From Clostridia bacterium (GTDB lineage: Bacteria > Bacillota > Clostridia > Oscillospirales > CAG-272), in contig JAFUOH010000006.1 in NCBI GenBank assembly GCA_017482055.1, positions 1 to 63,466 of the forward strand: a stretch of DNA of 63,466 nt. Direction: 5' to 3'. The notes beneath the pieces are model-generated. The model saw only the letters and a program-made list of their open reading frames with translations. It ran no database searches and had not been told where the DNA came from. The position numbers were made by a program, and so were the translations under genes. Shown piece after piece: positions 1-63,466 of the stretch (positions within the stretch are counted from its first letter, which is position 1; each line of letters opens with the position of its first letter).

Positions 1-78
1 GTGCTCATCAATGACCCGACAAAGGGGTATGGTATATTTATCGAAAATATGCTTGCAAAAGCAGAAAAAGTCCAATAA
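1..78 (+). CDS. C-terminal end of an unidentified protein
   Basis: Frame 1 is open from the window edge and ends with TAA at 76-78, giving 25 residues that finish ENMLAKAEKVQ. A clean intrinsic terminator follows immediately, so this is very probably the true 3' end of a gene that begins outside the window. The fragment is too short to assign a family. Confidence 0.6.
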   Translation: MLINDPTKGYGIFIENMLAKAEKVQ

Positions 79-81
79 ATC

Positions 82-120
82 AAATGCTCGCATGAACGTC
101 TCAGGCGAGCATTTTTATTT
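82..120 (+). terminator. Intrinsic terminator
   Basis: A 10-bp stem, AAATGCTCGC at 82-91 paired with GCGAGCATTT at 105-114, is followed by a T-rich tail. It lies 3 bases after the stop codon of the partial gene. Confidence 0.85.
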
Positions 121-149
121 CTGCCTCATGCAGTCTATGGTGTATCAAA

Positions 150-362
150 TTAAAATTCGGGGATATCGTAAAAACCGAATACGCTTCTGTGATAGTCCCC
201 ATCCGCTTTGTTGAGGAATTGATGGTAGGTTTCTTTGGGAATTATCACGAGCTGAAACGGAGAGGGATACGCTTTTCCTGTATTGGCAACAAGACGTATA
301 GTGTTGGCGGTCTGCAGGTGCTTGACGTTGAGCTTGACGGTTGAAAACTCATTTTTCGACAT
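150..362 (-). CDS. Possible small hypothetical protein (70 aa)
   Basis: The product is MSKNEFSTVKLNVKHLQTAN onward and ends FGFYDIPEF. Its composition looks protein-like, but I recognise no family and see no Shine-Dalgarno sequence before the ATG. The start codon lies inside the 24-base element at 352-375 that is also found upstream of another gene, so the ATG may be incidental. No other gene occupies 121-351. Treat as tentative. Confidence 0.35.
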   Translation of the reverse strand: MSKNEFSTVKLNVKHLQTANTIRLVANTGKAYPSPFQLVIIPKETYHQFLNKADGDYHRSVFGFYDIPEF

Positions 363-375
363 ATTTCGAGGAAAA
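352..375 (+). promoter_or_regulatory. Spo0A-box-containing upstream element, copy 1
   Basis: The element begins TTTTTCGACA and ends CGAGGAAAA. TTCGACA at 355-361 is the exact reverse complement of the B. subtilis 0A box TGTCGAA. A degenerate second heptamer, TTCGAGG at 365-371, follows 10 bp later, as in tandem 0A boxes. A 23/24 identical copy lies at 5177-5200. Both copies end exactly 50 bases before the -35 box of a gene for a stand-alone Spo0A DNA-binding domain, in the same orientation relative to that gene. Function as a binding site is inferred. Confidence 0.6.
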
Positions 376-425
376 ATTATTCACCCGTAACAAATCGCTC
401 TTTGAGGGTTTATTGTTATTGCCGC

Positions 426-454
426 TTGAAATATTGTGCGTAATGTGGTATAAT
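426..454 (+). promoter_or_regulatory. Sigma-A-type promoter
   Basis: -35 TTGAAA at 426-431, 17-base spacer, -10 TATAAT at 449-454. It drives the stand-alone Spo0A-domain gene that starts at 502. Confidence 0.8.
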
Positions 455-501
455 GTTATTACGGTAATATGAAAGAAAAAATGACCCATAAGGAGAACAT
501 T

Positions 502-918
502 ATGACAGGAAATAATGACAAGGGTAACAAGGCCCCAAAACTGTATACTCAGAGTGAGCTTGATATAAAATTATTTAAAACACTTACAAAGCTTGGAATT
601 TCCGCGAATTTGAAGGGATTCAGATATCTAAACTCAGCTATTTCAGCCGTGTATTATGACCCGCAGGCGGGCTCGCATGTGGTGAGCGGTCTGTATAACC
701 GCTTAGCCCTTGAAAATCATACTACGCCCGAGTGTATCGAGCGTTCCATGCGAACTGCTCTTCACAGAGTCCAACGAACGGATAACAGGGACAATTTCTT
801 CAGCTTTTTCGGTGAAGATGCCGGCTTGACAACAAAGAAGTTCATCAATTCGATAGCTAAGAAGCTCAGAGAAGAAAGTGACGAGGAAAAGGATAACAAA
901 AATCGGACCGCAAAGTAA
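502..918 (+). CDS. Stand-alone Spo0A C-terminal-domain protein (paralogue 1)
   Basis: 138 aa. After about 22 leading residues the protein matches the Spo0A DNA-binding domain along its length: LTKLGISANLKGFRYL corresponds to the start of the domain, and CIERSMRTAL sits at the recognition helix (Spo0[11 protein letters not shown]). The contact-type Glu and both Arg are kept. No receiver domain or other partner domain is present. I chose ATG 502 because AAGGAG lies six bases upstream; an in-frame ATG at 469 lacks such a site. It is monocistronic between its own promoter and terminator. Probable DNA-binding regulator; targets unknown. The 0A box upstream suggests control by Spo0A or a paralogue. 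Confidence 0.85.
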   Translation: MTGNNDKGNKAPKLYTQSELDIKLFKTLTKLGISANLKGFRYLNSAISAVYYDPQAGSHVVSGLYNRLALENHTTPECIERSMRTALHRVQRTDNRDNFFSFFGEDAGLTTKKFINSIAKKLREESDEEKDNKNRTAK

Positions 919-936
919 TGCGATCCGATTTTTTTG
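901..936 (+). terminator. Intrinsic terminator overlapping the stop codon
   Basis: AATCGGACCGC at 901-911 pairs with GCGATCCGATT at 920-930, followed by a run of T. The TAA stop codon of the preceding gene lies in the loop. Confidence 0.85.
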
Positions 937-1055
937 TGAGGTTTATTAATACTCAAGCTCCATACCGTCGTATGCAATTTCAATTTAGTTAGGCTCATCA
1001 AGCTTTGAGGCAAACTTCTACGTTTGGGTTTTATTAAAATTTTACGATTTGGTGG

Positions 1056-1084
1056 TTGACTTTTGCTTAGCTGTATACTATAAT
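1056..1084 (+). promoter_or_regulatory. Sigma-A-type promoter
   Basis: -35 TTGACT at 1056-1061, 17-base spacer, -10 TATAAT at 1079-1084. It precedes the glycosidase-like gene by a roughly 125-base leader in which I recognise no riboswitch. The rest of 937-1217 holds nothing I can identify. Confidence 0.75.
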
Positions 1085-1217
1085 GTACCTGTAAGAATCC
1101 GCGTTATAGCATAATGACTCGGCGTTTACAAAAACGTATTGCAAAAATAATGTTTTGTGTAATACAAGCTCACATTGTGCAAATAACTGCGCCGCAGTTT
1201 AAGAAAGAGGTAGCTTA

Positions 1218-3146
1218 ATGGTAAAACTTGCGAAAAAACGCTCTGATTCGTTTTTCGGGCTTCACTTTGACTTCCATCCCACAGCCGATATAATAGTCGG
1301 CGACAATTTGCGCTATGATGTGATAGCAAAGCTGCTTGATGAAACCAAGCCCGACTATGTTCAGGTGGACACAAAGGGGCATCCCGGACTGTCCTCCTAT
1401 CCCACAAAGGTCGGTCATCCCGCACCGCTTATGATGGGCGATCCGCTTAAAATGTGGCGCGAGCTTACCGCCGAGCGTGGTATAGCGCTTTACGGTCACC
1501 ATTCGGGACTTTTCGATATGCGTCAGGCTAAAGATCACCCCGAGTGGGCGGTGGTTGACGAGAACGGCGTTACAAGCGACAGCTATATGTCCGTATTCGG
1601 AGAGTATCCCGAAAAATTCCTCATCCCGCAGTTAAAGGAGCTGGCGCTTGAATACAAGCTCGACGGCGCATGGGTAGACGGCGAATGCTGGGGCACCAAG
1701 CCCGACTATTCGGAAAACGCACAAAAGGCGTGGGCGAAGGTCTCGGGCACGCCAATTCCCAAGTCCGACGATCCCGATTATCCTAAATACCGTGAATTCC
1801 TGCGCGACGCTTTCAAGGCATATGTGGCAAATTACATAGCTGAAATAAAAAGGGCTGCTCCCGACTTCCAGATCACAAGCAATTGGATCTATTCACAGTA
1901 CATGCCCGAGAAGCCCGATGTTTCCGTTGACTTTTTGTCGGGCGACTATTCTCCCAACAACTCTGTCAACAGTGCCCGTATTCAAGGCCGTTACCTCGCA
2001 AACCAAGGACTTCCGTGGGATCTTATGGCGTGGGGGCACAACAGTATCGGTTCGTGGCTGACAAAAAACAGAAGCACCAAGGAGACCGTGCAGCACTGTC
2101 AGGAGGCGGCGTATATCATCTCTCAGGGCGGCGGCTTCCAGTTCTACAATTGGCAGTATGGCGGCGGCTCTACCGTCCAGGAATGGGCGATCCCCACATG
2201 GGCTAAGGTAGCGGAGTTCGTACGTGCACGTGAGCCCTTCTGCAAGGGCGCGAAGCCTTTGCCGCAGGTAGGTGTTTTCCTTTCAAGCGAGGGAAATAAA
2301 GCCGAGGGAAGCGGTGCAACGGCATATCCCGGCACCCGCACCAAGAACTCCGCAAACGGACTCATCCATGTTGCGCTTGACTGCGGTTATGCCACCGAGC
2401 TTCTTGAGACCCACAACCTTGATGACCGCGATATTTCCGAATATGGCGCTATTGTTGTCGCACAGAGCACATGGTTTGACCCCGAGACCAAATCAAAGCT
2501 CATGGCGTACGCCGAGAACGGCGGAAGCCTTATCATCGCGTCGCCCGTCAGCGCAAGGCTGTTTGGCTTCGGTACCTCCGACCCTGTTGATAAACTCATT
2601 CATATAAGCGACGGCGAGTCTGTTGCCCCCATGGAAGCAACCGTGTCCGATCTCGCCGCAATAAGCGGAGCAAAGGTATGCGGCACATATTATCTTGATA
2701 ACTATATGGGCAACGGTCCCTACACGGCGGCACTGTCTTACATGGCGGGCAAGGGCAAAGTAGTTGTCATGGGCATTGACTACGGCTGCGCATATTCCAA
2801 GAACCGCACTACCTGTTCGAAGAATTTCTTCAAGAAAATAATGGCGGATGTATTCAAAAAGCCGCTCGTTACCGTTGAGGGCTCAAGCTTTGTTGAGCTC
2901 GGTATCACCCGCCGCGACAACATGATATATATCCATCTGCTCAACTACGCGGGACCTCATGACGTTTCCTCGATCCGCAGCTACAATGAAATACCAAAGC
3001 TGGGACCGCTGACGGTGAAGATATCCGATGCGATCTCTCCTAAGTCTGTGACAATAGAGCCCGTCCACAAGGCGTGGAAAGGCAATCCGCACAGGATCAG
3101 GATCGAAAGCCTCGATGTACACACGATCATTGCCATAGAGCTGTAA
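1218..3146 (+). CDS. Putative glycoside hydrolase, TIM barrel plus GATase-like domain
   Basis: 642 aa, no signal peptide, so probably cytoplasmic. Residues 10-350 read as a (beta/alpha)8 glycosidase fold, with HFDFHP near the N-terminus, DGAWVDGECWG near residue 150 and SGDYSPNNS near 240. Residues about 355-560 resemble the glutamine-amidotransferase-like trimerisation region found behind such barrels (VGVFLSSEGN, MAYAENGGSLIIASPV). The whole looks like the GHL6/GH29-neighbourhood families, but I cannot name the substrate. RBS AAAGAGG precedes ATG 1218. It is a single gene between its own promoter and terminator. Confidence 0.7.
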   Translation: MVKLAKKRSDSFFGLHFDFHPTADIIVGDNLRYDVIAKLLDETKPDYVQVDTKGHPGLSSYPTKVGHPAPLMMGDPLKMWRELTAERGIALYGHHSGLFDMRQAKDHPEWAVVDENGVTSDSYMSVFGEYPEKFLIPQLKELALEYKLDGAWVDGECWGTKPDYSENAQKAWAKVSGTPIPKSDDPDYPKYREFLRDAFKAYVANYIAEIKRAAPDFQITSNWIYSQYMPEKPDVSVDFLSGDYSPNNSVNSARIQGRYLANQGLPWDLMAWGHNSIGSWLTKNRSTKETVQHCQEAAYIISQGGGFQFYNWQYGGGSTVQEWAIPTWAKVAEFVRAREPFCKGAKPLPQVGVFLSSEGNKAEGSGATAYPGTRTKNSANGLIHVALDCGYATELLETHNLDDRDISEYGAIVVAQSTWFDPETKSKLMAYAENGGSLIIASPVSARLFGFGTSDPVDKLIHISDGESVAPMEATVSDLAAISGAKVCGTYYLDNYMGNGPYTAALSYMAGKGKVVVMGIDYGCAYSKNRTTCSKNFFKKIMADVFKKPLVTVEGSSFVELGITRRDNMIYIHLLNYAGPHDVSSIRSYNEIPKLGPLTVKISDAISPKSVTIEPVHKAWKGNPHRIRIESLDVHTIIAIEL

Positions 3147-3153
3147 AAACAAA

Positions 3154-3197
3154 AAATGTCGGACATTCGCAAAAAGGATGTCCGACATTTATGTTTT
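3154..3197 (+). terminator. Intrinsic terminator
   Basis: A 13-bp perfect stem, AAATGTCGGACAT at 3154-3166 with ATGTCCGACATTT at 3178-3190, followed by a T-rich stretch. Confidence 0.85.
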
Positions 3198-3314
3198 TGT
3201 GCGATATGCATACGATGTCGGAAATCGCGGTTTACGGCTGCTTGTCATATCTCCCATATACGACATAATATGCGATGAGGGGGCAAAAGCTCTCTCGGAA
3301 CTCGGAGGTATGAA

Positions 3315-4169
3315 ATGGCAATCTTTACAAACCAAGCCACGCTGACCTACAACAATGGGGTCACAAACTCAAACGTGGTAACGGGCGAGATAGTGGAGGT
3401 GCTGTCGGCTGAAAAAACAGCCGTTTTGGGCACTTACACCACAGGCGATACAGTGACATACGTCATCAGTATCGTAAACTCGGGAACTGCTCCCTACACG
3501 GGACTTACTGTCACCGACAATCTCGGTGAATACCCTGTCGGCACGGGTACCGCCGTCCCGCTTGAATATATCGACGGCTCTCTGCTCTATTTTGTCAACG
3601 GTGTGCTTGCGGCGGCACCTGCGGCAGATGCGGGAGCACCTCTTGTTATTTCCGGTGTGTCTGTTCCCGCCGGAGGTAATGCGCTGCTTATTTACAAGGC
3701 ACGCATTACGGACGCGGCTCCGCTTAACGCAGAAAGCAGCATCACAAATGTCGCGGAGATATCGGGCGGCGGGCTTTCCACGCCGATAACCGTCACAGAG
3801 ACCGTCACAGCCGGAGACAGTGTGGAGCTGACCATAAGCAAGGCGCTCAGCCCCGAAACGGTGGTTGAAAACGGACAGCTCACCTACACCTTTGTGATTC
3901 GGAATGCCGGCAACACTCCTGCGGTTGCCGCCGATAATCTTACGGTGACCGACACCTTTGATCCGATTCTTGATCCCATCACGGTGCAGCTTGACGGCGT
4001 GACTCTTACAGAGGGTGTTGATTACACCTATGACACCGAAACGGGTGAATTTGCGACTGTTGAAGGCAGGATCACCGTACCTGCGGCGACTTATTCTCAG
4101 GACCCTGTGACCGGTGTGTGGACTGTTACACCCGGTGTTGCGGTGCTTCGTGTGATCGGAACGGTATAA
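3315..4169 (+). CDS. DUF11-repeat protein without secretion signal
   Basis: 284 aa, rich in Thr, Val, Ala and Gly with almost no Lys or Arg. Two beta-sandwich repeats of the DUF11 type are visible: VTYVISIVNSGTAPYTGLTV...DNLG (about 48-150) and LTYTFVIRNAGNTPAVAADN (about 185-284). DUF11 proteins are normally extracellular, but there is no signal peptide, membrane segment or LPXTG anchor. In sporulating Clostridia such signal-less proteins could be spore-surface layers made in the mother cell; that is inference. RBS CGGAGG precedes ATG 3315. A weak match to sporulation sigma sites is noted under findings. Confidence 0.75.
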   Translation: MAIFTNQATLTYNNGVTNSNVVTGEIVEVLSAEKTAVLGTYTTGDTVTYVISIVNSGTAPYTGLTVTDNLGEYPVGTGTAVPLEYIDGSLLYFVNGVLAAAPAADAGAPLVISGVSVPAGGNALLIYKARITDAAPLNAESSITNVAEISGGGLSTPITVTETVTAGDSVELTISKALSPETVVENGQLTYTFVIRNAGNTPAVAADNLTVTDTFDPILDPITVQLDGVTLTEGVDYTYDTETGEFATVEGRITVPAATYSQDPVTGVWTVTPGVAVLRVIGTV

Positions 4170-4178
4170 GCAAATATC

Positions 4179-4216
4179 AAAATATCACCGCACCATTTTG
4201 GCGCGGTGATATTTTA
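4179..4216. terminator. Bidirectional intrinsic terminator between convergent genes
   Basis: AAAATATCACCGC at 4179-4191 pairs with GCGGTGATATTTT at 4203-4215. It gives a T tract on both strands and serves the DUF11 gene (+) and the Spo0A-domain pair (-). Confidence 0.85.
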
Positions 4217-4227
4217 CATAAATCATT

Positions 4228-4614
4228 TTATGTTTCATGCAGGTGCTTTGCGATTGTGGAGATAAACTGCGCACAGGTTGGGCGATGGACCGTAACATCG
4301 TATCCGAAGTATTCCCGCAGCTCGGCGGTGTGACTGCTGCGGCAGGCGCTTTCGATGGCATGACGGCAATTGCGTTCTACATTGGCGGCGTTCGATGCGC
4401 GGCAGACGCGGGCGACTTGCGGATAGAGCGTTTTTGTTATATAGCACGTAATTTCGGGCGTGTGATATGTGAGTATGATCGAACGTCTGATATATTCATA
4501 GCCCTTACAGCTTGTGGGAACACCGAGCCCGATAAGAATCCTGGTGGTGCGTATATCAAGTGCTATATCATTTATATCATCGTAAGTTACGATCTCTTTG
4601 GAGGAATCGTTCAT
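4228..4614 (-). CDS. Stand-alone Spo0A C-terminal-domain protein (paralogue 2)
   Basis: 128 aa. It contains only the Spo0A DNA-binding domain: LIGLGVPTSCKGYEYIRRSI, then NVERNCRHAI at the recognition helix, and YFGYDVTVHRPTCAQFISTI near the end (Spo0A: LFGYTV...PTNSEFIA). Its ATG overlaps the TGA of paralogue 3 (ATGA at 4614-4611), so the two are translationally coupled and transcribed from the promoter at 5098-5126. ERNCR is shared with paralogue 3, pointing to a tandem duplication. Coupled synthesis raises the possibility of a heterodimer; this is inference. Confidence 0.85.
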   Translation of the reverse strand: MNDSSKEIVTYDDINDIALDIRTTRILIGLGVPTSCKGYEYIRRSIILTYHTPEITCYITKTLYPQVARVCRASNAANVERNCRHAIESACRSSHTAELREYFGYDVTVHRPTCAQFISTIAKHLHET

Positions 4615-5039
4615 GTTTTATCACCGCCTAATATGGAATTGGTGCTGACATTGATCAGATTGCGCCTGAGCTTGTCGGCGAGCAGCGCTACAAATTCGCG
4701 CACCGACGGAGCGTTGGAGTGTTCGTTGCAGGAGAAGTATGCCGCAAGCTTCAATGTGTCACACCTTTGCCATAACAGTTTTATAGCTGTACGGCAGTTT
4801 CGCTCTATACATGATACGGTCGTATTATTTTCAACAGCGATCTGACGGTACAGTCCGACGATCACATTTTGTATAGCTGACGGCTCCATATAAACAAGCT
4901 CTATTGCTCGGCACAGATATGAGAACCCCTTTAAGCGGCGCGGAACACCGAGCTCACTGATCAAAAGCTTGACCTGCCTCGTAAGCTCTTCACCGCTGTA
5001 CTCTGTAAATTCTGTTGGGATATCGTTATATGCGGACAT
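4611..5039 (-). CDS. Stand-alone Spo0A C-terminal-domain protein (paralogue 3)
   Basis: 142 aa. The N-terminal 20 residues are unique. Then come LLISELGVPRRLKGFSYLCR, CIERNCRTAI at the recognition helix and SVREFVALLADKLRR at the C-terminus, all aligning with the Spo0A DNA-binding domain. There is no receiver. RBS AGGAG lies seven bases before the ATG. It is the first gene of a two-gene unit with paralogue 2. The upstream region carries a consensus promoter and a perfect 0A box in the same geometry as paralogue 1. Confidence 0.85.
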   Translation of the reverse strand: MSAYNDIPTEFTEYSGEELTRQVKLLISELGVPRRLKGFSYLCRAIELVYMEPSAIQNVIVGLYRQIAVENNTTVSCIERNCRTAIKLLWQRCDTLKLAAYFSCNEHSNAPSVREFVALLADKLRRNLINVSTNSILGGDKT

Positions 5040-5097
5040 GATCAGGCTCCTGTTCGATGAAATTTTCGGATATCCGATAATTGCTGCAGTATATATA

Positions 5098-5126
5098 ATT
5101 ATACCACACTAATCGATTTGATTCAA
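5098..5126 (-). promoter_or_regulatory. Sigma-A-type promoter for the paralogue 3-2 pair
   Basis: Read on the minus strand: -35 TTGAAT (5126-5121), 17-base spacer, -10 TATAAT (5103-5098). The bases just before the -10 (GTGG) are identical to those before the -10 of paralogue 1. Confidence 0.8.
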
Positions 5127-5176
5127 TTAGGATAATATCCGAACATTCTTTGTTCGTTTGTGTCATAATATACTAC

Positions 5177-5200
5177 TTTTCCTCGTAATATGTCGAAAAA
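5177..5200 (-). promoter_or_regulatory. Spo0A-box-containing upstream element, copy 2
   Basis: On the minus strand it begins TTTTTCGACA and ends CGAGGAAAA, with one internal difference from the copy at 352-375. On the plus strand the perfect 0A box TGTCGAA is at 5191-5197. Exactly 50 bases separate it from the -35 box at 5121-5126. It also lies 14 bases upstream of the -35 box of the divergent cysK promoter, so it could act on both. Confidence 0.6.
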
Positions 5201-5214
5201 GCTCCAAGCACTAC

Positions 5215-5243
5215 TTGACAATGAATCGGCGCAGTGATATAAT
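5215..5243 (+). promoter_or_regulatory. Consensus sigma-A promoter for cysK
   Basis: -35 TTGACA at 5215-5220, 17-base spacer, -10 TATAAT at 5238-5243. Both hexamers are perfect. Confidence 0.85.
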
Positions 5244-5304
5244 AGCTGTAACGGCTGTCGCAGCGAATGTAAATGACCATGCCGCAATATTTCGAAATGA
5301 AAGG

Positions 5305-5325
5305 AAGCCGCAGTGCGGTTTTTTT
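5305..5325 (+). other. Terminator-like hairpin at the cysK translation start
   Basis: AAGCCGC at 5305-5311 and GCGGTTT at 5315-5321 form a 7-bp stem (one G-T pair) with loop AGT, followed by seven T. It overlaps the candidate SD and GTG start of cysK, about 60 bases after the promoter. It could attenuate transcription or mask initiation at the GTG. Confidence 0.45.
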
Positions 5326-6263
5326 ATGTGTATATGAATATCTTCAGAACTTTTGGCGAGCTTATTGGCAAGACACCTCTTTTTGAGACAGTGCATTATT
5401 CCGCCGAGCAGGAGCTCGGAGCAAGAATATTCGCAAAGCTTGAATATCTTAATCCTGCGGGAAGTGTTAAGGACAGAGCAGCTCTTTATATGATTGAAGA
5501 TGCCGAAAAAAACGGCAGATTAAAGCCGGGCGCGACCATCATCGAGCCTACCAGCGGAAATACCGGAATAGGACTTGCCGCAGTCGCCGCATCGAGAGGG
5601 TACAAGGTCATTCTGACGATGCCGGATACCATGAGTGTGGAACGCCGTACACTGCTTGCAGCCTATGGCGCCGAGCTTGTGCTCACCGAGGGAAAATATG
5701 GCATGGCGGGAGCAATTGAAAAGGCAAACGAGCTTGCCGAATCTATTCCCGACAGCATGATCGCAGGGCAGTTTGACAATCCTGCCAATCCGAGAGCACA
5801 TTATGAGACTACCGCTCCCGAAATTTGGGAAGATACGGACGGTAAAGTGGATATCTTTGTAGCGGGTGTAGGAACGGGAGGCACACTTACCGGTGTCGGC
5901 AGATATCTGAAGGAAAAAAATCCCGATATCAGGGTTGTTGCAGTGGAGCCGGCTTCTTCACCGCTGCTTTCCGAGGGAAAAGCAGGCGCACACGGTCTCC
6001 AGGGAATAGGCGCAAACTTTGTGCCGGGCATATTTGAGCGGAGTCTCTGCGATGAGATCGTCACGGTCACCGAGGATGCCGCCTATGACGCGAGCCGCGC
6101 GCTTGCAAGAAGCGAAGGCATCCTTGTTGGTATTTCCTCCGGAGCGGCGCTTCATGCCGCTACAGAGCTTGCACGGCTCCCGGAGAACACAAACAAAAAT
6201 ATAGTGGTTCTTCTCCCCGACACGGGCGACCGTTATTTGTCCACACCGCTGTTCGGCGAGTGA
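5313..6263 (+). CDS. cysK: Cysteine synthase (O-acetylserine sulfhydrylase)
   Basis: 316 aa. PLP-dependent; condenses O-acetylserine with sulfide to form cysteine. Visible motifs are GELIGKTPL near the N-terminus, the PLP lysine in NPAGSVKDR (Lys53), the SGNTG phosphate/substrate loop, GTGGTLTGVGRYLKE and the Ser-rich GISSGAA near the C-terminus. GTG 5313 has AAGGAA six bases upstream, but family alignment would also fit ATG 5334, which lacks an SD. No serine acetyltransferase gene is adjacent. It is a single gene with its own strong promoter. Confidence 0.93.
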   Translation: MRFFYVYMNIFRTFGELIGKTPLFETVHYSAEQELGARIFAKLEYLNPAGSVKDRAALYMIEDAEKNGRLKPGATIIEPTSGNTGIGLAAVAASRGYKVILTMPDTMSVERRTLLAAYGAELVLTEGKYGMAGAIEKANELAESIPDSMIAGQFDNPANPRAHYETTAPEIWEDTDGKVDIFVAGVGTGGTLTGVGRYLKEKNPDIRVVAVEPASSPLLSEGKAGAHGLQGIGANFVPGIFERSLCDEIVTVTEDAAYDASRALARSEGILVGISSGAALHAATELARLPENTNKNIVVLLPDTGDRYLSTPLFGE

Positions 6264-6349
6264 TTGCATAAAGAGGTTATCGGTCAGCCGAGAGCGCCCT
6301 ATGATATTAAAAAGATTTTTTAACACCGATAATTTGTCTAATTTCACTA

Positions 6350-6378
6350 TTGACAAATTCGGAGTTTGGGACTAATAT
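6350..6378 (+). promoter_or_regulatory. Sigma-A-type promoter
   Basis: -35 TTGACA at 6350-6355, 17-base spacer, -10 TAATAT at 6373-6378, about 50 bases before the antiporter start. Confidence 0.75.
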
Positions 6379-6430
6379 ATTATAGGTCGTGTAAGTACAC
6401 GGCAAAATTTATTTTTACGGAAGTGTTATT

Positions 6431-7726
6431 ATGACTTTACTTCTCTCAATTTCATTTGCAATGCTCGTCGGGTTGATGCTTTCCCGACTGGCAAAGCTCG
6501 TTTCACTGCCTGCGGTCACCGCTTATCTTGTGGCGGGGATCATAGTCGGGCCTTTCTGCATCGGCGCTCTCGGCATAGAGGGTCTCGGCTTTACATCTGC
6601 CGAAAGTCTTGAAGGGCTTACACTCATCTCAAACGCGGCACTCGGCTTTATCGCGTTCTCGATAGGCAACGAGTTCAGACTGTCCCAGCTCAAAAAGACC
6701 GGTAAGGCGGCTACGTTTATCGGTATTTTCCAGGCTGTTGCCGCGGCTGTGATTGTGGACATTGTGCTTATAGTCCTTCATTTTGCCATGCCCGATGTGC
6801 TGTCGCTTCCCGCAGCGATCGTTCTCGGTGCTGTTGCCACCGCCACTGCTCCTGCGGCTACCCTCATGGTCGTACGTCAGTACAAGGCGAAGGGCGAGCT
6901 TACAGATCTGCTCCTGCCCATCGTTGCTATTGACGATGCTGTGGGGCTTATCGTGTTCGCGATCTCTCTCGGCGTGGCGCGTGCGATCGAGCAGGGACAC
7001 ATTGATGTTGTTTCCATCATCGTAAATCCCATAATCGAGATCCTCGGCTCGCTGATCCTCGGCTCAATTATGGGTGTGATCCTTACGTTTATCGAGCGCT
7101 TTTTCCATTCGCGCTCCAAGCGTATGTCTATGGCGATCGCGTTTGTGTTTTTGACCGTTGCACTGTCAATGCTTAAGTTCCATATCGGAGCTGTCGAGAT
7201 CGGCTTCTCGTCGCTGCTCGTATGCATGATGCTCGGTACGGTATTCTGCAATCTCTGTGACTACTCCGAGGAGCTTATGGAGCGTGTGGACGGCTGGACG
7301 ACGCCGCTGTTTATACTGTTTTTCGTCATTTCGGGCGCAGAGCTGAATATCTCGGTGTTCGGCGACCTTATGATCGTGCTTATCGGTGTGGCATTCCTTA
7401 TCGCACGCGCTGTGGGCAAATGGGGCGGCGCCTATGCAAGCGCCAAGTGGATGAAGTGCTCTCCCAATGTATGCAAATACTTGGGTATAACTCTGCTTCC
7501 GCAGGCAGGCGTTGCGCTTGGTATGTCTTTACTTGTAAGCGACCTTTCACAGGGCGGTCTGATACGAAATATTGTGCTTTTCTCGGTGCTCGTATTGGAG
7601 CTTGTCGGTCCGCTTGCCACCAAGATCGCGCTTACCAAGGCCGGAGACATTATTCCCGAAGGCAAGACCTCGGCACGCGGTGTTATTCCCAGCAAGAATC
7701 AGCATCCGCATCCCAAGCAAAAGTGA
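6431..7726 (+). CDS. Cation:proton antiporter, CPA2/Kef-type membrane domain
   Basis: 431 aa, very hydrophobic, about 12 membrane segments. The order of elements (SLPAVTAYLVAGIIVGPFCIG at the N-terminus, ATAPAATLMVVRQYKAKGELTDLLLPIVAIDDAVGLIVFA in the middle) matches the Na+/H+ exchanger (PF00999) CPA2 branch. The DD pair in AIDDAVGL is the expected ion-binding site. There is no RCK/TrkA-N nucleotide-binding domain, so it is not a full KefB/KefC. The C-terminus is a short basic tail. Likely role: Na+ or K+/H+ exchange and pH or salt homeostasis. Monocistronic. Confidence 0.85.
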   Translation: MTLLLSISFAMLVGLMLSRLAKLVSLPAVTAYLVAGIIVGPFCIGALGIEGLGFTSAESLEGLTLISNAALGFIAFSIGNEFRLSQLKKTGKAATFIGIFQAVAAAVIVDIVLIVLHFAMPDVLSLPAAIVLGAVATATAPAATLMVVRQYKAKGELTDLLLPIVAIDDAVGLIVFAISLGVARAIEQGHIDVVSIIVNPIIEILGSLILGSIMGVILTFIERFFHSRSKRMSMAIAFVFLTVALSMLKFHIGAVEIGFSSLLVCMMLGTVFCNLCDYSEELMERVDGWTTPLFILFFVISGAELNISVFGDLMIVLIGVAFLIARAVGKWGGAYASAKWMKCSPNVCKYLGITLLPQAGVALGMSLLVSDLSQGGLIRNIVLFSVLVLELVGPLATKIALTKAGDIIPEGKTSARGVIPSKNQHPHPKQK

Positions 7727-7789
7727 TTAATCGAAAAAAACGGGCTGTCGCGTTTAGCGTGTGCTCTGCATAAACATTCACAAATCATA

Positions 7790-7832
7790 GGGGCGACCAT
7801 ATTGCAGACGTAATCTGCAATATGGTCGCCTC
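7790..7832. repeat. Intergenic palindrome of the GGGGCGA type, copy 1
   Basis: A 17-bp perfect inverted repeat (7792-7808 with 7814-7830) with a 5-base loop, opening AGGGGCGACC. It has no adjacent T tract. Similar palindromes occur at 35242-35279 and 49243-49318, suggesting a dispersed short repeat family. Confidence 0.6.
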
Positions 7833-7855
7833 TGCGGGTTTATTGTGAGTTTTTT

Positions 7856-7895
7856 ATGCTGTATACGCACTAAATGTGACAGCATGGCTTTTTTA
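7856..7895 (+). terminator. Intrinsic terminator
   Basis: ATGCTGT at 7856-7862 pairs with ACAGCAT at 7879-7885, followed by a run of T that overlaps the stop codon of the convergent gene. Confidence 0.6.
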
Positions 7896-9884
7896 TTGGT
7901 CTGATTTTTGTGCGTAGGCGATCTCGGTGCCGTCATCGGAAACCTGAACCACCTCGGGCTCGCCTATTGCGAAGAATATATTCTCCACCGCAAGAGTATG
8001 CTCGTCGATAAGCTTGGTGGCACGCCTTATGCCATCGAGCTTTACGGTGCTGTATTCGTTAAAGCCGTCTCCTTTTATATAGAGTGTGTTCCCGGACATG
8101 GCGCAGGACTCATAGATAATGGGACGGGTTCCGAAGGTCATCTCGGTTGGGGTATATTCTATCTTGTCAGTGTCGTAAAGCTGTGCGTATTCGAGGGTAC
8201 GCAGGACCGTGTCATAGTCGTTATTTGTTTCAAAGCCGTATTGGTGCAGCATGGTGATATCACCTACATTCATGCCGCAGAGCTGCTGTATATATGCAGA
8301 CAGTCTATACGCTTCAAGATCACAATCAAGCAGATTTATGTCCTCGACCAATGCGGCGCCGTCAAGCATAATATTACTCCAAACGACATACTCCGTCTCG
8401 TATATGTCACCGTTTGAAAGCATATCCTCGGTGAGCGGAAGCGCGGGAAGGTGGTCGCCGTAGAATACCACCACACATGGCTCTTGACGCGCTTTAAGCG
8501 TTTCACACAGCTCGCCAATGAACAGATCCATTTCGTAAAGCTGATTTACATAGTAAAGATACTGGCTGTATTCGCTCTCATCCTCAATGTTGCTTATCTC
8601 TATAGTATTTCCGCCTGTGTTTAGATCCTCACCTGCGGTGAGATATCCGTCTTTTGCATAATCTTCAGCTGACTCAAGGGGCTTGTCGGGGTATTTACCG
8701 TGTCCCTGCACGCTGACCGCGAACACAAAATCGGCGGTGTCGGTGGAATCGAGCGCGGAAACTATTTCATCTGTCAGCACTCGGTCACACGCCCATCCGA
8801 GGGGATTTCGGGTCACGTTCCGCATCATTTCGATGGGAGTAAAGGTGTCAAATCCAAGACTTGCATATGCGATGTGGCGGTCGTAGAAGGTGGCAATATG
8901 GTTATGCATGGCGTGAGTACCGTATCCGAGGGTCTTTAAATTGACCGCGAGGCTTTCGCAGGCACGGTTTTTTAATACGGTGGTATATGGATACTCACCG
9001 AATCCGAAATGATCGAGATTCATTCCCGTAAGCACCTCAAACTCTACGTTTGCGGTGCCACCGCCCACATGAGGCACGCGAAGGAAGCCCGATACGCCGT
9101 TTTGTTTTAGAGCGGTGAAATTGGGGGTGGGATCCTCGGAGAGCTCAATTCCGTTTATATGCTTGACGTCAAAGAACGATTCAAGCTGTACAAGGATAAT
9201 ATTCGGGAGCTCCGTTTCGGGGCGTGTTCCCGCTTCATCGGACGAAGCGGTATCCGAATCGGCTCTCAGCGCATCGGCGATCTCGTCCGCCTTGTCGGGA
9301 GTGTAGTCTCCCGGACGCTCTACTCCCTGTGACACCAGACTGCGCGTGAAGCAGTACGCAAATCCATAGCTGTTATAGGCATCCGCAAGCTCTCCCGACT
9401 CATATTCTGCGGCATCTGCGGGGATCATGAATGCAAAGCAGCCGATCGCCACGATTCCGATCACAGCGATTGAGACAATAGACTGCCTGTAGCTCACACG
9501 GCAGCGGGGGCATTTTATGAACAAGTACACTAACAGCACGATAAAAGCAATGATGAGCAGGACTATAAGTATGAGCTGCACGACCGTAAAATAGACTGTA
9601 GCCATTCCGAGCGCGGATTTGACGATAAGAAAATCAATTGCCGACAGCGGGGAAGATCGGTATGAGAGCACGATGCAGTTGGTTACCCCAAGCACCGTCC
9701 ATACTGTCGTCATTAGTAAGAGCAGAGTAAGTCTGCGCCGTACCAGCAAACATAGTGTGAGCGTAAACAGAATTATGAGGGTGTTCGCCAAGAAGAGCAG
9801 CGGAGAGGTGAAAAGATACATAAAGGCTTCGATTGGTGACTGACGACCGAAGGCCTCCAGCATCAGATTCAAGATGAACGCCAA
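7893..9884 (-). CDS. LTA-synthase-family sulfatase (membrane phosphoglycerol transferase)
   Basis: 663 aa from TTG 9884. The N-terminal third holds four to five membrane segments (roughly 27-49, 52-74, 100-122, 137-157). The rest is an extracellular alkaline-phosphatase-like domain. LPNIILVQLESFFD (Glu235) and GGGTANVEFEVLTG (Thr277) match the metal-binding Glu and nucleophilic Thr of LtaS; YGDHLPAL supplies later metal ligands. Expected role: transfer of glycerol-phosphate from phosphatidylglycerol to a polymer or glycolipid. The start is uncertain: the frame stays open upstream past 9990 with an SD-like AAAGGGG but no ATG, GTG or TTG in frame (see findings), so the true protein is probably about 30 residues longer. 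Confidence 0.88.
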   Translation of the reverse strand: MAFILNLMLEAFGRQSPIEAFMYLFTSPLLFLANTLIILFTLTLCLLVRRRLTLLLLMTTVWTVLGVTNCIVLSYRSSPLSAIDFLIVKSALGMATVYFTVVQLILIVLLIIAFIVLLVYLFIKCPRCRVSYRQSIVSIAVIGIVAIGCFAFMIPADAAEYESGELADAYNSYGFAYCFTRSLVSQGVERPGDYTPDKADEIADALRADSDTASSDEAGTRPETELPNIILVQLESFFDVKHINGIELSEDPTPNFTALKQNGVSGFLRVPHVGGGTANVEFEVLTGMNLDHFGFGEYPYTTVLKNRACESLAVNLKTLGYGTHAMHNHIATFYDRHIAYASLGFDTFTPIEMMRNVTRNPLGWACDRVLTDEIVSALDSTDTADFVFAVSVQGHGKYPDKPLESAEDYAKDGYLTAGEDLNTGGNTIEISNIEDESEYSQYLYYVNQLYEMDLFIGELCETLKARQEPCVVVFYGDHLPALPLTEDMLSNGDIYETEYVVWSNIMLDGAALVEDINLLDCDLEAYRLSAYIQQLCGMNVGDITMLHQYGFETNNDYDTVLRTLEYAQLYDTDKIEYTPTEMTFGTRPIIYESCAMSGNTLYIKGDGFNEYSTVKLDGIRRATKLIDEHTLAVENIFFAIGEPEVVQVSDDGTEIAYAQKSDQ

Positions 9885-10063
9885 TACCGCAAGGACAGGC
9901 AGCGTTATCTTCAGCGGCGCATATGTAAAGCGCTGCAGCAGCGCGCGGATGTTATTGATTAATCTTTGCGTTTTAGCTTCACCCCTTTCTCGTATATTCC
10001 AAGCAGTATCATAGCATATCAGTATGAACTGTGTGCGGTGTAAATGTAAACAGTAATGTATTA

Positions 10064-11020
10064 TTATTTAAATTCCTTAAGAAACCATATCTTGTCGCGG
10101 TCTGCATAAAACACCTTGCCGTTGAGATAATCAAGCACGGTGCCGTTTGCTTTGAATTTGAATTCGAGGCGATAAGCATACAACGCCTGGAACTTATAGC
10201 CGAGCTTTTTATCGTCACGATTGACTCCGTATTTGCCGTCGCCAAGCAGTGGGTGACCGATAGATGAAAAATGTGCGCGTATCTGATGCGTTCTTCCCGT
10301 AACAAGCTCCACCTCAACAAGCGATAGGTCATGCTTCTCCTCAAGCACACGGTATTTTGTGATGATCTCCTTGTACCCTGCGCGCGGTGAGGTGACGATA
10401 TCCACTATGTTGTTTCCGGAATCCTTTTTAAGATAGCCCTTCAGCGTGTCGGATCTCTTTTTCGGATTTCCATGAATTGCGGCAAGATAGAATTTCGACA
10501 ACTCGTCGTTTTTGATCTTCTCGTTCATCACGCGCAGTGCTTCCGCATTTTTTGCGGCGATGACGATACCGCCTGTGTTGCGGTCGATACGGTTGCACAG
10601 CGCGGGAGCAAAGGATTGCTCATCCTCGGGCTTGTACTCCCCCTTACGGTAAAGATACGCCTTTACGTGTCCGATAAGGGTATTTACTTCCTCCTCATCG
10701 TCGGAGTGGACAATGAGTCCGGGTTTCTTTTCGAGAAGCATGATGTTTTCGTCTTCGTATATTATATCGAGGCGGGGAGTCAGCTTCATAAAAGCCTGCT
10801 CTGCGGCAGTATCGGTAAAAAACTCCTCCGACACAAACATTTCAACCGTGTCGCCCTCACATAAAATATAGCCGATCTCGGTGCGCTTGCGGTTGACCTT
10901 GATCTTTTTTGTGCGTATACATTTGTACATCAGTGATTTTGGCATCGCCTTAACAGCCTTAGAAAGAAACTTGTCAAGCCGCTGTCCTGCGTCGTTTTGC
11001 TTTATATATAAAGTCCGCAT
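10064..11020 (-). CDS. RluA-family pseudouridine synthase
   Basis: 318 aa. An N-terminal S4-like RNA-binding segment (AGQRLDKFLSKAVKAMPKSL) is followed by the catalytic domain with NRIDRNTGG (Asp146 is the expected nucleophile) and RTHQIRAHFSSIGHPLLGD. It isomerises specific uridines in rRNA or tRNA; RluC/RluD-like specificity is plausible but not provable here. RBS AGGAG precedes the ATG. Confidence 0.9.
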   Translation of the reverse strand: MRTLYIKQNDAGQRLDKFLSKAVKAMPKSLMYKCIRTKKIKVNRKRTEIGYILCEGDTVEMFVSEEFFTDTAAEQAFMKLTPRLDIIYEDENIMLLEKKPGLIVHSDDEEEVNTLIGHVKAYLYRKGEYKPEDEQSFAPALCNRIDRNTGGIVIAAKNAEALRVMNEKIKNDELSKFYLAAIHGNPKKRSDTLKGYLKKDSGNNIVDIVTSPRAGYKEIITKYRVLEEKHDLSLVEVELVTGRTHQIRAHFSSIGHPLLGDGKYGVNRDDKKLGYKFQALYAYRLEFKFKANGTVLDYLNGKVFYADRDKIWFLKEFK

Positions 11021-11092
11021 GGTACACTCCTGTTGTGGTTATCTGTTGATTTGACGTTAATAATGTACGGATTGTTCCCAAAATTAAAAAAT

Positions 11093-11608
11093 TCATAGCA
11101 TAATAAGCCTTGGCGGCATTGCGGCAGCTTCCTCTGCGCAGATGCAGACCGCATAGCCGCTTTTTGTAAAATGTGAGAAGCACAGGTCGCTCTCAAGCAC
11201 CGAAAACGACGATAACGGTCTTGAAAAACCCTCACCCGTGTACTTGATATAGCTTTCCTTGGCGCACCATATCTCATAAAACCTCGTCTCGGGAGCGAGT
11301 TTGACGTATTCCGTCTCTGATGGGGTAAAATACCGCTCGGCGAGACGTACAAGCCTTGTGGCATCCCCGTTCATATACTCAATATCCGCGCCGATCTCGC
11401 CGTCCGATATTGCCGCAAGACAGCGTTCATTCGAATGAGAGACGCTGATGAATATATTTGCTTCGCCGACAAAATACGGCTTGCCGCGCTCATCGTGCGA
11501 CAGCTCGGCGCGCTTGCCATAGGTGTCGTAAAGCGCATACTTTGCAAGTCGGTGACCCATTTCGTGCTCGTTTGCCTTTGTGCATGAGGTGAGATACAGC
11601 TTTATCAT
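11093..11608 (-). CDS. 4'-phosphopantetheinyl transferase
   Basis: 171 aa. Sfp-superfamily motifs are GADIEY (Mg2+/CoA binding) and FYEIWCAKESYIKYTGEGF. It attaches the phosphopantetheine arm of CoA to a serine of a carrier protein. At this length it is shorter than Sfp (about 224 aa) and nearer compact forms. No PKS, NRPS or acyl carrier protein gene is in the window, so the partner is unknown. RBS AAAGGAG precedes the ATG. It lies downstream of the rnf operon on the same strand, separated by a hairpin. Confidence 0.85.
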   Translation of the reverse strand: MIKLYLTSCTKANEHEMGHRLAKYALYDTYGKRAELSHDERGKPYFVGEANIFISVSHSNERCLAAISDGEIGADIEYMNGDATRLVRLAERYFTPSETEYVKLAPETRFYEIWCAKESYIKYTGEGFSRPLSSFSVLESDLCFSHFTKSGYAVCICAEEAAAMPPRLIML

Positions 11609-11634
11609 GGGTTTGCGCTCCTTTCGAAAATGCG

Positions 11635-11674
11635 ATATACCGAGGTGCCGTATACGGTACCTCGGTATATTTTG
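11635..11674. terminator. Inverted repeat after rnfB
   Basis: A 15-bp stem (11635-11649 with 11656-11670, one G-T pair) with loop GTATAC. The T tract is on the plus-strand side only; for the minus-strand rnf transcript the tail is weak, so read-through into the transferase gene is possible. Confidence 0.5.
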
Positions 11675-12523
11675 TCAGATTTCTCCGATATGCTCGGGAT
11701 TGATGGTGATGCTGACGCGCTGGGATTTGTCCGACCAGATGATCTTTCTCGGACACTTCTCAACGCATTCGCCGCACTCTACACATTTTTCATAGTCAAT
11801 GGATGCTACGAAATCGTTAACATGTACAGCACCGTGCTTACATGATTTTTCGCAGAGACGACAGCTTATGCAGCCGACATCGCAGTATTTGCGGGTCACA
11901 GCGCCCTTGTCAACCGACATGCATCCGACCCAGTGGGTGGAATCGTATGGTATCAGCTTGATTATGTGCTTCGGGCATGCCGTAACGCATTTGCCGCATG
12001 CCTGACATTTTTCGTAGTCAACCACGGCAACGCCGTTTACTACGTTTATGGCATCGAACACGCAAGCCTGTACGCATGTTCCGAGACCGATACAGCCGTT
12101 GGGACAGAGCTTGTCACCGCCGCCCAGCTTTGATGCGGCATAACAGTCTGTTGCACCTTCGTATTGATACTTTTTCTTGGCAAATTCCGATGTGCCGGAG
12201 CACATTACCTGTGCGCGCATACGGACGGGCTTTTCTGCCGCAACGCCCATGATAGCGGCGATCTTTGCGGCAAGCTCTTCGTCACCTGCAACGCATGCGG
12301 AGGTCTTAGCCTCGCCGTTTGCGATAGCTTCAGCCAATGCCGCACATCCCGCATAGCCGCATCCGCCGCAGTTTGCACCCGGCAGCAGCTCGGAGATCTC
12401 CTCCACGCGCTCATCGGATTTGACATAAAACACTTTAGCGGCTACCGCAAGGAGTATGCCCATCGCGCCGCCGAGGATAGCGAACCACATGGCGGCATAA
12501 AGAATGTTTTGAATGTTTTCCAT
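11675..12523 (-). CDS. rnfB: Rnf complex subunit RnfB (Fe-S protein)
   Basis: 282 aa. An N-terminal membrane helix (AAMWFAILGGAMGILLAVAA) is followed by the four-Cys LLPGANCGGCGYAGCAAL cluster and several CxxCxxCxxxC ferredoxin motifs (CQACGKCVTACP, CISCRLCEKSC, CVECGECVEKCP). It accepts electrons from reduced ferredoxin on the cytoplasmic side of the Rnf complex, which couples ferredoxin:NAD+ oxidoreduction to ion transport. Last gene of rnfCDGEAB, the order usual in Clostridia. Confidence 0.95.
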   Translation of the reverse strand: MENIQNILYAAMWFAILGGAMGILLAVAAKVFYVKSDERVEEISELLPGANCGGCGYAGCAALAEAIANGEAKTSACVAGDEELAAKIAAIMGVAAEKPVRMRAQVMCSGTSEFAKKKYQYEGATDCYAASKLGGGDKLCPNGCIGLGTCVQACVFDAINVVNGVAVVDYEKCQACGKCVTACPKHIIKLIPYDSTHWVGCMSVDKGAVTRKYCDVGCISCRLCEKSCKHGAVHVNDFVASIDYEKCVECGECVEKCPRKIIWSDKSQRVSITINPEHIGEI

Positions 12524-12538
12524 TAGTGTGTCCCCTCC

Positions 12539-13126
12539 TTAGAAGCTCATTCCGGAGAAGCCCGAGAAAGCCATGGCGATAAGTCCTGCGGCGATAAGCG
12601 CTATAGGTGTGCCGCGGAAGCTCTTAGGCGGCTCGGCGAAGGAAATGCGAACTCGAACTCCCGCAAAAATGACGATCGCCAGAGTGAAGCCCACTGCCGA
12701 CGAGAAGCCGTAAGCAAGGGATTCGATGAAGTTGTAGCCATTCTGAATGTTTAAAAGCGCGGAGCCGAGAACCGCACAGTTGGTGGTGATCAGCGGCAAA
12801 TAAATGCCGAGCGCACCGTAGAGCGCGGGTACGAACTTGCGTAAGAACATTTCGATAAGCTGTACCAGCGAGGCAATGATCAGTATAAACGCGATAGTTT
12901 CGAGATATTCAAGCCCGAAGGGAACAAGTATCAGATAATACACCGCCCAGGTCGCGGCACTCGAAAGGGTCATTACGAATACTACCGCAAAGCCCATACC
13001 GAGCGCGGTGTCGGGCTTTTCCGATACGCCGAGAAAGGGGCAGATGCCGAGGAATTTTGCAAAGATATAGTTTTCCACAAGCACCGCGCCAAGCATTAAA
13101 AGAAGAATTTCAACAACGTAATCCAT
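12539..13126 (-). CDS. rnfA: Rnf complex subunit RnfA
   Basis: 195 aa, six predicted membrane helices. VENYIFAKFLGICPFLGVS and NCAVLGSALL are signature stretches of the NqrE/RnfA family, whose conserved cysteines bind an intramembrane Fe-S centre together with RnfE. It forms the membrane ion/electron path of Rnf. Lies 15 bases before rnfB and 1 base after rnfE. Confidence 0.95.
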   Translation of the reverse strand: MDYVVEILLLMLGAVLVENYIFAKFLGICPFLGVSEKPDTALGMGFAVVFVMTLSSAATWAVYYLILVPFGLEYLETIAFILIIASLVQLIEMFLRKFVPALYGALGIYLPLITTNCAVLGSALLNIQNGYNFIESLAYGFSSAVGFTLAIVIFAGVRVRISFAEPPKSFRGTPIALIAAGLIAMAFSGFSGMSF

Positions 13127-13127
13127 G

Positions 13128-13886
13128 TTAATTTTCCTCCTTTACTGCGGTCGCCGCGGACTCTGCCGCAGATGCTTCGATGTCGCTTGTATTTTCGGCT
13201 TCGTTGTCCTCGGAAGCCTCCGCGGACTCTGCTTTTGCGGCACGCTTTGCTTCAAGGGCTTTCTTTTTGTCGCGCTCCTGCTTTGCGTTCATGACCTTAT
13301 TCATCAGCGCGATAAGGCATCCGAGAGTAAGGAACGCGCCCGAGGGCAGGATAAAGATTATCGCAGGCTCATAGAAGTCGGGCATTACCTGCACACCGAA
13401 GAGTGTGCCCGCGCCGATAAGCTCGCGGACCGTCGCAAGCACCGTCAGCGCAAAGGTGAAGCCGAGACCCATGGTCAGACCGTCTACCGCTGACGGGAGC
13501 ACGGGATTCTTTGAAGCAAAGGATTCCGCACGCGCCAGGATGATACAGTTAACGACAATAAGCGGGATGAAAAGTCCGAGTGATTTGTCGATGTCGGGCA
13601 GATACGCTTTGATCAAAAGCTGAATTGCCGTGACAAAGCCGGAAATGATAACTATGTAGGACGCTATTCTGATCTGCTTTGGTATGAATTTGCGTAAAAG
13701 CGAGATGAAAATATTTGAGAAGATGAGCACCGCAGTGGTGGAAAGTCCCATACCGATGGCGTTGACGATGGATGTGGTAACTGCCAAGGTCGAGCATGTG
13801 CCGAGCAGCTGCATGAGTACGGGATTCTTATAGAAAAGACCGTCGAGGAACTGAGCGCCCACATTTTTCATGGTATACTTGCTCAT
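13128..13886 (-). CDS. rnfE: Rnf complex subunit RnfE, with long charged C-terminal tail
   Basis: 252 aa. Six membrane helices in residues 1-195 match NqrD/RnfE (NPVLMQLLGTCSTLAVT; VVNCIILARAESFASKN with the conserved Cys). The last 50 or so residues form a low-complexity tail rich in Ala, Glu, Lys and Ser that family members of about 200 aa lack. It pairs with RnfA in the membrane core. Overlaps rnfG by four bases. Confidence 0.94.
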   Translation of the reverse strand: MSKYTMKNVGAQFLDGLFYKNPVLMQLLGTCSTLAVTTSIVNAIGMGLSTTAVLIFSNIFISLLRKFIPKQIRIASYIVIISGFVTAIQLLIKAYLPDIDKSLGLFIPLIVVNCIILARAESFASKNPVLPSAVDGLTMGLGFTFALTVLATVRELIGAGTLFGVQVMPDFYEPAIIFILPSGAFLTLGCLIALMNKVMNAKQERDKKKALEAKRAAKAESAEASEDNEAENTSDIEASAAESAATAVKEEN

Positions 13887-14470
13887 TTGCTGCCTCCGAT
13901 CCCGGCAAATACCGTACTGTATGCCGCAAGCGCGCTGTTGACACCGTCGAGAATAGCCTCCGACGAGATGGTGGAGCCGGTTATAACATCAATACCGCCG
14001 TTAAGCGATTCCGCTCCTTTACCGATATACTGGGCTAAATATTCGGGCTCACCGACACGGTTTCCGAGTCCGGGAGTTTCCGAGTGGGAGATGAGTTTAA
14101 CACCTGCAAGAGTACCGTCAGCATTTACGCCGACCATAACAGTCATTTCTCCGCCGAAGCCCAGCGGGTTCACCTGTGCCGCGTAACCGATGTTTGTGTC
14201 TGCTTTGGAGACCACATAGAGCTCCTCGATACCGCCGAGCTCTACTTCATAAAGAGTACTTTCCACATCGCCGGGGAAGATCTCCGCGATAGCTGCCGCT
14301 TTTTCGGCGCGTTCATTTTCGGCTATCTTATCTGCTGTGAGAGCATTTACACCGGAAAGCATGAGAGCGGTGACAGTGCTGATTATAAACAGCTTTAAGG
14401 TGATGCCGAGGATGGTTTTTACATCGCCTGCTTTGTGGGCTGCGGGATTTTCAGTTTTTTGCTTTGCCAA
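13883..14470 (-). CDS. rnfG: Rnf complex subunit RnfG (FMN-binding)
   Basis: 195 aa from TTG 14470, chosen because CGGAGGTG lies seven bases upstream inside the end of rnfD; the frame has no ATG nearer the family start. One N-terminal membrane helix (LFIISTVTALMLSGVNAL) is followed by the extracytoplasmic FMN-binding domain. The covalent FMN site is in DVITGSTISS (Thr of the S/T-G-A/S-T motif). It carries electrons on the outer face of the complex. It overlaps rnfD by 20 bases, so expression is probably coupled. Confidence 0.92.
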   Translation of the reverse strand: MAKQKTENPAAHKAGDVKTILGITLKLFIISTVTALMLSGVNALTADKIAENERAEKAAAIAEIFPGDVESTLYEVELGGIEELYVVSKADTNIGYAAQVNPLGFGGEMTVMVGVNADGTLAGVKLISHSETPGLGNRVGEPEYLAQYIGKGAESLNGGIDVITGSTISSEAILDGVNSALAAYSTVFAGIGGSK

Positions 14471-15542
14471 CCTTAGCACCTCCGAATCTTTTTGGTTTGG
14501 TGTAGCGATCCAAATACCATACAAGCAGGTTCATAATAAGGATCGCGAAGGATACGCCCTCGGGATAACCTCCGAAGTAGCGGATGAACACAGTGAGCGC
14601 GCCGCATCCGATACCGTAGATAATGCGTCCCTTGGTGGTGATGGGAGAAGTTACGTAATCGGTTGCCATGAAGATAGCGCCCAGGAAGAGTCCGCCCGAG
14701 AAGATCTCGTAAAGCGCAAAATCAAGCGTGGGAGCGCTCTGCGGGAAGATGTATGCAAGGACAAATACCGTGCCGATAAAGGCAACGGGAATGTGCCAGG
14801 TGATCACACGGCGGACGAGCAGATACACAAAGCCCGCAGTGAGAAGCAGTGCTGATACCTCACCGATACAGCCGCTCTCAAAGCCGAGGACGGAATTAAA
14901 CAGCGTTGTACTTGTGGGCATAATACCGTTTTTGAGCGCCGACAGCGGAGTGGCGCTTGCAACGACATCGGGAACTGATACCGCAAGCGGTGAGAGCGAG
15001 GTCTCGGGAGAGACAAAGGTGTTCATGTGAGCGGGCCACGCAAAAAGGAATACACGTGCCGCAAGGGCAGGGTTGACAAAATTCTTGCCGAGTCCGCCGA
15101 AAAGCTGCTTCACCACGATTATCGCAAAGATCGAACCGACAGCGGGAATCCACAGCGGAACGGATACAGGCAGATTCATACCGATGAGCATACCCGTGAC
15201 GACGGCAGAGAAGTCAAGCACCGTAACAGGCTTTTTCATCAGCTTTTCCCAGACGAACTCCGAGAGAACTGCGAAAATGACCGAAATGAGTACCACGCTG
15301 AGTGCGCGCAGACCGAATATGTAAATACCCCAGATAAGCGCGGGCAGGAGCGCGATGCACACGTCAAGCATGATGGTGCGGGTCGTGTCATATGCGCGTA
15401 TGTGAGGCGAAGGCGTTACCGTGAGAAGCTCGGGAACGAATGCATTCGGATCGACGGAGCCTGCAGCTTCGGTCGATGCCGATTCGGGAGCTGTGACTTC
15501 GGATGTCGATTCATTGGTTATGTTTTTTTCTTCACTTGTCAT
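14451..15542 (-). CDS. rnfD: Rnf complex subunit RnfD, with acidic N-terminal extension
   Basis: 363 aa from ATG 15542, which has GGAGG upstream; longer readings of the frame overlap rnfC and lack an RBS. The first 50 residues are a Ser/Thr/Glu/Ala-rich extension. Then comes the NqrB/RnfD membrane domain starting PSPHIRAYDTTRTIMLDV, with the likely covalent FMN threonine in VVASATPLSAL. It forms part of the membrane ion path. Confidence 0.93.
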   Translation of the reverse strand: MTSEEKNITNESTSEVTAPESASTEAAGSVDPNAFVPELLTVTPSPHIRAYDTTRTIMLDVCIALLPALIWGIYIFGLRALSVVLISVIFAVLSEFVWEKLMKKPVTVLDFSAVVTGMLIGMNLPVSVPLWIPAVGSIFAIIVVKQLFGGLGKNFVNPALAARVFLFAWPAHMNTFVSPETSLSPLAVSVPDVVASATPLSALKNGIMPTSTTLFNSVLGFESGCIGEVSALLLTAGFVYLLVRRVITWHIPVAFIGTVFVLAYIFPQSAPTLDFALYEIFSGGLFLGAIFMATDYVTSPITTKGRIIYGIGCGALTVFIRYFGGYPEGVSFAILIMNLLVWYLDRYTKPKRFGGAKVGKAKN

Positions 15543-15556
15543 GTGTGCTCCCTCCT

Positions 15557-16906
15557 TTACTTGTTTTGGCTTTTTTCGCGCGCGAACTGCGCCAGGCGGC
15601 TGCGCTCGATAACCTTGATCTTCGCGGCACGTATGTACTGCGAGATCGGAACGTGTGCGGGGCAGGTGTAGGAGCAGCTTCCGCATTCCACACAGCTCGT
15701 TATATCGAACTGCTCTGCCATATCGAGTTTGTTCTGCATTGCGAACAGCGCAAGATAATTGGGCATAAGTCTCATGGGACAGCCGCGTACACAGCGTCCG
15801 CAGTGGATGCAGGCAATGGGCTGCTCATAGTGATGCTCGATGTCGTTGGACAGAGCGAGTATCGCCGATGTGCCCTTAGTAACAGGGCTGTCGATGTCCC
15901 ACTGGGCAAAGCCCATCATGGGTCCGCCGTTGACGATCTTCTTCGGCTCGCGGATAAGTCCGCCGCAGAAGGCGATAAGATCGCGGTAAGAGGTGCCTAT
16001 GGGGACGAGTACGTTCTTGGGAGTCTTTATACAGTCTCCGTCAACTGTTACTATGCGCTCAACCAGCGGCATTCCGTTGACGAAGGCGTTGTAAATAGCG
16101 GCACAGGTCTCCGCATTGAAGATGCAGCAGCCGACATCGGCGGGCAGCTTGCCCATGGGAAGCTCCTTGCCGGTAAGCGCGTATATGATCTGCCGCTCGT
16201 CGCCTTGAGGATATTTGGTCTTGAGCACGCGGATATCAATAAGGTCGCTGTCCGCAAGACGTTCCTCCAATTTTCTGATCGCATCGGGCTTGTTGTCCTC
16301 GATCGCGATCTCACCGCGGCGCAGTGAGAATGCCTTTAAAAGTATCTTGAGTCCGCCGATGACCGCGTCGGGATTTTCGAGCAGCAGTCGGTGGTTTGCT
16401 GTTATAAACGGTTCGCATTCGGCACAGTTTACGATGATATGCTCGACCTTGCCGAGAGCGGAGCTGATCTTTGCATATGTGGGGAAGGTTGCGCCGCCCA
16501 TACCCGAGATACCGGCGTTTCTGACAATTTCGATTATTTCCTCGGTGGTTGTGTCGGCAAGCTTTTTGCCCCAGGGAACGATGTCGGGAGAAACCTCCAT
16601 CTTTCCGTCGTTTTCAATTACAACATTGCGTATCTTGGCGCCGGTCGCGGTGCTTCGCTCGTCTATTCTTATGACCTTACCCGAAACGCTTGAATGTACG
16701 GGACATCCCAGTCCCGATTCGACATCACCTATGCGCTGTCCGCGTTTTACCTCATCGCCTACCTTGACACAGGGCTCGGCGTGGATACCGATATGCTGTG
16801 ACATAGGGATAGATACTGTGGCGGGCGGAGTCATTGCTTCCACTGCACAGCTTCGTGTATTTTTATGTTCTTCAACATGTATGCCGCCATTAAAGGTCAG
16901 TGCCAA
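15557..16906 (-). CDS. rnfC: Rnf complex subunit RnfC (NADH-binding, two 4Fe-4S clusters)
   Basis: 449 aa if TTG 16906 is used; this places AGAGGTG six bases upstream. GTG 16915 is the alternative but touches the SD. FNGGIHVEEHKNTR opens the protein as in other RnfC. The middle holds the NADH/FMN-type Rossmann region (GGATFPTYAKI, NCAECEPF). The C-terminus carries CIHCGRCVRGCP and CVECGSCSYTCP. It passes electrons to NAD+. First gene of the operon behind the promoter at 16955-16983. Confidence 0.94.
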   Translation of the reverse strand: MALTFNGGIHVEEHKNTRSCAVEAMTPPATVSIPMSQHIGIHAEPCVKVGDEVKRGQRIGDVESGLGCPVHSSVSGKVIRIDERSTATGAKIRNVVIENDGKMEVSPDIVPWGKKLADTTTEEIIEIVRNAGISGMGGATFPTYAKISSALGKVEHIIVNCAECEPFITANHRLLLENPDAVIGGLKILLKAFSLRRGEIAIEDNKPDAIRKLEERLADSDLIDIRVLKTKYPQGDERQIIYALTGKELPMGKLPADVGCCIFNAETCAAIYNAFVNGMPLVERIVTVDGDCIKTPKNVLVPIGTSYRDLIAFCGGLIREPKKIVNGGPMMGFAQWDIDSPVTKGTSAILALSNDIEHHYEQPIACIHCGRCVRGCPMRLMPNYLALFAMQNKLDMAEQFDITSCVECGSCSYTCPAHVPISQYIRAAKIKVIERSRLAQFAREKSQNK

Positions 16907-16954
16907 ATGTGTCACCTCTTTGCTTAAAAAATGAAAAAATGATCGTATATTTAC

Positions 16955-16983
16955 ATTATACTACATCTTGGGCAATAAAGCAA
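16955..16983 (-). promoter_or_regulatory. Promoter of the rnf operon
   Basis: Minus strand: -35 TTGCTT (16983-16978), 17-base spacer, -10 TATAAT (16960-16955). Confidence 0.75.
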
Positions 16984-17002
16984 GAGTAAAAATGACGAAA
17001 TT

Positions 17003-17018
17003 GACAAAAATATTTGTC
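17003..17018. promoter_or_regulatory. Dyad upstream of the rnf promoter
   Basis: GACAAA at 17003-17008 and TTTGTC at 17013-17018 form a 6-4-6 inverted repeat, starting 20 bases upstream of the -35 box. Candidate operator; the regulator is unknown. Confidence 0.35.
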
Positions 17019-17040
17019 TCAAACTATGGATTTATGCAAA

Positions 17041-17058
17041 TTGTCAACAAAATAACAA
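17041..17058. promoter_or_regulatory. Rex-like site upstream of rnf
   Basis: TTGTCAA, four bases, ATAACAA. This differs by one base per arm from the Firmicute Rex consensus TTGTTAA-N4-TTAACAA. Rex senses the NADH/NAD+ ratio and regulates rnf in some Clostridia, but this site is 57 bases upstream of the -35 box and no rex gene is in the window. Confidence 0.35.
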
Positions 17059-17082
17059 GCCTGATATTTGTTTGACGAAGAT

Positions 17083-17817
17083 TTATATCGGTATCATAGC
17101 CATGACTGATGCCAAGACAACGGTCATAATGCCGCACACGGCGATGGAAAGTCCGCTCATGGCTTCCTCTATCTCACCGAACTCCCGTGCGCGGGAGGTG
17201 CCGATGGCGTGCGCCGCCGTACCACAGGCAAGTCCTACGGCAACGGGGTGCTTTATTTTAAACAGCTTCATGGTGAAGGACGCGATGACGCTGCCCACAA
17301 GTCCCGTCAAGGCGATGAGCAGTACGGTGACGGGTACGATGCCGCCAAGGGATTCCGAGACGCTCATGCCGATGGCGGTGGTGACGGATTTCGGAAGCAG
17401 GGTCACGTACTGCTCGTAATTAAGTCCGAAAATGAGCTTGATGGTAAGCACGCTTCCCACCGCGGTCACCGCACCCGAGGTGATGCCGCCGAGGATGGCG
17501 AGGGGGTATTTCTTCAGATAGGAAAGCTTTTCGTAAAGGGGTATTGCCAGGCAGACGGTGGTAGGGGTCAGCAGTATCTGAAAGAGGGACGCGCCCGTGC
17601 CGTCGTATCTGCCGTCCTCCAGAGGTTTTCCGTAGGCGTACACCTCAAAGGGTATGTCCGTGACGAGCAGCAGTATGATAATAGCCGCACTGCTTACGAT
17701 GATGGGATTGAGAATGGTAAGCTTGGTCTTAGCCTGAAGCTTTACCGCCGCCAAGTAGAAGGCTGCGGTGACGAATATGCCGAAAAACGATACGGATGAA
17801 GCTGCCTCGTTAAGCAT
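17083..17817 (-). CDS. lrgB: LrgB-family membrane protein
   Basis: 244 aa from ATG 17817. Highly hydrophobic, with signature stretches LLTPTTVCLAIPLYEKL, GITSGAVTAVGSVL and GLACGTAAHAIGTSRAREFGE typical of LrgB/CidB. With LrgA it forms a holin-like or metabolite-export pair linked to murein hydrolase control and pyruvate/overflow handling. It overlaps the end of lrgA by eight bases. Confidence 0.92.
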   Translation of the reverse strand: MLNEAASSVSFFGIFVTAAFYLAAVKLQAKTKLTILNPIIVSSAAIIILLLVTDIPFEVYAYGKPLEDGRYDGTGASLFQILLTPTTVCLAIPLYEKLSYLKKYPLAILGGITSGAVTAVGSVLTIKLIFGLNYEQYVTLLPKSVTTAIGMSVSESLGGIVPVTVLLIALTGLVGSVIASFTMKLFKIKHPVAVGLACGTAAHAIGTSRAREFGEIEEAMSGLSIAVCGIMTVVLASVMAMIPI

Positions 17818-18181
17818 CGCGGTGTCCTTCCTTTCCTTCGGTCTTTTTGATGAGCGCCTGTGACACCACGCCGGTGACTGCCATAACAAGGAATGTGGAC
17901 ACTGTGCTTGCAAGCAGTACGGGCAGTACCAGTCCGCGGTAAGCATCCGTGTTTTCGATGAGTCCCACCAAAGGCGACACGAACATTATGGGCATAAGCG
18001 ACAGAAAAAAGTCCCCGGCGGCTTTAACCTGTGAGAGCTTTACAAGCCCTGTCATCAGAAGCACCAGCAGCAAAACGAGTCCGTATATGCTTCCCGGTAT
18101 GGGCAGTGGGATGAAGTAGGTGAACAGCTCGCCTACAAGAGACATGGCGGTTATTAAGGTTATCTGCGATAGGTATTTCAT
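17810..18181 (-). CDS. lrgA: CidA/LrgA-family holin-like protein
   Basis: 123 aa, four membrane helices. YFIPLPIPGSIYGLVLLLVLLMTG and MPIMFVSPLVGLIE are family hallmarks. First gene of the lrgAB pair behind the promoter at 18227-18255. No LytTR two-component genes are adjacent. Confidence 0.9.
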   Translation of the reverse strand: MKYLSQITLITAMSLVGELFTYFIPLPIPGSIYGLVLLLVLLMTGLVKLSQVKAAGDFFLSLMPIMFVSPLVGLIENTDAYRGLVLPVLLASTVSTFLVMAVTGVVSQALIKKTEGKEGHRDA

Positions 18182-18226
18182 TGTGTGATATTCTCCGTTT
18201 TCAATAGTTTGCGGTATGATGTATAT

Positions 18227-18255
18227 ATTTTACCATTTTGCTGTACCTGTGTCAA
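18227..18255 (-). promoter_or_regulatory. Promoter of lrgAB
   Basis: Minus strand: -35 TTGACA (18255-18250), 17-base spacer, -10 TAAAAT (18232-18227). Confidence 0.7.
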
Positions 18256-18366
18256 TATATTGTATGGATTTTGTTATTTGTCGGAGGAATGTTGATTCAA
18301 TGTGTACCAAAATGGTCGTATTTCTTTGTATACAACGCCAAAAAATAAATAATGTGCCCTAACCTA

Positions 18367-18395
18367 TTGACAAGCACCACAAGATATGGTATTAT
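18367..18395 (+). promoter_or_regulatory. Promoter of nrdDG
   Basis: -35 TTGACA at 18367-18372, 17-base spacer, -10 TATTAT at 18390-18395. NrdR box 1 covers the spacer and part of the -10. Confidence 0.8.
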
Positions 18396-18424
18396 TTAAG
18401 GGCAGCACCTACTACATATAGTGG
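18377..18424 (+). promoter_or_regulatory. Pair of NrdR boxes
   Basis: Box 1 at 18377-18392 and box 2 at 18409-18424 each match the 16-base NrdR consensus (core C-W-A-T-A-T-A-T-W-G) at about 12 positions. They start 32 bp apart, three helical turns, as NrdR pairs do. Box 1 overlaps the promoter, which fits repression by nucleotide-loaded NrdR. Confidence 0.75.
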
Positions 18425-18500
18425 TCGTGGCTGTACAAGATACAATATACGGCATTATCGGATTTTATGTCAAATACATATTTTTTAGGAGAAAAAGAGT

Positions 18501-20675
18501 ATGAAGATAATCAAGCGAAACGGCTCGGAGGCCGAGTTTGACAAGCAAAAGATCGCCGTTGCCATCGGTAAAGCAAACGATGCGGTGGAAGAAAGCTGCC
18601 GCATCACGCCTCTCCAGATCGAGCGTATTGTCGAGAGCGTTGTAATAAGCTGCGAGTCTCTCGGAAGGTCTCCCGGAGTTGAGGAGGTACAGGATATGGT
18701 GGAGCATCAGCTCATGGCGCACGGGGCGTTTGAGCTGGCGAAGATTTACATCACATACCGCTATACCCGCAGCCTTGTTCGTCAGTCCAACACCACCGAT
18801 GACAAGATACTGTCGCTGATCGAGTGCAACAACGAGGAAGCGAAGCAGGAAAACTCCAATAAGAACCCCGTGATCAATTCCACTCAGCGCGATTATATGG
18901 CAGGCGAGGTATCTCGCGACATCACCAACCGCATCCTTCTTCCCGAGGATATCGTAAAGGCGCACAACGAGGGTATAATCCACTTCCACGACTCGGACTA
19001 TTTTGCACAGCATATGCACAACTGTGACCTTGTTAATCTTGAGGATATGCTTCAGAACGGCACCGTTATCACGGGTACGCTTATTGAACGTCCCCACAGC
19101 TTCTCCACCGCATGCAATATCGCAACGCAGATCATCGCGCAGGTGGCGTCTAATCAGTACGGCGGACAGTCCATTTCTCTTACACATCTCGCGCCATTCG
19201 TAGCGGTCAGCCGTGAGAAGATAAAAAGGGATGTTAAAGCCGAGAACGCCGACATCGGGCGTGAGCTTTCGGACGAGCAGATCAGCGAGCTTGTGGAGCG
19301 CAGACTTCGCGAGGAGGTTCGCCGCGGCGTTCAAACCATCCAGTATCAGGTAGTTACATTGCTTACCACCAACGGACAAGCTCCTTTCGTGACGGTGTTC
19401 ATGTATCTTAATGAAGCTAAGAACGAATCCGAGAAGCGTGACCTTGCAATGATTATCGAAGAGGTGCTGGAGCAGAGGTACCAAGGTGTAAAGAATGAGA
19501 AGGGCGTTTGGGTTACGCCTGCGTTCCCGAAGCTTGTGTATGTGCTTGAAGAGGACAATATACATGAGGCTTCGCCTTACTATTATCTCACAAAGCTTGC
19601 GGCAAAATGTACCGCAAAACGTATGGTTCCCGATTATATTTCGGAAAAGAAGATGCTCGAATTGAAGGTTGACAAAAACGGAGATGGTCACTGCTACACC
19701 TGTATGGGCTGCCGCAGCTTCTTAACACCGTATGTTGACGAAAACGGTCAGCCGAAGTATTACGGCAGATTCAATCAGGGCGTAGTCACCCTTAACCTTG
19801 TGGATATTGCGCTGTCGTCGGGCAAGGACCGCGACGCTTTCTGGAAAACCTTCGACGAGCGGCTTGAGCTGTGTCACCGCGCGCTGATGTGCCGTCACAA
19901 CCGCTTGAAGGGTACGCTTTCCGACGCGGCGCCCATACTGTGGCAGTACGGAGCACTGGCTCGTCTCGGTAAGGGTGAGACCATCGACAAGCTGCTTTAC
20001 GGCGGATACTCCACCATCTCTCTCGGCTATGCGGGACTTTATGAGTGTGTGCGCTATATGACGGGCAAGTCTCATACAGAGCCCGAAGCAACTCCTTTTG
20101 CCCTTGAAATCATGGAATACATGAATGCCGCGTGCCGCCGCTGGAAGGCAGAGCACAATATCGACTTCTCCCTCTACGGCACACCGCTTGAGTCTACCAC
20201 CTACAAATTTGCCAAGTGCTTACAGCGCCGTTTTGGCATAATCAAGGGTGTTACGGACAAATCATACATAACCAATTCCTATCATGTCCATGTTACCGAG
20301 GAGATAAACGCATTCGACAAGCTGATATTCGAAGCGAAGTTCCAAGCGCTGTCTCCCGGAGGTGCGATCAGCTATGTCGAGGTGCCCAATATGCAGAACA
20401 ACCTCGAAGCAGTTATGCAGGTCATCCGCTGCATCTACGACAATATCATGTATGCCGAGCTTAATACCAAGAGCGATTACTGCCAGATCTGCGGCTATGA
20501 CGGTGAGATCGAGATTAAAGACGAGGACGGCAAGCTTGTCTGGACCTGCCCGCAGTGCGGAAATCAGGATCAGGACAAGATGAACGTAGCACGTCGTACA
20601 TGCGGATACATCGGAACGCAGTATTGGAACCAGGGCAGAACGCAGGAGATCAAGGAACGGGTGCTCCATCTGTAA
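18501..20675 (+). CDS. nrdD: Anaerobic ribonucleoside-triphosphate reductase
   Basis: 724 aa. An N-terminal ATP-cone (KIIKRNGSEAEFDKQKIAVAI) provides allosteric dATP/ATP control. The central glycyl-radical barrel is followed by a C-terminal zinc site (CQICGY and CPQCGN). The radical glycine is Gly702 in RRTCGYIGT. It reduces NTPs to dNTPs without oxygen and is activated by NrdG, encoded next. RBS AGGAG precedes the ATG. The promoter carries paired NrdR boxes. Confidence 0.97.
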   Translation: MKIIKRNGSEAEFDKQKIAVAIGKANDAVEESCRITPLQIERIVESVVISCESLGRSPGVEEVQDMVEHQLMAHGAFELAKIYITYRYTRSLVRQSNTTDDKILSLIECNNEEAKQENSNKNPVINSTQRDYMAGEVSRDITNRILLPEDIVKAHNEGIIHFHDSDYFAQHMHNCDLVNLEDMLQNGTVITGTLIERPHSFSTACNIATQIIAQVASNQYGGQSISLTHLAPFVAVSREKIKRDVKAENADIGRELSDEQISELVERRLREEVRRGVQTIQYQVVTLLTTNGQAPFVTVFMYLNEAKNESEKRDLAMIIEEVLEQRYQGVKNEKGVWVTPAFPKLVYVLEEDNIHEASPYYYLTKLAAKCTAKRMVPDYISEKKMLELKVDKNGDGHCYTCMGCRSFLTPYVDENGQPKYYGRFNQGVVTLNLVDIALSSGKDRDAFWKTFDERLELCHRALMCRHNRLKGTLSDAAPILWQYGALARLGKGETIDKLLYGGYSTISLGYAGLYECVRYMTGKSHTEPEATPFALEIMEYMNAACRRWKAEHNIDFSLYGTPLESTTYKFAKCLQRRFGIIKGVTDKSYITNSYHVHVTEEINAFDKLIFEAKFQALSPGGAISYVEVPNMQNNLEAVMQVIRCIYDNIMYAELNTKSDYCQICGYDGEIEIKDEDGKLVWTCPQCGNQDQDKMNVARRTCGYIGTQYWNQGRTQEIKERVLHL

Positions 20676-20678
20676 GCC

Positions 20679-21200
20679 ATGTACTACGGAAACATTAAAA
20701 ACTGCGATGTCGCCGACGGAGAGGGCGTTCGTGTAACGCTGTTCGTGTCGGGCTGTACCAATCGGTGCGAGCACTGCTTTCAGCCCGAGACTTGGGATTT
20801 TTCCTACGGCGAGGAGTTTACCCGCGAGGTCGAGGATAGGATTTTAGACATGCTGGCACCGTCATACATCAACGGCTTGACGGTGCTCGGCGGTGAACCC
20901 TTTGAGCCCTCGAATCAGCGTGCGCTGCTGCCGTTTTTGGCGCGGGTCAGGGAAGCGTATCCCGACAAGACCATATGGGCGTTTTCGGGCTTTACCTTTG
21001 AGGAATTAAAGCAGGAGGGCTCACATCCGAGATGTGAGGCGACCGACGAAATTTTGTCACTTCTCGATGTATTGGTGGATGGGCGATATGTACACGCAAA
21101 GCGTAATTTGATGTTAAAATTTCGCGGCTCCTCCAATCAGCGGCTTATTGATATGAATGCCACGCGCTCATCGGGACAGGTAGTGCTTTGGGATGAATAA
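20679..21200 (+). CDS. nrdG: Anaerobic ribonucleotide reductase activase (radical SAM)
   Basis: 173 aa. The radical-SAM cysteines are C26, C30 and C33 in SGCTNRCEHC, followed by the GGEP motif (VLGGEPFEPSNQ). It cleaves S-adenosylmethionine to install the glycyl radical on NrdD. Three bases separate it from nrdD and its own SD is poor, so translation is probably coupled. Confidence 0.95.
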   Translation: MYYGNIKNCDVADGEGVRVTLFVSGCTNRCEHCFQPETWDFSYGEEFTREVEDRILDMLAPSYINGLTVLGGEPFEPSNQRALLPFLARVREAYPDKTIWAFSGFTFEELKQEGSHPRCEATDEILSLLDVLVDGRYVHAKRNLMLKFRGSSNQRLIDMNATRSSGQVVLWDE

Positions 21201-21217
21201 ACCCGGATAGTTAAGGA

Positions 21218-21266
21218 ACGCGGTCTGCTTTTAAAAAGAGCGGACCGCGTAATTGTTTTTTATTTT
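21218..21266 (+). terminator. Intrinsic terminator of nrdDG
   Basis: ACGCGGTCTGCT at 21218-21229 pairs with AGCGGACCGCGT at 21239-21250, followed by a T-rich stretch. Confidence 0.85.
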
Positions 21267-21286
21267 GGGAAATTCCTCGTTTCCTC

Positions 21287-21315
21287 TTGACAACCGCATT
21301 ATGATATGCTATAAT
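21287..21315 (+). promoter_or_regulatory. Consensus promoter of the LacI-family gene
   Basis: -35 TTGACA at 21287-21292, 17-base spacer, -10 TATAAT at 21310-21315. The operator at 21327-21336 covers the expected transcription start. Confidence 0.85.
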
Positions 21316-21322
21316 ACACACA

Positions 21323-21340
21323 AGAAGAAACGTTTCTCTT
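21323..21340. promoter_or_regulatory. LacI-type operator in front of the repressor gene
   Basis: The core GAAACGTTTC at 21327-21336 is a perfect 10-bp palindrome with central CG, extended by partial symmetry. The same core lies at the head of the downstream operon (22496-22513). Position just after the -10 indicates autorepression. Confidence 0.8.
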
Positions 21341-21359
21341 GATCGGTGGGGGTGAGCGT

Positions 21360-22442
21360 ATGAAGGCAACGGGTAAGGTTACCGTAAAGGATATAGCACA
21401 GCGCATGGGCGTGTCGCTCAGTACCGTCAACAAGGCGCTCACGGGGAAATCGGGCATCAGCGAAAAGCGACGCGCCGAGGTCATCGCCGCTGCACGGGAG
21501 ATGGGCTATGAGGTCAACCACGTTGCTCAGTCGCTGTCGCGCAAGCCGATCAATATAGGTATCATTATTCCGGGCGGCTGGCAGCAGTATTTTGCTCCCA
21601 TTGAGCAAGGAATGAGATACGAGCTGGAACAGCTCTATCAGTCAAACGTAGGCGGTGAATTCTGCCATATCGAAAATAGCTCCGACATAGCGGAGGCGCT
21701 GTCCCTATTTGAAAATGACGCATACGACATAATCATATACTGCCCGTCGCTGATAAATGTGGATGAGCGGACAGCGGCGATTGCCGCCGACTGCAAAACT
21801 CCCATCATGCTGGTGGGGGCAGACTGTTCCTCACTAAAGAGCGTGTGTACTGTCAGCATCGACACCGAGCTTTCGGGTAAGATGGCGGCGGACTTTTTGA
21901 ATATTCCGCTTGGAGGCAGTGGGAAGGTCGCGGTGCTCATGGGCTCAAAGCTGCTCGATACGCACATAAGCAAGACCATTGCGTTTATTGAACGTGCCTG
22001 CGAGCTGGGGCTTTCGGTGACGGATGTACATGAGACGGGTGACGATCCCGATACCATGGCACGGTGCATAAAGCGTACATACGAAAAGTGTCCCGACCTC
22101 GGCGGTATTTATGTCGCGACAGGCAGTGTTAAGCCGATCGTAGAGTTTTTTGCGGACAAACCGAGGGAAGCACGCCCGTATATCGTGGCAACCGACGTGT
22201 ATGATGATGTACGCGACGGAATGAAGCGCGGGGCGGTCGCCGCAACGGTGTTCCAGAACCAGGTATTAATGGGCAGACTGGCTATTGACTGCGCATACCG
22301 ATACCTTGTGGAAAAATCAAGCTACAGTGTCACCGAGCGCAAGCTTTCAAAGCGGCTTTACGTCACGCCGCATCTGTTTTTGCCGTCAAATCTCGACTGT
22401 TTTACATCCGACGACGGCAATGATTACAGAAAAGAGCAGTAA
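21360..22442 (+). CDS. LacI-family transcriptional regulator
   Basis: 360 aa from ATG 21360 (SD GGGGGTGAG). The N-terminal helix-turn-helix is VTVKDIAQRMGVSLSTVNKALTGKSGIS, followed by the hinge and a periplasmic-binding-protein-like sugar domain (IGIIIPGGWQQYF; YIVATDVYDDVRDGMKRGAV). It probably represses itself and the five-gene operon that follows, via the shared palindrome. The inducer is unknown, presumably a sugar or sugar acid that the operon degrades. Confidence 0.92.
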   Translation: MKATGKVTVKDIAQRMGVSLSTVNKALTGKSGISEKRRAEVIAAAREMGYEVNHVAQSLSRKPINIGIIIPGGWQQYFAPIEQGMRYELEQLYQSNVGGEFCHIENSSDIAEALSLFENDAYDIIIYCPSLINVDERTAAIAADCKTPIMLVGADCSSLKSVCTVSIDTELSGKMAADFLNIPLGGSGKVAVLMGSKLLDTHISKTIAFIERACELGLSVTDVHETGDDPDTMARCIKRTYEKCPDLGGIYVATGSVKPIVEFFADKPREARPYIVATDVYDDVRDGMKRGAVAATVFQNQVLMGRLAIDCAYRYLVEKSSYSVTERKLSKRLYVTPHLFLPSNLDCFTSDDGNDYRKEQ

Positions 22443-22453
22443 ATAAGCATTAT

Positions 22454-22482
22454 TTCCCGCATGAACCGTATATGCGGGAAAT
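22454..22482 (+). terminator. Hairpin after the LacI-family gene
   Basis: TTTCCCGCAT at 22454-22463 pairs with ATGCGGGAAA at 22473-22482. The tail is only moderately T-rich, so it may be a leaky terminator allowing some read-through into the operon. Confidence 0.6.
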
Positions 22483-22495
22483 TAATTGAAAATAT

Positions 22496-22513
22496 AGAGA
22501 AACGTTTCTCTAA
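22496..22513. promoter_or_regulatory. LacI-type operator of the sugar operon
   Basis: TAGAGAAACGTTTCTCTA is an 18-bp perfect palindrome 22 bases before the SDR start. It shares GAAACGTTTC with the operator of the LacI-family gene. No clear sigma-A promoter could be fitted between the hairpin at 22482 and this operator. Confidence 0.85.
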
Positions 22514-22535
22514 GATATAGAAAGGATAAATTATC

Positions 22536-23315
22536 ATGGATCTTAAAGGAAAAGTAGTGGCTATTACGGGCGGTGGCGGCGGTATCGGGCGAACTGCTTC
22601 CTATTCATTCTCAAAGTACGGCGCGGATGTCGTGATTCTTGAGCTTAATGAAGCAGCCGGTAAGGAGACCGCGGATGACATCAATGCAAAAGGCGGCAAG
22701 GCGCTGTTCATCAAAACCGACGTTTCAAGCTATGAGTCCGTAAGAGCGGCGTTTGACATTATCGCAGAAAAGTACGGCAGACTGGATGCACTTTACAACA
22801 ACGCCTCCGTATTCCTCGGTGGCAAGGATAACAATATTGCCGATGTGGAGCCGGATATCTGGCACAAGGTAATAGCCATCAATCTTGACAGTATTTATTA
22901 TTGCTCGAAGTGCGCTATACCGCTTATGAAAGAGAAGGGTGGCTCTATTATTAATACCGCATCCTCTGCGGCAGTCGTCGGAGTACCCGGATGCGCGGCG
23001 TACACCGCTACCAAGGGTGCTACCGCAGCCCTTACCCGCGAAATGGCTGTCGATTTCGGTAAATACAACATCCGCACCAACTGCATCGCTCCCGCGGCGA
23101 TACAAAGCGAAATGGTAAAGGAGAGCAACCTGAGCGATCCGGAGTTCGATAATGAGTTCTTTATCCGCCGTTTGACTCCCATCGGGCGCTGGGGTAAGCC
23201 AAACGAGGTTGCAGAGCTTGCATGCTTCCTTGCATCTGACGAGGCTGCATATTTGAACGGCAACGTTATTCGTGCGGACGGCGGCATTACGATAAACGGC
23301 AATGTAAACAAGTAA
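22536..23315 (+). CDS. Short-chain dehydrogenase/reductase
   Basis: 259 aa, classical SDR length. The NAD(P)-binding TGGGGGIG is near residue 12, followed by NNAS, the catalytic Ser in NTASSAAVVG and YxxxK in CAAYTATKG. Asp/Glu after beta-2 (ILELNEAAG) favours NAD. The C-terminus has LNGNVIRADGG. It oxidises or reduces a hydroxyl of a polyol or sugar. First gene of the LacI-controlled operon; the exact substrate is unknown. Confidence 0.88.
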   Translation: MDLKGKVVAITGGGGGIGRTASYSFSKYGADVVILELNEAAGKETADDINAKGGKALFIKTDVSSYESVRAAFDIIAEKYGRLDALYNNASVFLGGKDNNIADVEPDIWHKVIAINLDSIYYCSKCAIPLMKEKGGSIINTASSAAVVGVPGCAAYTATKGATAALTREMAVDFGKYNIRTNCIAPAAIQSEMVKESNLSDPEFDNEFFIRRLTPIGRWGKPNEVAELACFLASDEAAYLNGNVIRADGGITINGNVNK

Positions 23316-23339
23316 ACATAGCAACGTTTGGAGGTAAAT

Positions 23340-24353
23340 ATGTCAAAGAAAGCGGTTATTCTTAACAAGATCGGCGATATTGAATACAAGGAGCTTCGCG
23401 ACGAATATATCTACAAGCCGACTGTGCAGGAAGAAATAGACCATGGCACAAAGGTTTACGCTCTGCAGAACGGCGAGGTCGGTGACGACGAGATCGAGGT
23501 CGAGGCAGTGCTCGGCTCTATCTGCACTCATGAGGTCTCGCTTTACAAAGGCGATCTGACCCATCCTCGTTATCCGATGGTTCCCGGACACGAGGCGGTT
23601 CACCGTGTGGTCAAGGTCGGTAAGAATGTGACTCACTTGAAGCCCGGCGACTATGCGGCATGCTGCTGGTATATGGGACAGTGGTCGCGAAAGCTCATCG
23701 GTCCTGCACAGTATGCCTATAAGCTGCCCGATGACATCGACGATCCCGCAAACTGGGTCATAGAGCCTGCGGCATCAATCGTTAACGCCGCCTGCTACAT
23801 GGAGATAAAGCCGGGTGACCGCGTACTGCTTGTCGGAGCAGGCTTCATGGGGCTTCTCATGATCCAGCTCGTACACGGATATCCCATGAGCGATTTCGTG
23901 GTATGCGATATAAAGGAAAGCAGCCGTGAGCTGGCGCTTGTGTGCGGTGCGCGAAAGGCGGTACGCCCCGAAGAGGTCGAGGGAGAGTTTGACAAGGTGA
24001 TCGAATGCAGCGGAAGTCAGTCGGGACTCGATCTTGCTGTGGCAAAATGCGGCATGGCGGGAGATATCTATCTCTTTGGCTGGCACAGGCACCCCCGTAC
24101 TATTGATTTCAAGACGGAGCATCTTCGCGGACACCGTCTCATCCATACTTCGCCTGCGATCGACTGTGAAAAGGAATATTCCCGTTACTGGCCCAAGACC
24201 ATCGCGCTGTTCGAAGCGGGAGTTTTCGACCTGCGCCCGCTGATCTCTCACAAGTACAAGGCGGAGGACATCGCTCGTGCGATGGAGGATTCCGTTAAGA
24301 GAGAAGAGGGCTTTGTCAAGAGCGTATTCTACCTTGAGGATTGGAATAAGTAA
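23340..24353 (+). CDS. MDR-superfamily alcohol/polyol dehydrogenase
   Basis: 337 aa from ATG 23340 (GGAGG five bases upstream). GroES-like domain with the catalytic zinc ligand set CTHEVS and PGHEAVHRV; the four-Cys structural zinc loop is absent. The Rossmann domain has VGAGFMGLL. Threonine/sorbitol-dehydrogenase-like enzymes of this kind oxidise secondary hydroxyls. With the SDR it may interconvert a polyol or keto-sugar before the transketolase step. Confidence 0.87.
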   Translation: MSKKAVILNKIGDIEYKELRDEYIYKPTVQEEIDHGTKVYALQNGEVGDDEIEVEAVLGSICTHEVSLYKGDLTHPRYPMVPGHEAVHRVVKVGKNVTHLKPGDYAACCWYMGQWSRKLIGPAQYAYKLPDDIDDPANWVIEPAASIVNAACYMEIKPGDRVLLVGAGFMGLLMIQLVHGYPMSDFVVCDIKESSRELALVCGARKAVRPEEVEGEFDKVIECSGSQSGLDLAVAKCGMAGDIYLFGWHRHPRTIDFKTEHLRGHRLIHTSPAIDCEKEYSRYWPKTIALFEAGVFDLRPLISHKYKAEDIARAMEDSVKREEGFVKSVFYLEDWNK

Positions 24354-24379
24354 TTTATAAAATGAAAGGTGATATAACA

Positions 24380-25225
24380 ATGGACAAAACAAGACGTAAC
24401 GAGCTTGCGGATTTTGCGTTTAATGTACGCAGAAACTGCATCAGAATGACCAACCACGGTCAGTCGGGACACGTGGGCAGTATGCTGTCGATGGCGGAGA
24501 TCATCACAGTGCTGTACAACGGCGTGCTTAAAAATGTAAGCGCCGAGGACCCGAAGAACCCTAATCGCGACCGCTTTATTTTAAGTAAGGGTCACGCGGG
24601 CTGTGCGGTCTACGCGGCACTTTATGAAAAGGGCTACTTCCCCGAGGATTGGCTTATGACCTACTACTGCGACAACGGTAAATTGATGGGGCACATCAGC
24701 CACCATGTGCCCGGTGTTGAATTTTCCACAGGTTCCCTCGGTCACGGTCTGCCCGTAGCCGTAGGTATGGCGCTCAATGCAAAATTAAAAAATAATTCTC
24801 ACAAGGTATACTGCATGATGTCCGACGGCGACATGAACGAGGGCTCCACCTGGGAGGCTATCATGTTCGCAGGTCAGCACAAGCTTGACAAGCTCGTCGG
24901 CATCGTTGACTACAACCGCGTACAGGCGCTGGGGCACTCCGAGAACATTGCTGATCTTGAGCCGCTTGACGAAAAGCTCAAGCTTTGGGGCTGGGACGCA
25001 TGCTATGTTGACGGTCACGACCTTGAAGCGCTGGAGGATGCCTTCAACGCGGTAGAGGAAAACGGTAAGCCCACCATGATTATCTGCCGCACCATCAAGG
25101 CGCGCGGCATTCCGTGGCTCGAGGACACAGTTAAGTCCCATTACGGCTTCATTCCCGATGATAAGGTCGAGGAAGCTATTGCGGGCTGTCTTGCATTCTG
25201 TGAGCAGACAAAGAAGGGAGAATAA
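24380..25225 (+). CDS. Transketolase, N-terminal (ThDP) subunit
   Basis: 281 aa from ATG 24380 (SD AAAGGTG). ThDP-binding half: FILSKGHAGCAVYAAL, STGSLGHGLPVAVGMAL and the GDGxxN-type SDGDMNEGSTWEA. Split transketolases are common in Firmicutes and archaea. Here the pair sits in a regulated sugar operon rather than with pentose-phosphate genes, so it probably cleaves a specific ketose phosphate. Confidence 0.93.
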   Translation: MDKTRRNELADFAFNVRRNCIRMTNHGQSGHVGSMLSMAEIITVLYNGVLKNVSAEDPKNPNRDRFILSKGHAGCAVYAALYEKGYFPEDWLMTYYCDNGKLMGHISHHVPGVEFSTGSLGHGLPVAVGMALNAKLKNNSHKVYCMMSDGDMNEGSTWEAIMFAGQHKLDKLVGIVDYNRVQALGHSENIADLEPLDEKLKLWGWDACYVDGHDLEALEDAFNAVEENGKPTMIICRTIKARGIPWLEDTVKSHYGFIPDDKVEEAIAGCLAFCEQTKKGE

Positions 25226-25228
25226 GCA

Positions 25229-26152
25229 ATGAGAACAGTATTTAATAAAACACTTATTGAGATCGCGAAGAACGATCCGAGAATACATATGATCCTTGCC
25301 GATATCGGTTACGGTGAGATCGAGGCGTTTGACGAGGCTTTTCCGGGCAGACTTTACAACGTTGGCGTTGCAGAGCAGAACATGACGGGCGTTGCCTGCG
25401 GTATGGCAATGGAGGGCAACATCTGCATCACCTATTCCATCGCCAATTTCCCCACACTGCGCTGCCTTGAACAGATCAGAAACGACGTTTGCTATCATAA
25501 TCAGAACGTAAAGATCGTTATAATCGGCGGTGGTGTATCCTATGGCCCTCTCGGTGTTTCCCATCATTCTACCGAAGATATCGCCATCATGCGCGCACTG
25601 CCCAACATCGTGGTAGTAGTACCCTGCGACAACTTGGAGGCTGAAGCGGCAACCCACGCCATGATCGAGCATCAGGGCCCTGTTTACTATCGCTGCGGTT
25701 ACAAGAACGAGAGCGACATTCATGATGGTCCCATTGACTTTAAGATCGGTAAGGCTATCCCCGTTACCGAAGGTAAGGACATCGCGATCTTCTTCACGGG
25801 TCCTATCGGCTATGATGCAAAGATTGCCGCAAAGAAGCTCGAAGCGGAGGGTATCTCCGTTCGTCTTGTAAGTATGCACTCCATTAAGCCCATCGACAAA
25901 GAGGAGATCGTAAACTCCGCTAAGAACATCGGTAAGATCCTCACTGTTGAAGAGCACAACCTGTCGGGCGGTCTCGGCTCTGCAGTTGCGGAAGTCCTTG
26001 CCGACGAGTGCTGCGTATGCAAGTTCAAGCGCATGGCACTGCCCGATGTAAATGTTTCCAAGGTAGGCTCTCAGCAATGGCTCCGTGAGCAGTATGGTCT
26101 CGGTGTTGAGGATATCTACAACACCGCCAAGGCTATGGTGACGGGTAAGTGA
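25229..26152 (+). CDS. Transketolase, C-terminal subunit
   Basis: 307 aa. Pyrimidine-binding half with the conserved Glu in GVAEQNMTGVACGMA, then HHSTEDIAIMRALPNI, and the transketolase C domain from about residue 190. It forms the active dimer with the preceding gene product, four bases upstream. RBS GGGAG precedes the ATG. Confidence 0.93.
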   Translation: MRTVFNKTLIEIAKNDPRIHMILADIGYGEIEAFDEAFPGRLYNVGVAEQNMTGVACGMAMEGNICITYSIANFPTLRCLEQIRNDVCYHNQNVKIVIIGGGVSYGPLGVSHHSTEDIAIMRALPNIVVVVPCDNLEAEAATHAMIEHQGPVYYRCGYKNESDIHDGPIDFKIGKAIPVTEGKDIAIFFTGPIGYDAKIAAKKLEAEGISVRLVSMHSIKPIDKEEIVNSAKNIGKILTVEEHNLSGGLGSAVAEVLADECCVCKFKRMALPDVNVSKVGSQQWLREQYGLGVEDIYNTAKAMVTGK

Positions 26153-26153
26153 T

Positions 26154-27512
26154 ATGAAAAAGCTCACACTTGAACAGCACAGAAAAAGAATAGAAAATAT
26201 CAATTCTGCAGAGCGCGGTAACCGTGAGTATTTCCGTCGTCACCGTGTGCGCGATTATTTGCCTGCTCAAGCGGTGTATAATCTCGGTGACTACCCCTAT
26301 CCCTTCAAAATGGGACCTACGGAGTACGACTACAATATGCTTAAGTCGATGGCGGAGAAGGGTGTTCAGCTTATTCAGCTTCACGAGGAATGGAACGACG
26401 CTGTTCGCCTTCATGGAGCAGATAAGTTTTCTTGTCCGGATCCAAAAGGGCTGCAGGAGTTTGTAGACCTTGTGCATTATTTTGGCATGAAGATCATCCC
26501 ATATATTTCTACGGGGTATTTCCATGAATTTGACCCGGATTTCCGCGAGGATTTCACCGAATCGAAGCATTACTGCATGGGCGGTCTGGCACACCGTTAT
26601 CGCCGCTGCTCTGCGGGTAGTGCTTCATGGCGCGAATACCTGCTTCCTCGTACCTTTGCGGTGCTGGATAAGTATGGCTTTGATGGCATTTACAACGACT
26701 TCGGTCTCCAGTCGAGCTGGAGCGTTGCGGGAAATCGACCTGTGATCAAGGGTGTCGGCGAATACGATCCCGAGATGGAGGATCTCATCGGTACAATTTA
26801 CCATGAGGTCAAGCGCCGCGGCGGTGTTTATAAGCTTCACTGCGACAAAAACTCCGCGGCTCCATGTATCGACAAGGTCTACGACTATCTTTGGATAGGC
26901 GAGACCATGGATAAGTCCGTGGCGGGTATCGGTAAGGACTACCCCGATTATGTGGTGCCCTGCCAGGATAAGGTCTGCCTCAACCTCGATAATCCCGATT
27001 ACTATTTCGCAAACGTCATCCCGTTCATGCAATTCCCGCTGTTGACCACGGTTGGACGTCCGTTCCTCGGCAAACGTAAGGATGCAGACTGCCCGATGTA
27101 TGGGCGTGACGACCCTAAGTTCAACCGCGAATGGCTGTTTGACATAAAGGTTGATAATTACATGAAGGAGCATCCCAACGGGCCGTATGTATACAGCCTG
27201 TGGTCTGCTGTTCCCGATGATGTGACCGAGGCTGATCGTTGGGCGAAGTATTTAGAGCTTTATCGCCCGATGGTCGAGGAGGACAGCCTTGTTTACGTAG
27301 AGCTTCGCGAATGTGAAGATATCATTTCAGAGCTTCCCGAAAAGGTATATGCCTCCATGTTTGTAAACGAGGAAAAGTATCTCGTTGTCTCAAATCTCAC
27401 CGATGCGGACTATGAACTGAAGCTCCGCGACGCTTGGGGTGATCGTGTATGCGGTACCGTCGGCAGAGAGTTTACAATAAAACCCGGAAATATACTGTTT
27501 CTTAAGAAATAA
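26154..27512 (+). CDS. TIM-barrel glycosidase-like protein, unassigned family
   Basis: 452 aa, no signal peptide. Barrel strands such as VQLIQLHEEW, MKIIPYISTGYF and FDGIYNDFG, followed near residue 395 by a small beta-domain (YASMFVNEEKYLVVSNLTD), resemble alpha-galactosidase-like or DUF6259-like barrels, but I cannot fix a family. It starts directly at the stop of the transketolase subunit (TGATATG), so it is the last gene of the operon and probably releases or modifies the sugar used by the enzymes before it. Confidence 0.65.
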   Translation: MKKLTLEQHRKRIENINSAERGNREYFRRHRVRDYLPAQAVYNLGDYPYPFKMGPTEYDYNMLKSMAEKGVQLIQLHEEWNDAVRLHGADKFSCPDPKGLQEFVDLVHYFGMKIIPYISTGYFHEFDPDFREDFTESKHYCMGGLAHRYRRCSAGSASWREYLLPRTFAVLDKYGFDGIYNDFGLQSSWSVAGNRPVIKGVGEYDPEMEDLIGTIYHEVKRRGGVYKLHCDKNSAAPCIDKVYDYLWIGETMDKSVAGIGKDYPDYVVPCQDKVCLNLDNPDYYFANVIPFMQFPLLTTVGRPFLGKRKDADCPMYGRDDPKFNREWLFDIKVDNYMKEHPNGPYVYSLWSAVPDDVTEADRWAKYLELYRPMVEEDSLVYVELRECEDIISELPEKVYASMFVNEEKYLVVSNLTDADYELKLRDAWGDRVCGTVGREFTIKPGNILFLKK

Positions 27513-27541
27513 TTGCAAAGAGAAGCCGAATTTACTCCTAT

Positions 27542-27590
27542 AAACACCAAGTCCCGTGCGGTATACGCCGCACGGGACTTGGTGTTTTGA
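27542..27590. terminator. Strong bidirectional terminator
   Basis: A 20-bp perfect stem, 27542-27561 with 27568-27587, with A and T tracts on either side. It separates the sugar operon from the convergent AraC gene. Confidence 0.9.
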
Positions 27591-27596
27591 TATTTG

Positions 27597-28562
27597 TTAT
27601 TCGTGCTTTGTCAAATGATCGTGCTTATGATGCCATTCCTTGGTGCAGGATTTTTTATATTCGGTGGGCGTCATGCCGATGTGCTTTTTAAACAGCGTTG
27701 AGAAATAGTGCGGATTTGCGAGCATCATTTTTTCGGAGATCTCCTGGAATGTAAGATCGGTCTCGCGAATGAGGCGTTTTGCCTCCTGTATTCTCATTAT
27801 ATTAAAATATTTTATGACAGAACAGCCGCAAACGCTTGAAAAACGCTTGGATATGTAGGATTTTGAAAACGACAGTGCATGACACAAATCGTCGATATTC
27901 ATGCCTTCATAAAGATGGAGCTCCATATAATCAATAACTCGGCTGCAGAACTCGTCGTTCACGACCTCCTTGGGGTGGTATATCTTCGGATTGCTGGTAT
28001 GGAAACGGTTTGAGCGTATTATCTCTATAAGCATAAGCTCCAGGCGGTTCAGTATGGACTGCTCGCCGCCCCAGAGACTGTTTGCCATATTCTTTTTCTG
28101 CTCCTCGGTTGGGTACTTGATAAACGGCGGAGTGAAGGTCAGTGACGCTTCGTGAAGCATGAGCGCTATGTACTGCTTGACCTCGCGGGAGGCGTGGATA
28201 TAGCAGTTTTCAAAATAACTCATTGCGGGAGACGAGCAGGAGAAGGAAATGAAAAGGATATTTACATAGCCTCCGTTTTCCAGCTCGGCATAGTGAAGCG
28301 TACCCGGCTTATGAAATGACATATCGCCTTGCGACATATGATAACGCTGATCATCCGAAACGACATCACATTCTCCGCGGTCGATGTACAGTATTTCCCA
28401 CATCTCGTGGACTATTGGATTGCTGACAGGCTCCCGATTTTTTTCATTTGTAAATTCAAAGTATCGGAAGGTCGTCAGGGTCTCGATATCGATAAGCTTT
28501 GTCATTTTGTATCGAGGCTCCCTCCTGTATAGAAATTCATTTTGGTAGGAACGATCCTGCAT
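27597..28562 (-). CDS. AraC-family transcriptional regulator
   Basis: 321 aa from ATG 28562 (GGGAG nine bases upstream), or 302 aa from ATG 28505. N-terminal cupin-like sensor (EILYIDRGECDVVSDDQRYHMSQGDMSFHKPGTLHYAE). The C-terminal pair of helix-turn-helices includes MNIDDLCHALSFSKSYISKRF and FQEISEKMMLANPHYFSTLFKKHIGMTPTEYKK. Related in plan to the regulator at 30463-31338 on the other side of the glycerol-1-phosphate dehydrogenase gene. Target unknown. The AT-rich stretch 28563-28930 shows no other gene. Confidence 0.88.
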   Translation of the reverse strand: MQDRSYQNEFLYRREPRYKMTKLIDIETLTTFRYFEFTNEKNREPVSNPIVHEMWEILYIDRGECDVVSDDQRYHMSQGDMSFHKPGTLHYAELENGGYVNILFISFSCSSPAMSYFENCYIHASREVKQYIALMLHEASLTFTPPFIKYPTEEQKKNMANSLWGGEQSILNRLELMLIEIIRSNRFHTSNPKIYHPKEVVNDEFCSRVIDYMELHLYEGMNIDDLCHALSFSKSYISKRFSSVCGCSVIKYFNIMRIQEAKRLIRETDLTFQEISEKMMLANPHYFSTLFKKHIGMTPTEYKKSCTKEWHHKHDHLTKHE

Positions 28563-28937
28563 TGAAAGGCACTCCCTTCACAATGGTTTTAACTTTATTA
28601 TACAACAAAATTATACGTCTTGCGTACAATATAATCTACAAATCGTATGTTTTTGTCGTAAAAAATCAGATTTTTTATACTAATTATTGTATCACATATC
28701 TATAAAACAGTAAAGACGTAATTTATGGCATAAATTTTTTATCCTTTCATTTCGTCAAATTAAAGTAAAGCGATATGGGTGCTTTAATTATATCACTATT
28801 GGGGGCTGTTTTATATCATCATCTTATGTTCTTTTGTTATTATTTTACTTCATACGAACCAAAGAAGCTGTCTATGTGCAAACAGGCTGATGCATGCCTC
28901 GGTATGCCGTATGTGCGTCGTGAGGCTGAACTTGTTG

Positions 28938-28966
28938 TTGACAAATCTATACAGCGATGGTATAAT
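28938..28966 (+). promoter_or_regulatory. Consensus sigma-A promoter
   Basis: -35 TTGACA at 28938-28943, 17-base spacer, -10 TATAAT at 28961-28966, in front of the dehydrogenase gene. Confidence 0.85.
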
Positions 28967-29002
28967 ATTTGTGCTGATATTATGAGTAAGGAGTAGGTTT
29001 CA

Positions 29003-30316
29003 ATGAACATAAATGAGCTTGATAACATAAAGCGGCAGGGCTGTTCCTGCGGCAGGGAGCATACCTGCAAAATAGACGATATCATCATCGGCGGCGGGGC
29101 GATAAACAGGCTTCCCGAGGTTGTTGGACGGTACTCTGCGAAAAAGGTGTTTGTAATGTCCGACAGAAATACCTTTAAAGCCGCGGGAGAGCGCGTTTTG
29201 GCAGTTCTTTCGGATAATGGCATCGCTTACACGAGCTATGTGCTGGACGAAGCGCATCCGAAGCCCTATGAGGCAACCGTCGGCTCCTTCGTTCTGCACT
29301 ACGATTACGAATGCGATCTCATTATCGCGGCAGGCTCGGGCGTTATCAACGACTGCGCGAAATTTCTGGCGGCTTTCGGCAACACGCCATACATCATAGT
29401 TGCCACTGCGCCTTCAATGGACGGCTATGCGTCCGCTACCTCCTCTATGGAGCGGGATGGCGTCAAGGTGTCGATAAACAACAAGTGCGCCGACGTTATT
29501 ATCGGTGATACCGATATATTGTGTCAGGCGCCCATGCGCATGCTGTTAGCGGGACTTGGAGACATCGTGGCAAAGTATACGGCTATATGCGATTGGCGTA
29601 TCTCCAATCTGGTAACAGGTGAATATTACTGCGAGGAGGTCGCAAAGCTTGTGCGCAGCTCTTTAAAGAAATGCGTGGATAACGCAGAGGGGCTTACAGC
29701 AAGAGACCCCAAAGCCGTCGAAGCCGTATTTGAAGCCATGGTGGTCAGCGGTGTTTCAATGACCTACGCAGGAATGTCACGCCCCGCTTCGGGCATTGAG
29801 CATTCTATCTCCCACATCTGCGACATGCGTGCGCTGGAGTTCGGTACTCCCTCCGACCTGCACGGTATCCAGTGCGCGGTGGGGACGCTTATTGGCGTCA
29901 AGTGCTATGAGGAGCTGAAAAAGCTGACGCCCGACCGTGAAAAGGCACTATCTTATGCCCGCGAGTTCGATTATTCAAAATGGAGCGAGGTACTTGTCGG
30001 TTTTGTGGGTAAAGGCGGCGAGAGCATGGTGAAGCTTGAGAAAAAAGAGCATAAATATGACCTTGACAAGCACCGCGAGCGCCTTGAACGTATTATCGCG
30101 GGCTGGGATACGATAAAAGAGATCATAGAAGCGGAGCTTCCTACCGCATCGGAGCTTGAAGCGCTGTATGATACGGTCGGAATGCCGAAATCCCTCGGTG
30201 ACATCGGTATTGACGAGGATATTCTGCCGCTTACCTACGCCGCAACACGCGATATTCGTGACAAGTACGTTCAATCGAGACTGATGTGGGATATGGGTTA
30301 TCCGATAATTTTATGA
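29003..30316 (+). CDS. sn-glycerol-1-phosphate dehydrogenase family protein (AraM-like)
   Basis: 437 aa. Iron-containing-ADH fold: IIIGGGAINRLPEVVGRYSAKKVFVMSD, GSGVINDCAKFLA (NAD loop), APSMDGYASATSSM, and metal ligands in GLGDIVAKYTA, SGIEHSISH and LHGIQCAVG. The N-terminal CSCGREH is typical of bacterial AraM. It reduces dihydroxyacetone phosphate to G1P, the archaeal-type glycerol backbone isomer; B. subtilis AraM sits in the arabinose operon. No PcrB-like prenyltransferase is present here, so the fate of G1P is unknown. It is longer than AraM (about 394 aa) by an internal or C-terminal extension. Confidence 0.85.
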   Translation: MNINELDNIKRQGCSCGREHTCKIDDIIIGGGAINRLPEVVGRYSAKKVFVMSDRNTFKAAGERVLAVLSDNGIAYTSYVLDEAHPKPYEATVGSFVLHYDYECDLIIAAGSGVINDCAKFLAAFGNTPYIIVATAPSMDGYASATSSMERDGVKVSINNKCADVIIGDTDILCQAPMRMLLAGLGDIVAKYTAICDWRISNLVTGEYYCEEVAKLVRSSLKKCVDNAEGLTARDPKAVEAVFEAMVVSGVSMTYAGMSRPASGIEHSISHICDMRALEFGTPSDLHGIQCAVGTLIGVKCYEELKKLTPDREKALSYAREFDYSKWSEVLVGFVGKGGESMVKLEKKEHKYDLDKHRERLERIIAGWDTIKEIIEAELPTASELEALYDTVGMPKSLGDIGIDEDILPLTYAATRDIRDKYVQSRLMWDMGYPIIL

Positions 30317-30326
30317 GAATTGCCAA

Positions 30327-30356
30327 TTGACTTGCGACGGCATTTTATTGTATAAT
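30327..30356 (+). promoter_or_regulatory. Sigma-A-type promoter
   Basis: -35 TTGACT at 30327-30332, 18-base spacer, -10 TATAAT at 30351-30356, in front of the AraC-family gene. Confidence 0.7.
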
Positions 30357-30462
30357 AATATTAGGTAATTTTGGTATTTTGGCCTTTTGGGATGCATCAC
30401 GAAAATGTGTGACAGCAGACTCGATCGGATTGGGGCATTATCATATAAATGGAGGTCCTTTC

Positions 30463-31338
30463 ATGGAGTTTCACGTTAACAAATTTGAGCAGGTTTTGAA
30501 TGTAACCGGTATTGCAAATCTGCATTATTTTGAGTTTACACCTCAGTACCAGACAATAGAGGATCACCATAACTTTTTTGAGCTTGTATATGTAGATAAA
30601 GGCGCTATTACGGTGGATGCCGAGAATTACAGCGGTATGCTTTCGGACAATCAGCTGCTTATCCACCGTCCGAATGAGGTACATTCACTGACCTGTCTTG
30701 AAGGGGTTGCCCCAAACGTAATAATAATCGGATTTGAGTGTGACAGCACGGCGCTGAACATATTTTCAAGCGCTCCCGTTACGTTGAAGCCCTCACAGAA
30801 AAAGATGCTTGCCGATCTCTTGAAGGAGGGCATGAGCGTTTATGCGCCTCCCTACAACATGCCGTATACCAAGCGTATGCACAAGCGTGACGTTATCCCC
30901 TTCGGCGCCGATCAGTTATTAAAGATAAAGCTGGAGATGTTTCTTATCCTGCTGCTGCGCGGTGCAAGCCGTGTGGACAGTCCCGCAGCGGAGGCGGCTC
31001 CCGAAACGGGAGGTATTGCAGGCGTTCACCGCTATGTTTGCGAGCATTACAATCAAAAGATCACGCTTGAACAGCTCTGCCTGCTTTTCGGAACCAACAA
31101 GACCACGCTGTGTGATGAATTCCGAGTTGCATACGGTGATACGATCTTTAATTATATTAACCATCTGCGCGTAAAGGAAGCCAAAGCGCTGATGAGAGAA
31201 GGCAAATATTTGATAACGGATATATCGGCACGTGTGGGCTTTAGCTCCATACATTATTTCTGCCGAGTATTCAAACGCATAGTCGGTCAGCCGCCGAAGG
31301 ATTATATGAACTCGATAAAGGCGAATCTGGATATGTAA
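30463..31338 (+). CDS. AraC-family transcriptional regulator
   Basis: 291 aa from ATG 30463 (GGAGG upstream). Cupin-like sensor (HHNFFELVYVDKGAITVDAENYSGMLSDNQLLIHRPNEVH) and C-terminal AraC DNA-binding domain (ITLEQLCLLFGTNKTTLCDEF; ITDISARVGFSSIHYFCRVFKRIVGQPPKDY). It follows the glycerol-1-phosphate dehydrogenase gene but has its own promoter. Target unknown. Confidence 0.9.
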   Translation: MEFHVNKFEQVLNVTGIANLHYFEFTPQYQTIEDHHNFFELVYVDKGAITVDAENYSGMLSDNQLLIHRPNEVHSLTCLEGVAPNVIIIGFECDSTALNIFSSAPVTLKPSQKKMLADLLKEGMSVYAPPYNMPYTKRMHKRDVIPFGADQLLKIKLEMFLILLLRGASRVDSPAAEAAPETGGIAGVHRYVCEHYNQKITLEQLCLLFGTNKTTLCDEFRVAYGDTIFNYINHLRVKEAKALMREGKYLITDISARVGFSSIHYFCRVFKRIVGQPPKDYMNSIKANLDM

Positions 31339-31344
31339 AAAATG

Positions 31345-31393
31345 AGGCTGTTGTATTTATCGCTTTATGATAAATACAACAGCCTTACTTTTT
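31345..31393. terminator. Bidirectional terminator
   Basis: A 17-bp perfect stem, 31345-31361 with 31369-31385, followed by TTACTTTTTT. It separates the AraC gene (+) from the convergent glycosidase-like gene (-). Confidence 0.88.
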
Positions 31394-33477
31394 TATTCAA
31401 TCTCTGCGGCGGCTTTCAACCGGGGAATCTCCTCTTTAAGTATGCGTTCCTGCAGCGCTATCTTCCATTCGATAGCCTCACGGTGACACATATAATCCAT
31501 ACTGGGCTCGTAGCCGAGGCGGGAGTCGAAATCCACAAGCGGAAGCGCAGCTTTGGCGTTGGCGATCTCATCGGCGGTGAGACGAATAAGCTCGCCGAAC
31601 AGTGCGTCCTTGTCATCGCAGATACCGCGCTTAAGCGCGTCCTTGCAGACATACCACCTCTTTACATGATGGGTCGTAAGCGCGGTACGTCCCATGAACT
31701 CACCGATGCCTGCGATCCTGCGTGCATCGTCACGCTTGGATTCGGGAAGGCTTGGGATTATATCAAAGAGCAGTGCCGCGCCTTCAAGTAAACGATCGGA
31801 TGCCTTTTTGTAGAGCTTGATCTCGCCAAGCAGAGTTTCTTTAGCCTTCTCATTTTCAAGGGAAGGGTATTTATAATATGGGAAGCAGATAGTATTGCGT
31901 CCGTGTACGGCATGCTCGCCGAAGGGAATCACCACATCGTTATCTCGGAAAAGCACCATCGGATATGAGGGACCAAGCCGCATAGGACCGTATTGGTCGG
32001 GATTTGTTGAGGGCATGTTGTGTATGGCTTCGCCGAACAGACGATATGCACGTCGTACCGTATCAAGATTTTCCGCTCCGAAATCACGCACTATCAGACG
32101 GTCGATTATCTCTTCGCCGTCAGGCTTAGGCGTGGTAAAGCACCACTTGAGCAGCTCGGAGATAAACGACGGGTAGAAACCGAAGTGATGGGATTCCATC
32201 GTGCCGCAGAGCCCGTACTTCTCATTGGCGTCTATGATTGATTCATAGCGCTTCAGCCACTGATAGGGTGCAGGCTCAAATGGGATAGTACCAAAGTCCC
32301 AGGTGAGACCTGCCGCGTTTGTCATTGAATAAAGCGGGATGCCGCGGAGCTTTGCAGCCTTTGCTTCGCTGAGGAAGTATTTTCCTGCGTATGGCTGGAA
32401 CAGAGTATAGTCCACCGATCTGCAGGGAACTCCCTCCCGTTCGGTGTTCTCAAACATTTCAAAGGTTGCCTGCAGGCTGATATCTGTAGGCAGATTGTCT
32501 ATAAGCTCCACACGCAGTTCCTCGGGCTGATAGCCCCAGTTGTATGTCCAGAATACGATGTCCGCATCGGGACGTTCGCGGCGGATTATCTTTTTCACCA
32601 TTCCGAGCCATTCGGGGTAATCTCGGCAGGGGAACCAGCCGGGATTGGGCTTGTCGATGATCTTTTTGCCGTTTTTGTCAAGATTGTCGAGACGCAGCAT
32701 GCCGCTGGTACGCTCATCGTGGCTGGGAAATTCCACGCTCTCTCCTACAAATACAATACCTTTAAATCCGGGGCAGCGACGGAACAATTCACCGTAAAGA
32801 CCGTCATAAAATTCCTCCGCACCCTCATCCTCCGGATGTTTTTTTGAGTGCATGGCACTGTATGCGTACACATCAATACCATAGAGCCCGGCGCGGTAGA
32901 TTATATCGTTGAAATCGGTATATCCGCAGTGAGATTTGTTGATGCCTTCAACATACAGCAGGATAGTGTTGATACCCTGATGTGCGATGGCGGATAAATG
33001 TTCACTGGGGAACACGTCCAATGAAAAGCCGGAATGCACCATACGGCAGCGGAATCTCGGCACGCGCTCCTGCGCACCGAGCGCAATATACGGCGCCTCC
33101 TCGAGGTTCATAAGATCCTCGAGAAAATATCCCGCCTGTGCCGCCGCACGCTCATCCTTACCGATGAGCTTTATGCAGTTTTCTGCCGCTTCGATACGGT
33201 ATGTACCGTCTTTGGGAAGGGATTCGTCCACTATATAAACGATACGCTTATCGGTGACATTCTTGGTGGTCAGCGGCACCTCGACATTCATGGAGGTGAA
33301 GAAATAGTCCTCCAAGTCACGTCCGCAGCGGGTCAGAAACTCATTTTTAGTCGGCACGACGATCTTCCACTCGTCCGTGATCTCGATCTGCCCGTCTCCG
33401 AGCGGCTTTTCCATGCGGCGGTTCTTTTTGTGTACTTCCAGCATGCGTTTGCGAAATTCATAGTTAATCTCAGCCAT
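31393..33477 (-). CDS. Hexosaminidase-like glycoside hydrolase (GH20-like architecture)
   Basis: 694 aa, no signal peptide. Residues 30-140 form an alpha/beta domain like the GH20b / GH67 N-terminal domain (YIVDESLPKDGTYRIEAAENCIKLIGKDERAAAQAGYFLEDLM). From 145 a TIM barrel begins (RFRCRMVHSGFSLDVFP), with KGIVFVGESVEFPSHDERTSG at the position of the usual catalytic acids. The C-terminal 200 residues are helical. I favour a GH20-like enzyme but cannot show the D-E catalytic pair with certainty. Last gene of the operon starting at 36826; RBS AAGGAG. Confidence 0.6.
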   Translation of the reverse strand: MAEINYEFRKRMLEVHKKNRRMEKPLGDGQIEITDEWKIVVPTKNEFLTRCGRDLEDYFFTSMNVEVPLTTKNVTDKRIVYIVDESLPKDGTYRIEAAENCIKLIGKDERAAAQAGYFLEDLMNLEEAPYIALGAQERVPRFRCRMVHSGFSLDVFPSEHLSAIAHQGINTILLYVEGINKSHCGYTDFNDIIYRAGLYGIDVYAYSAMHSKKHPEDEGAEEFYDGLYGELFRRCPGFKGIVFVGESVEFPSHDERTSGMLRLDNLDKNGKKIIDKPNPGWFPCRDYPEWLGMVKKIIRRERPDADIVFWTYNWGYQPEELRVELIDNLPTDISLQATFEMFENTEREGVPCRSVDYTLFQPYAGKYFLSEAKAAKLRGIPLYSMTNAAGLTWDFGTIPFEPAPYQWLKRYESIIDANEKYGLCGTMESHHFGFYPSFISELLKWCFTTPKPDGEEIIDRLIVRDFGAENLDTVRRAYRLFGEAIHNMPSTNPDQYGPMRLGPSYPMVLFRDNDVVIPFGEHAVHGRNTICFPYYKYPSLENEKAKETLLGEIKLYKKASDRLLEGAALLFDIIPSLPESKRDDARRIAGIGEFMGRTALTTHHVKRWYVCKDALKRGICDDKDALFGELIRLTADEIANAKAALPLVDFDSRLGYEPSMDYMCHREAIEWKIALQERILKEEIPRLKAAAEIE

Positions 33478-33505
33478 GATAATGTCTCCTTTTTATGGAA
33501 GAATA

Positions 33506-33550
33506 CAGCGGCAGGGCAAGCGACATGCTGTCTCGCTTGTCCTGCCGCTG
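33506..33550 (-). other. Intercistronic hairpin
   Basis: CAGCGGCAGG at 33506-33515 pairs with CCTGCCGCTG at 33541-33550, and the inner arms also pair (GCAAGCGACA with TGTCTCGCTTG). It lies between the amidohydrolase and glycosidase-like genes of one operon with no T tract on the minus strand, so it is more likely an mRNA stabiliser or processing site than a terminator. Confidence 0.6.
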
Positions 33551-33558
33551 AGTTTTGA

Positions 33559-34458
33559 TTATTTGATATCAAGCAGCTTCATTGCATTCTCATATGCGAT
33601 CTTTCGGAATGTAGTCTCGCTGATCTTGCCTTGCTCGCGCCAGGAAATAAGCAGCTTGTCAAGCTCCAACGGCATCGTAGGTGTGACATAGTCGGTGCCG
33701 AAATAGAGTCTGTCCTCAAACTCGGACAGAAACCTCGGACCGTAATTGCTGTCACGCGCAATGGCGTTGTATGCCGTTCCGTCGGACAAGTCGCCGTGAA
33801 GATTTTCGTACTTGCGGAAGAGCTTTGGTACCGCGCCTTCCTCGGTGACCGGACCCGAGTTCATCTTGCATACCTGCTTGCGGCGGAAATTAAGGTAGAA
33901 CGCGCGCTCGGCAATGGTGTCGAGCCTTGCGATCTCGCTCCAGAACACGGGACCGTGACCGAATATCTTCAATTTGGGATAGGACAGCAGCGTCCATTCG
34001 AGCTGGGGCAGTCCGGGGTCGTCATAAAGACCGAAATCGCCCGTTAACTGCGCCGAGCCATCGTAAACGATGGGCATGTCTACTTTCTCCGCGCAGGAGA
34101 AAAGATTTTGTACCATGGGATCCATCAGCGCCATGTTGGGCATGACCTCGCCGATGCCCTTACAGCCCGCATCCTTGTACGCCTGCAGTACCGTATCAAG
34201 GGGTGCCTGCGGGGAGTTGGAGAGACAGCGCGGATCGACGTTGCAGTAGGGGATAAAGCGGTCGGGATGCTGCTCCGACATTTCGATGATGTCATCCACC
34301 GATTGAGGCAGATAGATCTCGGCATTGACAACGGGCAGAAGCACACCCATGTCGATCTTGTGCTCATCATAACACTTGATAAGCTCGTCGGGAGTACAGA
34401 AAGGAATAAACGCGCGCGGTTTAATGCGATATGCGTGAGCATGAATATCAATAAACAT
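33559..34458 (-). CDS. Amidohydrolase-family metal-dependent hydrolase
   Basis: 299 aa, amidohydrolase_2-like TIM barrel. The N-terminal HxH metal site is in MFIDIHAHAY; KGIGEVMPNM and KIFGHGPVFW supply further ligands, and the C-terminal LYFGTDYVTPTMP holds the expected Asp. Members hydrolyse C-N bonds, lactones or decarboxylate small aromatic acids. It lies in one operon with creatininase- and creatinase-like genes. Substrate unknown. Confidence 0.8.
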   Translation of the reverse strand: MFIDIHAHAYRIKPRAFIPFCTPDELIKCYDEHKIDMGVLLPVVNAEIYLPQSVDDIIEMSEQHPDRFIPYCNVDPRCLSNSPQAPLDTVLQAYKDAGCKGIGEVMPNMALMDPMVQNLFSCAEKVDMPIVYDGSAQLTGDFGLYDDPGLPQLEWTLLSYPKLKIFGHGPVFWSEIARLDTIAERAFYLNFRRKQVCKMNSGPVTEEGAVPKLFRKYENLHGDLSDGTAYNAIARDSNYGPRFLSEFEDRLYFGTDYVTPTMPLELDKLLISWREQGKISETTFRKIAYENAMKLLDIK

Positions 34459-34475
34459 GAAGTATTACCTCCGGA

Positions 34476-35210
34476 TTACTGTATGGCGTTGTCAAGCCAC
34501 TCGAGAGAGCGGCGCACCATTTCGTCACCGAGCTCCTTGTTCGCCTCGCGAGCGGATTCGGTGAACCAATGCTTGATGTCGTCGATACGATCAAGCTGTA
34601 CCGCTTCGGGATAGAGTGACATGAGAATGGAGCACTCGTATTTGCCTGCATGGTCGTAGCCTGTGGCGTTCTGAACCTCTGCAGACATGGTGGGGATGAC
34701 CTTGATCCATGAGAACGGATCGTCTCCGCCGCCGAGATTTTCATAGTAGGCGGCATAATTTTCGCTGCCCCACCAGCCCTCGCCCTGAGTTTTTTCAAGG
34801 TAACGCATGGTGGCACGCTTAGCCGCTTTCATATAGGAGAGGGTCATGGGCATCAGCGATTCCTGCTCGAACTGATGGTGGATAACGACATAAATATTAC
34901 GGTTGCCCGCAGAAAGAAGGCTCATGAAGATACCGTAAAGATACGCTTCAAACACGTCCTCTTCGATATGTACGGTGCCGCTCGCGGAGTCGCCTACTGC
35001 CCAGCTTGAAGGGGAATATGCGATGGAGGGCGCTATGATAATATCCTTCTTTTCGGCAAGCTTTTTTACAAGCCCTTCGGCAACGAGAGTGTCACAGCCG
35101 TATGAGCAGTGGGGACCGTGATATTCCACGGTGCCGCCTACGATAACAAGGGGCGTGCGCTTTTTTTGCCCTTCGTTGATCTCTCTTGGGAAGATCATGT
35201 TAAGTTCCAT
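34476..35210 (-). CDS. Creatininase-family amidohydrolase
   Basis: 244 aa. Family metal ligands are visible: Glu29 and His31 in GGTVEYHGPH, Asp40 in GCDTLVAEG, His111/112 in IHHQ and Glu192 in HAGKYECS. The usual N-G-H-G-G loop is replaced by IHHQFEQE. Family members open cyclic amides (creatinine) or act on formamidopyrimidine and related rings. The neighbouring creatinase-like gene makes a two-step amidine or lactam pathway thinkable; the substrate is not established. Confidence 0.82.
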   Translation of the reverse strand: MELNMIFPREINEGQKKRTPLVIVGGTVEYHGPHCSYGCDTLVAEGLVKKLAEKKDIIIAPSIAYSPSSWAVGDSASGTVHIEEDVFEAYLYGIFMSLLSAGNRNIYVVIHHQFEQESLMPMTLSYMKAAKRATMRYLEKTQGEGWWGSENYAAYYENLGGGDDPFSWIKVIPTMSAEVQNATGYDHAGKYECSILMSLYPEAVQLDRIDDIKHWFTESAREANKELGDEMVRRSLEWLDNAIQ

Positions 35211-35241
35211 AATTTAAATTCCTTTTACAAATGCAGCAGAA

Positions 35242-35279
35242 TCCTCCGTAAGGGCGATACATGAATCGCCCCTACAGGA
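35242..35279. repeat. Intergenic palindrome of the GGGGCGA type, copy 2
   Basis: GTAAGGGCGAT at 35248-35258 pairs with ATCGCCCCTAC at 35265-35275, flanked by TCCT and AGGA. It sits inside the operon between the creatininase-like and transducer-like genes. Related in sequence to the palindromes at 7790 and 49243. Confidence 0.6.
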
Positions 35280-35286
35280 GCAAATT

Positions 35287-35658
35287 TTATTCCGCGTATC
35301 CGAGAGTAGTGTAGTAAGCGAGATTAACCTGACGGTTATCGAGTCTTCCGTACTGGAGAACGATATTCTCGCTGGATACGACTTTCATTGCATACTGAGT
35401 CTCATAGGGAACCTCAAAGCCGCACATATCGGTTTTGTTGTTCATTCTGAAGCAGCGAACGCGTCCTGCACCGACTGTCCATTTGATATTGGTGTAAGGA
35501 GCCTTGTCGGTGAAATAAATCGTTACGTCGATTTCAGCGTCCTTGTCGCTGTCGTTTACGATGATGACCGACTCATGTCCCTTGAGTACGCCTTCACCTT
35601 CCTTGGGAAGCTCGCAGTCGGGGATGAGCCAAAGCTTTTTTCCAATACCTTTACACAT
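35287..35658 (-). CDS. Sensory rhodopsin transducer (ASRT)-family protein
   Basis: 123 aa from ATG 35658, overlapping the previous stop by eight bases. KLWLIPDCELPKEGEG, HESVIIVNDSDKDAEIDVTIYFTDKAPY, RVRCFRMNN and ENIVLQYGRLDNRQVNLAYYTTLGYA match the small beta-sandwich family typified by the Anabaena sensory rhodopsin transducer. No rhodopsin is present. The wider family has been proposed to bind small molecules, probably carbohydrates, which fits a sugar-degrading operon. Confidence 0.8.
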   Translation of the reverse strand: MCKGIGKKLWLIPDCELPKEGEGVLKGHESVIIVNDSDKDAEIDVTIYFTDKAPYTNIKWTVGAGRVRCFRMNNKTDMCGFEVPYETQYAMKVVSSENIVLQYGRLDNRQVNLAYYTTLGYAE

Positions 35659-36826
35659 CGAGCTCAATGATTCCCTTCTTTAAGTAATCGGTGTAGCTGT
35701 CAACACCGTCCTTGGTTATAGCACAGCCCTTTTCCCAGCGGCAGCCGAAGGTGTCACCGGAAATGAAGGTGTCTATCTGGAATGTCATATTCTCCCGAAG
35801 CAGATAATCGGAGCTGGTTTCCATCCAAGGTGCTTCGACCTCGATCATGCCTGTTCCATGACAGGGACCGTATACAAATCTGTCAGCCATGCCGTTTTCC
35901 TCGTAGAGCTTATAGAAGCCCTTTGCGACATCGCTTGCCATTACGCCTGCTTTAAGCTGCTGTTCTGTCCATTCATGAGCCTTGAGACAGAATTCAACGA
36001 TACGGCGGCGTTCACCCTCCAGCTTGCCCATTACTACAGGCAGACCGATGGAGGGAGAATATCCGTCGATCTTTGCGGAAAGATTGAGCTGAACGATATC
36101 GCCCTTGCCGATAACACGATAACCGGAACGGGAGATCGCGTGGCGTGTGGACGCCTCTGAGAATACATACATCGGGAGACCCTCATATTCTGCGCCCTCT
36201 TCATATATAACGCGCTGAGCAACACCCACCATTGCAAGCTCGGTAACACCGGGCTTCAGGCAGCGTATAACCTCATCGGTAGCCTTTTCGATAATGCGGA
36301 AGCCTTCCTTCATGCAGGCGATCTCGTTTGCGGACTTGATGGAACGAAGAGCCACCATAATATCGTTGCAAACCGTGATCTCGGCATCGGGATAGTATTC
36401 CTTCAGACCGTCAAGGATCGGAAGCGTACACTCAACATAGCTGCCGAGACCGATCTTGATCTTACTGCCGGAAACGCCGATAGACTTGAACACGTCGCGG
36501 AAGGTGTCAGCCTTGAGCTCGGGATAAGAGGGGTCTGCAGATTCTCTGAATTCGCGCAGAACGAAGATCTTGTCGAGCTTGTTTCTGTCTGCGCCGAAGA
36601 TCGCAGACTCGGGACCTACTAAAAGCGCCGCCTCGCCAGTTGCGGAGATGGCAACGCCCGCTCTTTCGAAAAGGGGCCAGAAGCCGCTGAAATAGCGTGC
36701 ATTTGCATAGTCGGATTCGGTGCTGACTACCAGCATAAGGTCAAGACCCTTGTCGCGGATGAGCTTGGCTGCTCTCTGTACGCGCTCGGCGTACTCACTG
36801 TCGGGAATACATACTCTTTGAATCAT
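35651..36826 (-). CDS. M24/creatinase-fold hydrolase with altered metal ligands
   Basis: 391 aa with the creatinase N domain (about 10-150) and pita-bread C domain (165-385). Of the five M24 metal ligands, the two Asp are replaced (QLNLSAKIDGYSPSIG: Asn248, Ser259) and the first Glu by Asp352 (FQIDTF); His323 and Glu365 remain. That pattern suggests a non-metallo enzyme like creatinase rather than an aminopeptidase. First gene of the operon; RBS GGAGG. Probable substrate: an amidine or guanidino compound, by analogy only. Confidence 0.8.
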   Translation of the reverse strand: MIQRVCIPDSEYAERVQRAAKLIRDKGLDLMLVVSTESDYANARYFSGFWPLFERAGVAISATGEAALLVGPESAIFGADRNKLDKIFVLREFRESADPSYPELKADTFRDVFKSIGVSGSKIKIGLGSYVECTLPILDGLKEYYPDAEITVCNDIMVALRSIKSANEIACMKEGFRIIEKATDEVIRCLKPGVTELAMVGVAQRVIYEEGAEYEGLPMYVFSEASTRHAISRSGYRVIGKGDIVQLNLSAKIDGYSPSIGLPVVMGKLEGERRRIVEFCLKAHEWTEQQLKAGVMASDVAKGFYKLYEENGMADRFVYGPCHGTGMIEVEAPWMETSSDYLLRENMTFQIDTFISGDTFGCRWEKGCAITKDGVDSYTDYLKKGIIELDV

Positions 36827-36858
36827 GGTAATGCCTCCAAATTATTTTATTTGTCTGT

Positions 36859-36887
36859 ATTGTACCATAAAACGTAGTATTTGTCTT
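36859..36887 (-). promoter_or_regulatory. Activator-type promoter of the creatinase-like operon
   Basis: Minus strand: -35 AAGACA (36887-36882, weak), 17-base spacer, -10 TACAAT (36864-36859). The weak -35 is overlapped by a direct repeat, as at AraC-activated promoters. Confidence 0.6.
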
Positions 36888-36925
36888 TACACAATCGTCA
36901 ATAATATTTGCACAATCTTCAATAA
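36884..36925 (-). promoter_or_regulatory. Tandem 21-bp direct repeat, probable AraC-type operator
   Basis: Two adjacent 21-base units, 36884-36904 and 36905-36925, agree at 18 of 21 positions; both contain CACAATC and end TCAATAA on the plus strand. The 21-bp period is two helical turns, as in araI1-araI2, and the proximal unit overlaps the -35 box by four bases. The AraC-family gene immediately upstream (36955-37797) is the obvious activator. Confidence 0.75.
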
Positions 36926-36954
36926 ATTTGATTAAATGCGAACTTGGCGGTGTT

Positions 36955-37797
36955 CTATAATTTGTTTTTGCGCCTATATTCCCGCGGCCTTATGCCGACA
37001 CGCTGCAAAAACAGCGTAGAAAAATAATGCTCATCCGATATGCATAGCTTGTCCGAGATCTCGCGTATGGGCATCTCTGTGCTTGCGAGCAGCAGCTTGG
37101 CGGATTCGATTTTTGCGCTCAGCAGATATTCATATGGAGTCATGCCGTAGTGCTTCTTGAATATGCGTATCATGCTTGATTTTGAAATATGGAGCCTCTC
37201 GGCAAGCTCGGTAAGATCCACTTTTTTATAAACGGATGCGTTCAGCGCCTCGCGGATGCGTCCCGCGTCGTTTTTCGTGCCGAGCTCCGAATGTATCGCA
37301 ATGGCGGAGATTATTTCGTGGACACAGTCGGCGATCTTATAGCAGGTATCCGCCGACATCTCGGCATTAAGCGCAAGCTCGGCGGCAAGGTCGAAATACT
37401 GCCGTATATCGGGTACATGGTATATACCGGATTTTATACGGTATGAGTCAAGGAAGGGTCTTATATAGCCGGCAATATAGTTTATCCACAGCTTTTGCCA
37501 GGGATTGTCGGGAAGTGCTCTGTATTCATGCGCCTCACCGCACCTTAATATCATCACGTCTCCCGCACTTGCAGTCATCCACTCACCGTCAATAAGGACC
37601 TCGCCCTTGCCTGATGTGACATATTCAAGGTCCACGGTCTTCGAGGTTGACAAGCGTGTGACATAATAATCCGCAAGCGGATAGGTTATGCCGATAACGG
37701 CTATTGCAAAAGGGATCTCATTATCCGGCAGAAACGCCGTGGCAGTTTCCTTCTGGGGATATTTGACACTGTAATTAAGATTTTTAAAATTGCTCAT
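36955..37797 (-). CDS. AraC-family transcriptional regulator
   Basis: 280 aa. N-terminal cupin sensor (VDLEYVTSGKGEVLIDGEWMTASAGDVMILRCGEAHEY) and C-terminal AraC domain (VDLTELAERLHISKSSMIRIFKKHYGMTPYEYL; IREISDKLCISDEHYFSTLFLQRVGIRPREYRR). It is encoded just upstream of the creatinase-like operon in the same direction and divergent from the GH2 gene. The tandem repeat between it and the operon is its likely target. Confidence 0.9.
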   Translation of the reverse strand: MSNFKNLNYSVKYPQKETATAFLPDNEIPFAIAVIGITYPLADYYVTRLSTSKTVDLEYVTSGKGEVLIDGEWMTASAGDVMILRCGEAHEYRALPDNPWQKLWINYIAGYIRPFLDSYRIKSGIYHVPDIRQYFDLAAELALNAEMSADTCYKIADCVHEIISAIAIHSELGTKNDAGRIREALNASVYKKVDLTELAERLHISKSSMIRIFKKHYGMTPYEYLLSAKIESAKLLLASTEMPIREISDKLCISDEHYFSTLFLQRVGIRPREYRRKNKL

Positions 37798-37910
37798 ATT
37801 TCACACCAATTTTGCGAATATTCTCTATTTATTTTTCTTTCATTCTATATTATAATTTATATAGTGTAAAAAGGCAATAGCTTTTTTAAAAATTTAAGGA
37901 GGAAAAAACT

Positions 37911-39674
37911 ATGGCAATAAATATTCCGCGCGCCGAGTATCCGCGTCCACAGTTTGTTCGCGGGAGTTGGGCAAACCTCAACGGCGAATGGGAGTTTTAC
38001 AACGATCTGTCCGCTTCGGGAGCTGACCGTGAGCTTTGGAAGTGCGAAAAATTCGACGGAACGATTACCGTGCCGTTCTGCCCCGAGAGTGACCTTTCGG
38101 GAGTGGGCTACAAGGACTTTATGACATCCGTGTGGTATGCAAAGAACATAGATGTGACTGCGGCACAGCTCGAGGGCCGTGTGCTCATCCATTTCGGAGC
38201 TTGCGACTATCTCACAAGTGTATATGTAAACGGAAATAAGGTTGGCACCCACAAGGGCGGCTACACCTCGTTTACCTTTGACATCACCGATTCGCTTACC
38301 GTCGGCGGCAACCGTATAGTCGTACACGCCCTTGACGATGTGCGCACCATGAAGCAGCCTGCGGGCAAGCAGAGCCGCAAGCAATATTCCTTTGGCTGCT
38401 ACTACACCAGAACTACCGGTATTTGGCAGACTGTATGGCTTGAATATGTGCCGGAAACCTATATCGAGAAGATTAAAATAACCGCAACAGATCTTGGCGG
38501 CGAGATTATGGTTGAAACTCATCTCAATAAATATGTCGCCGATGCTTCACTTAAGATCGAGGCATCCTTTGAAGGAAAGCCGATGGCAAGCCGGACAATC
38601 ACGCTTTCGGGCAAGGTCTCGCAGGGTACGTTCACCGTCAGCGAGGTTTATCCGTGGAACGTGGGTGAGCCCAATCTTTACGATGTTCGCTACACGCTTA
38701 TCATTGACGGCAAGGATGTCGATACGGCAGACGGTTACTTCGGTATCCGCAGAATCGACATCGACGGCTACAAAGTTCGCATAAACGGTAAGTCCGTTTT
38801 CCAACGCCTTGTGCTTGACCAAGGCTTCTATCCCGATGGCATCTACACTGCGCCCACCGATGAGGCGCTCGTGCGCGATATTGAATATTCCATGAACGCC
38901 GGCTTCAACGGTGCGAGACTTCACGAAAAGGTCTTTGAGGAGCGTTTCCTTTATCATGCCGATAAGATGGGTTACCTCGTATGGGGGGAATACCCGAATT
39001 GGGGTGTTGATACCAAGGATGTGGAGCTGCTTCATACATATTTGCCCGAATGGCTGGAGAGCATCGAGCGTGATTACAACCATCCTTCCATAGTCGGCTG
39101 GTGTCCATACAATGAAACATGGTCGAAGGATCAGCTTCACAGTAACGTATCAATGATAGCGCTTGCCACGAAATATGCCGATCCCACAAGACCTGTCATA
39201 GATGCAAGCGGCGGCTACCACGCAGGTATTACCGATATCTACGACGAGCACGACTACAATCAGGATCCCGCTGTTTGGGAAGAACGCTGCCGTGCTCATG
39301 CAAACGGTGAGTTCTTCAATAAGTATCTTGACAAGCAGGTGAAATACGACGGCAAGATGCCGTACATGGTAAGCGAGTACGGCGGCATTAAGTGGAATCC
39401 CGATATGGGTCAGGGAAATCGCGATATGAAGAAATCCTGGGGTTACGGCAACGCGCCTCAGTCCATGGAGGAATTCTGTGAGCGCTACTGCAAGATCACC
39501 GCGGCGATCATGGCAACGCCCAACATCATGGGCTTCTGCTATACTCAGATAACCGATGTCGAGCAGGAGCAGAACGGTCTTTACTACTACGACCGCTCCC
39601 TCAAATTCCCGAAGGAAATATACGACCGTATAAAGGCGACAAATACCGCCAAGGCGGCAATTGAAGAAGAATAA
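37911..39674 (+). CDS. Glycoside hydrolase family 2 enzyme
   Basis: 587 aa, no signal peptide. Sugar-binding domain (RGSWANLNGEWEFYND...VPFCPESDLSGV), immunoglobulin-like domain (about 185-270) and GH2 TIM barrel. The expected acid/base Glu is in GWCPYNET and the nucleophile in MVSEYGG. It could be beta-galactosidase, beta-glucuronidase or beta-mannosidase; the short form without a C-terminal jelly roll does not decide. RBS AGGAGG. Divergent from the AraC gene. Confidence 0.88.
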   Translation: MAINIPRAEYPRPQFVRGSWANLNGEWEFYNDLSASGADRELWKCEKFDGTITVPFCPESDLSGVGYKDFMTSVWYAKNIDVTAAQLEGRVLIHFGACDYLTSVYVNGNKVGTHKGGYTSFTFDITDSLTVGGNRIVVHALDDVRTMKQPAGKQSRKQYSFGCYYTRTTGIWQTVWLEYVPETYIEKIKITATDLGGEIMVETHLNKYVADASLKIEASFEGKPMASRTITLSGKVSQGTFTVSEVYPWNVGEPNLYDVRYTLIIDGKDVDTADGYFGIRRIDIDGYKVRINGKSVFQRLVLDQGFYPDGIYTAPTDEALVRDIEYSMNAGFNGARLHEKVFEERFLYHADKMGYLVWGEYPNWGVDTKDVELLHTYLPEWLESIERDYNHPSIVGWCPYNETWSKDQLHSNVSMIALATKYADPTRPVIDASGGYHAGITDIYDEHDYNQDPAVWEERCRAHANGEFFNKYLDKQVKYDGKMPYMVSEYGGIKWNPDMGQGNRDMKKSWGYGNAPQSMEEFCERYCKITAAIMATPNIMGFCYTQITDVEQEQNGLYYYDRSLKFPKEIYDRIKATNTAKAAIEEE

Positions 39675-39680
39675 ACAAGA

Positions 39681-39722
39681 CGCCCCCGCACACGGTCACC
39701 GTGCGCGGGGGCGAGCTTTGTT
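39681..39722. terminator. Bidirectional terminator between GH2 and GH38 genes
   Basis: A 13-bp GC-rich stem with one mismatch, 39681-39693 with 39701-39713, loop GGTCACC. Confidence 0.75.
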
Positions 39723-42106
39723 TAAAATTCAAGGAAGTCGGTATCTTTTACGCCGATCTCGGTAACGATAAGCGTTTTTACCGCTCCGTGGGGCATATGT
39801 ACGTCGAACTCGTGACCCAACAGCGAGACATGTACGTCGGTATCGCGCTCCTCGGTCTCAAGCAGGCGGATAACCGTGCCGCCCGTATCCTCGTGCGCCT
39901 TGACGGCGGTGGCTATCACGTTGCCTGCGGACAGTGTGATACCGGTGAAGCGGCAAGGGAGCGTGCCCTTGTGGAAGGTCTCGATCACATGCTCGAGCTT
40001 ACAGTTGAGCTCTGCAGCACGCTTTACGGTGTCTGCGACGGTTTTGTATGGGAATAAAGTGTATTCAAAGCTGTGTATACCCTGCTCCATGTACTCGCAG
40101 AATTCATCGCGATTGTCGCCGGCATAGTGATCGGCGTATATCGGACTGCGCAGCACCGTGAGGGAAAGGGTATTGCCCATAGCGTCAAAGCTGTGCTTCG
40201 AGTCGTTGGCTACACACAGACCGTGCGCGTCGTCACGCATGAGAAACCAGCTTCCGCAGACCTGCTCGGTGCCGTCATTCGGACGGCGGATGAAGCCGTA
40301 AGGTATCTCGCAGAGCACCTGCGGCACCATCACGTTGACGGGAAGCGAGAATTTGAGCATGCGGTGCTTTTCGCGGAAGTCTACCGTGGTTCTGACGGTT
40401 ATCACGTCCGAATCAGCGACGAGACTGTAGTCGCGGGTGATTATACTGTCTGCGAGCTTTTGCACACAGCGGACGGTTGTGCGGACGGGACCGTTTTCGA
40501 TGAGCTTTACCGTACCTTCGGAGCAGATATCGGCGGTGTCACGGAATTCTGTAACACCGTGCGCCCAGGTATCGCAGGACGTTTCATCGATGAGCAATGT
40601 GGAGCAGGCGTCGGTGAGCAGCTCGCGGTTGGCAGCTTTGTCATATATTGAAGCAAGCTCGCCGGTCGATGTGTCAAAGCGCAGACGCAGACGGGAATTT
40701 TCGATGGGAGAGTCTATGCAGGCAGAAGTGGCTGCACAAACGGCGGGGGATGGGACTTCGCGATACAGCTTGTAGACGGTGTAACCGAATGCGGGAACAG
40801 TCGCGTTTATAAGGGTGTGATATTTATCTCTTTCGTTGGTTTTTGAAGCACGTACCGGTTGGAATGGCACCTCTTTGCCGTCAAGGTCGCGGATTTTGGT
40901 TGGCTTGAAGGAAAACTCCACCGGTGCGCGTACCTCGTGTGACAGCGGGTTGAAGATTACAAGCGGTGTGCCCGTGCCGTTCGCGTCCACCCAATCCACA
41001 CCTCGCTTTGTCATCTTTATGACGGCATCGCCTACGGTATCGATATTCCACGAGATCTGCCGGAGCGCAAAATTCGTATTACGCTGGGCGATAGCGAGCG
41101 CTTCGCCGTGCGAATAGGCGGCATCGGTATAGGCTTCCTTTATGGAGCATCCGCAGATAATATCGTGGAACTGATTGAACAGCACGTTTTCCCATGCGCG
41201 GCGCAGCTCTGCGTGCGGGTACGGAGTTGACACGAGCGCTTTTGACAGCACCGAAAATTTTTCCGTGGAAAGAAGCCCGTTTTCAGAGCGGCGGTTATCG
41301 AGCTTGATTTGCGAGCAGGCACTGTAGCATCCTTTGGCATGATACTGAAGATCGTCGCGGACCACGGGAAGGTCCTCGCCAACCGAGTCAAAGTAGGTGT
41401 CAGGAGAGGAATAAACATAGTTCTCGCCGAGATTTTCCTCTATCCATTCAAGCAGCTCGATGGTGGGACCGCCGCCGTGATTGCCGACCCCGTAGAACGC
41501 CATCATATCGGTGGCGTCGGGCAGCTTTTCGACTTCCGCAAGCAGCTGCTTGTTCGACATAGCTATATTGTAGAAAAACGGTATGCGGTACGCTCTCACG
41601 CGGCTGCCGTCCGAGCTTTCCCAGATAAACAGACTTTGTGCAAGTTCCTTTTCGTGATTCCCCGGACGCATGAACACGTAGTTTTCGATTCCGCTCTGAC
41701 GGAGTATCTTCGGCAGGTTGCCGTTGTGACCGAAGGAATCGACATTGTAACCAGTTTTTGCGGTAATACCGAACTTTTTCTTGAAATAGCGCTGACTTAT
41801 GAGTGCGTGACGGGCGAATGACTCACCCTGCGGTATGTTGCAGTCGGGCTGAATGAACCAGCCGCCGACGATGCACCAGCGACCTTCCTTGACACGCTGT
41901 CGTATTTCACAAAACATTGTCGGATCGCTTTTTTCCACCCACATATAGTAAGCTGCGCAGGCGGAGGTGAAAATGTAGTGATCAAACTCGTTCATACGGT
42001 CAAGCGCCGAGCGGAAGGTGGCTTTGATCTCCGCAAATCCCTCCTGCCAGCGCCACAGCCAGACGGGGTCGAGATGCGCGTTCCCGATAAGATGTATTTT
42101 TTTCAT
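39722..42106 (-). CDS. Alpha-mannosidase, glycoside hydrolase family 38
   Basis: 794 aa, no signal peptide. HLIGNAHLDPVWLWRWQEG is the zinc-binding N-terminal motif, and the nucleophile Asp is in YNVDSFGHNG. The middle and C-terminal beta domains (from about 400) follow the GH38 plan. It removes alpha-linked mannose from oligosaccharides in the cytoplasm. RBS CGGAG. With the GH2 and hexosaminidase-like proteins nearby it suggests degradation of mannose- and hexosamine-containing glycans. No transporter is encoded nearby. Confidence 0.93.
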   Translation of the reverse strand: MKKIHLIGNAHLDPVWLWRWQEGFAEIKATFRSALDRMNEFDHYIFTSACAAYYMWVEKSDPTMFCEIRQRVKEGRWCIVGGWFIQPDCNIPQGESFARHALISQRYFKKKFGITAKTGYNVDSFGHNGNLPKILRQSGIENYVFMRPGNHEKELAQSLFIWESSDGSRVRAYRIPFFYNIAMSNKQLLAEVEKLPDATDMMAFYGVGNHGGGPTIELLEWIEENLGENYVYSSPDTYFDSVGEDLPVVRDDLQYHAKGCYSACSQIKLDNRRSENGLLSTEKFSVLSKALVSTPYPHAELRRAWENVLFNQFHDIICGCSIKEAYTDAAYSHGEALAIAQRNTNFALRQISWNIDTVGDAVIKMTKRGVDWVDANGTGTPLVIFNPLSHEVRAPVEFSFKPTKIRDLDGKEVPFQPVRASKTNERDKYHTLINATVPAFGYTVYKLYREVPSPAVCAATSACIDSPIENSRLRLRFDTSTGELASIYDKAANRELLTDACSTLLIDETSCDTWAHGVTEFRDTADICSEGTVKLIENGPVRTTVRCVQKLADSIITRDYSLVADSDVITVRTTVDFREKHRMLKFSLPVNVMVPQVLCEIPYGFIRRPNDGTEQVCGSWFLMRDDAHGLCVANDSKHSFDAMGNTLSLTVLRSPIYADHYAGDNRDEFCEYMEQGIHSFEYTLFPYKTVADTVKRAAELNCKLEHVIETFHKGTLPCRFTGITLSAGNVIATAVKAHEDTGGTVIRLLETEERDTDVHVSLLGHEFDVHMPHGAVKTLIVTEIGVKDTDFLEF

Positions 42107-42275
42107 TGTCGGTCTCCGTTTCTTTTTTAGTAGATTCTAACACGTGTGCGGAGTGATGTCAACCGGATTGGTAAATTATCCGAATTTGTGCGATAAAATA
42201 CCGAGGTTTTGCAACAAAAGAATGATCCGGCCTTGTTTTTTGTAGCTTTTCACAAAGAAAAATTTCCGATACCTA

Positions 42276-42304
42276 TTGACATTGCCGGCGATATATGTTA
42301 TAAT
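42276..42304 (+). promoter_or_regulatory. Consensus promoter of rplU-prp-rpmA
   Basis: -35 TTGACA at 42276-42281, 17-base spacer, -10 TATAAT at 42299-42304. Confidence 0.87.
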
Positions 42305-42310
42305 AAATAG

Positions 42311-42400
42311 CCGCTTGATTTGGACGGTCTTTTAATTTGCGCAAAACCGCGTAAAACCGACGTCAGCGAGTTCATGGCATAAGCCATTCAGAAAGTGAGG
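42311..42400 (+). ncRNA. Probable ribosomal protein L21 leader region
   Basis: The 90-base untranslated leader before rplU lies where Firmicutes carry the autoregulatory L21 leader RNA. Short pairings are visible (ATGGC with GCCAT at 42374-42386). I did not fold it against the family model, so the assignment rests mainly on position. Confidence 0.45.
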
Positions 42401-42408
42401 TGCTTTTC

Positions 42409-42720
42409 GTGTTTGCAGTTATCGTAACAGGCGGAAAGCAGTACAAGGTTAACGAAGGCGATGTTATCTTCATCGAGAAGCTCGATGTTGAGGCAGGAGA
42501 AAAGGTTACTTTTGACAAGGTGCTTGCTCTCTCCACCGACGACAAGTTCACCGCAGGCGCTCCCTATGTTGAGGGTGCAAGCGTTGTAGCTAATGTCGTT
42601 AAGAACGGCAAGGGTCCCAAGATCCACATCCTGAAGTACAAGTCCAAGAAGGATTCCAAGAAGAAGATCGGTCACAGACAGCCTTACACCAAGGTTCAGA
42701 TCGAAAAGATCGTTGGCTAA
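42409..42720 (+). CDS. rplU: 50S ribosomal protein L21
   Basis: 103 aa from GTG 42409, with GTGAGG eight bases upstream; an in-frame GTG at 42400 would add three residues but has no spacing for an [20 protein letters not shown] and the C-terminal [14 protein letters not shown] are L21 signatures. Binds 23S rRNA. Same transcription unit as prp and rpmA. Confidence 0.96.
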
Positions 42721-42728
42721 TTCTAAAA

Positions 42729-43085
42729 ATGACAAAGATAGTTTTTTATAAGTGGGATAACGTATTCTACGGCTTCAGCGAGCAGGGGCACACCGGTTAC
42801 GGTGAGTCGGGCGATGACGTTTTGTGCGCCGCGCTTTCGGCAATGACCATGCTTATAATCAACACTATTGAGGTGGCTTACGCCTCGGATGTTAATTATA
42901 CCATTGATGAAGAAACCACGGATATTAAAGTAGTCGCTCACGGTGCTCTCAAGGATTTTTGCGAGGACGAATGCAAGCGCTATGCGATATCGGGTCTTAT
43001 CCAGGCTTATTACTACCAGCTCAACGATATGCTCGAGGAGTATTATGATTTCCTTGATGTTGACGTGGTAGAGGAACTTATCTGA
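42729..43085 (+). CDS. prp: Ribosomal-processing cysteine protease Prp
   Basis: 118 aa. The catalytic His and Cys are in GHTGYGESGDDVLCAALSAM, the Prp signature. In S. aureus Prp removes the N-terminal extension of L27, and the L27 encoded next has that extension. Eight bases after rplU with little SD, so probably coupled. Confidence 0.94.
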   Translation: MTKIVFYKWDNVFYGFSEQGHTGYGESGDDVLCAALSAMTMLIINTIEVAYASDVNYTIDEETTDIKVVAHGALKDFCEDECKRYAISGLIQAYYYQLNDMLEEYYDFLDVDVVEELI

Positions 43086-43136
43086 CTTGTATTAAAAACC
43101 GAATTTCTCAAATAAGATAACGGAGGTAAGTTAACA

Positions 43137-43415
43137 ATGTTAAAGCTCAGCTTACAGTTTTTCGCTCATAAGAAGGGCGTCGGCTCCACTAAGAACGGCC
43201 GCGACAGCGAAGCAAAGCGTCTTGGCGTTAAGAAGTCCGACGGTCAGGCTGTAAAGGCAGGCAACATCATCATCCGCCAGAGAGGTACCGCTGTACATCC
43301 CGGCAACAATGTCGGCATCGGCAAGGATGACACCCTGTTCGCTCTCATTGACGGTACCGTCAAGTTCGAGCACATAGCAGGCGGCAAGAAGGCTGTCAGC
43401 GTTTACGGCGCGTGA
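43137..43415 (+). CDS. rpmA: 50S ribosomal protein L27 with cleavable N-terminus
   Basis: 92 aa. [20 protein letters not shown] carries the Prp recognition stretch LQFFAHKKG; cleavage after FF would leave AHKKG, the mature L27 start near the peptidyl transferase centre. RBS CGGAGG. Last gene of the unit, followed by a terminator. Confidence 0.96.
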
Positions 43416-43439
43416 GCCACGCACTCAGTAAGTACGATA

Positions 43440-43472
43440 AAAAATTCCCGCACAGTGTGCGGGAATTTTTTT
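43440..43472. terminator. Bidirectional terminator after rpmA
   Basis: AAAATTCCCGCAC at 43441-43453 and GTGCGGGAATTTT starting at 43457, loop AGT, T tract following. Convergent with the M56 peptidase gene. Confidence 0.88.
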
Positions 43473-45213
43473 ATGCTTTGTTATCGGTTTCGGTTATCGT
43501 TACCTTGACATCGTCGGGAAAATCATAGCCTGCGGGTGTGAGTCCCACAAATTCGATTTCCGTAAGATTTTCAAAATATCCGAAGGATGAGGCGTCGAAC
43601 TCGGTTGAGGTCAGTACCCATGGGTCAAGCACCTCTGCTGCGTCAAGGTAACTGATAAGTACGCTTCGCTCGCGCTCGGTGGCATGGGGGTCAAGCACAT
43701 ACAGACAGCCGTATTCCTCAAGCTTGGGATGGGTTAAAAGCATTTCCCGTCTTGCACGCTCGGTAAGCTCGGGGGCGTTTAAGTCATTGAGGCACAGAAA
43801 CGCCATGAATCTCTCATATATTTTGCCGTCGTTTGTGCGCTCCGAGTATTCCTTTACAGCGGGCAATATAACGCCTTCCGCATAGTCGTGCTGTATGAAC
43901 ATCGGAAGCGGGGAGGTGAAGCTATCGTCTCCGTTTACGGTAAACGTCGCCGCTATCTGTCCGTCGGACAGGGTCTTGGCTTCGACCTTGACGGTTGTGA
44001 TGCCGTCTACCATTTCGGTGGTTATATAGTCATCTGTATCAAGATCGTAGTACGCGCGCACCATTATATCAACGGGGGGAGTAAGCTCCATTGCGGAAGC
44101 AAGAGCTTGGGTCGTGATACCTGAGCAGGAGGAGAGCACTACGGTATTTACAAGTGCGGCGACAATGGTAAAAGCTATGACAAGAATAAGCGTAGGACGG
44201 TCTTTTTTAAAGTTTTTCATATTCGCGTATCTCCTTCTTAAAAAAGAGACTCCCGACGGCGGACTTACAAACAGTCCTCCGCCATACCCCTCGCGGCAGA
44301 TAAGTCTGCAGCCATCGGAGTATCGCTCCGCGAAATTCAGAATTGTACCCATGTAAAGAGAGCTTACGGAGCTGCCGTATTCCTTGACTACGCTGTAGTC
44401 GCAGGACAGCTCGCAGTCCTCCAGTACCGCACGGCGTACACGGTATGCGGTGGGATTGAACCAGTGTACCGAAGCTGCAAAAAAGCAGAACAGCCTTGCC
44501 AACATATCGAAGCGACGGATATGCGTGAGCTCATGGGTGAGCACACATTCAAGCTCGCGGTCACTCATGGTGAGACATTCGGACTCAATATAGAGTGTGG
44601 GACGGATGATACCTCCTACACAAGGTGAGGACAGCGAGTCAAGATCGAATATCCGCAATCTTATCGTGCGGCGGATGTTCATTCTGCGGCGCAGCTTATA
44701 AAGCATCCTGCCGATACGCTCGTCCGCACACGCGGAAGAATTGTGCTTCATCAGCGTGAGCGTGCGTATGTATTCGACAATGACACCGATAAAGTTGAAC
44801 AGCGCACCCGCAAGCCATAAAACGAACAGGACTGCGGACACCTCATCCACGTATTCCACGCTTGCCGCTATAATGCGGCGGAGCTTCATGACAATGGGAT
44901 TTTCGCTTTTGATAGGAGCTTCTCTGTCCGAGGACATCCTGTTATCTGCATTGGATTCTCCGATGGCATAACCGTGATACTGTTCGTCGGCGTATATCGC
45001 TTCGTCCGAGTGCTCACTGTATACAAACGGCTCGGTGAGCTCTGCAAGATCAATACGCAGAGGGAACACGGTTATGATAAGCAAAATTATCCAAAACGGA
45101 TACATTACGCCTTCGCGTCCGCGAAGCAGCGTACCGCGCAGCAAAAATGCCGCACCGCCGATAAGGCTGAACATAAGGGTCAACACAAGAATGCTTAACA
45201 TGAAGCTGAACAT
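43471..45213 (-). CDS. BlaR1/MecR1-like M56 membrane metallopeptidase
   Basis: 580 aa. Four N-terminal membrane helices with a zinc HExxH in VLTHELTHIRRFD, then one more helix near residue 360 (LILVIAFTIVAALVNTVVL) and a roughly 200-residue outer domain. The outer domain lacks the SxxK and KTG motifs of the beta-lactam sensor of true BlaR1, so the signal is something else. Paired with a BlaI-type repressor gene upstream; the expected role is signal-induced proteolysis that inactivates that repressor. Confidence 0.85.
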   Translation of the reverse strand: MFSFMLSILVLTLMFSLIGGAAFLLRGTLLRGREGVMYPFWIILLIITVFPLRIDLAELTEPFVYSEHSDEAIYADEQYHGYAIGESNADNRMSSDREAPIKSENPIVMKLRRIIAASVEYVDEVSAVLFVLWLAGALFNFIGVIVEYIRTLTLMKHNSSACADERIGRMLYKLRRRMNIRRTIRLRIFDLDSLSSPCVGGIIRPTLYIESECLTMSDRELECVLTHELTHIRRFDMLARLFCFFAASVHWFNPTAYRVRRAVLEDCELSCDYSVVKEYGSSVSSLYMGTILNFAERYSDGCRLICREGYGGGLFVSPPSGVSFLRRRYANMKNFKKDRPTLILVIAFTIVAALVNTVVLSSCSGITTQALASAMELTPPVDIMVRAYYDLDTDDYITTEMVDGITTVKVEAKTLSDGQIAATFTVNGDDSFTSPLPMFIQHDYAEGVILPAVKEYSERTNDGKIYERFMAFLCLNDLNAPELTERARREMLLTHPKLEEYGCLYVLDPHATERERSVLISYLDAAEVLDPWVLTSTEFDASSFGYFENLTEIEFVGLTPAGYDFPDDVKVTITETDNKA

Positions 45214-45228
45214 TGTGTCGCACCGCCT

Positions 45229-45636
45229 TTATTTGCTGTCGCTCTCGATTTCGCGGCGAAGCTCGGATATATCTTCTTCGCTGAGTATACCGTCGTTATA
45301 GAGCGCGCAGATAAGTCCCTTCGTGTTGTTTTTGTAGACGGTCGCCACAAAATCCGCCGCCGCCTTGCGCTTATATTCGCTCTCGTCGGCGAGAACAATT
45401 GCACAGTTGGCACGTCCGTGCTTTTCAAGACGGATGAAGCCTTTGTTTTGGAGTCTTGTGATAAGTGTCAGCACCGTTGTGAGCGCCAGGTGACCGATCT
45501 CCTCGGGATATGCCGCGATAAGGGCGCCTGCGTGGATGTCCTTGACGCCTTGACGGTCGAGATCCCAGATAAGCTGCATAATTTGTAATTCCGATTCGGG
45601 GAGCTTTGTAAAGTCTTTCTTGTTTCGATGTAACAT
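45229..45636 (-). CDS. BlaI/MecI/CopY-family repressor
   Basis: 135 aa. Winged helix with LPESELQIMQLIWDLDRQGVKD and ALTTVLTLITRLQNKGFIRLEKHGRA, typical of PF03965. The C-terminal helices would dimerise and contain the cleavage region. First gene of the pair, RBS GGAG. The dyad overlapping its -10 box fits autorepression. Confidence 0.92.
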   Translation of the reverse strand: MLHRNKKDFTKLPESELQIMQLIWDLDRQGVKDIHAGALIAAYPEEIGHLALTTVLTLITRLQNKGFIRLEKHGRANCAIVLADESEYKRKAAADFVATVYKNNTKGLICALYNDGILSEEDISELRREIESDSK

Positions 45637-45704
45637 AATCTATCTCCATTCCTTATCAGCCTGCACCGTGGGGATAAGGAGACCTACGGTACAGACTATG
45701 GTTT

Positions 45705-45729
45705 TAGTTTACAAGTCTATTATACACTA
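45705..45729. promoter_or_regulatory. Candidate BlaI-type operator
   Basis: On the minus strand TAGTGTA, 11 bases, then TAAACTA: an inverted repeat (TAGTnTA / TAnACTA) overlapping the -10 box. Positioned for autorepression of the BlaI-type gene. Confidence 0.55.
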
Positions 45730-45747
45730 ATATTCTACGATTGTCAA
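45719..45747 (-). promoter_or_regulatory. Consensus promoter of the BlaI/BlaR1-type pair
   Basis: Minus strand: -35 TTGACA (45747-45742), 17-base spacer, -10 TATAAT (45724-45719). Confidence 0.85.
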
Positions 45748-45787
45748 GTACGATTTTGAGAAAATCCCGCAAATTTTTCACTGAAGA

Positions 45788-46654
45788 TCACTCACGCCTG
45801 AAGGAGGTGGGAGTGTCACCCGTGGTCTGCTTGAACACGCGGGAAAAAATACCGGAGTCTCCGAAGCCGGCAGCGGCGGCGATATCCGCGATGGGCATCT
45901 CCGTGTCACGTAGAAGATTCATGGATTTGGCTATACGGAATTTGCGCACATATTCCACGGGAGTCATGGACATCACCGATTTGAATTGCTTTGTCAGATA
46001 ATCGGGTGAAAGTCCTGCCGCTTTTGCGATATCGATCGTGCTGATATCGCGCATATAGTTGTCCTCAATGTATTTAAGCGCGGCGTAAATGTATCCGCAG
46101 TAGCCTCTGCGGTCGCATTCACTGCTGTCTCCGCGGCTTTCATCGGATATCAAACGGGAGTATGTGACAAGGAAGCTAACAAGCATACTTTTTAATTTAA
46201 GCTCCCAACCGAGCTTCTTTTCCTGACGTTCGTTGATCATTGTACGCAAGAGATCCACAATCGCATGGCGTTCGCCGAGCTCGACGTTTACAATAGGCAG
46301 GGGCGCATTTTTAGACTTTTCGGGATTCCATTCTATACCGGGCAGCTTCATGACATCCTTGCTCATTTCACCGAGCTCATCAATATAGAAAAGTATATTG
46401 AATATATTCGTGTTGTACGCGGCGGTGTATGAGTGAACATTTCCCGGGTATATGGCAAAAAGGTCGCCGCTTGTAAGTATTGACGTTGCGCCGTTGTGGG
46501 AATGGAGCGAAAAGCCGTCGAGTACATAAACAAACTCGAAAAAGGGATGTGTGTGATTCCAGAATTTGCCTTGGTGTGTACCACGGTGCACGATAATCTT
46601 TACGGTATTCGGTTCAAAATACGGTCGGTCGCTTAATACTTCGATATTTTGCAT
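45788..46654 (-). CDS. AraC-family transcriptional regulator
   Basis: 288 aa from ATG 46654 (GGGGGAA upstream). Cupin sensor with WNHTHPFFEFVYVLDGFSLHSHNG and C-terminal AraC domain (STIDIAKAAGLSPDYLTKQFKSVMSMTPVEYVR; IADIAAAAGFGDSGIFSRVFKQTTGDTPTSFRR). Own promoter at 46697-46725. No adjacent target gene in the same direction, so it may act elsewhere. Confidence 0.9.
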   Translation of the reverse strand: MQNIEVLSDRPYFEPNTVKIIVHRGTHQGKFWNHTHPFFEFVYVLDGFSLHSHNGATSILTSGDLFAIYPGNVHSYTAAYNTNIFNILFYIDELGEMSKDVMKLPGIEWNPEKSKNAPLPIVNVELGERHAIVDLLRTMINERQEKKLGWELKLKSMLVSFLVTYSRLISDESRGDSSECDRRGYCGYIYAALKYIEDNYMRDISTIDIAKAAGLSPDYLTKQFKSVMSMTPVEYVRKFRIAKSMNLLRDTEMPIADIAAAAGFGDSGIFSRVFKQTTGDTPTSFRRE

Positions 46655-46696
46655 CTTGTTCCCCCGTCGGTATATAGGTTTGTGCTGTTTACTTTT

Positions 46697-46725
46697 ATTA
46701 TACATCATTTTCCTGTGAAATGCAA
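46697..46725 (-). promoter_or_regulatory. Sigma-A-type promoter of the AraC gene
   Basis: Minus strand: -35 TTGCAT (46725-46720), 17-base spacer, -10 TATAAT (46702-46697). Confidence 0.65.
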
Positions 46726-46768
46726 GTGCTTTTTGTGTTTGCGGGTGCTTGAGTGAAGGTTTTCAGGG

Positions 46769-46797
46769 TTGATTTTTCGGAAAAATTGTGTTACAAT
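46769..46797 (+). promoter_or_regulatory. Sigma-A-type promoter of paralogue 4
   Basis: -35 TTGATT at 46769-46774, 17-base spacer, -10 TACAAT at 46792-46797. Unlike the promoters of paralogues 1 and 3-2, it has no 0A box about 65 bases upstream. Confidence 0.65.
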
Positions 46798-46853
46798 TAT
46801 ACTGCGGTAGTTTGTTTGCGCGCAAAACATTAATTGGTTTAACGGAGACACTT

Positions 46854-47246
46854 ATGTACAGTTATGAACTGCTTTATAAAAAAGAGCCTACCCTCGATGA
46901 GAGCATATTAAAGCTGCTTGAGGAAATGTCTGTACCCGGAAAGCTCAAGGGGCACAAGTATCTTGCGGCGGCAATACGTATAGCTGTAGACGAACCCGAA
47001 ACGGTATCTGCTGTGACAAAAATGATATATCCGCGCATTGCCGAGGCTTATGATACCAATGTTGCGTGTGTTGAAAGCGCGATTCGCACGGCTATAACCA
47101 AAGCGTGGTATATGGGTGACATGGCGCTGCAGTATGAGCTGTTCGGTCACACGGTGCGCTTTATGAGCGGCAGACCCGGCGAGGCTGAGTTTATCGCGAT
47201 ACTGGCGCAGCACTTGAGAACGGAAAGACAGCTTGGGAGGCACTAA
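46854..47246 (+). CDS. Stand-alone Spo0A C-terminal-domain protein (paralogue 4)
   Basis: 130 aa from ATG 46854 (CGGAG upstream); an in-frame alternative start at 46788 lies inside the promoter. EMSVPGKLKGHKYLAAAIRIAV, then CVESAIRTAITKAW at the recognition helix and PGEAEFIAILAQHLRTE. Where Spo0A and paralogues 1-3 have Glu-Arg in that helix, this one has Glu-Ser, so DNA specificity may differ. It directly precedes spo0A, separated by a terminator. Confidence 0.85.
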   Translation: MYSYELLYKKEPTLDESILKLLEEMSVPGKLKGHKYLAAAIRIAVDEPETVSAVTKMIYPRIAEAYDTNVACVESAIRTAITKAWYMGDMALQYELFGHTVRFMSGRPGEAEFIAILAQHLRTERQLGRH

Positions 47247-47267
47247 CGTCGATTTATAAACAGAATA

Positions 47268-47330
47268 AGGGCTGCTGTGTTAAGCGTATATGCGCCTAAC
47301 GCGGCAGCCCCTTTTATATTTTTTTTATGG
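47268..47330 (+). terminator. Intrinsic terminator
   Basis: GGGCTGCTGTGTTAAGCG pairs with the imperfect complement ending CGGCAGCCCC, followed by TTTTATATTTTTTTT. It lies between paralogue 4 and spo0A. Confidence 0.85.
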
Positions 47331-47360
47331 TCTTGCAGCGTTCAGCTTTTTCGAGTATAA

Positions 47361-47402
47361 TTGACAAGCAGCTGTCAAAAATATCCAAATAATTATGTCA
47401 AA
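47361..47402 (+). promoter_or_regulatory. 0A-like boxes upstream of spo0A
   Basis: TGTCAAA at 47373-47379 and again at 47396-47402 each match the 0A box TGTCGAA at six of seven positions, 23 bp apart. The first also forms an inverted repeat with TTGACA at 47361-47366. Autoregulation of spo0A through such boxes is known in Bacillus; here it is inferred. Confidence 0.45.
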
Positions 47403-47430
47403 GTTTGGAGGATTCGATATGAGAAAAGTA

Positions 47431-47459
47431 TTGCTTTTTCTGAGAAAATATGGTAAAAT
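47431..47459 (+). promoter_or_regulatory. Candidate sigma-A promoter of spo0A
   Basis: -35 TTGCTT at 47431-47436, 17-base spacer, -10 TAAAAT at 47454-47459. I found no convincing sigma-H promoter. Confidence 0.6.
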
Positions 47460-47520
47460 ATAGTAGCAATGACAATTACCGCCGAAGAGTGCGGAAATAC
47501 TTATTTTTTAGGAGGACACG

Positions 47521-48351
47521 ATGATTACGGAAAAACAAAGCAGGCTTTTGGTTTGCGGTGCGGACACTGAAAGAAGAAGGGAAATGTCGTCCCTGCTTGA
47601 GCGGATCGGATTTGCGGCGGTGGACGAGTCCCGCGATGCTCATGAAACAGAGCGGCTGCTTTGCGAGCGGCAATATTCACTTGTGGTCTGTGACAGCTCG
47701 ATCGCAGGTGCTGAAGCCATGCAGCTTGCTTACAATGAGAGCAGGCGACATGACGGAGGTATGCGTTCCACGGTGTTTTTATTTATCGGAGAGCATAACT
47801 ACGAGGATGTTCTCCGCGAGGTATGCCTTATGACGGACACAAATTATCTTATCCGACCGTTTTCCATACCTGAATTCTGCGACGCAGTGTTCGGCGCGTT
47901 ATCGGGACGGCGGGGAATAGGTGAGGCTTCAACATCCGAAAGGCGCAGGAGCGCGGTGAGCGAAACGATATCGACGAGCTCCGCCGAAGCGCTTGCGGAT
48001 GAGCCGCTTGAAATGCAGATCACGACCATCCTCCATAATCTCGGAATCCCCGCACATATCAAGGGCTTTACTTATCTGCGCTGTGCAATCAGCATGACTG
48101 TTGCAGACCCCGATATGATAAACTACGTTACAAAATCTCTTTATCCCAGCGTGGCAAAAGTATATAACACCACGACCTCCCGCGTGGAACGCGCCATACG
48201 CCATGCCATAGAGGTGGCATGGGACAGAGGTGAGCTGGAAACGCTCAACCGCTATTTCGGCTACACCATCAGCCGTCAGCGCGGCAAGCCTACCAACAGC
48301 GAGTTTATCGCCATGATCTCGGACAAGCTGAGGCTTGGTGTGGGGATGTAA
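47521..48351 (+). CDS. spo0A: Spo0A with a degenerate receiver domain
   Basis: 276 aa. The C-terminal DNA-binding domain (about 163-274) is close to canonical Spo0[50 protein letters not shown]. The N-terminal receiver (5-125) is poor. A plausible phospho-acceptor Asp58 (YSLVVCDSS) and one acidic residue (Asp15) remain, but the switch Thr is Ile89 (VFLFIGEHN) and the invariant Lys of LKPF is Arg112 (IRPF). RBS AGGAGG. It is not beside spoIVB, its usual neighbour. Whether it is still phosphorylated is open. Confidence 0.88.
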
Positions 48352-48373
48352 TCAATACGTCGTTCGTACACAA

Positions 48374-48411
48374 AAAGCGACCATCGCAAAACAGTTTGCG
48401 GTGGTCGCTTT
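48374..48411. terminator. Bidirectional terminator between spo0A and tpiA
   Basis: AAAGCGACCATCGCAAA at 48374-48390 with TTTGCGGTGGTCGCTTT at 48395-48411; one mismatch, loop ACAG. Confidence 0.85.
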
Positions 48412-48437
48412 GGTTATGCTTGGTGATCGCAGTACGC

Positions 48438-49205
48438 TTACTGAGCCGCGTCAACGATAGCGGTGAACTTGTCGGTCTTGAGCGATGCGCCGCCGATGAG
48501 ACCGCCGTCCACGTTTACTTTGGAGAGAAGCTCGGCAGCGTTGCCGTCATTCATGGAGCCGCCGTACTGTACGGTAACTGCCTCTGCGGCATCTCCGCCG
48601 AACATCTCGGCGATTGCCGCGCGAACGTAGCCGTTACCCTCATCTGCCTGATCAGCGGTAGCGGTAACACCGGTGCCGATAGCCCATACAGGCTCATATG
48701 CAACAATGATGTTCTTAAGCTGCTCCTTTGCAACGTTTGTCAGAGCCATCTTGGTCTGGAATTTGAGCAGGGTCTCGGTGTAGCCGAGCTCTCTCTGTTC
48801 AAGAGTTTCGCCTACGCAAACGATAGCGGTAAGACCTGCATTAACTGCCGCGAGAGTGCGGAGATTAACGGTCTGATCGGTCTCGCCGAAGTACTGACGG
48901 CGCTCGGAGTGACCGATAACGACGTACTTAACGCCTGCTGCGGTCAGCATCTCTGCGGAAAGCTCGCCGGTGTACGCGCCGGAAGCCTTGAAATGTACGT
49001 TCTGCGCACCGACCTTGATGTTGGTGCCCTTGGTAGCCTCAACAGCCGCCGCAATGTCAACTGCGGGTACGCAGAGAACGATGTCGCATTCATCCTTGCC
49101 TGCTACCATGGGAGCGAGCTCCTTCATGAATGCGGTAGTAGCTTCGGGAGTCATATTCATTTTCCAGTTACCTGCGATAACCGTCTTTCTTGTAGCCTTG
49201 TTCAT
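48438..49205 (-). CDS. tpiA: Triosephosphate isomerase
   Basis: 255 aa from ATG 49205 (AAAGGAA upstream; the in-frame start at 49223 is less likely). AGNWKMN holds the catalytic Lys, GHSERRQYFGE the His, AYEPVWAIGTG the Glu, and YGGSMNDGNA the phosphate loop. Interconverts DHAP and GAP in glycolysis. Downstream of pgk on the same strand, with a palindromic repeat between. Confidence 0.97.
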   Translation of the reverse strand: MNKATRKTVIAGNWKMNMTPEATTAFMKELAPMVAGKDECDIVLCVPAVDIAAAVEATKGTNIKVGAQNVHFKASGAYTGELSAEMLTAAGVKYVVIGHSERRQYFGETDQTVNLRTLAAVNAGLTAIVCVGETLEQRELGYTETLLKFQTKMALTNVAKEQLKNIIVAYEPVWAIGTGVTATADQADEGNGYVRAAIAEMFGGDAAEAVTVQYGGSMNDGNAAELLSKVNVDGGLIGGASLKTDKFTAIVDAAQ

Positions 49206-49242
49206 TTTTATGTTTCCTTTCAAATTAAATTATTCGTGTATA

Positions 49243-49318
49243 ACGGGAGGCGAAACGCCTCCCCTACAAGATCATGCGGCTTTGCACACTCCGTAGGGGA
49301 GGGGTCTCCCCTCCCGCC
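49243..49318. repeat. Double palindrome of the GTAGGGG type, copy 3
   Basis: Two hairpins: GGGAGGCG with CGCCTCCC near 49245-49263, and GGGGAGGGG with CCCCTCCC near 49297-49314. The outer ends CGGGAGG and CCTCCCG are also complementary, as are the inner CCCCTAC and GTAGGGG. It lies between pgk and tpiA and may be a miniature mobile-type repeat. Confidence 0.6.
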
Positions 49319-49331
49319 GAAAATCCTCAAA

Positions 49332-50627
49332 TTATTCCTTTTCGTTAAGGCAAGCAATGCCGGGAAGCTCGAGACCCTCGAGGAATTCGAGCGAAGCTCC
49401 GCCGCCGGTGGAAACGTGAGTCATCTTGTCAGCGTAGCCGAGAGTTTCAACAGCCGCTGCGGAGTCACCGCCGCCGATAATGGAGATAGCGCCGGACTCT
49501 GCAATAGCCTTAGCTACAGAGCGAGTACCGGATGCGAAGTTTTCCCACTCGGAAACGCCCATAGGACCGTTCCAGATAACGGTGCCTGCGCCGATAAGGG
49601 ACTTAGCGAAGAGCTCTTCGGTCTTGTCACCGATGTCGAGACCCATCCAGCCGTCCGGAATGGAATCGCTGTAGATTCTCATGCAAACGGTGTCTTCCTT
49701 GTACTCACGACCGATTCTGTTGTCAACGGGGAGGAGGAAGTTTACGCCCTTTTCAGCCGCTCTTGCCATAAGATCCTTAGCGAGGTCAACCTTGTCGTTC
49801 TCGCAGATGGAAGTACCGATGGGGTTGCCGAGAGCCTTGAAGAAGGTGTAAGCCATACCGCCGCCGATGATAATGGTGTCGCACTTGTTGAGCAGGTTGT
49901 TGATAACGCCGATCTTGTCGGAAACCTTTGCGCCGCCGAGGATTGCAATGAAGGGGCGTACCGGATCCTCAAGTGCCTTACCCATAACCTCGATCTCCTT
50001 CTGGATGAGGTAGCCGCAAACTGCGGTGTCAAGGTAATCTGCAACGCCTGCGGTGGAAGCATGAGCTCTGTGAGCGGTACCGAAAGCATCGTTTACATAG
50101 ATATCAGCGAGGCTTGCGAGAGCCTTTGCGAACTCGGGCTCGTTCTTCTCCTCGGCTGCGTGGAAACGAACGTTTTCGAGAAGGAGGACTTCGCCGTTCT
50201 TAAGAGCGGCAGCCTTAGCCTGAGCGTCGGGACCAACAACGTCCTTTGCGAGAGTTACGTTGATGCCCTTCTTGATGAGATCGTCGGCAACGATCTTGAG
50301 GGAGAGCTTTGTGATATCGCCCTTACCTTTTTCGAGAGCAGCTGCCTTTGCAGCCTCCTGCTCCTCAGCGGGAAGTGCTTCGATCTTCTTCTTTTCCTTC
50401 TTATCGAGCTTTAATTCAGCATCGAGAACATTGTGAGGTCTGCCCATGTGAGAGCAAAGGATAACCTTCGCGCCGTTGTCAACGAGATACTTGATGGTCT
50501 TCATAGCGCCGACGATACGCTTGTCATCGGTAATAACGCCATCCTTAACGGGTACGTTGAAATCGCAGCGGCAGAGTACTCTCTTACCGGTAACCACGAT
50601 ATCTTCTACTGATTTCTTGTTGTACAT
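49332..50627 (-). CDS. pgk: Phosphoglycerate kinase with a charged insertion
   Basis: 431 aa; typical PGKs have about 395. [39 protein letters not shown] and [10 protein letters not shown] are family motifs. Residues about 65-105, between SHMGRP and [10 protein letters not shown], hold an additional segment rich in Lys, Glu and Ala ([20 protein letters not shown]), probably a helical hairpin on the N domain. Makes ATP from 1,3-bisphosphoglycerate. First gene of a pgk-tpiA unit. Confidence 0.96.
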
Positions 50628-50697
50628 TTATTTTCACCTCTATAAAAAATTTTTCCAAACTTGATGATCATGGTGTTTATACACCACAATCAAAAAT

Positions 50698-50726
50698 ATT
50701 TTACCACATTTATGAAATTTTATCAA
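50698..50726 (-). promoter_or_regulatory. Sigma-A-type promoter of pgk
   Basis: Minus strand: -35 TTGATA (50726-50721), 17-base spacer, -10 TAAAAT (50703-50698). A small hairpin, GGTGT with ACACC at 50672-50685, lies in the leader. Confidence 0.6.
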
Positions 50727-50889
50727 CATAAATTTGTGAAATTATCGTCAAGTTCAAAAGATTTTCGGTTTAGCACAATTTTCGAGGTGTTATCTTGGAT
50801 GCCTATGTGTATTTTGACATTGGATGCAGAGTATGGAAACTCTCCAAAAAATAAAATTTGCCTGAAACTACATATCTACCGTTGAACGC

Positions 50890-51359
50890 GGTGCATCATT
50901 CCCACGGTGTGAAAAGCCGATAATGATCATGAATGGTCCGGAGACTTCGGCGGATGCCATTTTTGGCGATGTGGTTGAGCATTCTTCGGAGTACCGAGCC
51001 TCGGTGTTGATATGATTGCCGCAGAAAAGGTGCTTGAACTGCAAAATCTGTACCCGCATATCTCATTGGAAGCGGCGATACCCTGTTACACACAGATGGC
51101 ACGGTGGTCAAAGGAACAAAGGACACGGTATTTTGATATTTTGGAGCTGTGCGACAAGAAAACACGGGTTGGAAAAGAATATACGCCTGACTGCATGAGG
51201 AAGCGAAATGAGTATATGGTCGATAGTTCGGATATAGTCATGGCTGTCTGGGACGGAAAACCGGGCGGCACACACCAAACCGTTCAATATGCGCTCGAAA
51301 AGAAAAAGGCGATTGTTTTCATAAATGCAAACGATCTGTCTGTAGTTTACAGATTCTGA
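50890..51359 (+). pseudogene. Decayed SLOG/YpsA-like (DUF1273) gene
   Basis: The open frame from ATG 51012 gives 115 aa that match only the second half of DUF1273-type Rossmann proteins: AAIPCYTQMARWSKEQRTRY, EYTPDCMRKRNEYMVDSSDIVMAVWDGKPGGT. Upstream in the same frame, LGVDMIAAEKVLELQ shows homology continuing before the ATG, until a TGA near 50970. The expected N-terminal CxxTGHRP segment seems present only in pieces in other frames (TGCATCATT around 50892). I read it as a gene broken by frameshifts and stops. 50727-50890 shows no gene. Confidence 0.6.
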
Positions 51360-51361
51360 TA

Positions 51362-51411
51362 AAACAGGGCTGCTGCATTACAACCGAGTTAATGCAGCAG
51401 CCCTGTTTCCT
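51362..51411. terminator. Bidirectional terminator
   Basis: An 18-bp perfect stem, 51362-51379 with 51391-51408. It lies between the SLOG relic (+) and uppP (-). Confidence 0.85.
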
Positions 51412-51413
51412 AT

Positions 51414-52250
51414 TTAAAACACCAAAAAATATACAAGCATCGCCGCGCCGAGGATGATGCGGTACCAGCCGAATACCTTGAAATCGTGGCGCTTGATGAA
51501 ATCCATCAAAAAGCGTATGCATACCATCGACACCGCGAATGCGCTGACCATGCCCACAAGCAGTACCGCTGCCTCCGCTGCGGTGAACTCGAAGCCGATC
51601 TTTACAAGCTTTAACAGCGAGGCGCCGAACATTACGGGAATGCCGAGAAAGAATGTAAACTCCGCTGATGTGGTGCGGTCAACACCGAGCATAAGTCCGC
51701 CGAGAATGGTCGCGCCCGAGCGCGAGGTTCCGGGAAGCACCGCTGCCAAAAGCTGAAACAAGCCTATACCGAAGGCGTGACGGAAGGTGAGCGCGTCGAT
51801 GCTTGTCACCTTTGCCGTTTTTGAGCGGTTTCTTCTTTCAACGATGATGAACGCTATACCGACGACAACGAGCATGATCCCGACGGTCAGACCGTTGTAG
51901 AAAAGCGCGTCTATGTAGTCGTCAAAAAGTATGCCTATCACCGCCGCAGGCATGCATGCGACGAGTATTTTCATCCACATTATGAATTTGCCGCGGCTTA
52001 TGACCTTACATATCTCGCCGTTTTTTGAAAATGGCCAGATCTTCTTCCAAAACACCACCGCAACGGCAAGTATGGCGCCGAGCTGTATGACCACCTCAAA
52101 AACTCCGATAAATTTCTCGGATACATTGTTAAGGGTCACAAATTCGTTTAGCAGTATCAGATGTCCCGTGGAGGATACGGGCAGCCATTCGGTGATGCCC
52201 TCCACAATACCGTACAGGAAGGCTTTTAAAAGCTCGATAAATAATTCCAT
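51414..52250 (-). CDS. uppP: Undecaprenyl-diphosphatase (BacA/UppP)
   Basis: 278 aa, about eight membrane helices. EGITEWLPVSSTGHLIL and LPGTSRSGATILGGLMLG are the two signature motifs. Recycles the lipid carrier for cell-wall synthesis and can give bacitracin resistance. RBS AAGGAG; starts nine bases after the U32-family gene. Confidence 0.96.
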   Translation of the reverse strand: MELFIELLKAFLYGIVEGITEWLPVSSTGHLILLNEFVTLNNVSEKFIGVFEVVIQLGAILAVAVVFWKKIWPFSKNGEICKVISRGKFIMWMKILVACMPAAVIGILFDDYIDALFYNGLTVGIMLVVVGIAFIIVERRNRSKTAKVTSIDALTFRHAFGIGLFQLLAAVLPGTSRSGATILGGLMLGVDRTTSAEFTFFLGIPVMFGASLLKLVKIGFEFTAAEAAVLLVGMVSAFAVSMVCIRFLMDFIKRHDFKVFGWYRIILGAAMLVYFLVF

Positions 52251-52259
52251 GGGCGCTCC

Positions 52260-53537
52260 TTATTTCGCTCTTACGATGTCGCCGACTTTCACGTCGAACG
52301 GTACTTTGGCGGAGAATGGCATATATGGATGCGGCGCGGATTCTATCATCTCGCCCGTCTCGTTATAAAGCTCGCCGAGATACAATGCCCGCCCTACCTC
52401 GCCGGGGGTGATGATCTCCACGTCCGAGTGAGCAAACACCTTGTTGCGCTGAACAAACTGCGCCACGCCGCTCTCTTTATCGTATGCGGTAACACGGCAG
52501 AGATATGCCTTTTCCTTCATATAACCCGGCTGTTTTGCGGTGTTGGCATCCTCCATGGGCTTTGCGAAATAGTAGCCCGTGTTGTATTCACGGTGGCTGA
52601 CCGATTCAAGCTCGTAAAGCCATGCGGGGTCGTACACGTAATGCTCGGGATCGGCAAAATAGCGGTCGATCGCCATACGGTAGACATTTGTTACCACCGC
52701 TGCGTAATATTCGCTTTTCATTCTGCCCTCGATCTTAAAGCTGTCAATACCGCTTTCCATAAGCTCGGGAATATGCTCGATCATGCACATATCTTTTGAC
52801 GACAGGAAGAATGTTCCGCGCTCGTTTTCGATGACGGGTACGCGGTTGTCGGGGCGTTTTTCCTCGGTGATCTCATAGTCCGCACAGCCCTCGTCCAAGG
52901 CGACGGTCGAAGGCGCATAGGACATATTCCAGCGGCAGGGCTGTGCGCACCTGCCGCGGTTGGCGTCGCGTCCCACAAAGTGCTGTGAGAGCAGACAGCG
53001 CCCGCTGTAGGAGATGCACATGGAGCCGTGTATGAACGCTTCGAGCTGAAGTTCTCGCGGTACATTCTGACGGATCTCCTTGATCTCGGCAAGCGTCAGC
53101 TCACGAGCAAGCACCACGCGTTTTGCGCCGAGTCTGTGCCACTCACGGCAGGCGGCGGCACTGACAGTGCTCTGCTGAGTTGAAACATGCAGCTCGGTGT
53201 CGGGCAGGTATTCCCGTACAAGCGCCATTACGCCGAGGTCTGCGGCAATGACCGCATCTATTCCTGCGCCCACAAGCCTCTTTACAAATTCGGTGAGCTT
53301 CGGATACTCATCGGTATGAGGCATGGTGTTGAGGGTAAGATTTATGCGCACACCGCGCTCATGCGCATACTTCACCGCTTCGTAAAGCTCATCAAGGGTG
53401 AAATTGTCCGCAGCGGCGCGCATACCGAAATCGTCGCCCGCCAAATATACCGCGTCGGCTCCGTAAAGGATCGCCGCCTTCATTTTATCGAAATTTCCCG
53501 CCGGAGAGAGAAGCTCCGGCTTTTTTTGTGTTGTCAT
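52260..53537 (-). CDS. U32-family protein, TrhP/YegQ-like
   Basis: 425 aa. ELLSPAGNFDKMKAAILYGADAVYLAG opens the U32 fold. GSMCISYSGRCLLSQHFVGRDANRGRCAQPCRW holds the conserved cysteines that bind an Fe-S cluster. The C-terminal domain (about 330-425) is the beta-barrel of long U32 proteins. TrhP-type members make 5-hydroxyuridine in tRNA using prephenate; older annotation as collagenase is doubtful. RBS AAAGGA. Confidence 0.87.
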   Translation of the reverse strand: MTTQKKPELLSPAGNFDKMKAAILYGADAVYLAGDDFGMRAAADNFTLDELYEAVKYAHERGVRINLTLNTMPHTDEYPKLTEFVKRLVGAGIDAVIAADLGVMALVREYLPDTELHVSTQQSTVSAAACREWHRLGAKRVVLARELTLAEIKEIRQNVPRELQLEAFIHGSMCISYSGRCLLSQHFVGRDANRGRCAQPCRWNMSYAPSTVALDEGCADYEITEEKRPDNRVPVIENERGTFFLSSKDMCMIEHIPELMESGIDSFKIEGRMKSEYYAAVVTNVYRMAIDRYFADPEHYVYDPAWLYELESVSHREYNTGYYFAKPMEDANTAKQPGYMKEKAYLCRVTAYDKESGVAQFVQRNKVFAHSDVEIITPGEVGRALYLGELYNETGEMIESAPHPYMPFSAKVPFDVKVGDIVRAK

Positions 53538-53711
53538 GTTTAGTCCTTTCGAAACAGAATAGAATCATTATTTATAATGATACCATCATTCGCGCCGAAT
53601 TGCAAGCGATTCCGATAAAAATTCATAGTAAATTAAACCTCGCGGGCGTTTATTTCACGCCGGACGGTACAATATTAAGAAAAATATTATTTTGAAATGA
53701 GGTAAGTTCAT

Positions 53712-55022
53712 ATGTCATCGGATCTTATTTACAACGGAAGCGGGCTGCCGTCCTTTCCCACGCTTGCGGGAGATGCGGAATGTGATGTGCTCGTTATCGG
53801 CGGGGGCGTGTGCGGTCTTTTGTGTGCATATTATCTTCAAAACGCGGGGGTGAATGTGCTGGTCTGTGAAGCTGAACGCATCGCGGGAGCGGTCACTGCC
53901 CGCTCTACCGCGGTAGTGTCGGTGGGACAGGACGTTCTCTGCCGTGACATATCGCTCCGTCACGGTGCCTATGCCGCACGGACAGTCATGCGCTCCCGTA
54001 TTGATGCGCTGAGGGAGTACCATACCCTTTGCCACGAGCTGGGCTGCCGTTTTGAAGTGCGCGACTTCTATCTTTACTCCACTAAAGGTGCGGCGAGGAT
54101 GGAGCGTGAATATGAGCAGCTTCGCCGCTTCGGCGTCGCCGCGACGCTGCTTCGCGACATGCCGCTCAATATAAAAATGTCAGCCGCCATACACTTTTCG
54201 GGACAGCTTCAGCTTGATCCTCTCGATTTTTGCGCCCGACTCGTACGCGGGCTTACCATACGCGAAAGAACGCGAATCACGCGGCTGACACGCGATGGCG
54301 CCGAGACCGATAAATACCGTATCTATGCCAAATACGTGATAATCGCCACCCATTTCCCACTTCCGAAGCTGCGGGGATTGTATGCACTAAAGCTGTATCA
54401 GAAGCGCTCCTATGTGCTGGCACTTGAAGGTATCCGTGATATCGGCGGGGCGTATGAGGATATCTCCGAGGACGGCATGTACATGCGCATGTACGGTAAA
54501 TATCTCCTGCTCGGCGGCGGTGACCACCGCACAGGCAAAAGCGGCGGCGGATTTGACGCGGTGCTCCAATACCGCGCCGATAATTTTGCCAATCTGTTTG
54601 CAGGTTCAAAAATATACGCCTCATGGGCAACGCAGGATACGGTCAGCCTTGACGGGCTTCCGTACATCGGCAGACTTACCCGCTCGAGCGACCGATGCTT
54701 CGTCGCCACGGGATTCGGCGGATATGGATTTATCGGCTCAATGATCTCGGCGACACTCCTTCGCGATCTGATACTCGGGCGGGATGTTCCCGCGGCGAAG
54801 GTGTACGATCCGTCGCGCAGTATGATGAGCGCACAGCTGTTTGCAAATGTGTTTACTTCCCTCGGGAACTATCTGCTTCCGATCCCGCGCCGCTGTCCGC
54901 ATCTCGGCTGTGCGCTCAAATGGAACGCCTCCGAATGTACATGGGACTGCCCATGTCACGGTTCGCGCTTTGACAAGTGCGGAGCGCTTTTAAACGATCC
55001 CGCACAGCGTGATCTGCGGTAA
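53712..55022 (+). CDS. FAD-dependent oxidoreductase with C-terminal Rieske-type site
   Basis: 436 aa. DAO-family FAD domain with CDVLVIGGGVCGLLCAYYL and ATGFGGYGFIGSMISA. The last 45 residues carry a Rieske 2Fe-2S set, RRCPHLGCALKWN and CPCHGSRFDKCGALL (Cys-His / Cys-His). The Rieske part starts almost at the first ligand and lacks the usual leading beta strands, so it is a compact version. Electron donor and acceptor are unknown; such fusions are common in Clostridia. SD GAGGT precedes the ATG. Confidence 0.85.
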   Translation: MSSDLIYNGSGLPSFPTLAGDAECDVLVIGGGVCGLLCAYYLQNAGVNVLVCEAERIAGAVTARSTAVVSVGQDVLCRDISLRHGAYAARTVMRSRIDALREYHTLCHELGCRFEVRDFYLYSTKGAARMEREYEQLRRFGVAATLLRDMPLNIKMSAAIHFSGQLQLDPLDFCARLVRGLTIRERTRITRLTRDGAETDKYRIYAKYVIIATHFPLPKLRGLYALKLYQKRSYVLALEGIRDIGGAYEDISEDGMYMRMYGKYLLLGGGDHRTGKSGGGFDAVLQYRADNFANLFAGSKIYASWATQDTVSLDGLPYIGRLTRSSDRCFVATGFGGYGFIGSMISATLLRDLILGRDVPAAKVYDPSRSMMSAQLFANVFTSLGNYLLPIPRRCPHLGCALKWNASECTWDCPCHGSRFDKCGALLNDPAQRDLR

Positions 55023-55044
55023 TAAGGTTTTTCTCCAAACAGGC

Positions 55045-55073
55045 TTGCAATTTCCGCTTTTGTATAGTATAAT
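55045..55073 (+). promoter_or_regulatory. Sigma-A-type promoter
   Basis: -35 TTGCAA at 55045-55050, 17-base spacer, -10 TATAAT at 55068-55073. Confidence 0.8.
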
Positions 55074-55118
55074 GTTAGTATACAGCTATGCTGAAAATAT
55101 CCTGCGGGGGAATTGTAA

Positions 55119-56612
55119 ATGATCAAAGTCGTTTCGGTTGAAAATATGAGAAAAAGCGATGCTTACACCGCGGAGCATTCCGCATCCTTTCGTGAGCTTA
55201 TGTCCCGTGCGGGCAAAGCCATATTCGATGCGGTGGAGTGGCGGCCGCCCGTCGCTGTAGTCTGCGGCGTCGGAAACAATGCTGGTGACGGCTTTGTGGT
55301 GGCGGAGCTGCTTTGCGGCGCGGGTGTTCCGTGTACGATCTTCATGCTTTCCGACAGAGTGTCCGATGTGAGCAGGTATTTTTACGACAAATGCATTGCG
55401 CTTGGGGCAGAGATAAAAAACGGTCTTGACGAATTATGCCTTGACGGCTTTGCCACGGTGCTCGACTGCATCTTCGGTACGGGCTTTCGCGGTGAGGTGG
55501 GCGAGCCCTACCGCACCGCTATCCGGCGCATAAACAAAAGCGGCGCATACATCGTATCCGCTGACATAAATTCGGGGCTCGGAGGTGACAGCGGTATCGG
55601 CGATGTATGCGTACACTCCGATCTGACAGTCTCCATCGGCACCTATAAAAGCGGTGTGTTTTTAAACTCCGCCAAGGATATTATAAAGGACAAGGTAAAC
55701 TGCGACATCGGCATAGAGCTCCTTGACGAGCCTGCGTATCTTATCGAAAAGCACGATATCCGCCATTTGTTTGCAAGCCGCCCGCATAACTCCAACAAGG
55801 GCGACTACGGATATGTGGCGCTGATAGGTGGGTCGCTTAGATACAGCGGAGCGGCAAAGCTTGCCAATCTTTCACTGGCGGCACTTCGCTCGGGAGCGGG
55901 AGTGGCAAAGCTGGCAGTACCGAAAAGCCTTGTTAACGCAGTGCTTCCGTTTGTGCTTGAATCCACCGTATTTCCGCTTGACGAGGCGGAGGGAGAATAC
56001 TGCTTCAGCTACGCCACTGCCGATGAGCTTATGAGGAATACTGCCTCGGCGGCGCTGGGGATGGGAATGGGACGCTCGGACGAGGTAAAGCGCCTGCTTG
56101 AATATCTGTTGTGCGAATACAGCGGCAATCTCGTGGTGGATGCCGACGGGCTCAATGTGCTTGCGGGCATGGACAGCGCAAAATTTAAAAACGCCTCCTG
56201 CCGCCTGATACTTACGCCTCACCCAAAGGAATTTGAACGCCTTTGCACAGAGAAGTTTGAAGAGTTCAGAAACGATCTTATCACTGCGGCAAAGGCATAT
56301 GCCAAGCGTACAGGCGCGATCCTGCTCTTGAAAGGTACCACCACTATCGTCACCGACGGCGATACCGTTTACCTTGTTGACCGCGGATGTGCGGGTATGG
56401 CGACTGCCGGAAGCGGGGACGTATTAAGCGGAATACTTGCGGGTATTTGCGGATACGTCAGCGATGACGAGCTGCTGCTCGGAATCGCCGCAGGGGCGTA
56501 CATTGCGGGACTAGCCGGTGAGATCGCCGCGCGGGAAATACCGGAGGTGTCTATGATCGCGAGCGATACCGTAAGAGCTATTCCGCAGGCAATGAAGGAA
56601 ATACTTGAATAA
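55119..56612 (+). CDS. nnr: Bifunctional NAD(P)H-hydrate epimerase/dehydratase
   Basis: 497 aa. N-terminal YjeF_N epimerase domain (1-210: VVCGVGNNAGDGFVVAELL, DCIFGTGFRGEVGEPY) fused to the ADP-dependent dehydratase (215-497: NKGDYGYVALIGGSLRYSGAAKLA, LTPHPKEFERL, GMATAGSGDVLSGILAGI). Repairs damaged NADH/NADPH hydrates. SD GGGGGAA. Followed by mnmA 45 bases on. Confidence 0.94.
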   Translation: MIKVVSVENMRKSDAYTAEHSASFRELMSRAGKAIFDAVEWRPPVAVVCGVGNNAGDGFVVAELLCGAGVPCTIFMLSDRVSDVSRYFYDKCIALGAEIKNGLDELCLDGFATVLDCIFGTGFRGEVGEPYRTAIRRINKSGAYIVSADINSGLGGDSGIGDVCVHSDLTVSIGTYKSGVFLNSAKDIIKDKVNCDIGIELLDEPAYLIEKHDIRHLFASRPHNSNKGDYGYVALIGGSLRYSGAAKLANLSLAALRSGAGVAKLAVPKSLVNAVLPFVLESTVFPLDEAEGEYCFSYATADELMRNTASAALGMGMGRSDEVKRLLEYLLCEYSGNLVVDADGLNVLAGMDSAKFKNASCRLILTPHPKEFERLCTEKFEEFRNDLITAAKAYAKRTGAILLLKGTTTIVTDGDTVYLVDRGCAGMATAGSGDVLSGILAGICGYVSDDELLLGIAAGAYIAGLAGEIAAREIPEVSMIASDTVRAIPQAMKEILE

Positions 56613-56657
56613 ACTACCGAAATCGGCGCCTGTCGGTGCCAAAAGGAGCACATAGCA

Positions 56658-57731
56658 ATGAACGATCGCGTACTTGTAGCCATGAGCGGCGGAGTTGACA
56701 GCTCGGTCGCGGCTTACTTAATAAAATCGCAGGGACTGCCCGCCGTGGGTGTTACCCTTAAGCTGTTTTCAAATGACGATATAAATCTCGATACAGACAA
56801 AACTTGTTGTTCGCTGTCCGACGTGGAGGACGCGCGAAGCGTTGCCATACGCCTCGGAATGGAACATCACGTGTTCAATTTCCGCGACAACTTCAAGGAA
56901 AAGGTCATAGACCGCTTTGTTTCCACCTATGAGTCAGGCGGTACGCCTAACCCCTGCATTGACTGTAACCGCTTTATAAAGTGGCGGCAGCTTCTCACCC
57001 GCGCCGATCTTATGGAGTGTACAAGGATCGCCACGGGGCACTATGCGAGAGTCGAGCGGGATGCGGCGTCGGGGCGCATGCTCTTGAAGCGCTCCGCCGA
57101 TATGAGCAAGGATCAGACCTATGTACTGTACGCGCTCTCGCAGGAGCAGCTTGCGCGCACTATGCTTCCGCTTGGAGGACTGTCTAAAAGCGAGGTGCGT
57201 GAGATAGCCGAATCGCAGGGCTTCATCAATGCAAACAAGCCCGACAGCCAGGACATCTGCTTTGTGCCCGACGGCGACTATGCGAGATTTATCGAGGAAT
57301 ATACCGGAAGCGTACCCGCGCCCGGCGACTTTATCGACGAAAATGGAAATGTGGTCGGACAGCATAAGGGAATAATCCGCTATACCATCGGTCAGAGAAA
57401 AGGTCTTGGTATATCCTTCGGCAGACCCATATTCGTAAGCGCTATCGATCCCTTACACAACACTGTTACGCTTGCGGACGAGCCTGCGCTTTTCTCGCGG
57501 GAGCTGTATGCAAACGATATTAATCTTATCGCCGTAGATAAGCTCGACAAGCCTCTGCGTGTGACCGCGAAGGTACGCTACAGCCATAAGGAAGCGGCGG
57601 CGACAGCAGTACAGACCGCCGAGGATGAGATACATGTGGAGTTTGACGAACCTCAGCGCGCGCTGACACGGGGTCAGGCGGTGGTGCTGTATTCGGACGA
57701 AGTGGTCATCGGCGGCGGAACGATACGGTAG
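56658..57731 (+). CDS. mnmA: tRNA-specific 2-thiouridylase MnmA
   Basis: 357 aa. PP-loop MSGGVDSS (9-16), catalytic Cys100 in NPCIDCNRFIKW, and partner Cys in SQDICFVPDGDYARF. Adenylates U34 of Lys/Glu/Gln tRNAs and installs sulfur. RBS AAGGAG precedes the ATG. Probably cotranscribed with nnr. Confidence 0.95.
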   Translation: MNDRVLVAMSGGVDSSVAAYLIKSQGLPAVGVTLKLFSNDDINLDTDKTCCSLSDVEDARSVAIRLGMEHHVFNFRDNFKEKVIDRFVSTYESGGTPNPCIDCNRFIKWRQLLTRADLMECTRIATGHYARVERDAASGRMLLKRSADMSKDQTYVLYALSQEQLARTMLPLGGLSKSEVREIAESQGFINANKPDSQDICFVPDGDYARFIEEYTGSVPAPGDFIDENGNVVGQHKGIIRYTIGQRKGLGISFGRPIFVSAIDPLHNTVTLADEPALFSRELYANDINLIAVDKLDKPLRVTAKVRYSHKEAAATAVQTAEDEIHVEFDEPQRALTRGQAVVLYSDEVVIGGGTIR

Positions 57732-58022
57732 CTACGCGATAAGATCGACTATTATGTCTTGGAGATGGCATGGGTACACATTGCCTGTGCAGAGCAGATT
57801 GAAGATATGCTCCGCCTTATCACGGTCACAGGTCACGTCCTCCACCGTTGCACATTCACTTTTGCTTCCGTGAAACAAGCGAAGGGTGAAGGCGTACGCC
57901 GTGCGGTGATATTCAAATAACGGCATCATTGTAACGTCGCAGATGAGGACAGTGTTGTTATCAAGCTGTTTTGCGAAATAGAAAACGGATGCGGCGGATA
58001 AGCTTTTGAGGTGTTCAGTCAT
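57732..58022 (-). CDS. Small conserved protein, DUF6514-like
   Basis: 96 aa from ATG 58022 (AAAGGT upstream). The C-terminal NVYPCHLQDIIVDLI resembles the end of the Clostridial DUF6514 family, function unknown. The stop codon abuts that of convergent mnmA with no terminator between. Its promoter region carries a pair of perfect 0A boxes. Confidence 0.65.
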   Translation of the reverse strand: MTEHLKSLSAASVFYFAKQLDNNTVLICDVTMMPLFEYHRTAYAFTLRLFHGSKSECATVEDVTCDRDKAEHIFNLLCTGNVYPCHLQDIIVDLIA

Positions 58023-58080
58023 AGCTACAGATACCTTTCGGAAATTTTGTATCTGCATACCGGTATGTAATTACATTAAA

Positions 58081-58109
58081 ATATTATCACATTTTCAGCG
58101 CTGTGTAAA
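58081..58109 (-). promoter_or_regulatory. Sigma-A-type promoter of the DUF6514-like gene
   Basis: Minus strand: -35 TTTACA (58109-58104), 17-base spacer, -10 TAATAT (58086-58081). Confidence 0.6.
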
Positions 58110-58125
58110 GTGAAATCGGCGGAGT

Positions 58126-58158
58126 ATTTCGACATTTTCTGAATTTTTGTGTCGAAAT
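58126..58158. promoter_or_regulatory. Two perfect 0A boxes as an inverted repeat
   Basis: ATTTCGACA at 58126-58134 and TGTCGAAAT at 58150-58158 are exact inverted copies. Each contains a perfect 0A heptamer (TTCGACA 58128-58134; TGTCGAA 58150-58156). One-mismatch relatives follow at 58183-58189 (TGTCAAA) and 58213-58219 (CGTCGAA). They lie between the divergent DUF6514-like and aspS promoters, 18 bases upstream of the former's -35. Confidence 0.5.
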
Positions 58159-58243
58159 TACCGAAAATATGTACAAAGTGACTGTCAAATGCGGCGTCAA
58201 CAATGGATAATACGTCGAAATGACGATAATGTGTCATACGGTA

Positions 58244-58272
58244 TTGCAAAATTGCCGCGAATTTGTTATAAT
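58244..58272 (+). promoter_or_regulatory. Sigma-A-type promoter of aspS
   Basis: -35 TTGCAA at 58244-58249, 17-base spacer, -10 TATAAT at 58267-58272. Transcription should start near 58279, giving a leader of about 180 bases. Confidence 0.8.
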
Positions 58273-58304
58273 ATAGGGAGTATTTGAATTGTGAGGTTAC
58301 GAAT

Positions 58305-58364
58305 ATGTCTTATACGGTGATTTTAGACATGGACGCTGCCCTCGTCGATTTTCGGAGAGCCTAA
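58305..58364 (+). CDS. Short leader ORF before aspS (19 aa)
   Basis: MSYTVILDMDAALVDFRRA, preceded by GTGAGG, with three Asp codons among 19. It could be an attenuation-type leader peptide sensing charged tRNA-Asp. Alternatively it is a relic of a HAD phosphatase, because VILDMDAALVD resembles the HAD motif (IxFDMDGxLVDS). The ORF ends inside the structured region at 58339-58409, which favours a regulatory role. Confidence 0.4.
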   Translation: MSYTVILDMDAALVDFRRA

Positions 58365-58409
58365 ACGCGAAAAAGCGTTTGTCGACAGAGGGTATTTCCG
58401 AAGGCTCTC
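58339..58409 (+). promoter_or_regulatory. Structured aspS leader with competing hairpins
   Basis: Stem A: CCCTCGTCGA (58339-58348) with TCGAC-A-GAGGG (58382-58392), enclosing stem B, AAACGC (58363-58368) with GCGTTT (58375-58380). Stem C: GAGAGCC (58355-58361) with GGCTCTC (58403-58409) crosses stem A, so the two are mutually exclusive or form a pseudoknot. No T-box sequence (AGGGTGGAACCGCG-like) and no T tract is present, so this is not a standard T-box or terminator. Confidence 0.5.
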
Positions 58410-58460
58410 TTAACTAATGAAATTAAAATATTCTATATACGAAAGTGAAGGATCCAAACA

Positions 58461-60263
58461 ATGGGAGCACAACTTACTAAAAATGATAAGCGTACATCGT
58501 ATGTTGCGGAGCTGTCCGCAAAAAATATCGGCGAGAGAGTCTGCCTTATGGGCTGGGTACAGCGCCAGCGTGACCTGGGCGGTCTTATCTTCGTTGACTT
58601 GCGTGACAGGTCGGGTATCGTGCAGTTAGCATTCGACGACAACACCGATAAAGCGGTGTTCGACACAGCGTTTACTCTGCGTTCCGAGTTTTCTATCTGC
58701 GCAAAGGGCGTAGTCAGAGCCCGCGGAGAAGGTGCTGTAAACAAGAATATCCCCACAGGAGAGATCGAGATCGCGGTGGACGAATTAAAGATATTCTCCA
58801 CCTCTCAGACACCTCCCTTCGAGATCGTGGAAAACAGCGATGTCAAACCTGAATTGAGACTCAAGCACCGCTACCTTGACCTGCGCCGTCCCGATCTTGC
58901 AAACAATATTATCGCACGCTCCAAGATCGCGAAGATCATGCGCGACTACTATGCAGAGAACGGCTTCCTTGAGATCGAGACCCCCTGTCTCATCAAGCCT
59001 ACTCCCGAGGGCGCACGCGACTACCTCGTGCCCAGCCGTGTACATCCCGGAAAATTTTACGCACTGCCTCAATCGCCTCAGCTTTACAAGCAGCTTTTAA
59101 TGTTGTCGGGCTTTGACCGCTATATGCAGCTCGCTCGCTGCTTCCGCGACGAGGACCTCCGTGCCGACCGTCAGCCCGAGTTTACTCAGATCGACCTTGA
59201 AATGTCCTATGTTACCGAGGACGATGTCATGGAGATCAATGAGAAGTTCGTGGTACGTCTGTGGAAAGAATTCCTCGGCGTTGATCTTCCCACTCCCTTC
59301 CTGCGCATGACTTATGCAGAGGCTATGGAGCGCTTCGGCTCCGATAAGCCGGATATGCGCTTCGGCTACGAGCTTTGTGATATTTCCGACGTGCTTGCAG
59401 GCTGCGGCTTTAAGGTGTTCGCGGATACCATCGCAAACGGCGGTTCGGTACGCGCTATCGTGGTAAACGGTGAAGCGGCTAAGTTCTCCCGCAAGGAGAT
59501 CGACTCGCTTACCAATTTCGTCAAATCCTATAAGGCAAAGGGTCTTGCATGGTACAAGAATGTAAACGGAGAGGTATCTTCCTCTTACGCTAAGTTCTTA
59601 ACGGATGAAGAAAATGCGGCTGTGCTTTCTAAACTCGGCGCAGGTGAAAACGATATCGTGTTTATTGTAGCCGACAAGAACGGCGTGGTATACGACTCTC
59701 TCGGCGCACTCCGCTGTGAGATCGCAAAGCGTCTCGGTATTCTCCGTACCGATGATTACAAGTTCCTGTGGGTCACCGAATTCCCGCAGTTTGAGTATGA
59801 CGAGGATGACGGAAGATATTACGCAAAGCATCATCCCTTTACCATGCCTATGGAAGAGGATCTTGCGAAGTATGCAGACACCGATCCCGCAAAGATTCGT
59901 GCAAAGGCTTACGATATCGTGCTGAACGGCTACGAGCTCGGCGGCGGCTCCGTGCGTATCCACGACGCGGAGATCCAGTCTCAGATGTTCGATCTTCTCG
60001 GTCTTACCAAGGAAGAAGCAAACGAGAAGTTCGGATTCTTACTCGAAGCTTTCAAGTACGGCGTGCCTCCGCACGCAGGCATGGCGTTCGGCTTTGACCG
60101 ACTCTGTATGTTGGTGCTCGGGCTTGACGATATCCGTGACGTTATCGCGTTCCCGAAGGTACAGAACGCTTCCGAGCTGATGACGGGCGCTCCCGCGCTT
60201 CCCGATATGAAGGCTCTCGGCGAGCTTTCCATCGCAGTAGTCAAGGAAGAGACCGAAGAATAA
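58461..60263 (+). CDS. aspS: Aspartyl-tRNA synthetase
   Basis: 600 aa, bacterial type. OB-fold anticodon domain (about 20-110), class II motif 2 around RCFRDEDLRADRQPEFTQIDLEMS, the inserted GAD domain (about 290-420), and motif 3 GMAFGFDRLCMLVLG near the C-terminus. Charges tRNA-Asp; bacterial enzymes of this form can be discriminating or also act on tRNA-Asn, not decided here. SD AAGGAT. Behind a long structured leader. Confidence 0.97.
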   Translation: MGAQLTKNDKRTSYVAELSAKNIGERVCLMGWVQRQRDLGGLIFVDLRDRSGIVQLAFDDNTDKAVFDTAFTLRSEFSICAKGVVRARGEGAVNKNIPTGEIEIAVDELKIFSTSQTPPFEIVENSDVKPELRLKHRYLDLRRPDLANNIIARSKIAKIMRDYYAENGFLEIETPCLIKPTPEGARDYLVPSRVHPGKFYALPQSPQLYKQLLMLSGFDRYMQLARCFRDEDLRADRQPEFTQIDLEMSYVTEDDVMEINEKFVVRLWKEFLGVDLPTPFLRMTYAEAMERFGSDKPDMRFGYELCDISDVLAGCGFKVFADTIANGGSVRAIVVNGEAAKFSRKEIDSLTNFVKSYKAKGLAWYKNVNGEVSSSYAKFLTDEENAAVLSKLGAGENDIVFIVADKNGVVYDSLGALRCEIAKRLGILRTDDYKFLWVTEFPQFEYDEDDGRYYAKHHPFTMPMEEDLAKYADTDPAKIRAKAYDIVLNGYELGGGSVRIHDAEIQSQMFDLLGLTKEEANEKFGFLLEAFKYGVPPHAGMAFGFDRLCMLVLGLDDIRDVIAFPKVQNASELMTGAPALPDMKALGELSIAVVKEETEE

Positions 60264-60274
60264 ACAAAACACAA

Positions 60275-60312
60275 CAGGGATGCTTGCACATATGGGCATC
60301 CCTGCCTTTTTG
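60275..60312 (+). terminator. Intrinsic terminator of aspS
   Basis: CAGGGATGC at 60275-60283 with GCATCCCTG at 60296-60304, then CCTTTTT. The T tract runs directly into the SD of the acyltransferase gene. Confidence 0.8.
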
Positions 60313-60320
60313 GGAGGATC

Positions 60321-61430
60321 ATGGATATAACAAGAAGAAACAGCGCCCTTGATATAACCCGTATTGTCGCCGCGTTTTCGGTTATAGGAGTGCATTTTTT
60401 CCTGAACAGCGGATATTACAACACGCCGATGCTTGGCGGACGGATGCTTCTGCTGACAATACTGCGCACGGGCTTTATGATCTGTGTGCCGCTTTTTATC
60501 ATGCTGACCGGGTATCTTATGAGCCGCAAAGAGTGGTCGCTTAGATATTATCGGGGGATCGTAAAAACGCTTGCCGTCTATCTGCTTGCTTCGATAGTTT
60601 GCCTTGTATACAAAAATGTCATTCTGCAAGAGGGTATAACATTGCTCGGCGGTGCGGCGCATATACTTAACTATTCAGCCGCGCCATATGCGTGGTATAT
60701 CGAGATGTATATAGGGCTCTTTTTGCTCATCCCGTTTCTCAACGCCATGTGGCGCGGATTAGAAGAAAAAAGGGCAAGAGGTGCGCTTGTAATTACGCTT
60801 ATTTTTCTCAGCTCACTGCCGAGCGTTTTCAACATCTGGAATTTTCAGGTGGAGGGATGGATAAAAACCCCCTATCTTTCCACGGACTATATAAAGATAT
60901 TGCCCGAATGGTGGGTTATGATCTATCCGCTGACCTATTACTTCCTCGGCGCGTACTTGAAGGAGTACCCGATAAAGCTGAAAAAGCGGTTTAATCTGCC
61001 CCTTATTGTACTTTCGGTGATCGCGTTCGGTGCTTTCAACTATTACCGCAGCTGGGGCGGATACTTTGCATGGGGCGCGTACACGGACTGGTTCGGACTG
61101 CCCACGCTTGTTGTGACAGTGCTTGTTTTCGTGTTTTTAGTATACCACGACACTTCATGCTTTCCCGTGTGGTCAAAAAAGCTGCTTGCATGGGTGTCGG
61201 ACGCGTGTCTCGGAGCATATCTTGTGTCGTATATATTCGACGATATTATATACACAAGGCTTATCGCGGCAGTTCCCGATATGCTTGATCGTGGGTATTA
61301 TTTTGTTCCCGTAACGCTTGCGGTGTTTGCGCTGTCGGTGCTTACGGCTGTGGTACTGAATCTGATATACAGCGGTATCTGTGCAGTCGCGGCGCGTGTG
61401 GCGCGCGGTTTGCGTGGTGGCAAATCGTGA
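60321..61430 (+). CDS. Acyltransferase family 3 membrane protein
   Basis: 369 aa, about ten membrane helices. NSALDITRIVAAFSVIGVHFF places the conserved His of the acyltransferase_3 family, followed by PLFIMLTGYLMS. Family members O-acetylate cell-surface or secreted glycans (OafA, WecH, OatA without its SGNH domain). Target unknown. SD GGGAGG. It may be transcribed by read-through from aspS, since no separate promoter is seen. Confidence 0.87.
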   Translation: MDITRRNSALDITRIVAAFSVIGVHFFLNSGYYNTPMLGGRMLLLTILRTGFMICVPLFIMLTGYLMSRKEWSLRYYRGIVKTLAVYLLASIVCLVYKNVILQEGITLLGGAAHILNYSAAPYAWYIEMYIGLFLLIPFLNAMWRGLEEKRARGALVITLIFLSSLPSVFNIWNFQVEGWIKTPYLSTDYIKILPEWWVMIYPLTYYFLGAYLKEYPIKLKKRFNLPLIVLSVIAFGAFNYYRSWGGYFAWGAYTDWFGLPTLVVTVLVFVFLVYHDTSCFPVWSKKLLAWVSDACLGAYLVSYIFDDIIYTRLIAAVPDMLDRGYYFVPVTLAVFALSVLTAVVLNLIYSGICAVAARVARGLRGGKS

Positions 61431-61505
61431 ATTTCCGCTACGAAATTTTGGGACTGATGTTTGAATAAAGAACGCCTATGTGTAAATAATCTTTAAGCCA
61501 AGGTC

Positions 61506-61534
61506 TTGATTTATTAATCTTTTTGTGGTATACT
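61506..61534 (+). promoter_or_regulatory. Sigma-A-type promoter of smpB
   Basis: -35 TTGATT at 61506-61511, 17-base spacer, -10 TATACT at 61529-61534. Confidence 0.65.
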
Positions 61535-61566
61535 ATTATATACCGACTGTGAAAGGACGTGATGAC

Positions 61567-62046
61567 ATGGCGGATAATAAAAGCGGTACCAAGCTGATCG
61601 CTCCCAATAAAAAGGCACGCCATGATTATTTCGTCATGGAGACCTATGAGGCGGGTATTGAGCTGTTCGGTACGGAGGTCAAGAGTATCAGACGCGGACA
61701 GGTGAATCTGAAGGATTCATACTGCTTTGTTGAAAAAGGTGAGCTGTTTGTGTCGGGAATGCATATAAGCCCCTATGAGCAGGGAAACATTTTCAACAAG
61801 GATCCCATGCGCATACGCAGATTGCTTATGCATAAGAAGGAGATAAACAAGCTCCTCGGTCTTGTGACTCAGCAGGGACTTACACTTGTGCCGCTGTCCA
61901 TGTACTTCCGCGGCTCGCGAGTGAAGCTGGAGGTCGGGCTTTGTAAGGGCAAGAAGCTTTACGACAAGCGTGATACAGAGGCGAAGAAGCAGGCGGGAAG
62001 AGATATTGAACGAGCGATGAAGTCACGCGGTCACGACGATTATTAA
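61567..62046 (+). CDS. smpB: SsrA-binding protein SmpB
   Basis: 159 aa from ATG 61567 (AAAGGA upstream). NKKARHDYFVMETYEAGIELFGTEVKSIRRGQVNLKDSY and the C-terminal basic tail KKQAGRDIERAMKSR are diagnostic. Delivers tmRNA to stalled ribosomes. The tmRNA gene lies about 1 kb downstream on the same strand. Confidence 0.97.
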   Translation: MADNKSGTKLIAPNKKARHDYFVMETYEAGIELFGTEVKSIRRGQVNLKDSYCFVEKGELFVSGMHISPYEQGNIFNKDPMRIRRLLMHKKEINKLLGLVTQQGLTLVPLSMYFRGSRVKLEVGLCKGKKLYDKRDTEAKKQAGRDIERAMKSRGHDDY

Positions 62047-62057
62047 GGAGAATGCAG

Positions 62058-62173
62058 TCTGAAAATAATTTTCAGATCGGGTTTTGTGGATTCCTTTGCA
62101 CTTCGTGCAAGGATTTTGCTGCGCAAAACCATCCATAACTCCCCGGAAAGGAAGCTTTTGCCACGCAAAAGCT
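62058..62173 (+). repeat. Array of small hairpins before the nitroreductase gene
   Basis: Consecutive inverted repeats: TCTGAAAA/TTTTCAGA (62058-62076), CCTTTGCAC/GTGCAAGG (62093-62112), GGATTTTGC/GCAAAACCATCC (62111-62133), and the perfect AGCTTTTGC/GCAAAAGCT (62153-62173). The last ends directly at the ATG of the next gene. It looks like an interspersed repeat that has replaced the normal 5' region. Confidence 0.6.
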
Positions 62174-63091
62174 ATGATTATAAAAATGGAATTTAATGAG
62201 CTTTTATATAAACGCCGTTCTGTGAGAGCATTCACCGAAAGAGAGGTGACACGCGGCGAGATAGATACGCTGCTCGAAGCGGCAACGAGAGCGCCGAACG
62301 CCTGCAATATGCAGTCGTGGCATTTCTATGTGGTGACCGACGGTGAGGTTCGCGCAAAATTCGCGGACATCTGTGCAACTTGGGCGACGACAGCTCCGGT
62401 AATATTTGTGGTCTGCACAGACAATGAAGCGCTTGTGGGACGTTTCGGTGAGAGAGCTAAGCTGTTTACATATCAGGATACCGCACTCGCGGCGGAGAAT
62501 CTGCTGCTTGCGGCGGCTGATATGGGACTTAACGGATGTTTCATGGGAGCATTTGATGCAGGGAGGTGCCGTGCGCTTCTTAACATCCCGGAAAAGCATG
62601 AGATCGTGGCGCTTATACCTGTTGGCGAAGCACAGACCGAATCACCTCTGCGTGAGCGCAAGCCGATGAGCGACGTTGTGACGTATATCGGCGAGGCGGC
62701 ATCGACAGTGAGCGAAGCGAGAGACGATCGGTATGTACTGCGTGACACGATAATCAAGCATGCGCGGTTTGAGAACATCAACATGACCGGTGTGGAGTTT
62801 GACAATATCAAAATGGCGGATGGCTCATTCAACAATATCAACATGAGCGGAGTCAGCTTCAGTGATATCAATATGACGGGAGCAAAGTTCGGCGGTATGT
62901 GCATGAACAAGACCTCTTTCGGCTGTGTAGATATGAGGGAAGCTCGCTTTGACAATCCCGATCTTAGGGGCACAGAGTTCAGAAATTGCAATTTTAGCGA
63001 TGTAAAGCTTGACGGATGCGAGCTTAGCGGCATGACGATCGACGGTATAAATGTCGCCGAGGCGCTCGAATTCTACAGGAAAAACAAATAA
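62174..63091 (+). CDS. Nitroreductase fused to a pentapeptide-repeat domain
   Basis: 305 aa from ATG 62174, or 301 aa from ATG 62186 (MEFNELLYKRRSVRAFTERE, the usual family start). Neither has a good SD, because a hairpin array abuts the start. Residues 1-180 are a small FMN nitroreductase (RRSVRAF, APNACNMQSWHFYVV, LAAADMGLNGCFMG). Residues about 220-300 form a right-handed pentapeptide-repeat helix (ARFENINMTGVEFDNIKM ... FRNCNFSDVKLDGCELSGM). The fusion is unusual. Partner and substrate are unknown. Confidence 0.85.
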   Translation: MIIKMEFNELLYKRRSVRAFTEREVTRGEIDTLLEAATRAPNACNMQSWHFYVVTDGEVRAKFADICATWATTAPVIFVVCTDNEALVGRFGERAKLFTYQDTALAAENLLLAAADMGLNGCFMGAFDAGRCRALLNIPEKHEIVALIPVGEAQTESPLRERKPMSDVVTYIGEAASTVSEARDDRYVLRDTIIKHARFENINMTGVEFDNIKMADGSFNNINMSGVSFSDINMTGAKFGGMCMNKTSFGCVDMREARFDNPDLRGTEFRNCNFSDVKLDGCELSGMTIDGINVAEALEFYRKNK

Positions 63092-63119
63092 ACGATCGCC
63101 GCGTATGCGGCGAAGATAT

Positions 63120-63466
63120 GGGGGCGTAAAGGTTTCGACGGGGATTTTGACATACGGTAAGCGGGTAGAGACGCCTGATCTCTTTAAAATTGGCAATTTA
63201 AAATTAAACGCTAATAATACTGAATTAGCTGCTGCCTAAATGGCGGCTGTCCACCGGTTGAGTACTGCGGCTTCCGCTTGGGCATCATTCAGCAGTGAAC
63301 GTGAGCAGCCCTTTCGCACTTGAAGCTGCCATGCACTAAAGCGCTACCTCCTCGCGAGCCTGCCCATCGGCGCGCGCGGCAGGGAATCCCAATAGATTGG
63401 CTGCACCCGGAGAAAGCTGTATTGATGAGTTTTCGGACAGGGGTTCGATTCCCCTCGCCTCCACCA
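63120..63466 (+). ncRNA. ssrA: Transfer-messenger RNA
   Basis: It starts GGGGGCG and contains GTTTCGACGGGG of the tRNA-like 5' end. The 3' end GGTTCGATTCCCCTCGCCTCCACCA supplies the T arm, acceptor strand and encoded CCA. The tag frame is 63192-63239 (GGC resume codon to TAA), giving GNLKLNANNTELAAA. With SmpB it frees stalled ribosomes and marks nascent chains. The 3' end coincides with the window end. A hairpin CGCCGC/GCGGCG (63097-63112) lies just upstream; no separate promoter is evident. Confidence 0.95.

What the first reader, a model, noticed from the sequence alone, without database searches (positions are those of the whole stretch)
502..5039. A family of stand-alone Spo0A DNA-binding domains
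Four genes in this window (502-918, 4228-4614, 4611-5039, 46854-47246) encode 128-142 aa proteins that align along their length with the C-terminal effector domain of Spo0A but have no receiver. Spo0A is normally single-copy and phosphorylation-gated. Receiver-less copies could be constitutive competitors, heterodimer partners or regulators of separate regulons. The two overlapping genes (ATGA junction) hint at an obligate pair.
Basis: partly seen in the sequence, partly recalled or inferred. Interest (0 to 1): 0.88.

Follow-up and report, generated by a model that had tools for sequence, protein, structure and literature searches.

The report
Receiver-free Spo0A domains kept across species
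A gut bacterium carries at least five small genes that encode only the DNA-binding half of Spo0A, the switch for spore formation; a related species has all five too, and the switch's own sensor half looks worn down in both, so spore control here may not depend on the usual phosphate signal.

Summary
All four proteins match Spo0A_C (PF08769) and no other family above its cut-off. A full Spo0A lies at 47521-48351, and a fifth stand-alone elsewhere in the same 54%-complete MAG. They are not decayed copies: all five have an ortholog in a second species of the genus (MAG RGIG4141, roe deer colon). The four window genes keep a neighbour there, and the pair keeps its ATGA overlap. E213 and R217 are retained in 4 of 4. 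An exact 0A-box core lies upstream of two of three window transcription units; only the one beside the pair is exact in both species. The pair's members come from different lineages, which fits, but does not prove, a heteromer.

(2) Stand-alone Spo0A_C genes recur in Clostridia (at least 16 of 242 other genomes sampled). Truncated Spo0A in gut phages and extra spo0A copies are already in print, so this is a new variant of a known kind. DNA binding, heteromer and function are inferred.

The parts
1..78 (+). Last 25 codons and stop of spoIVB (contig start); 502-918 begins 423 bp downstream
   Evidence: Frame 1 reads VLINDPTKGYGIFIENML..., matching the G002 SpoIVB C-terminus; PF05580 positions 193-210 at C23:1-54, 24.0 bits, under the cut-off of 25; stop at 76-78
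355..363 (-). TATGTCGAA, exact 7-base 0A-box core upstream of 502; inside a block TTTTTCGAC conserved in G002, where the core is not exact; overlaps the first codons of a 70-aa minus-strand ORF without Pfam match
502..918 (+). Stand-alone Spo0A_C protein, 138 aa
   Evidence: PF08769 68.2 bits; ortholog L039:5782-6198, 40% identity, same neighbour gene; UFBoot 100
1218..3146 (+). 642-aa putative glycoside hydrolase-like protein, conserved downstream neighbour of 502 (67% in G002)
   Evidence: Pfam matches just below their cut-offs
4228..4614 (-). Stand-alone Spo0A_C protein, 128 aa, second gene of the overlapping pair
   Evidence: PF08769 93.3 bits; ortholog L038:6059-6445, 55% identity; UFBoot 100
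4611..5039 (-). Stand-alone Spo0A_C protein, 142 aa, first gene of the overlapping pair (ATGA junction)
   Evidence: PF08769 91.1 bits; ortholog L038:6442-6858, 42% identity; junction in both species
5098..5126 (-). Candidate pair promoter TTGAAT-17-TATAAT (read by eye)
   Evidence: sequence; similar TTGAAA-17-TATAAT in G002
5189..5197 (+). TATGTCGAA, 0A box; TGTCGAAAAAG identical in G002 (there TTTGTCGAA) between the pair and cysK
5215..5243 (+). cysK-side promoter TTGACA-17-TATAAT, 17 bp downstream of the 0A core (read by eye); both hexamers conserved in G002
5313..6263 (+). cysteine synthase-like gene (named by recall from its sequence), conserved divergent neighbour of the pair
   Evidence: ORF; 75% identity in G002
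46854..47246 (+). Stand-alone Spo0A_C protein, 130 aa, 274 bp upstream of spo0A
   Evidence: PF08769 101.5 bits; ortholog L037:6138-6527 in the same place, 56% identity; UFBoot 100
47521..48351 (+). Full-length Spo0A, 276 aa, with degraded receiver
   Evidence: Spo0A_C 152.6 bits, Response_reg 22.0 bits, under cut-off 30.2; residue table

Best explanation
A chromosomal family of receiver-free Spo0A effector domains acts as transcription factors that need no phosphorylation. They bind 0A-like boxes and are controlled by how much of each is made, through promoters some of which carry 0A boxes themselves, rather than by a phosphate on a receiver. They share or modulate sites with the full-length Spo0A, whose own receiver is degraded in this genus. 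The overlapping pair most likely works as a heteromer of two different effector domains. Shown by sequence: domain identity, absence of a receiver, conservation and constraint, retention of E213/R217, conserved pair, exact 0A cores upstream of two of three window transcription units, degraded receiver in Spo0A. Inferred: DNA binding, expression control, heteromer, effect on sporulation.
For: Spo0A_C only, above cut-off in 4 of 4. Orthologs of all five stand-alones in G002; the four window genes have conserved neighbours; ortholog pairs UFBoot 100 in 5 of 5. Third codon positions differ 0.63-0.75 against 0.25-0.49 at first and second positions; dN/dS 0.18 for 46854, dS saturated for the other four. 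E213 and R217 kept in 4 of 4 and R214 in 3 of 4 window stand-alones; in 57 domains on ORFs of at most 200 aa (a few cut by contig ends) E213 52, R214 42, R217 53. TGTCGAA: 4 in 1,922 bp of upstream DNA of the two species against 0.30 expected, reached in 1 of 2000 shuffles. The isolated Spo0A DNA-binding domain is known to bind real targets without phosphorylation (PMC3485338, passages). Spo0A receiver: T/S86 to G and K108 to R/A in 5 of 5 genus members with a complete gene, against 0 of 30 (G86) and 2 of 30 (R/A at 108) fetched relatives; Response_reg 18-27 bits in 5 of 5 against 61-66 in 3 family controls. SpoIVA in 6 of 6 genus genomes, so the genus probably still makes spores. Precedent: BldM-WhiI atypical response regulators form a heterodimer that controls development (PMC4125116, abstract).
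Against: R211 is lost in 4 of 4 and H218 in 3 of 4 window stand-alones, so the site read may differ from the classical box. No exact box upstream of 46854 in either species, of 502 in G002, or of spo0A in the window. The relaxed TGNCGAA pattern is only weakly enriched (46 of 1000 shuffles), and TGTCGAA is not enriched over the whole window (10 against 9.9). The box by the pair sits nearer the cysK promoter and may serve cysK. D56 is kept in 4 of 5 genus Spo0A proteins, and G003 also keeps both pocket acids, so phosphorylation of the full protein is not excluded. Receiver changes are not unique to this genus: 4 of 30 fetched relatives have N at 56. The upstream regions were chosen after seeing the boxes, and orthologous regions are not independent. 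Only one sister species carries the set.
Confidence: 0.55

Rival explanations
1. Local regulators with altered specificity: each stand-alone controls its neighbour (502 the 642-aa gene, the pair cysK and itself) and has little to do with sporulation.
For: Neighbour genes are conserved with each window stand-alone; recognition-helix positions 210, 211, 218 and 222 differ from Spo0A in most of the four; orthologs evolve faster than Spo0A, 40-56% against 79% identity.
Against: E213 and R217 kept; exact 0A cores upstream of two window transcription units; one stand-alone lies directly upstream of spo0A in both species.
Confidence: 0.25
2. Phage-derived or mobile truncated Spo0A genes, domesticated or passing through.
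For: Truncated Spo0A in gut phages is published, and PF08769 is reported enriched in mobile elements of gut Firmicutes (PMC6907783, passages). PHROGs holds a 111-position receiver-free family (phrog_24603) that the window four match at 1e-12 or better. 12 of 32 IMG/VR loci found with the window's Spo0A domain hold complete stand-alone ORFs of 116-195 aa. The fifth copy has a viral relative, L108, UFBoot 100, and its G002 ortholog lies within 7 kb of phage tail and baseplate genes.
Against: Viral scans with the ortholog alignments of the four window genes found no relative, though each used only two short peptide patterns. Of 15 viral domains in the tree only L108 falls inside the 23-member clade that holds the window four. 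The window four keep chromosomal neighbours in both species.
Confidence: 0.12
3. Decaying duplicates of spo0A that lost the receiver and are drifting.
For: dN between orthologs is two to four times that of Spo0A; four other members of the genus lack most of them.
Against: Five open frames with full-length domains persist in two species at only 40-56% identity; the codon-position pattern, and dN/dS where measurable, show constraint; the pair's overlap is conserved.
Confidence: 0.04
4. Dominant-negative titrators, a sub-case overlapping the best explanation: they bind 0A boxes without activating and so delay sporulation.
For: Same basis as the best explanation; phage copies have been proposed to act free of host signals.
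Against: No sequence evidence that activation surfaces are specifically lost: F236 is kept in 4 of 4 window stand-alones. Not tested further.
Confidence: 0.2

Closest known systems
Truncated spo0A genes of human-gut phages (PMC10294663, mBio 2023; passages seen)
   Same: Spo0A effector domain without receiver, proposed to act free of host phosphorylation
   Different: The window genes are chromosomal and conserved in place between two species, include an overlapping pair and a copy next to spo0A; in my tree 14 of 15 viral domains fall outside their clade
Spo0A of Bacillus and Clostridioides; isolated Spo0A DNA-binding domain experiments (PMC3485338, passages seen)
   Same: Same domain; an artificial receiver-free version binds 0A boxes without phosphorylation
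   Different: Here receiver-free versions are separate natural genes, with altered residues at 211 and mostly at 210 and 218
Second spo0A of Clostridium thermocellum, Cthe_3087 (PMC3804516 and PMC4236516, passages seen)
   Same: A distantly related extra spo0A beside the main one
   Different: The passages do not say that it lacks a receiver; I did not examine the gene
BldM-WhiI of Streptomyces (PMC4125116, abstract seen)
   Same: Atypical response regulators, heterodimer as a developmental switch
   Different: A different protein family (recalled); resemblance is of working principle only
Aspartate-less receivers (PMC4395418, passages seen)
   Same: Receiver degeneration in response regulators
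   Different: Spo0A of this genus mostly keeps the aspartate (4 of 5) but loses T/S86 and K108

Membership tests
Spo0A_C domain family (PF08769) | Score above the curated cut-off over the profile | tested here: met
   68-102 bits against 25; 101-104 of 104 positions
Spo0A orthologs (TIGR02875 equivalog) | Score at the curated cut-off of 200 bits for the whole protein | tested here: not met
   51, 80.8, 82.6 and 106.1 bits for the four
Response regulators | Receiver domain present | tested here: not met
   No Response_reg match in the four; only 128-142 aa
Canonical Spo0A (for 47521-48351) | Intact phosphorylation site: acidic pocket, D56, T/S86, K108 (set of residues recalled) | tested here: not met
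   Window: D56 kept, T86 to G, K108 to R, acidic pocket ambiguous by two residues; Response_reg 22.0 bits under the 30.2 cut-off
0A-box binding proteins | Specific binding to TGTCGAA | not testable with these tools
   Only proxies: E213/R217 kept. That these contact bases is recalled, not taken from a call
Phage-borne truncated Spo0A | Lies in a phage or prophage | tested here: not met
   Window four keep chromosomal neighbours in both species; for the fifth copy inconclusive: G002's is near prophage genes, G000's is not in an evident prophage
Obligate heteromeric regulator pair | Two subunits needed together | not testable with these tools
   Conserved ATGA-overlapping pair of two lineages in both species that carry it

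The most novel reading that the evidence does not exclude
In this genus sporulation control has been freed from phosphorylation: the master Spo0A has a pseudo-receiver, and the decision is made by the mix of homo- and heteromers formed among it and at least five receiver-free Spo0A domains, whose genes are cross-regulated through 0A boxes. The window's domains would belong to one old receiver-free lineage found in more than one order of Clostridia (23-member clade, UFBoot 76, holding 20 of the 44 cellular domains on ORFs of at most 200 aa in the tree).
Probability: 0.2. Interest if true: 0.87.

Novelty: new variant of a known kind. Interest (0 to 1): 0.62.

Why it matters
Phosphorylation of Spo0A is the textbook gate to endospore formation. 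A genus that keeps sporulation genes but has a degraded Spo0A receiver and several conserved receiver-free Spo0A domains would show that the gate can be rewired to gene dosage and partner choice. It would also give natural receiver-free Spo0A proteins to test, and it supplies a cellular counterpart to the truncated Spo0A genes seen in phages.

Tried and rejected
Decayed copies: rejected on conservation and codon pattern. Other HTH family: rejected. Phage origin of the window four: four viral-contig scans with their ortholog alignments gave no relative, with limited reach; the phages and plasmids protein searches were made with 4611-5039, 46854-47246, the fifth copy and G002's copy next to spo0A, not with all. 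'Phage' records in GenBank (12 records; 6 of the 12 fetched): all six carry ORFs of 248-286 aa, four of them with spoIVB in the stretch upstream, and the six are labelled UNVERIFIED, so I do not use them as phage evidence. Plasmid hits (4 of 4 fetched) are 264-275 aa. A first reading that the genus's Spo0A had lost both D10 and D11 was wrong in part: with another alignment G003 keeps both, and in the others the position is ambiguous by two residues; I withdraw it. The idea that 502 sits in an ancestral spoIVB-spo0A slot is left open: spoIVB was found upstream of spo0A in 6 of 8 fetched loci from other families of the order but in 0 of 22 from other genera of this family (about 0.8-1.1 kb upstream held), and 0 of 30 family spoIVB loci (L147-L176) has a Spo0A_C ORF in the downstream flank held (1.5 kb at most, some far less). 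That flank is too short to have shown even G002's own arrangement. The genome-contig scan gave one locus, which contains G002's stretch letter for letter and so named it RGIG4141. The SpoIVA and SpoIIGA searches were made in the genus only; SpoIIGA was not found in G000 and G001.

Limits: MAG G000 is 54% complete, so copy number is a lower bound; one sister species carries the whole set. G005 has no complete Spo0A gene, only a piece at a contig end, so the receiver was judged in 5 of 6 genus genomes. In the class sample only genomes with two or more matches were listed in full, so 16 of 242 is a lower bound; ORFs cut by contig ends (L056, L089, L094, L095) and short pieces (L107) were not counted as stand-alones. 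Statements that something was not seen in print rest only, in an open-access library.
Full report
WHAT IS THERE. Four ORFs in the window encode 128-142 aa proteins that match the Spo0A C-terminal effector domain and nothing else above cut-off: 502-918 (+) 68.2 bits, 4228-4614 (-) 93.3, 4611-5039 (-) 91.1, 46854-47246 (+) 101.5, against a cut-off of 25. The solved effector domains 1lq1 and 1fc3 match 502-918, the weakest, at 2e-11 and 9e-11. The two overlapping genes are on the minus strand, 4611-5039 first. A genome search finds six Spo0A_C matches in the MAG: these four, a full-length Spo0A at 47521-48351, and a fifth stand-alone on contig C25. The MAG is 54% complete, so this is a lower bound.

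CONSERVATION. In G002, a second species of the genus, all five stand-alones have an ortholog; its stretch around spo0A is contained letter for letter in a contig of MAG RGIG4141 from roe deer colon. For the four window genes at least one neighbour is conserved too: the copy before spo0A with its BlaI/M56 neighbours, the ATGA-overlapping pair with cysK, and the 502 copy with the 642-aa gene. Ortholog identities are 56% (46854), 42% (4611), 55% (4228), 40% (502) and 49% (fifth copy), against 79% for Spo0A. Third codon positions differ at 0.63-0.75, first and second at 0.25-0.49. For 46854 dN/dS is 0.18; for the other four dS is saturated; Spo0A gives 0.077 and cysK 0.073. So the proteins evolve fast but under constraint. 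The other four species of the genus lack most of them: G003 has one stand-alone (L042); G001, G004 and G005 each have a 246-268 aa paralog without a Response_reg match, and G001 and G005 also have pieces at contig ends.

LINEAGES. A tree of 103 effector domains (106 columns, LG+G4, 1000 ultrafast bootstraps) gives UFBoot 100 for all five G000-G002 ortholog pairs. The 502 and 4611 lineages are sisters (98) and join 46854 (81). 4228 instead groups with G003's stand-alone (85). On this tree the pair is made of two different lineages, not a recent tandem duplication. The window four fall in a 23-member clade (UFBoot 76) that holds 20 of the 44 cellular domains on ORFs of at most 200 aa (19 of 40 without those cut by contig ends), one of 15 viral domains (L108), and two longer ORFs (L051, 217 aa; L052, 244 aa) whose domain starts at residue 55-60, leaving no room for a receiver. 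The clade spans more than one order. The other 41 cellular ORFs over 225 aa fall outside it. Deep support is moderate or low, and 24 of 44 stand-alones lie elsewhere, so receiver-free forms probably arose more than once.

HOW WIDESPREAD. Of 96 other relatives searched, stand-alone ORFs away from contig ends were confirmed after fetching in 7 (G002, G003, G058, G064, G071, G087, G096); G058's ORFs are 217 and 244 aa with likely later starts. Of 242 other genomes of the class (five of them also among the relatives), 75 have at least two Spo0A_C matches. In 16 of these a stand-alone ORF under 200 aa and away from contig ends was confirmed. In G266 and G330 even the best-scoring Spo0A_C protein has only 172 and 177 aa; the one tested, from G266, has no receiver match.

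DNA READING. In B. subtilis numbering, E213 and R217 are kept in 4 of 4 window stand-alones and R214 in 3 of 4 (S in 46854). R211 is changed in 4 of 4 and H218 in 3 of 4. Across 57 domains on ORFs of at most 200 aa, cellular and viral and a few cut by contig ends, E213 is kept in 52, R214 in 42, R217 in 53. That these residues contact bases is recalled, not from a call. PMC3485338 (passages) states that the isolated domain binds real targets without phosphorylation and that the core box is TGTCGAA.

BOXES. TGTCGAA is not enriched in the whole window (10 against 9.9). In the DNA upstream of 502, of the pair, of 46854 and of spo0A, in both species (8 regions, 1,922 bp), it occurs 4 times (window: 502 and pair; G002: pair and spo0A) against 0.30 expected; 1 of 2000 dinucleotide shuffles reached 4. 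With TGNCGAA the count is 4 against 1.25, reached in 46 of 1000. The block TGTCGAAAAAG between the pair and cysK is identical in both species. It lies 17 bp before a cysK-side TTGACA-17-TATAAT, so it may serve cysK, the pair, or both. Upstream of 502 a TTTTTCGAC block is conserved, but the exact core is not, and in the window it overlaps the start of a 70-aa ORF of unknown worth. 46854 has no exact box in either species. These regions were chosen after seeing the boxes, and the two species are not independent.

THE MASTER REGULATOR. The full Spo0A proteins of five genus members score 22.0 (window), 18.2, 25.1, 26.5 and 26.8 bits with Response_reg, all under the cut-off of 30.2; three other genera of the family, chosen as controls, score 61.0-66.2. 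T/S86 is G in 5 of 5, and K108 is R, R, A, R, R. Among the 30 fetched relatives of other genera G86 occurs in none and K108 is kept in 26 (2 R, 2 M); 4 of the 30 have N instead of D56. In the genus D56 is kept in 4 of 5 (E in G002). The acidic pair is intact in G003 and ambiguous elsewhere. A degraded receiver is therefore shown; loss of phosphorylation is not. SpoIVA is present in 6 of 6 genus genomes and SpoIIGA in 4 of 6, so spore formation is probably retained.

MECHANISM. The best-supported reading is a set of phosphorylation-free Spo0A-family regulators, set by their own expression and wired to the 0A network, with the pair acting as a heteromer. Precedents are the isolated Spo0A domain and the BldM-WhiI heterodimer (abstract). 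Binding, partners and effect on sporulation are inferred.

NOVELTY. Receiver-less Spo0A in gut phages is in print (PMC10294663, passages); PF08769 is reported enriched in mobile elements of gut Firmicutes (PMC6907783, passages); C. thermocellum is described with a second, distantly related spo0A (PMC3804516, PMC4236516, passages). Searches for Spo0A paralogs, pseudo-receivers or receiver-less Spo0A showed me no paper describing conserved chromosomal receiver-free Spo0A families. I judged those lists by title and abstract, and looked at passages of PMC6136694, PMC10294663, PMC3485338, PMC4690370, PMC6907783, PMC11210211, PMC4395418, PMC3804516, PMC4236516 and PMC3416734 and the abstract of PMC4125116, no whole text. 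The library is open-access only. I rate it a new variant of a known kind.

Noticed in passing
window 1-78; G000 contig C24 end (L144/L185); L177, L178, L180, L183: The last ~36 codons of spoIVB recur as short copies, about 1-4 kb apart with ordinary genes between them, in several family members (8 extra matches in G012; arrays in G043, G039, G037). The window starts, and contig C24 ends, inside spoIVB at the same codon. spoIVB's 3' end looks like an integration site that accretes gene cassettes.
   Followed up: partly
L050 6293-8516 (-), L051 1869-4899 (+), L108 4263-6399 (+): The fifth stand-alone sits last in a run sigma factor - DUF4367 protein (anti-sigma-like by position) - 137-aa secreted-looking protein - Spo0A_C. 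A like order occurs in an IMG/VR contig that also carries a reverse transcriptase and a NAMPT/NAPRTase gene, and in G058, whose first three genes are only weakly similar.
   Followed up: partly
L082 2676-3194, L084 1920-2453: In two genomes of another family (G266, G330) the best-scoring Spo0A_C protein is only 172-177 aa; the one tested (G266) has no receiver match, so the main Spo0A itself may be receiver-free there.
   Followed up: partly
L068-L075, L092, L093: Five genomes of one genus with only 0.8-0.9 Mb each carry two stand-alone Spo0A_C ORFs beside one longer Spo0A.
   Followed up: no
L044 3721-4461, L045 4018-4797, L047 1618-2424: Three other members of the window's genus carry a 246-268 aa second Spo0A_C protein whose N-terminal half has no Response_reg match in 3 of 3.
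   Followed up: partly
L061, L062, L063, L065: GenBank 'Bacteriophage sp.' UNVERIFIED human fecal records carry full-length Spo0A with spoIVB upstream, as in bacterial chromosomes; they may be bacterial contamination.
   Followed up: partly
window 63120-63466 (+): tmRNA gene with tag ANNTELAAA.
   Followed up: no
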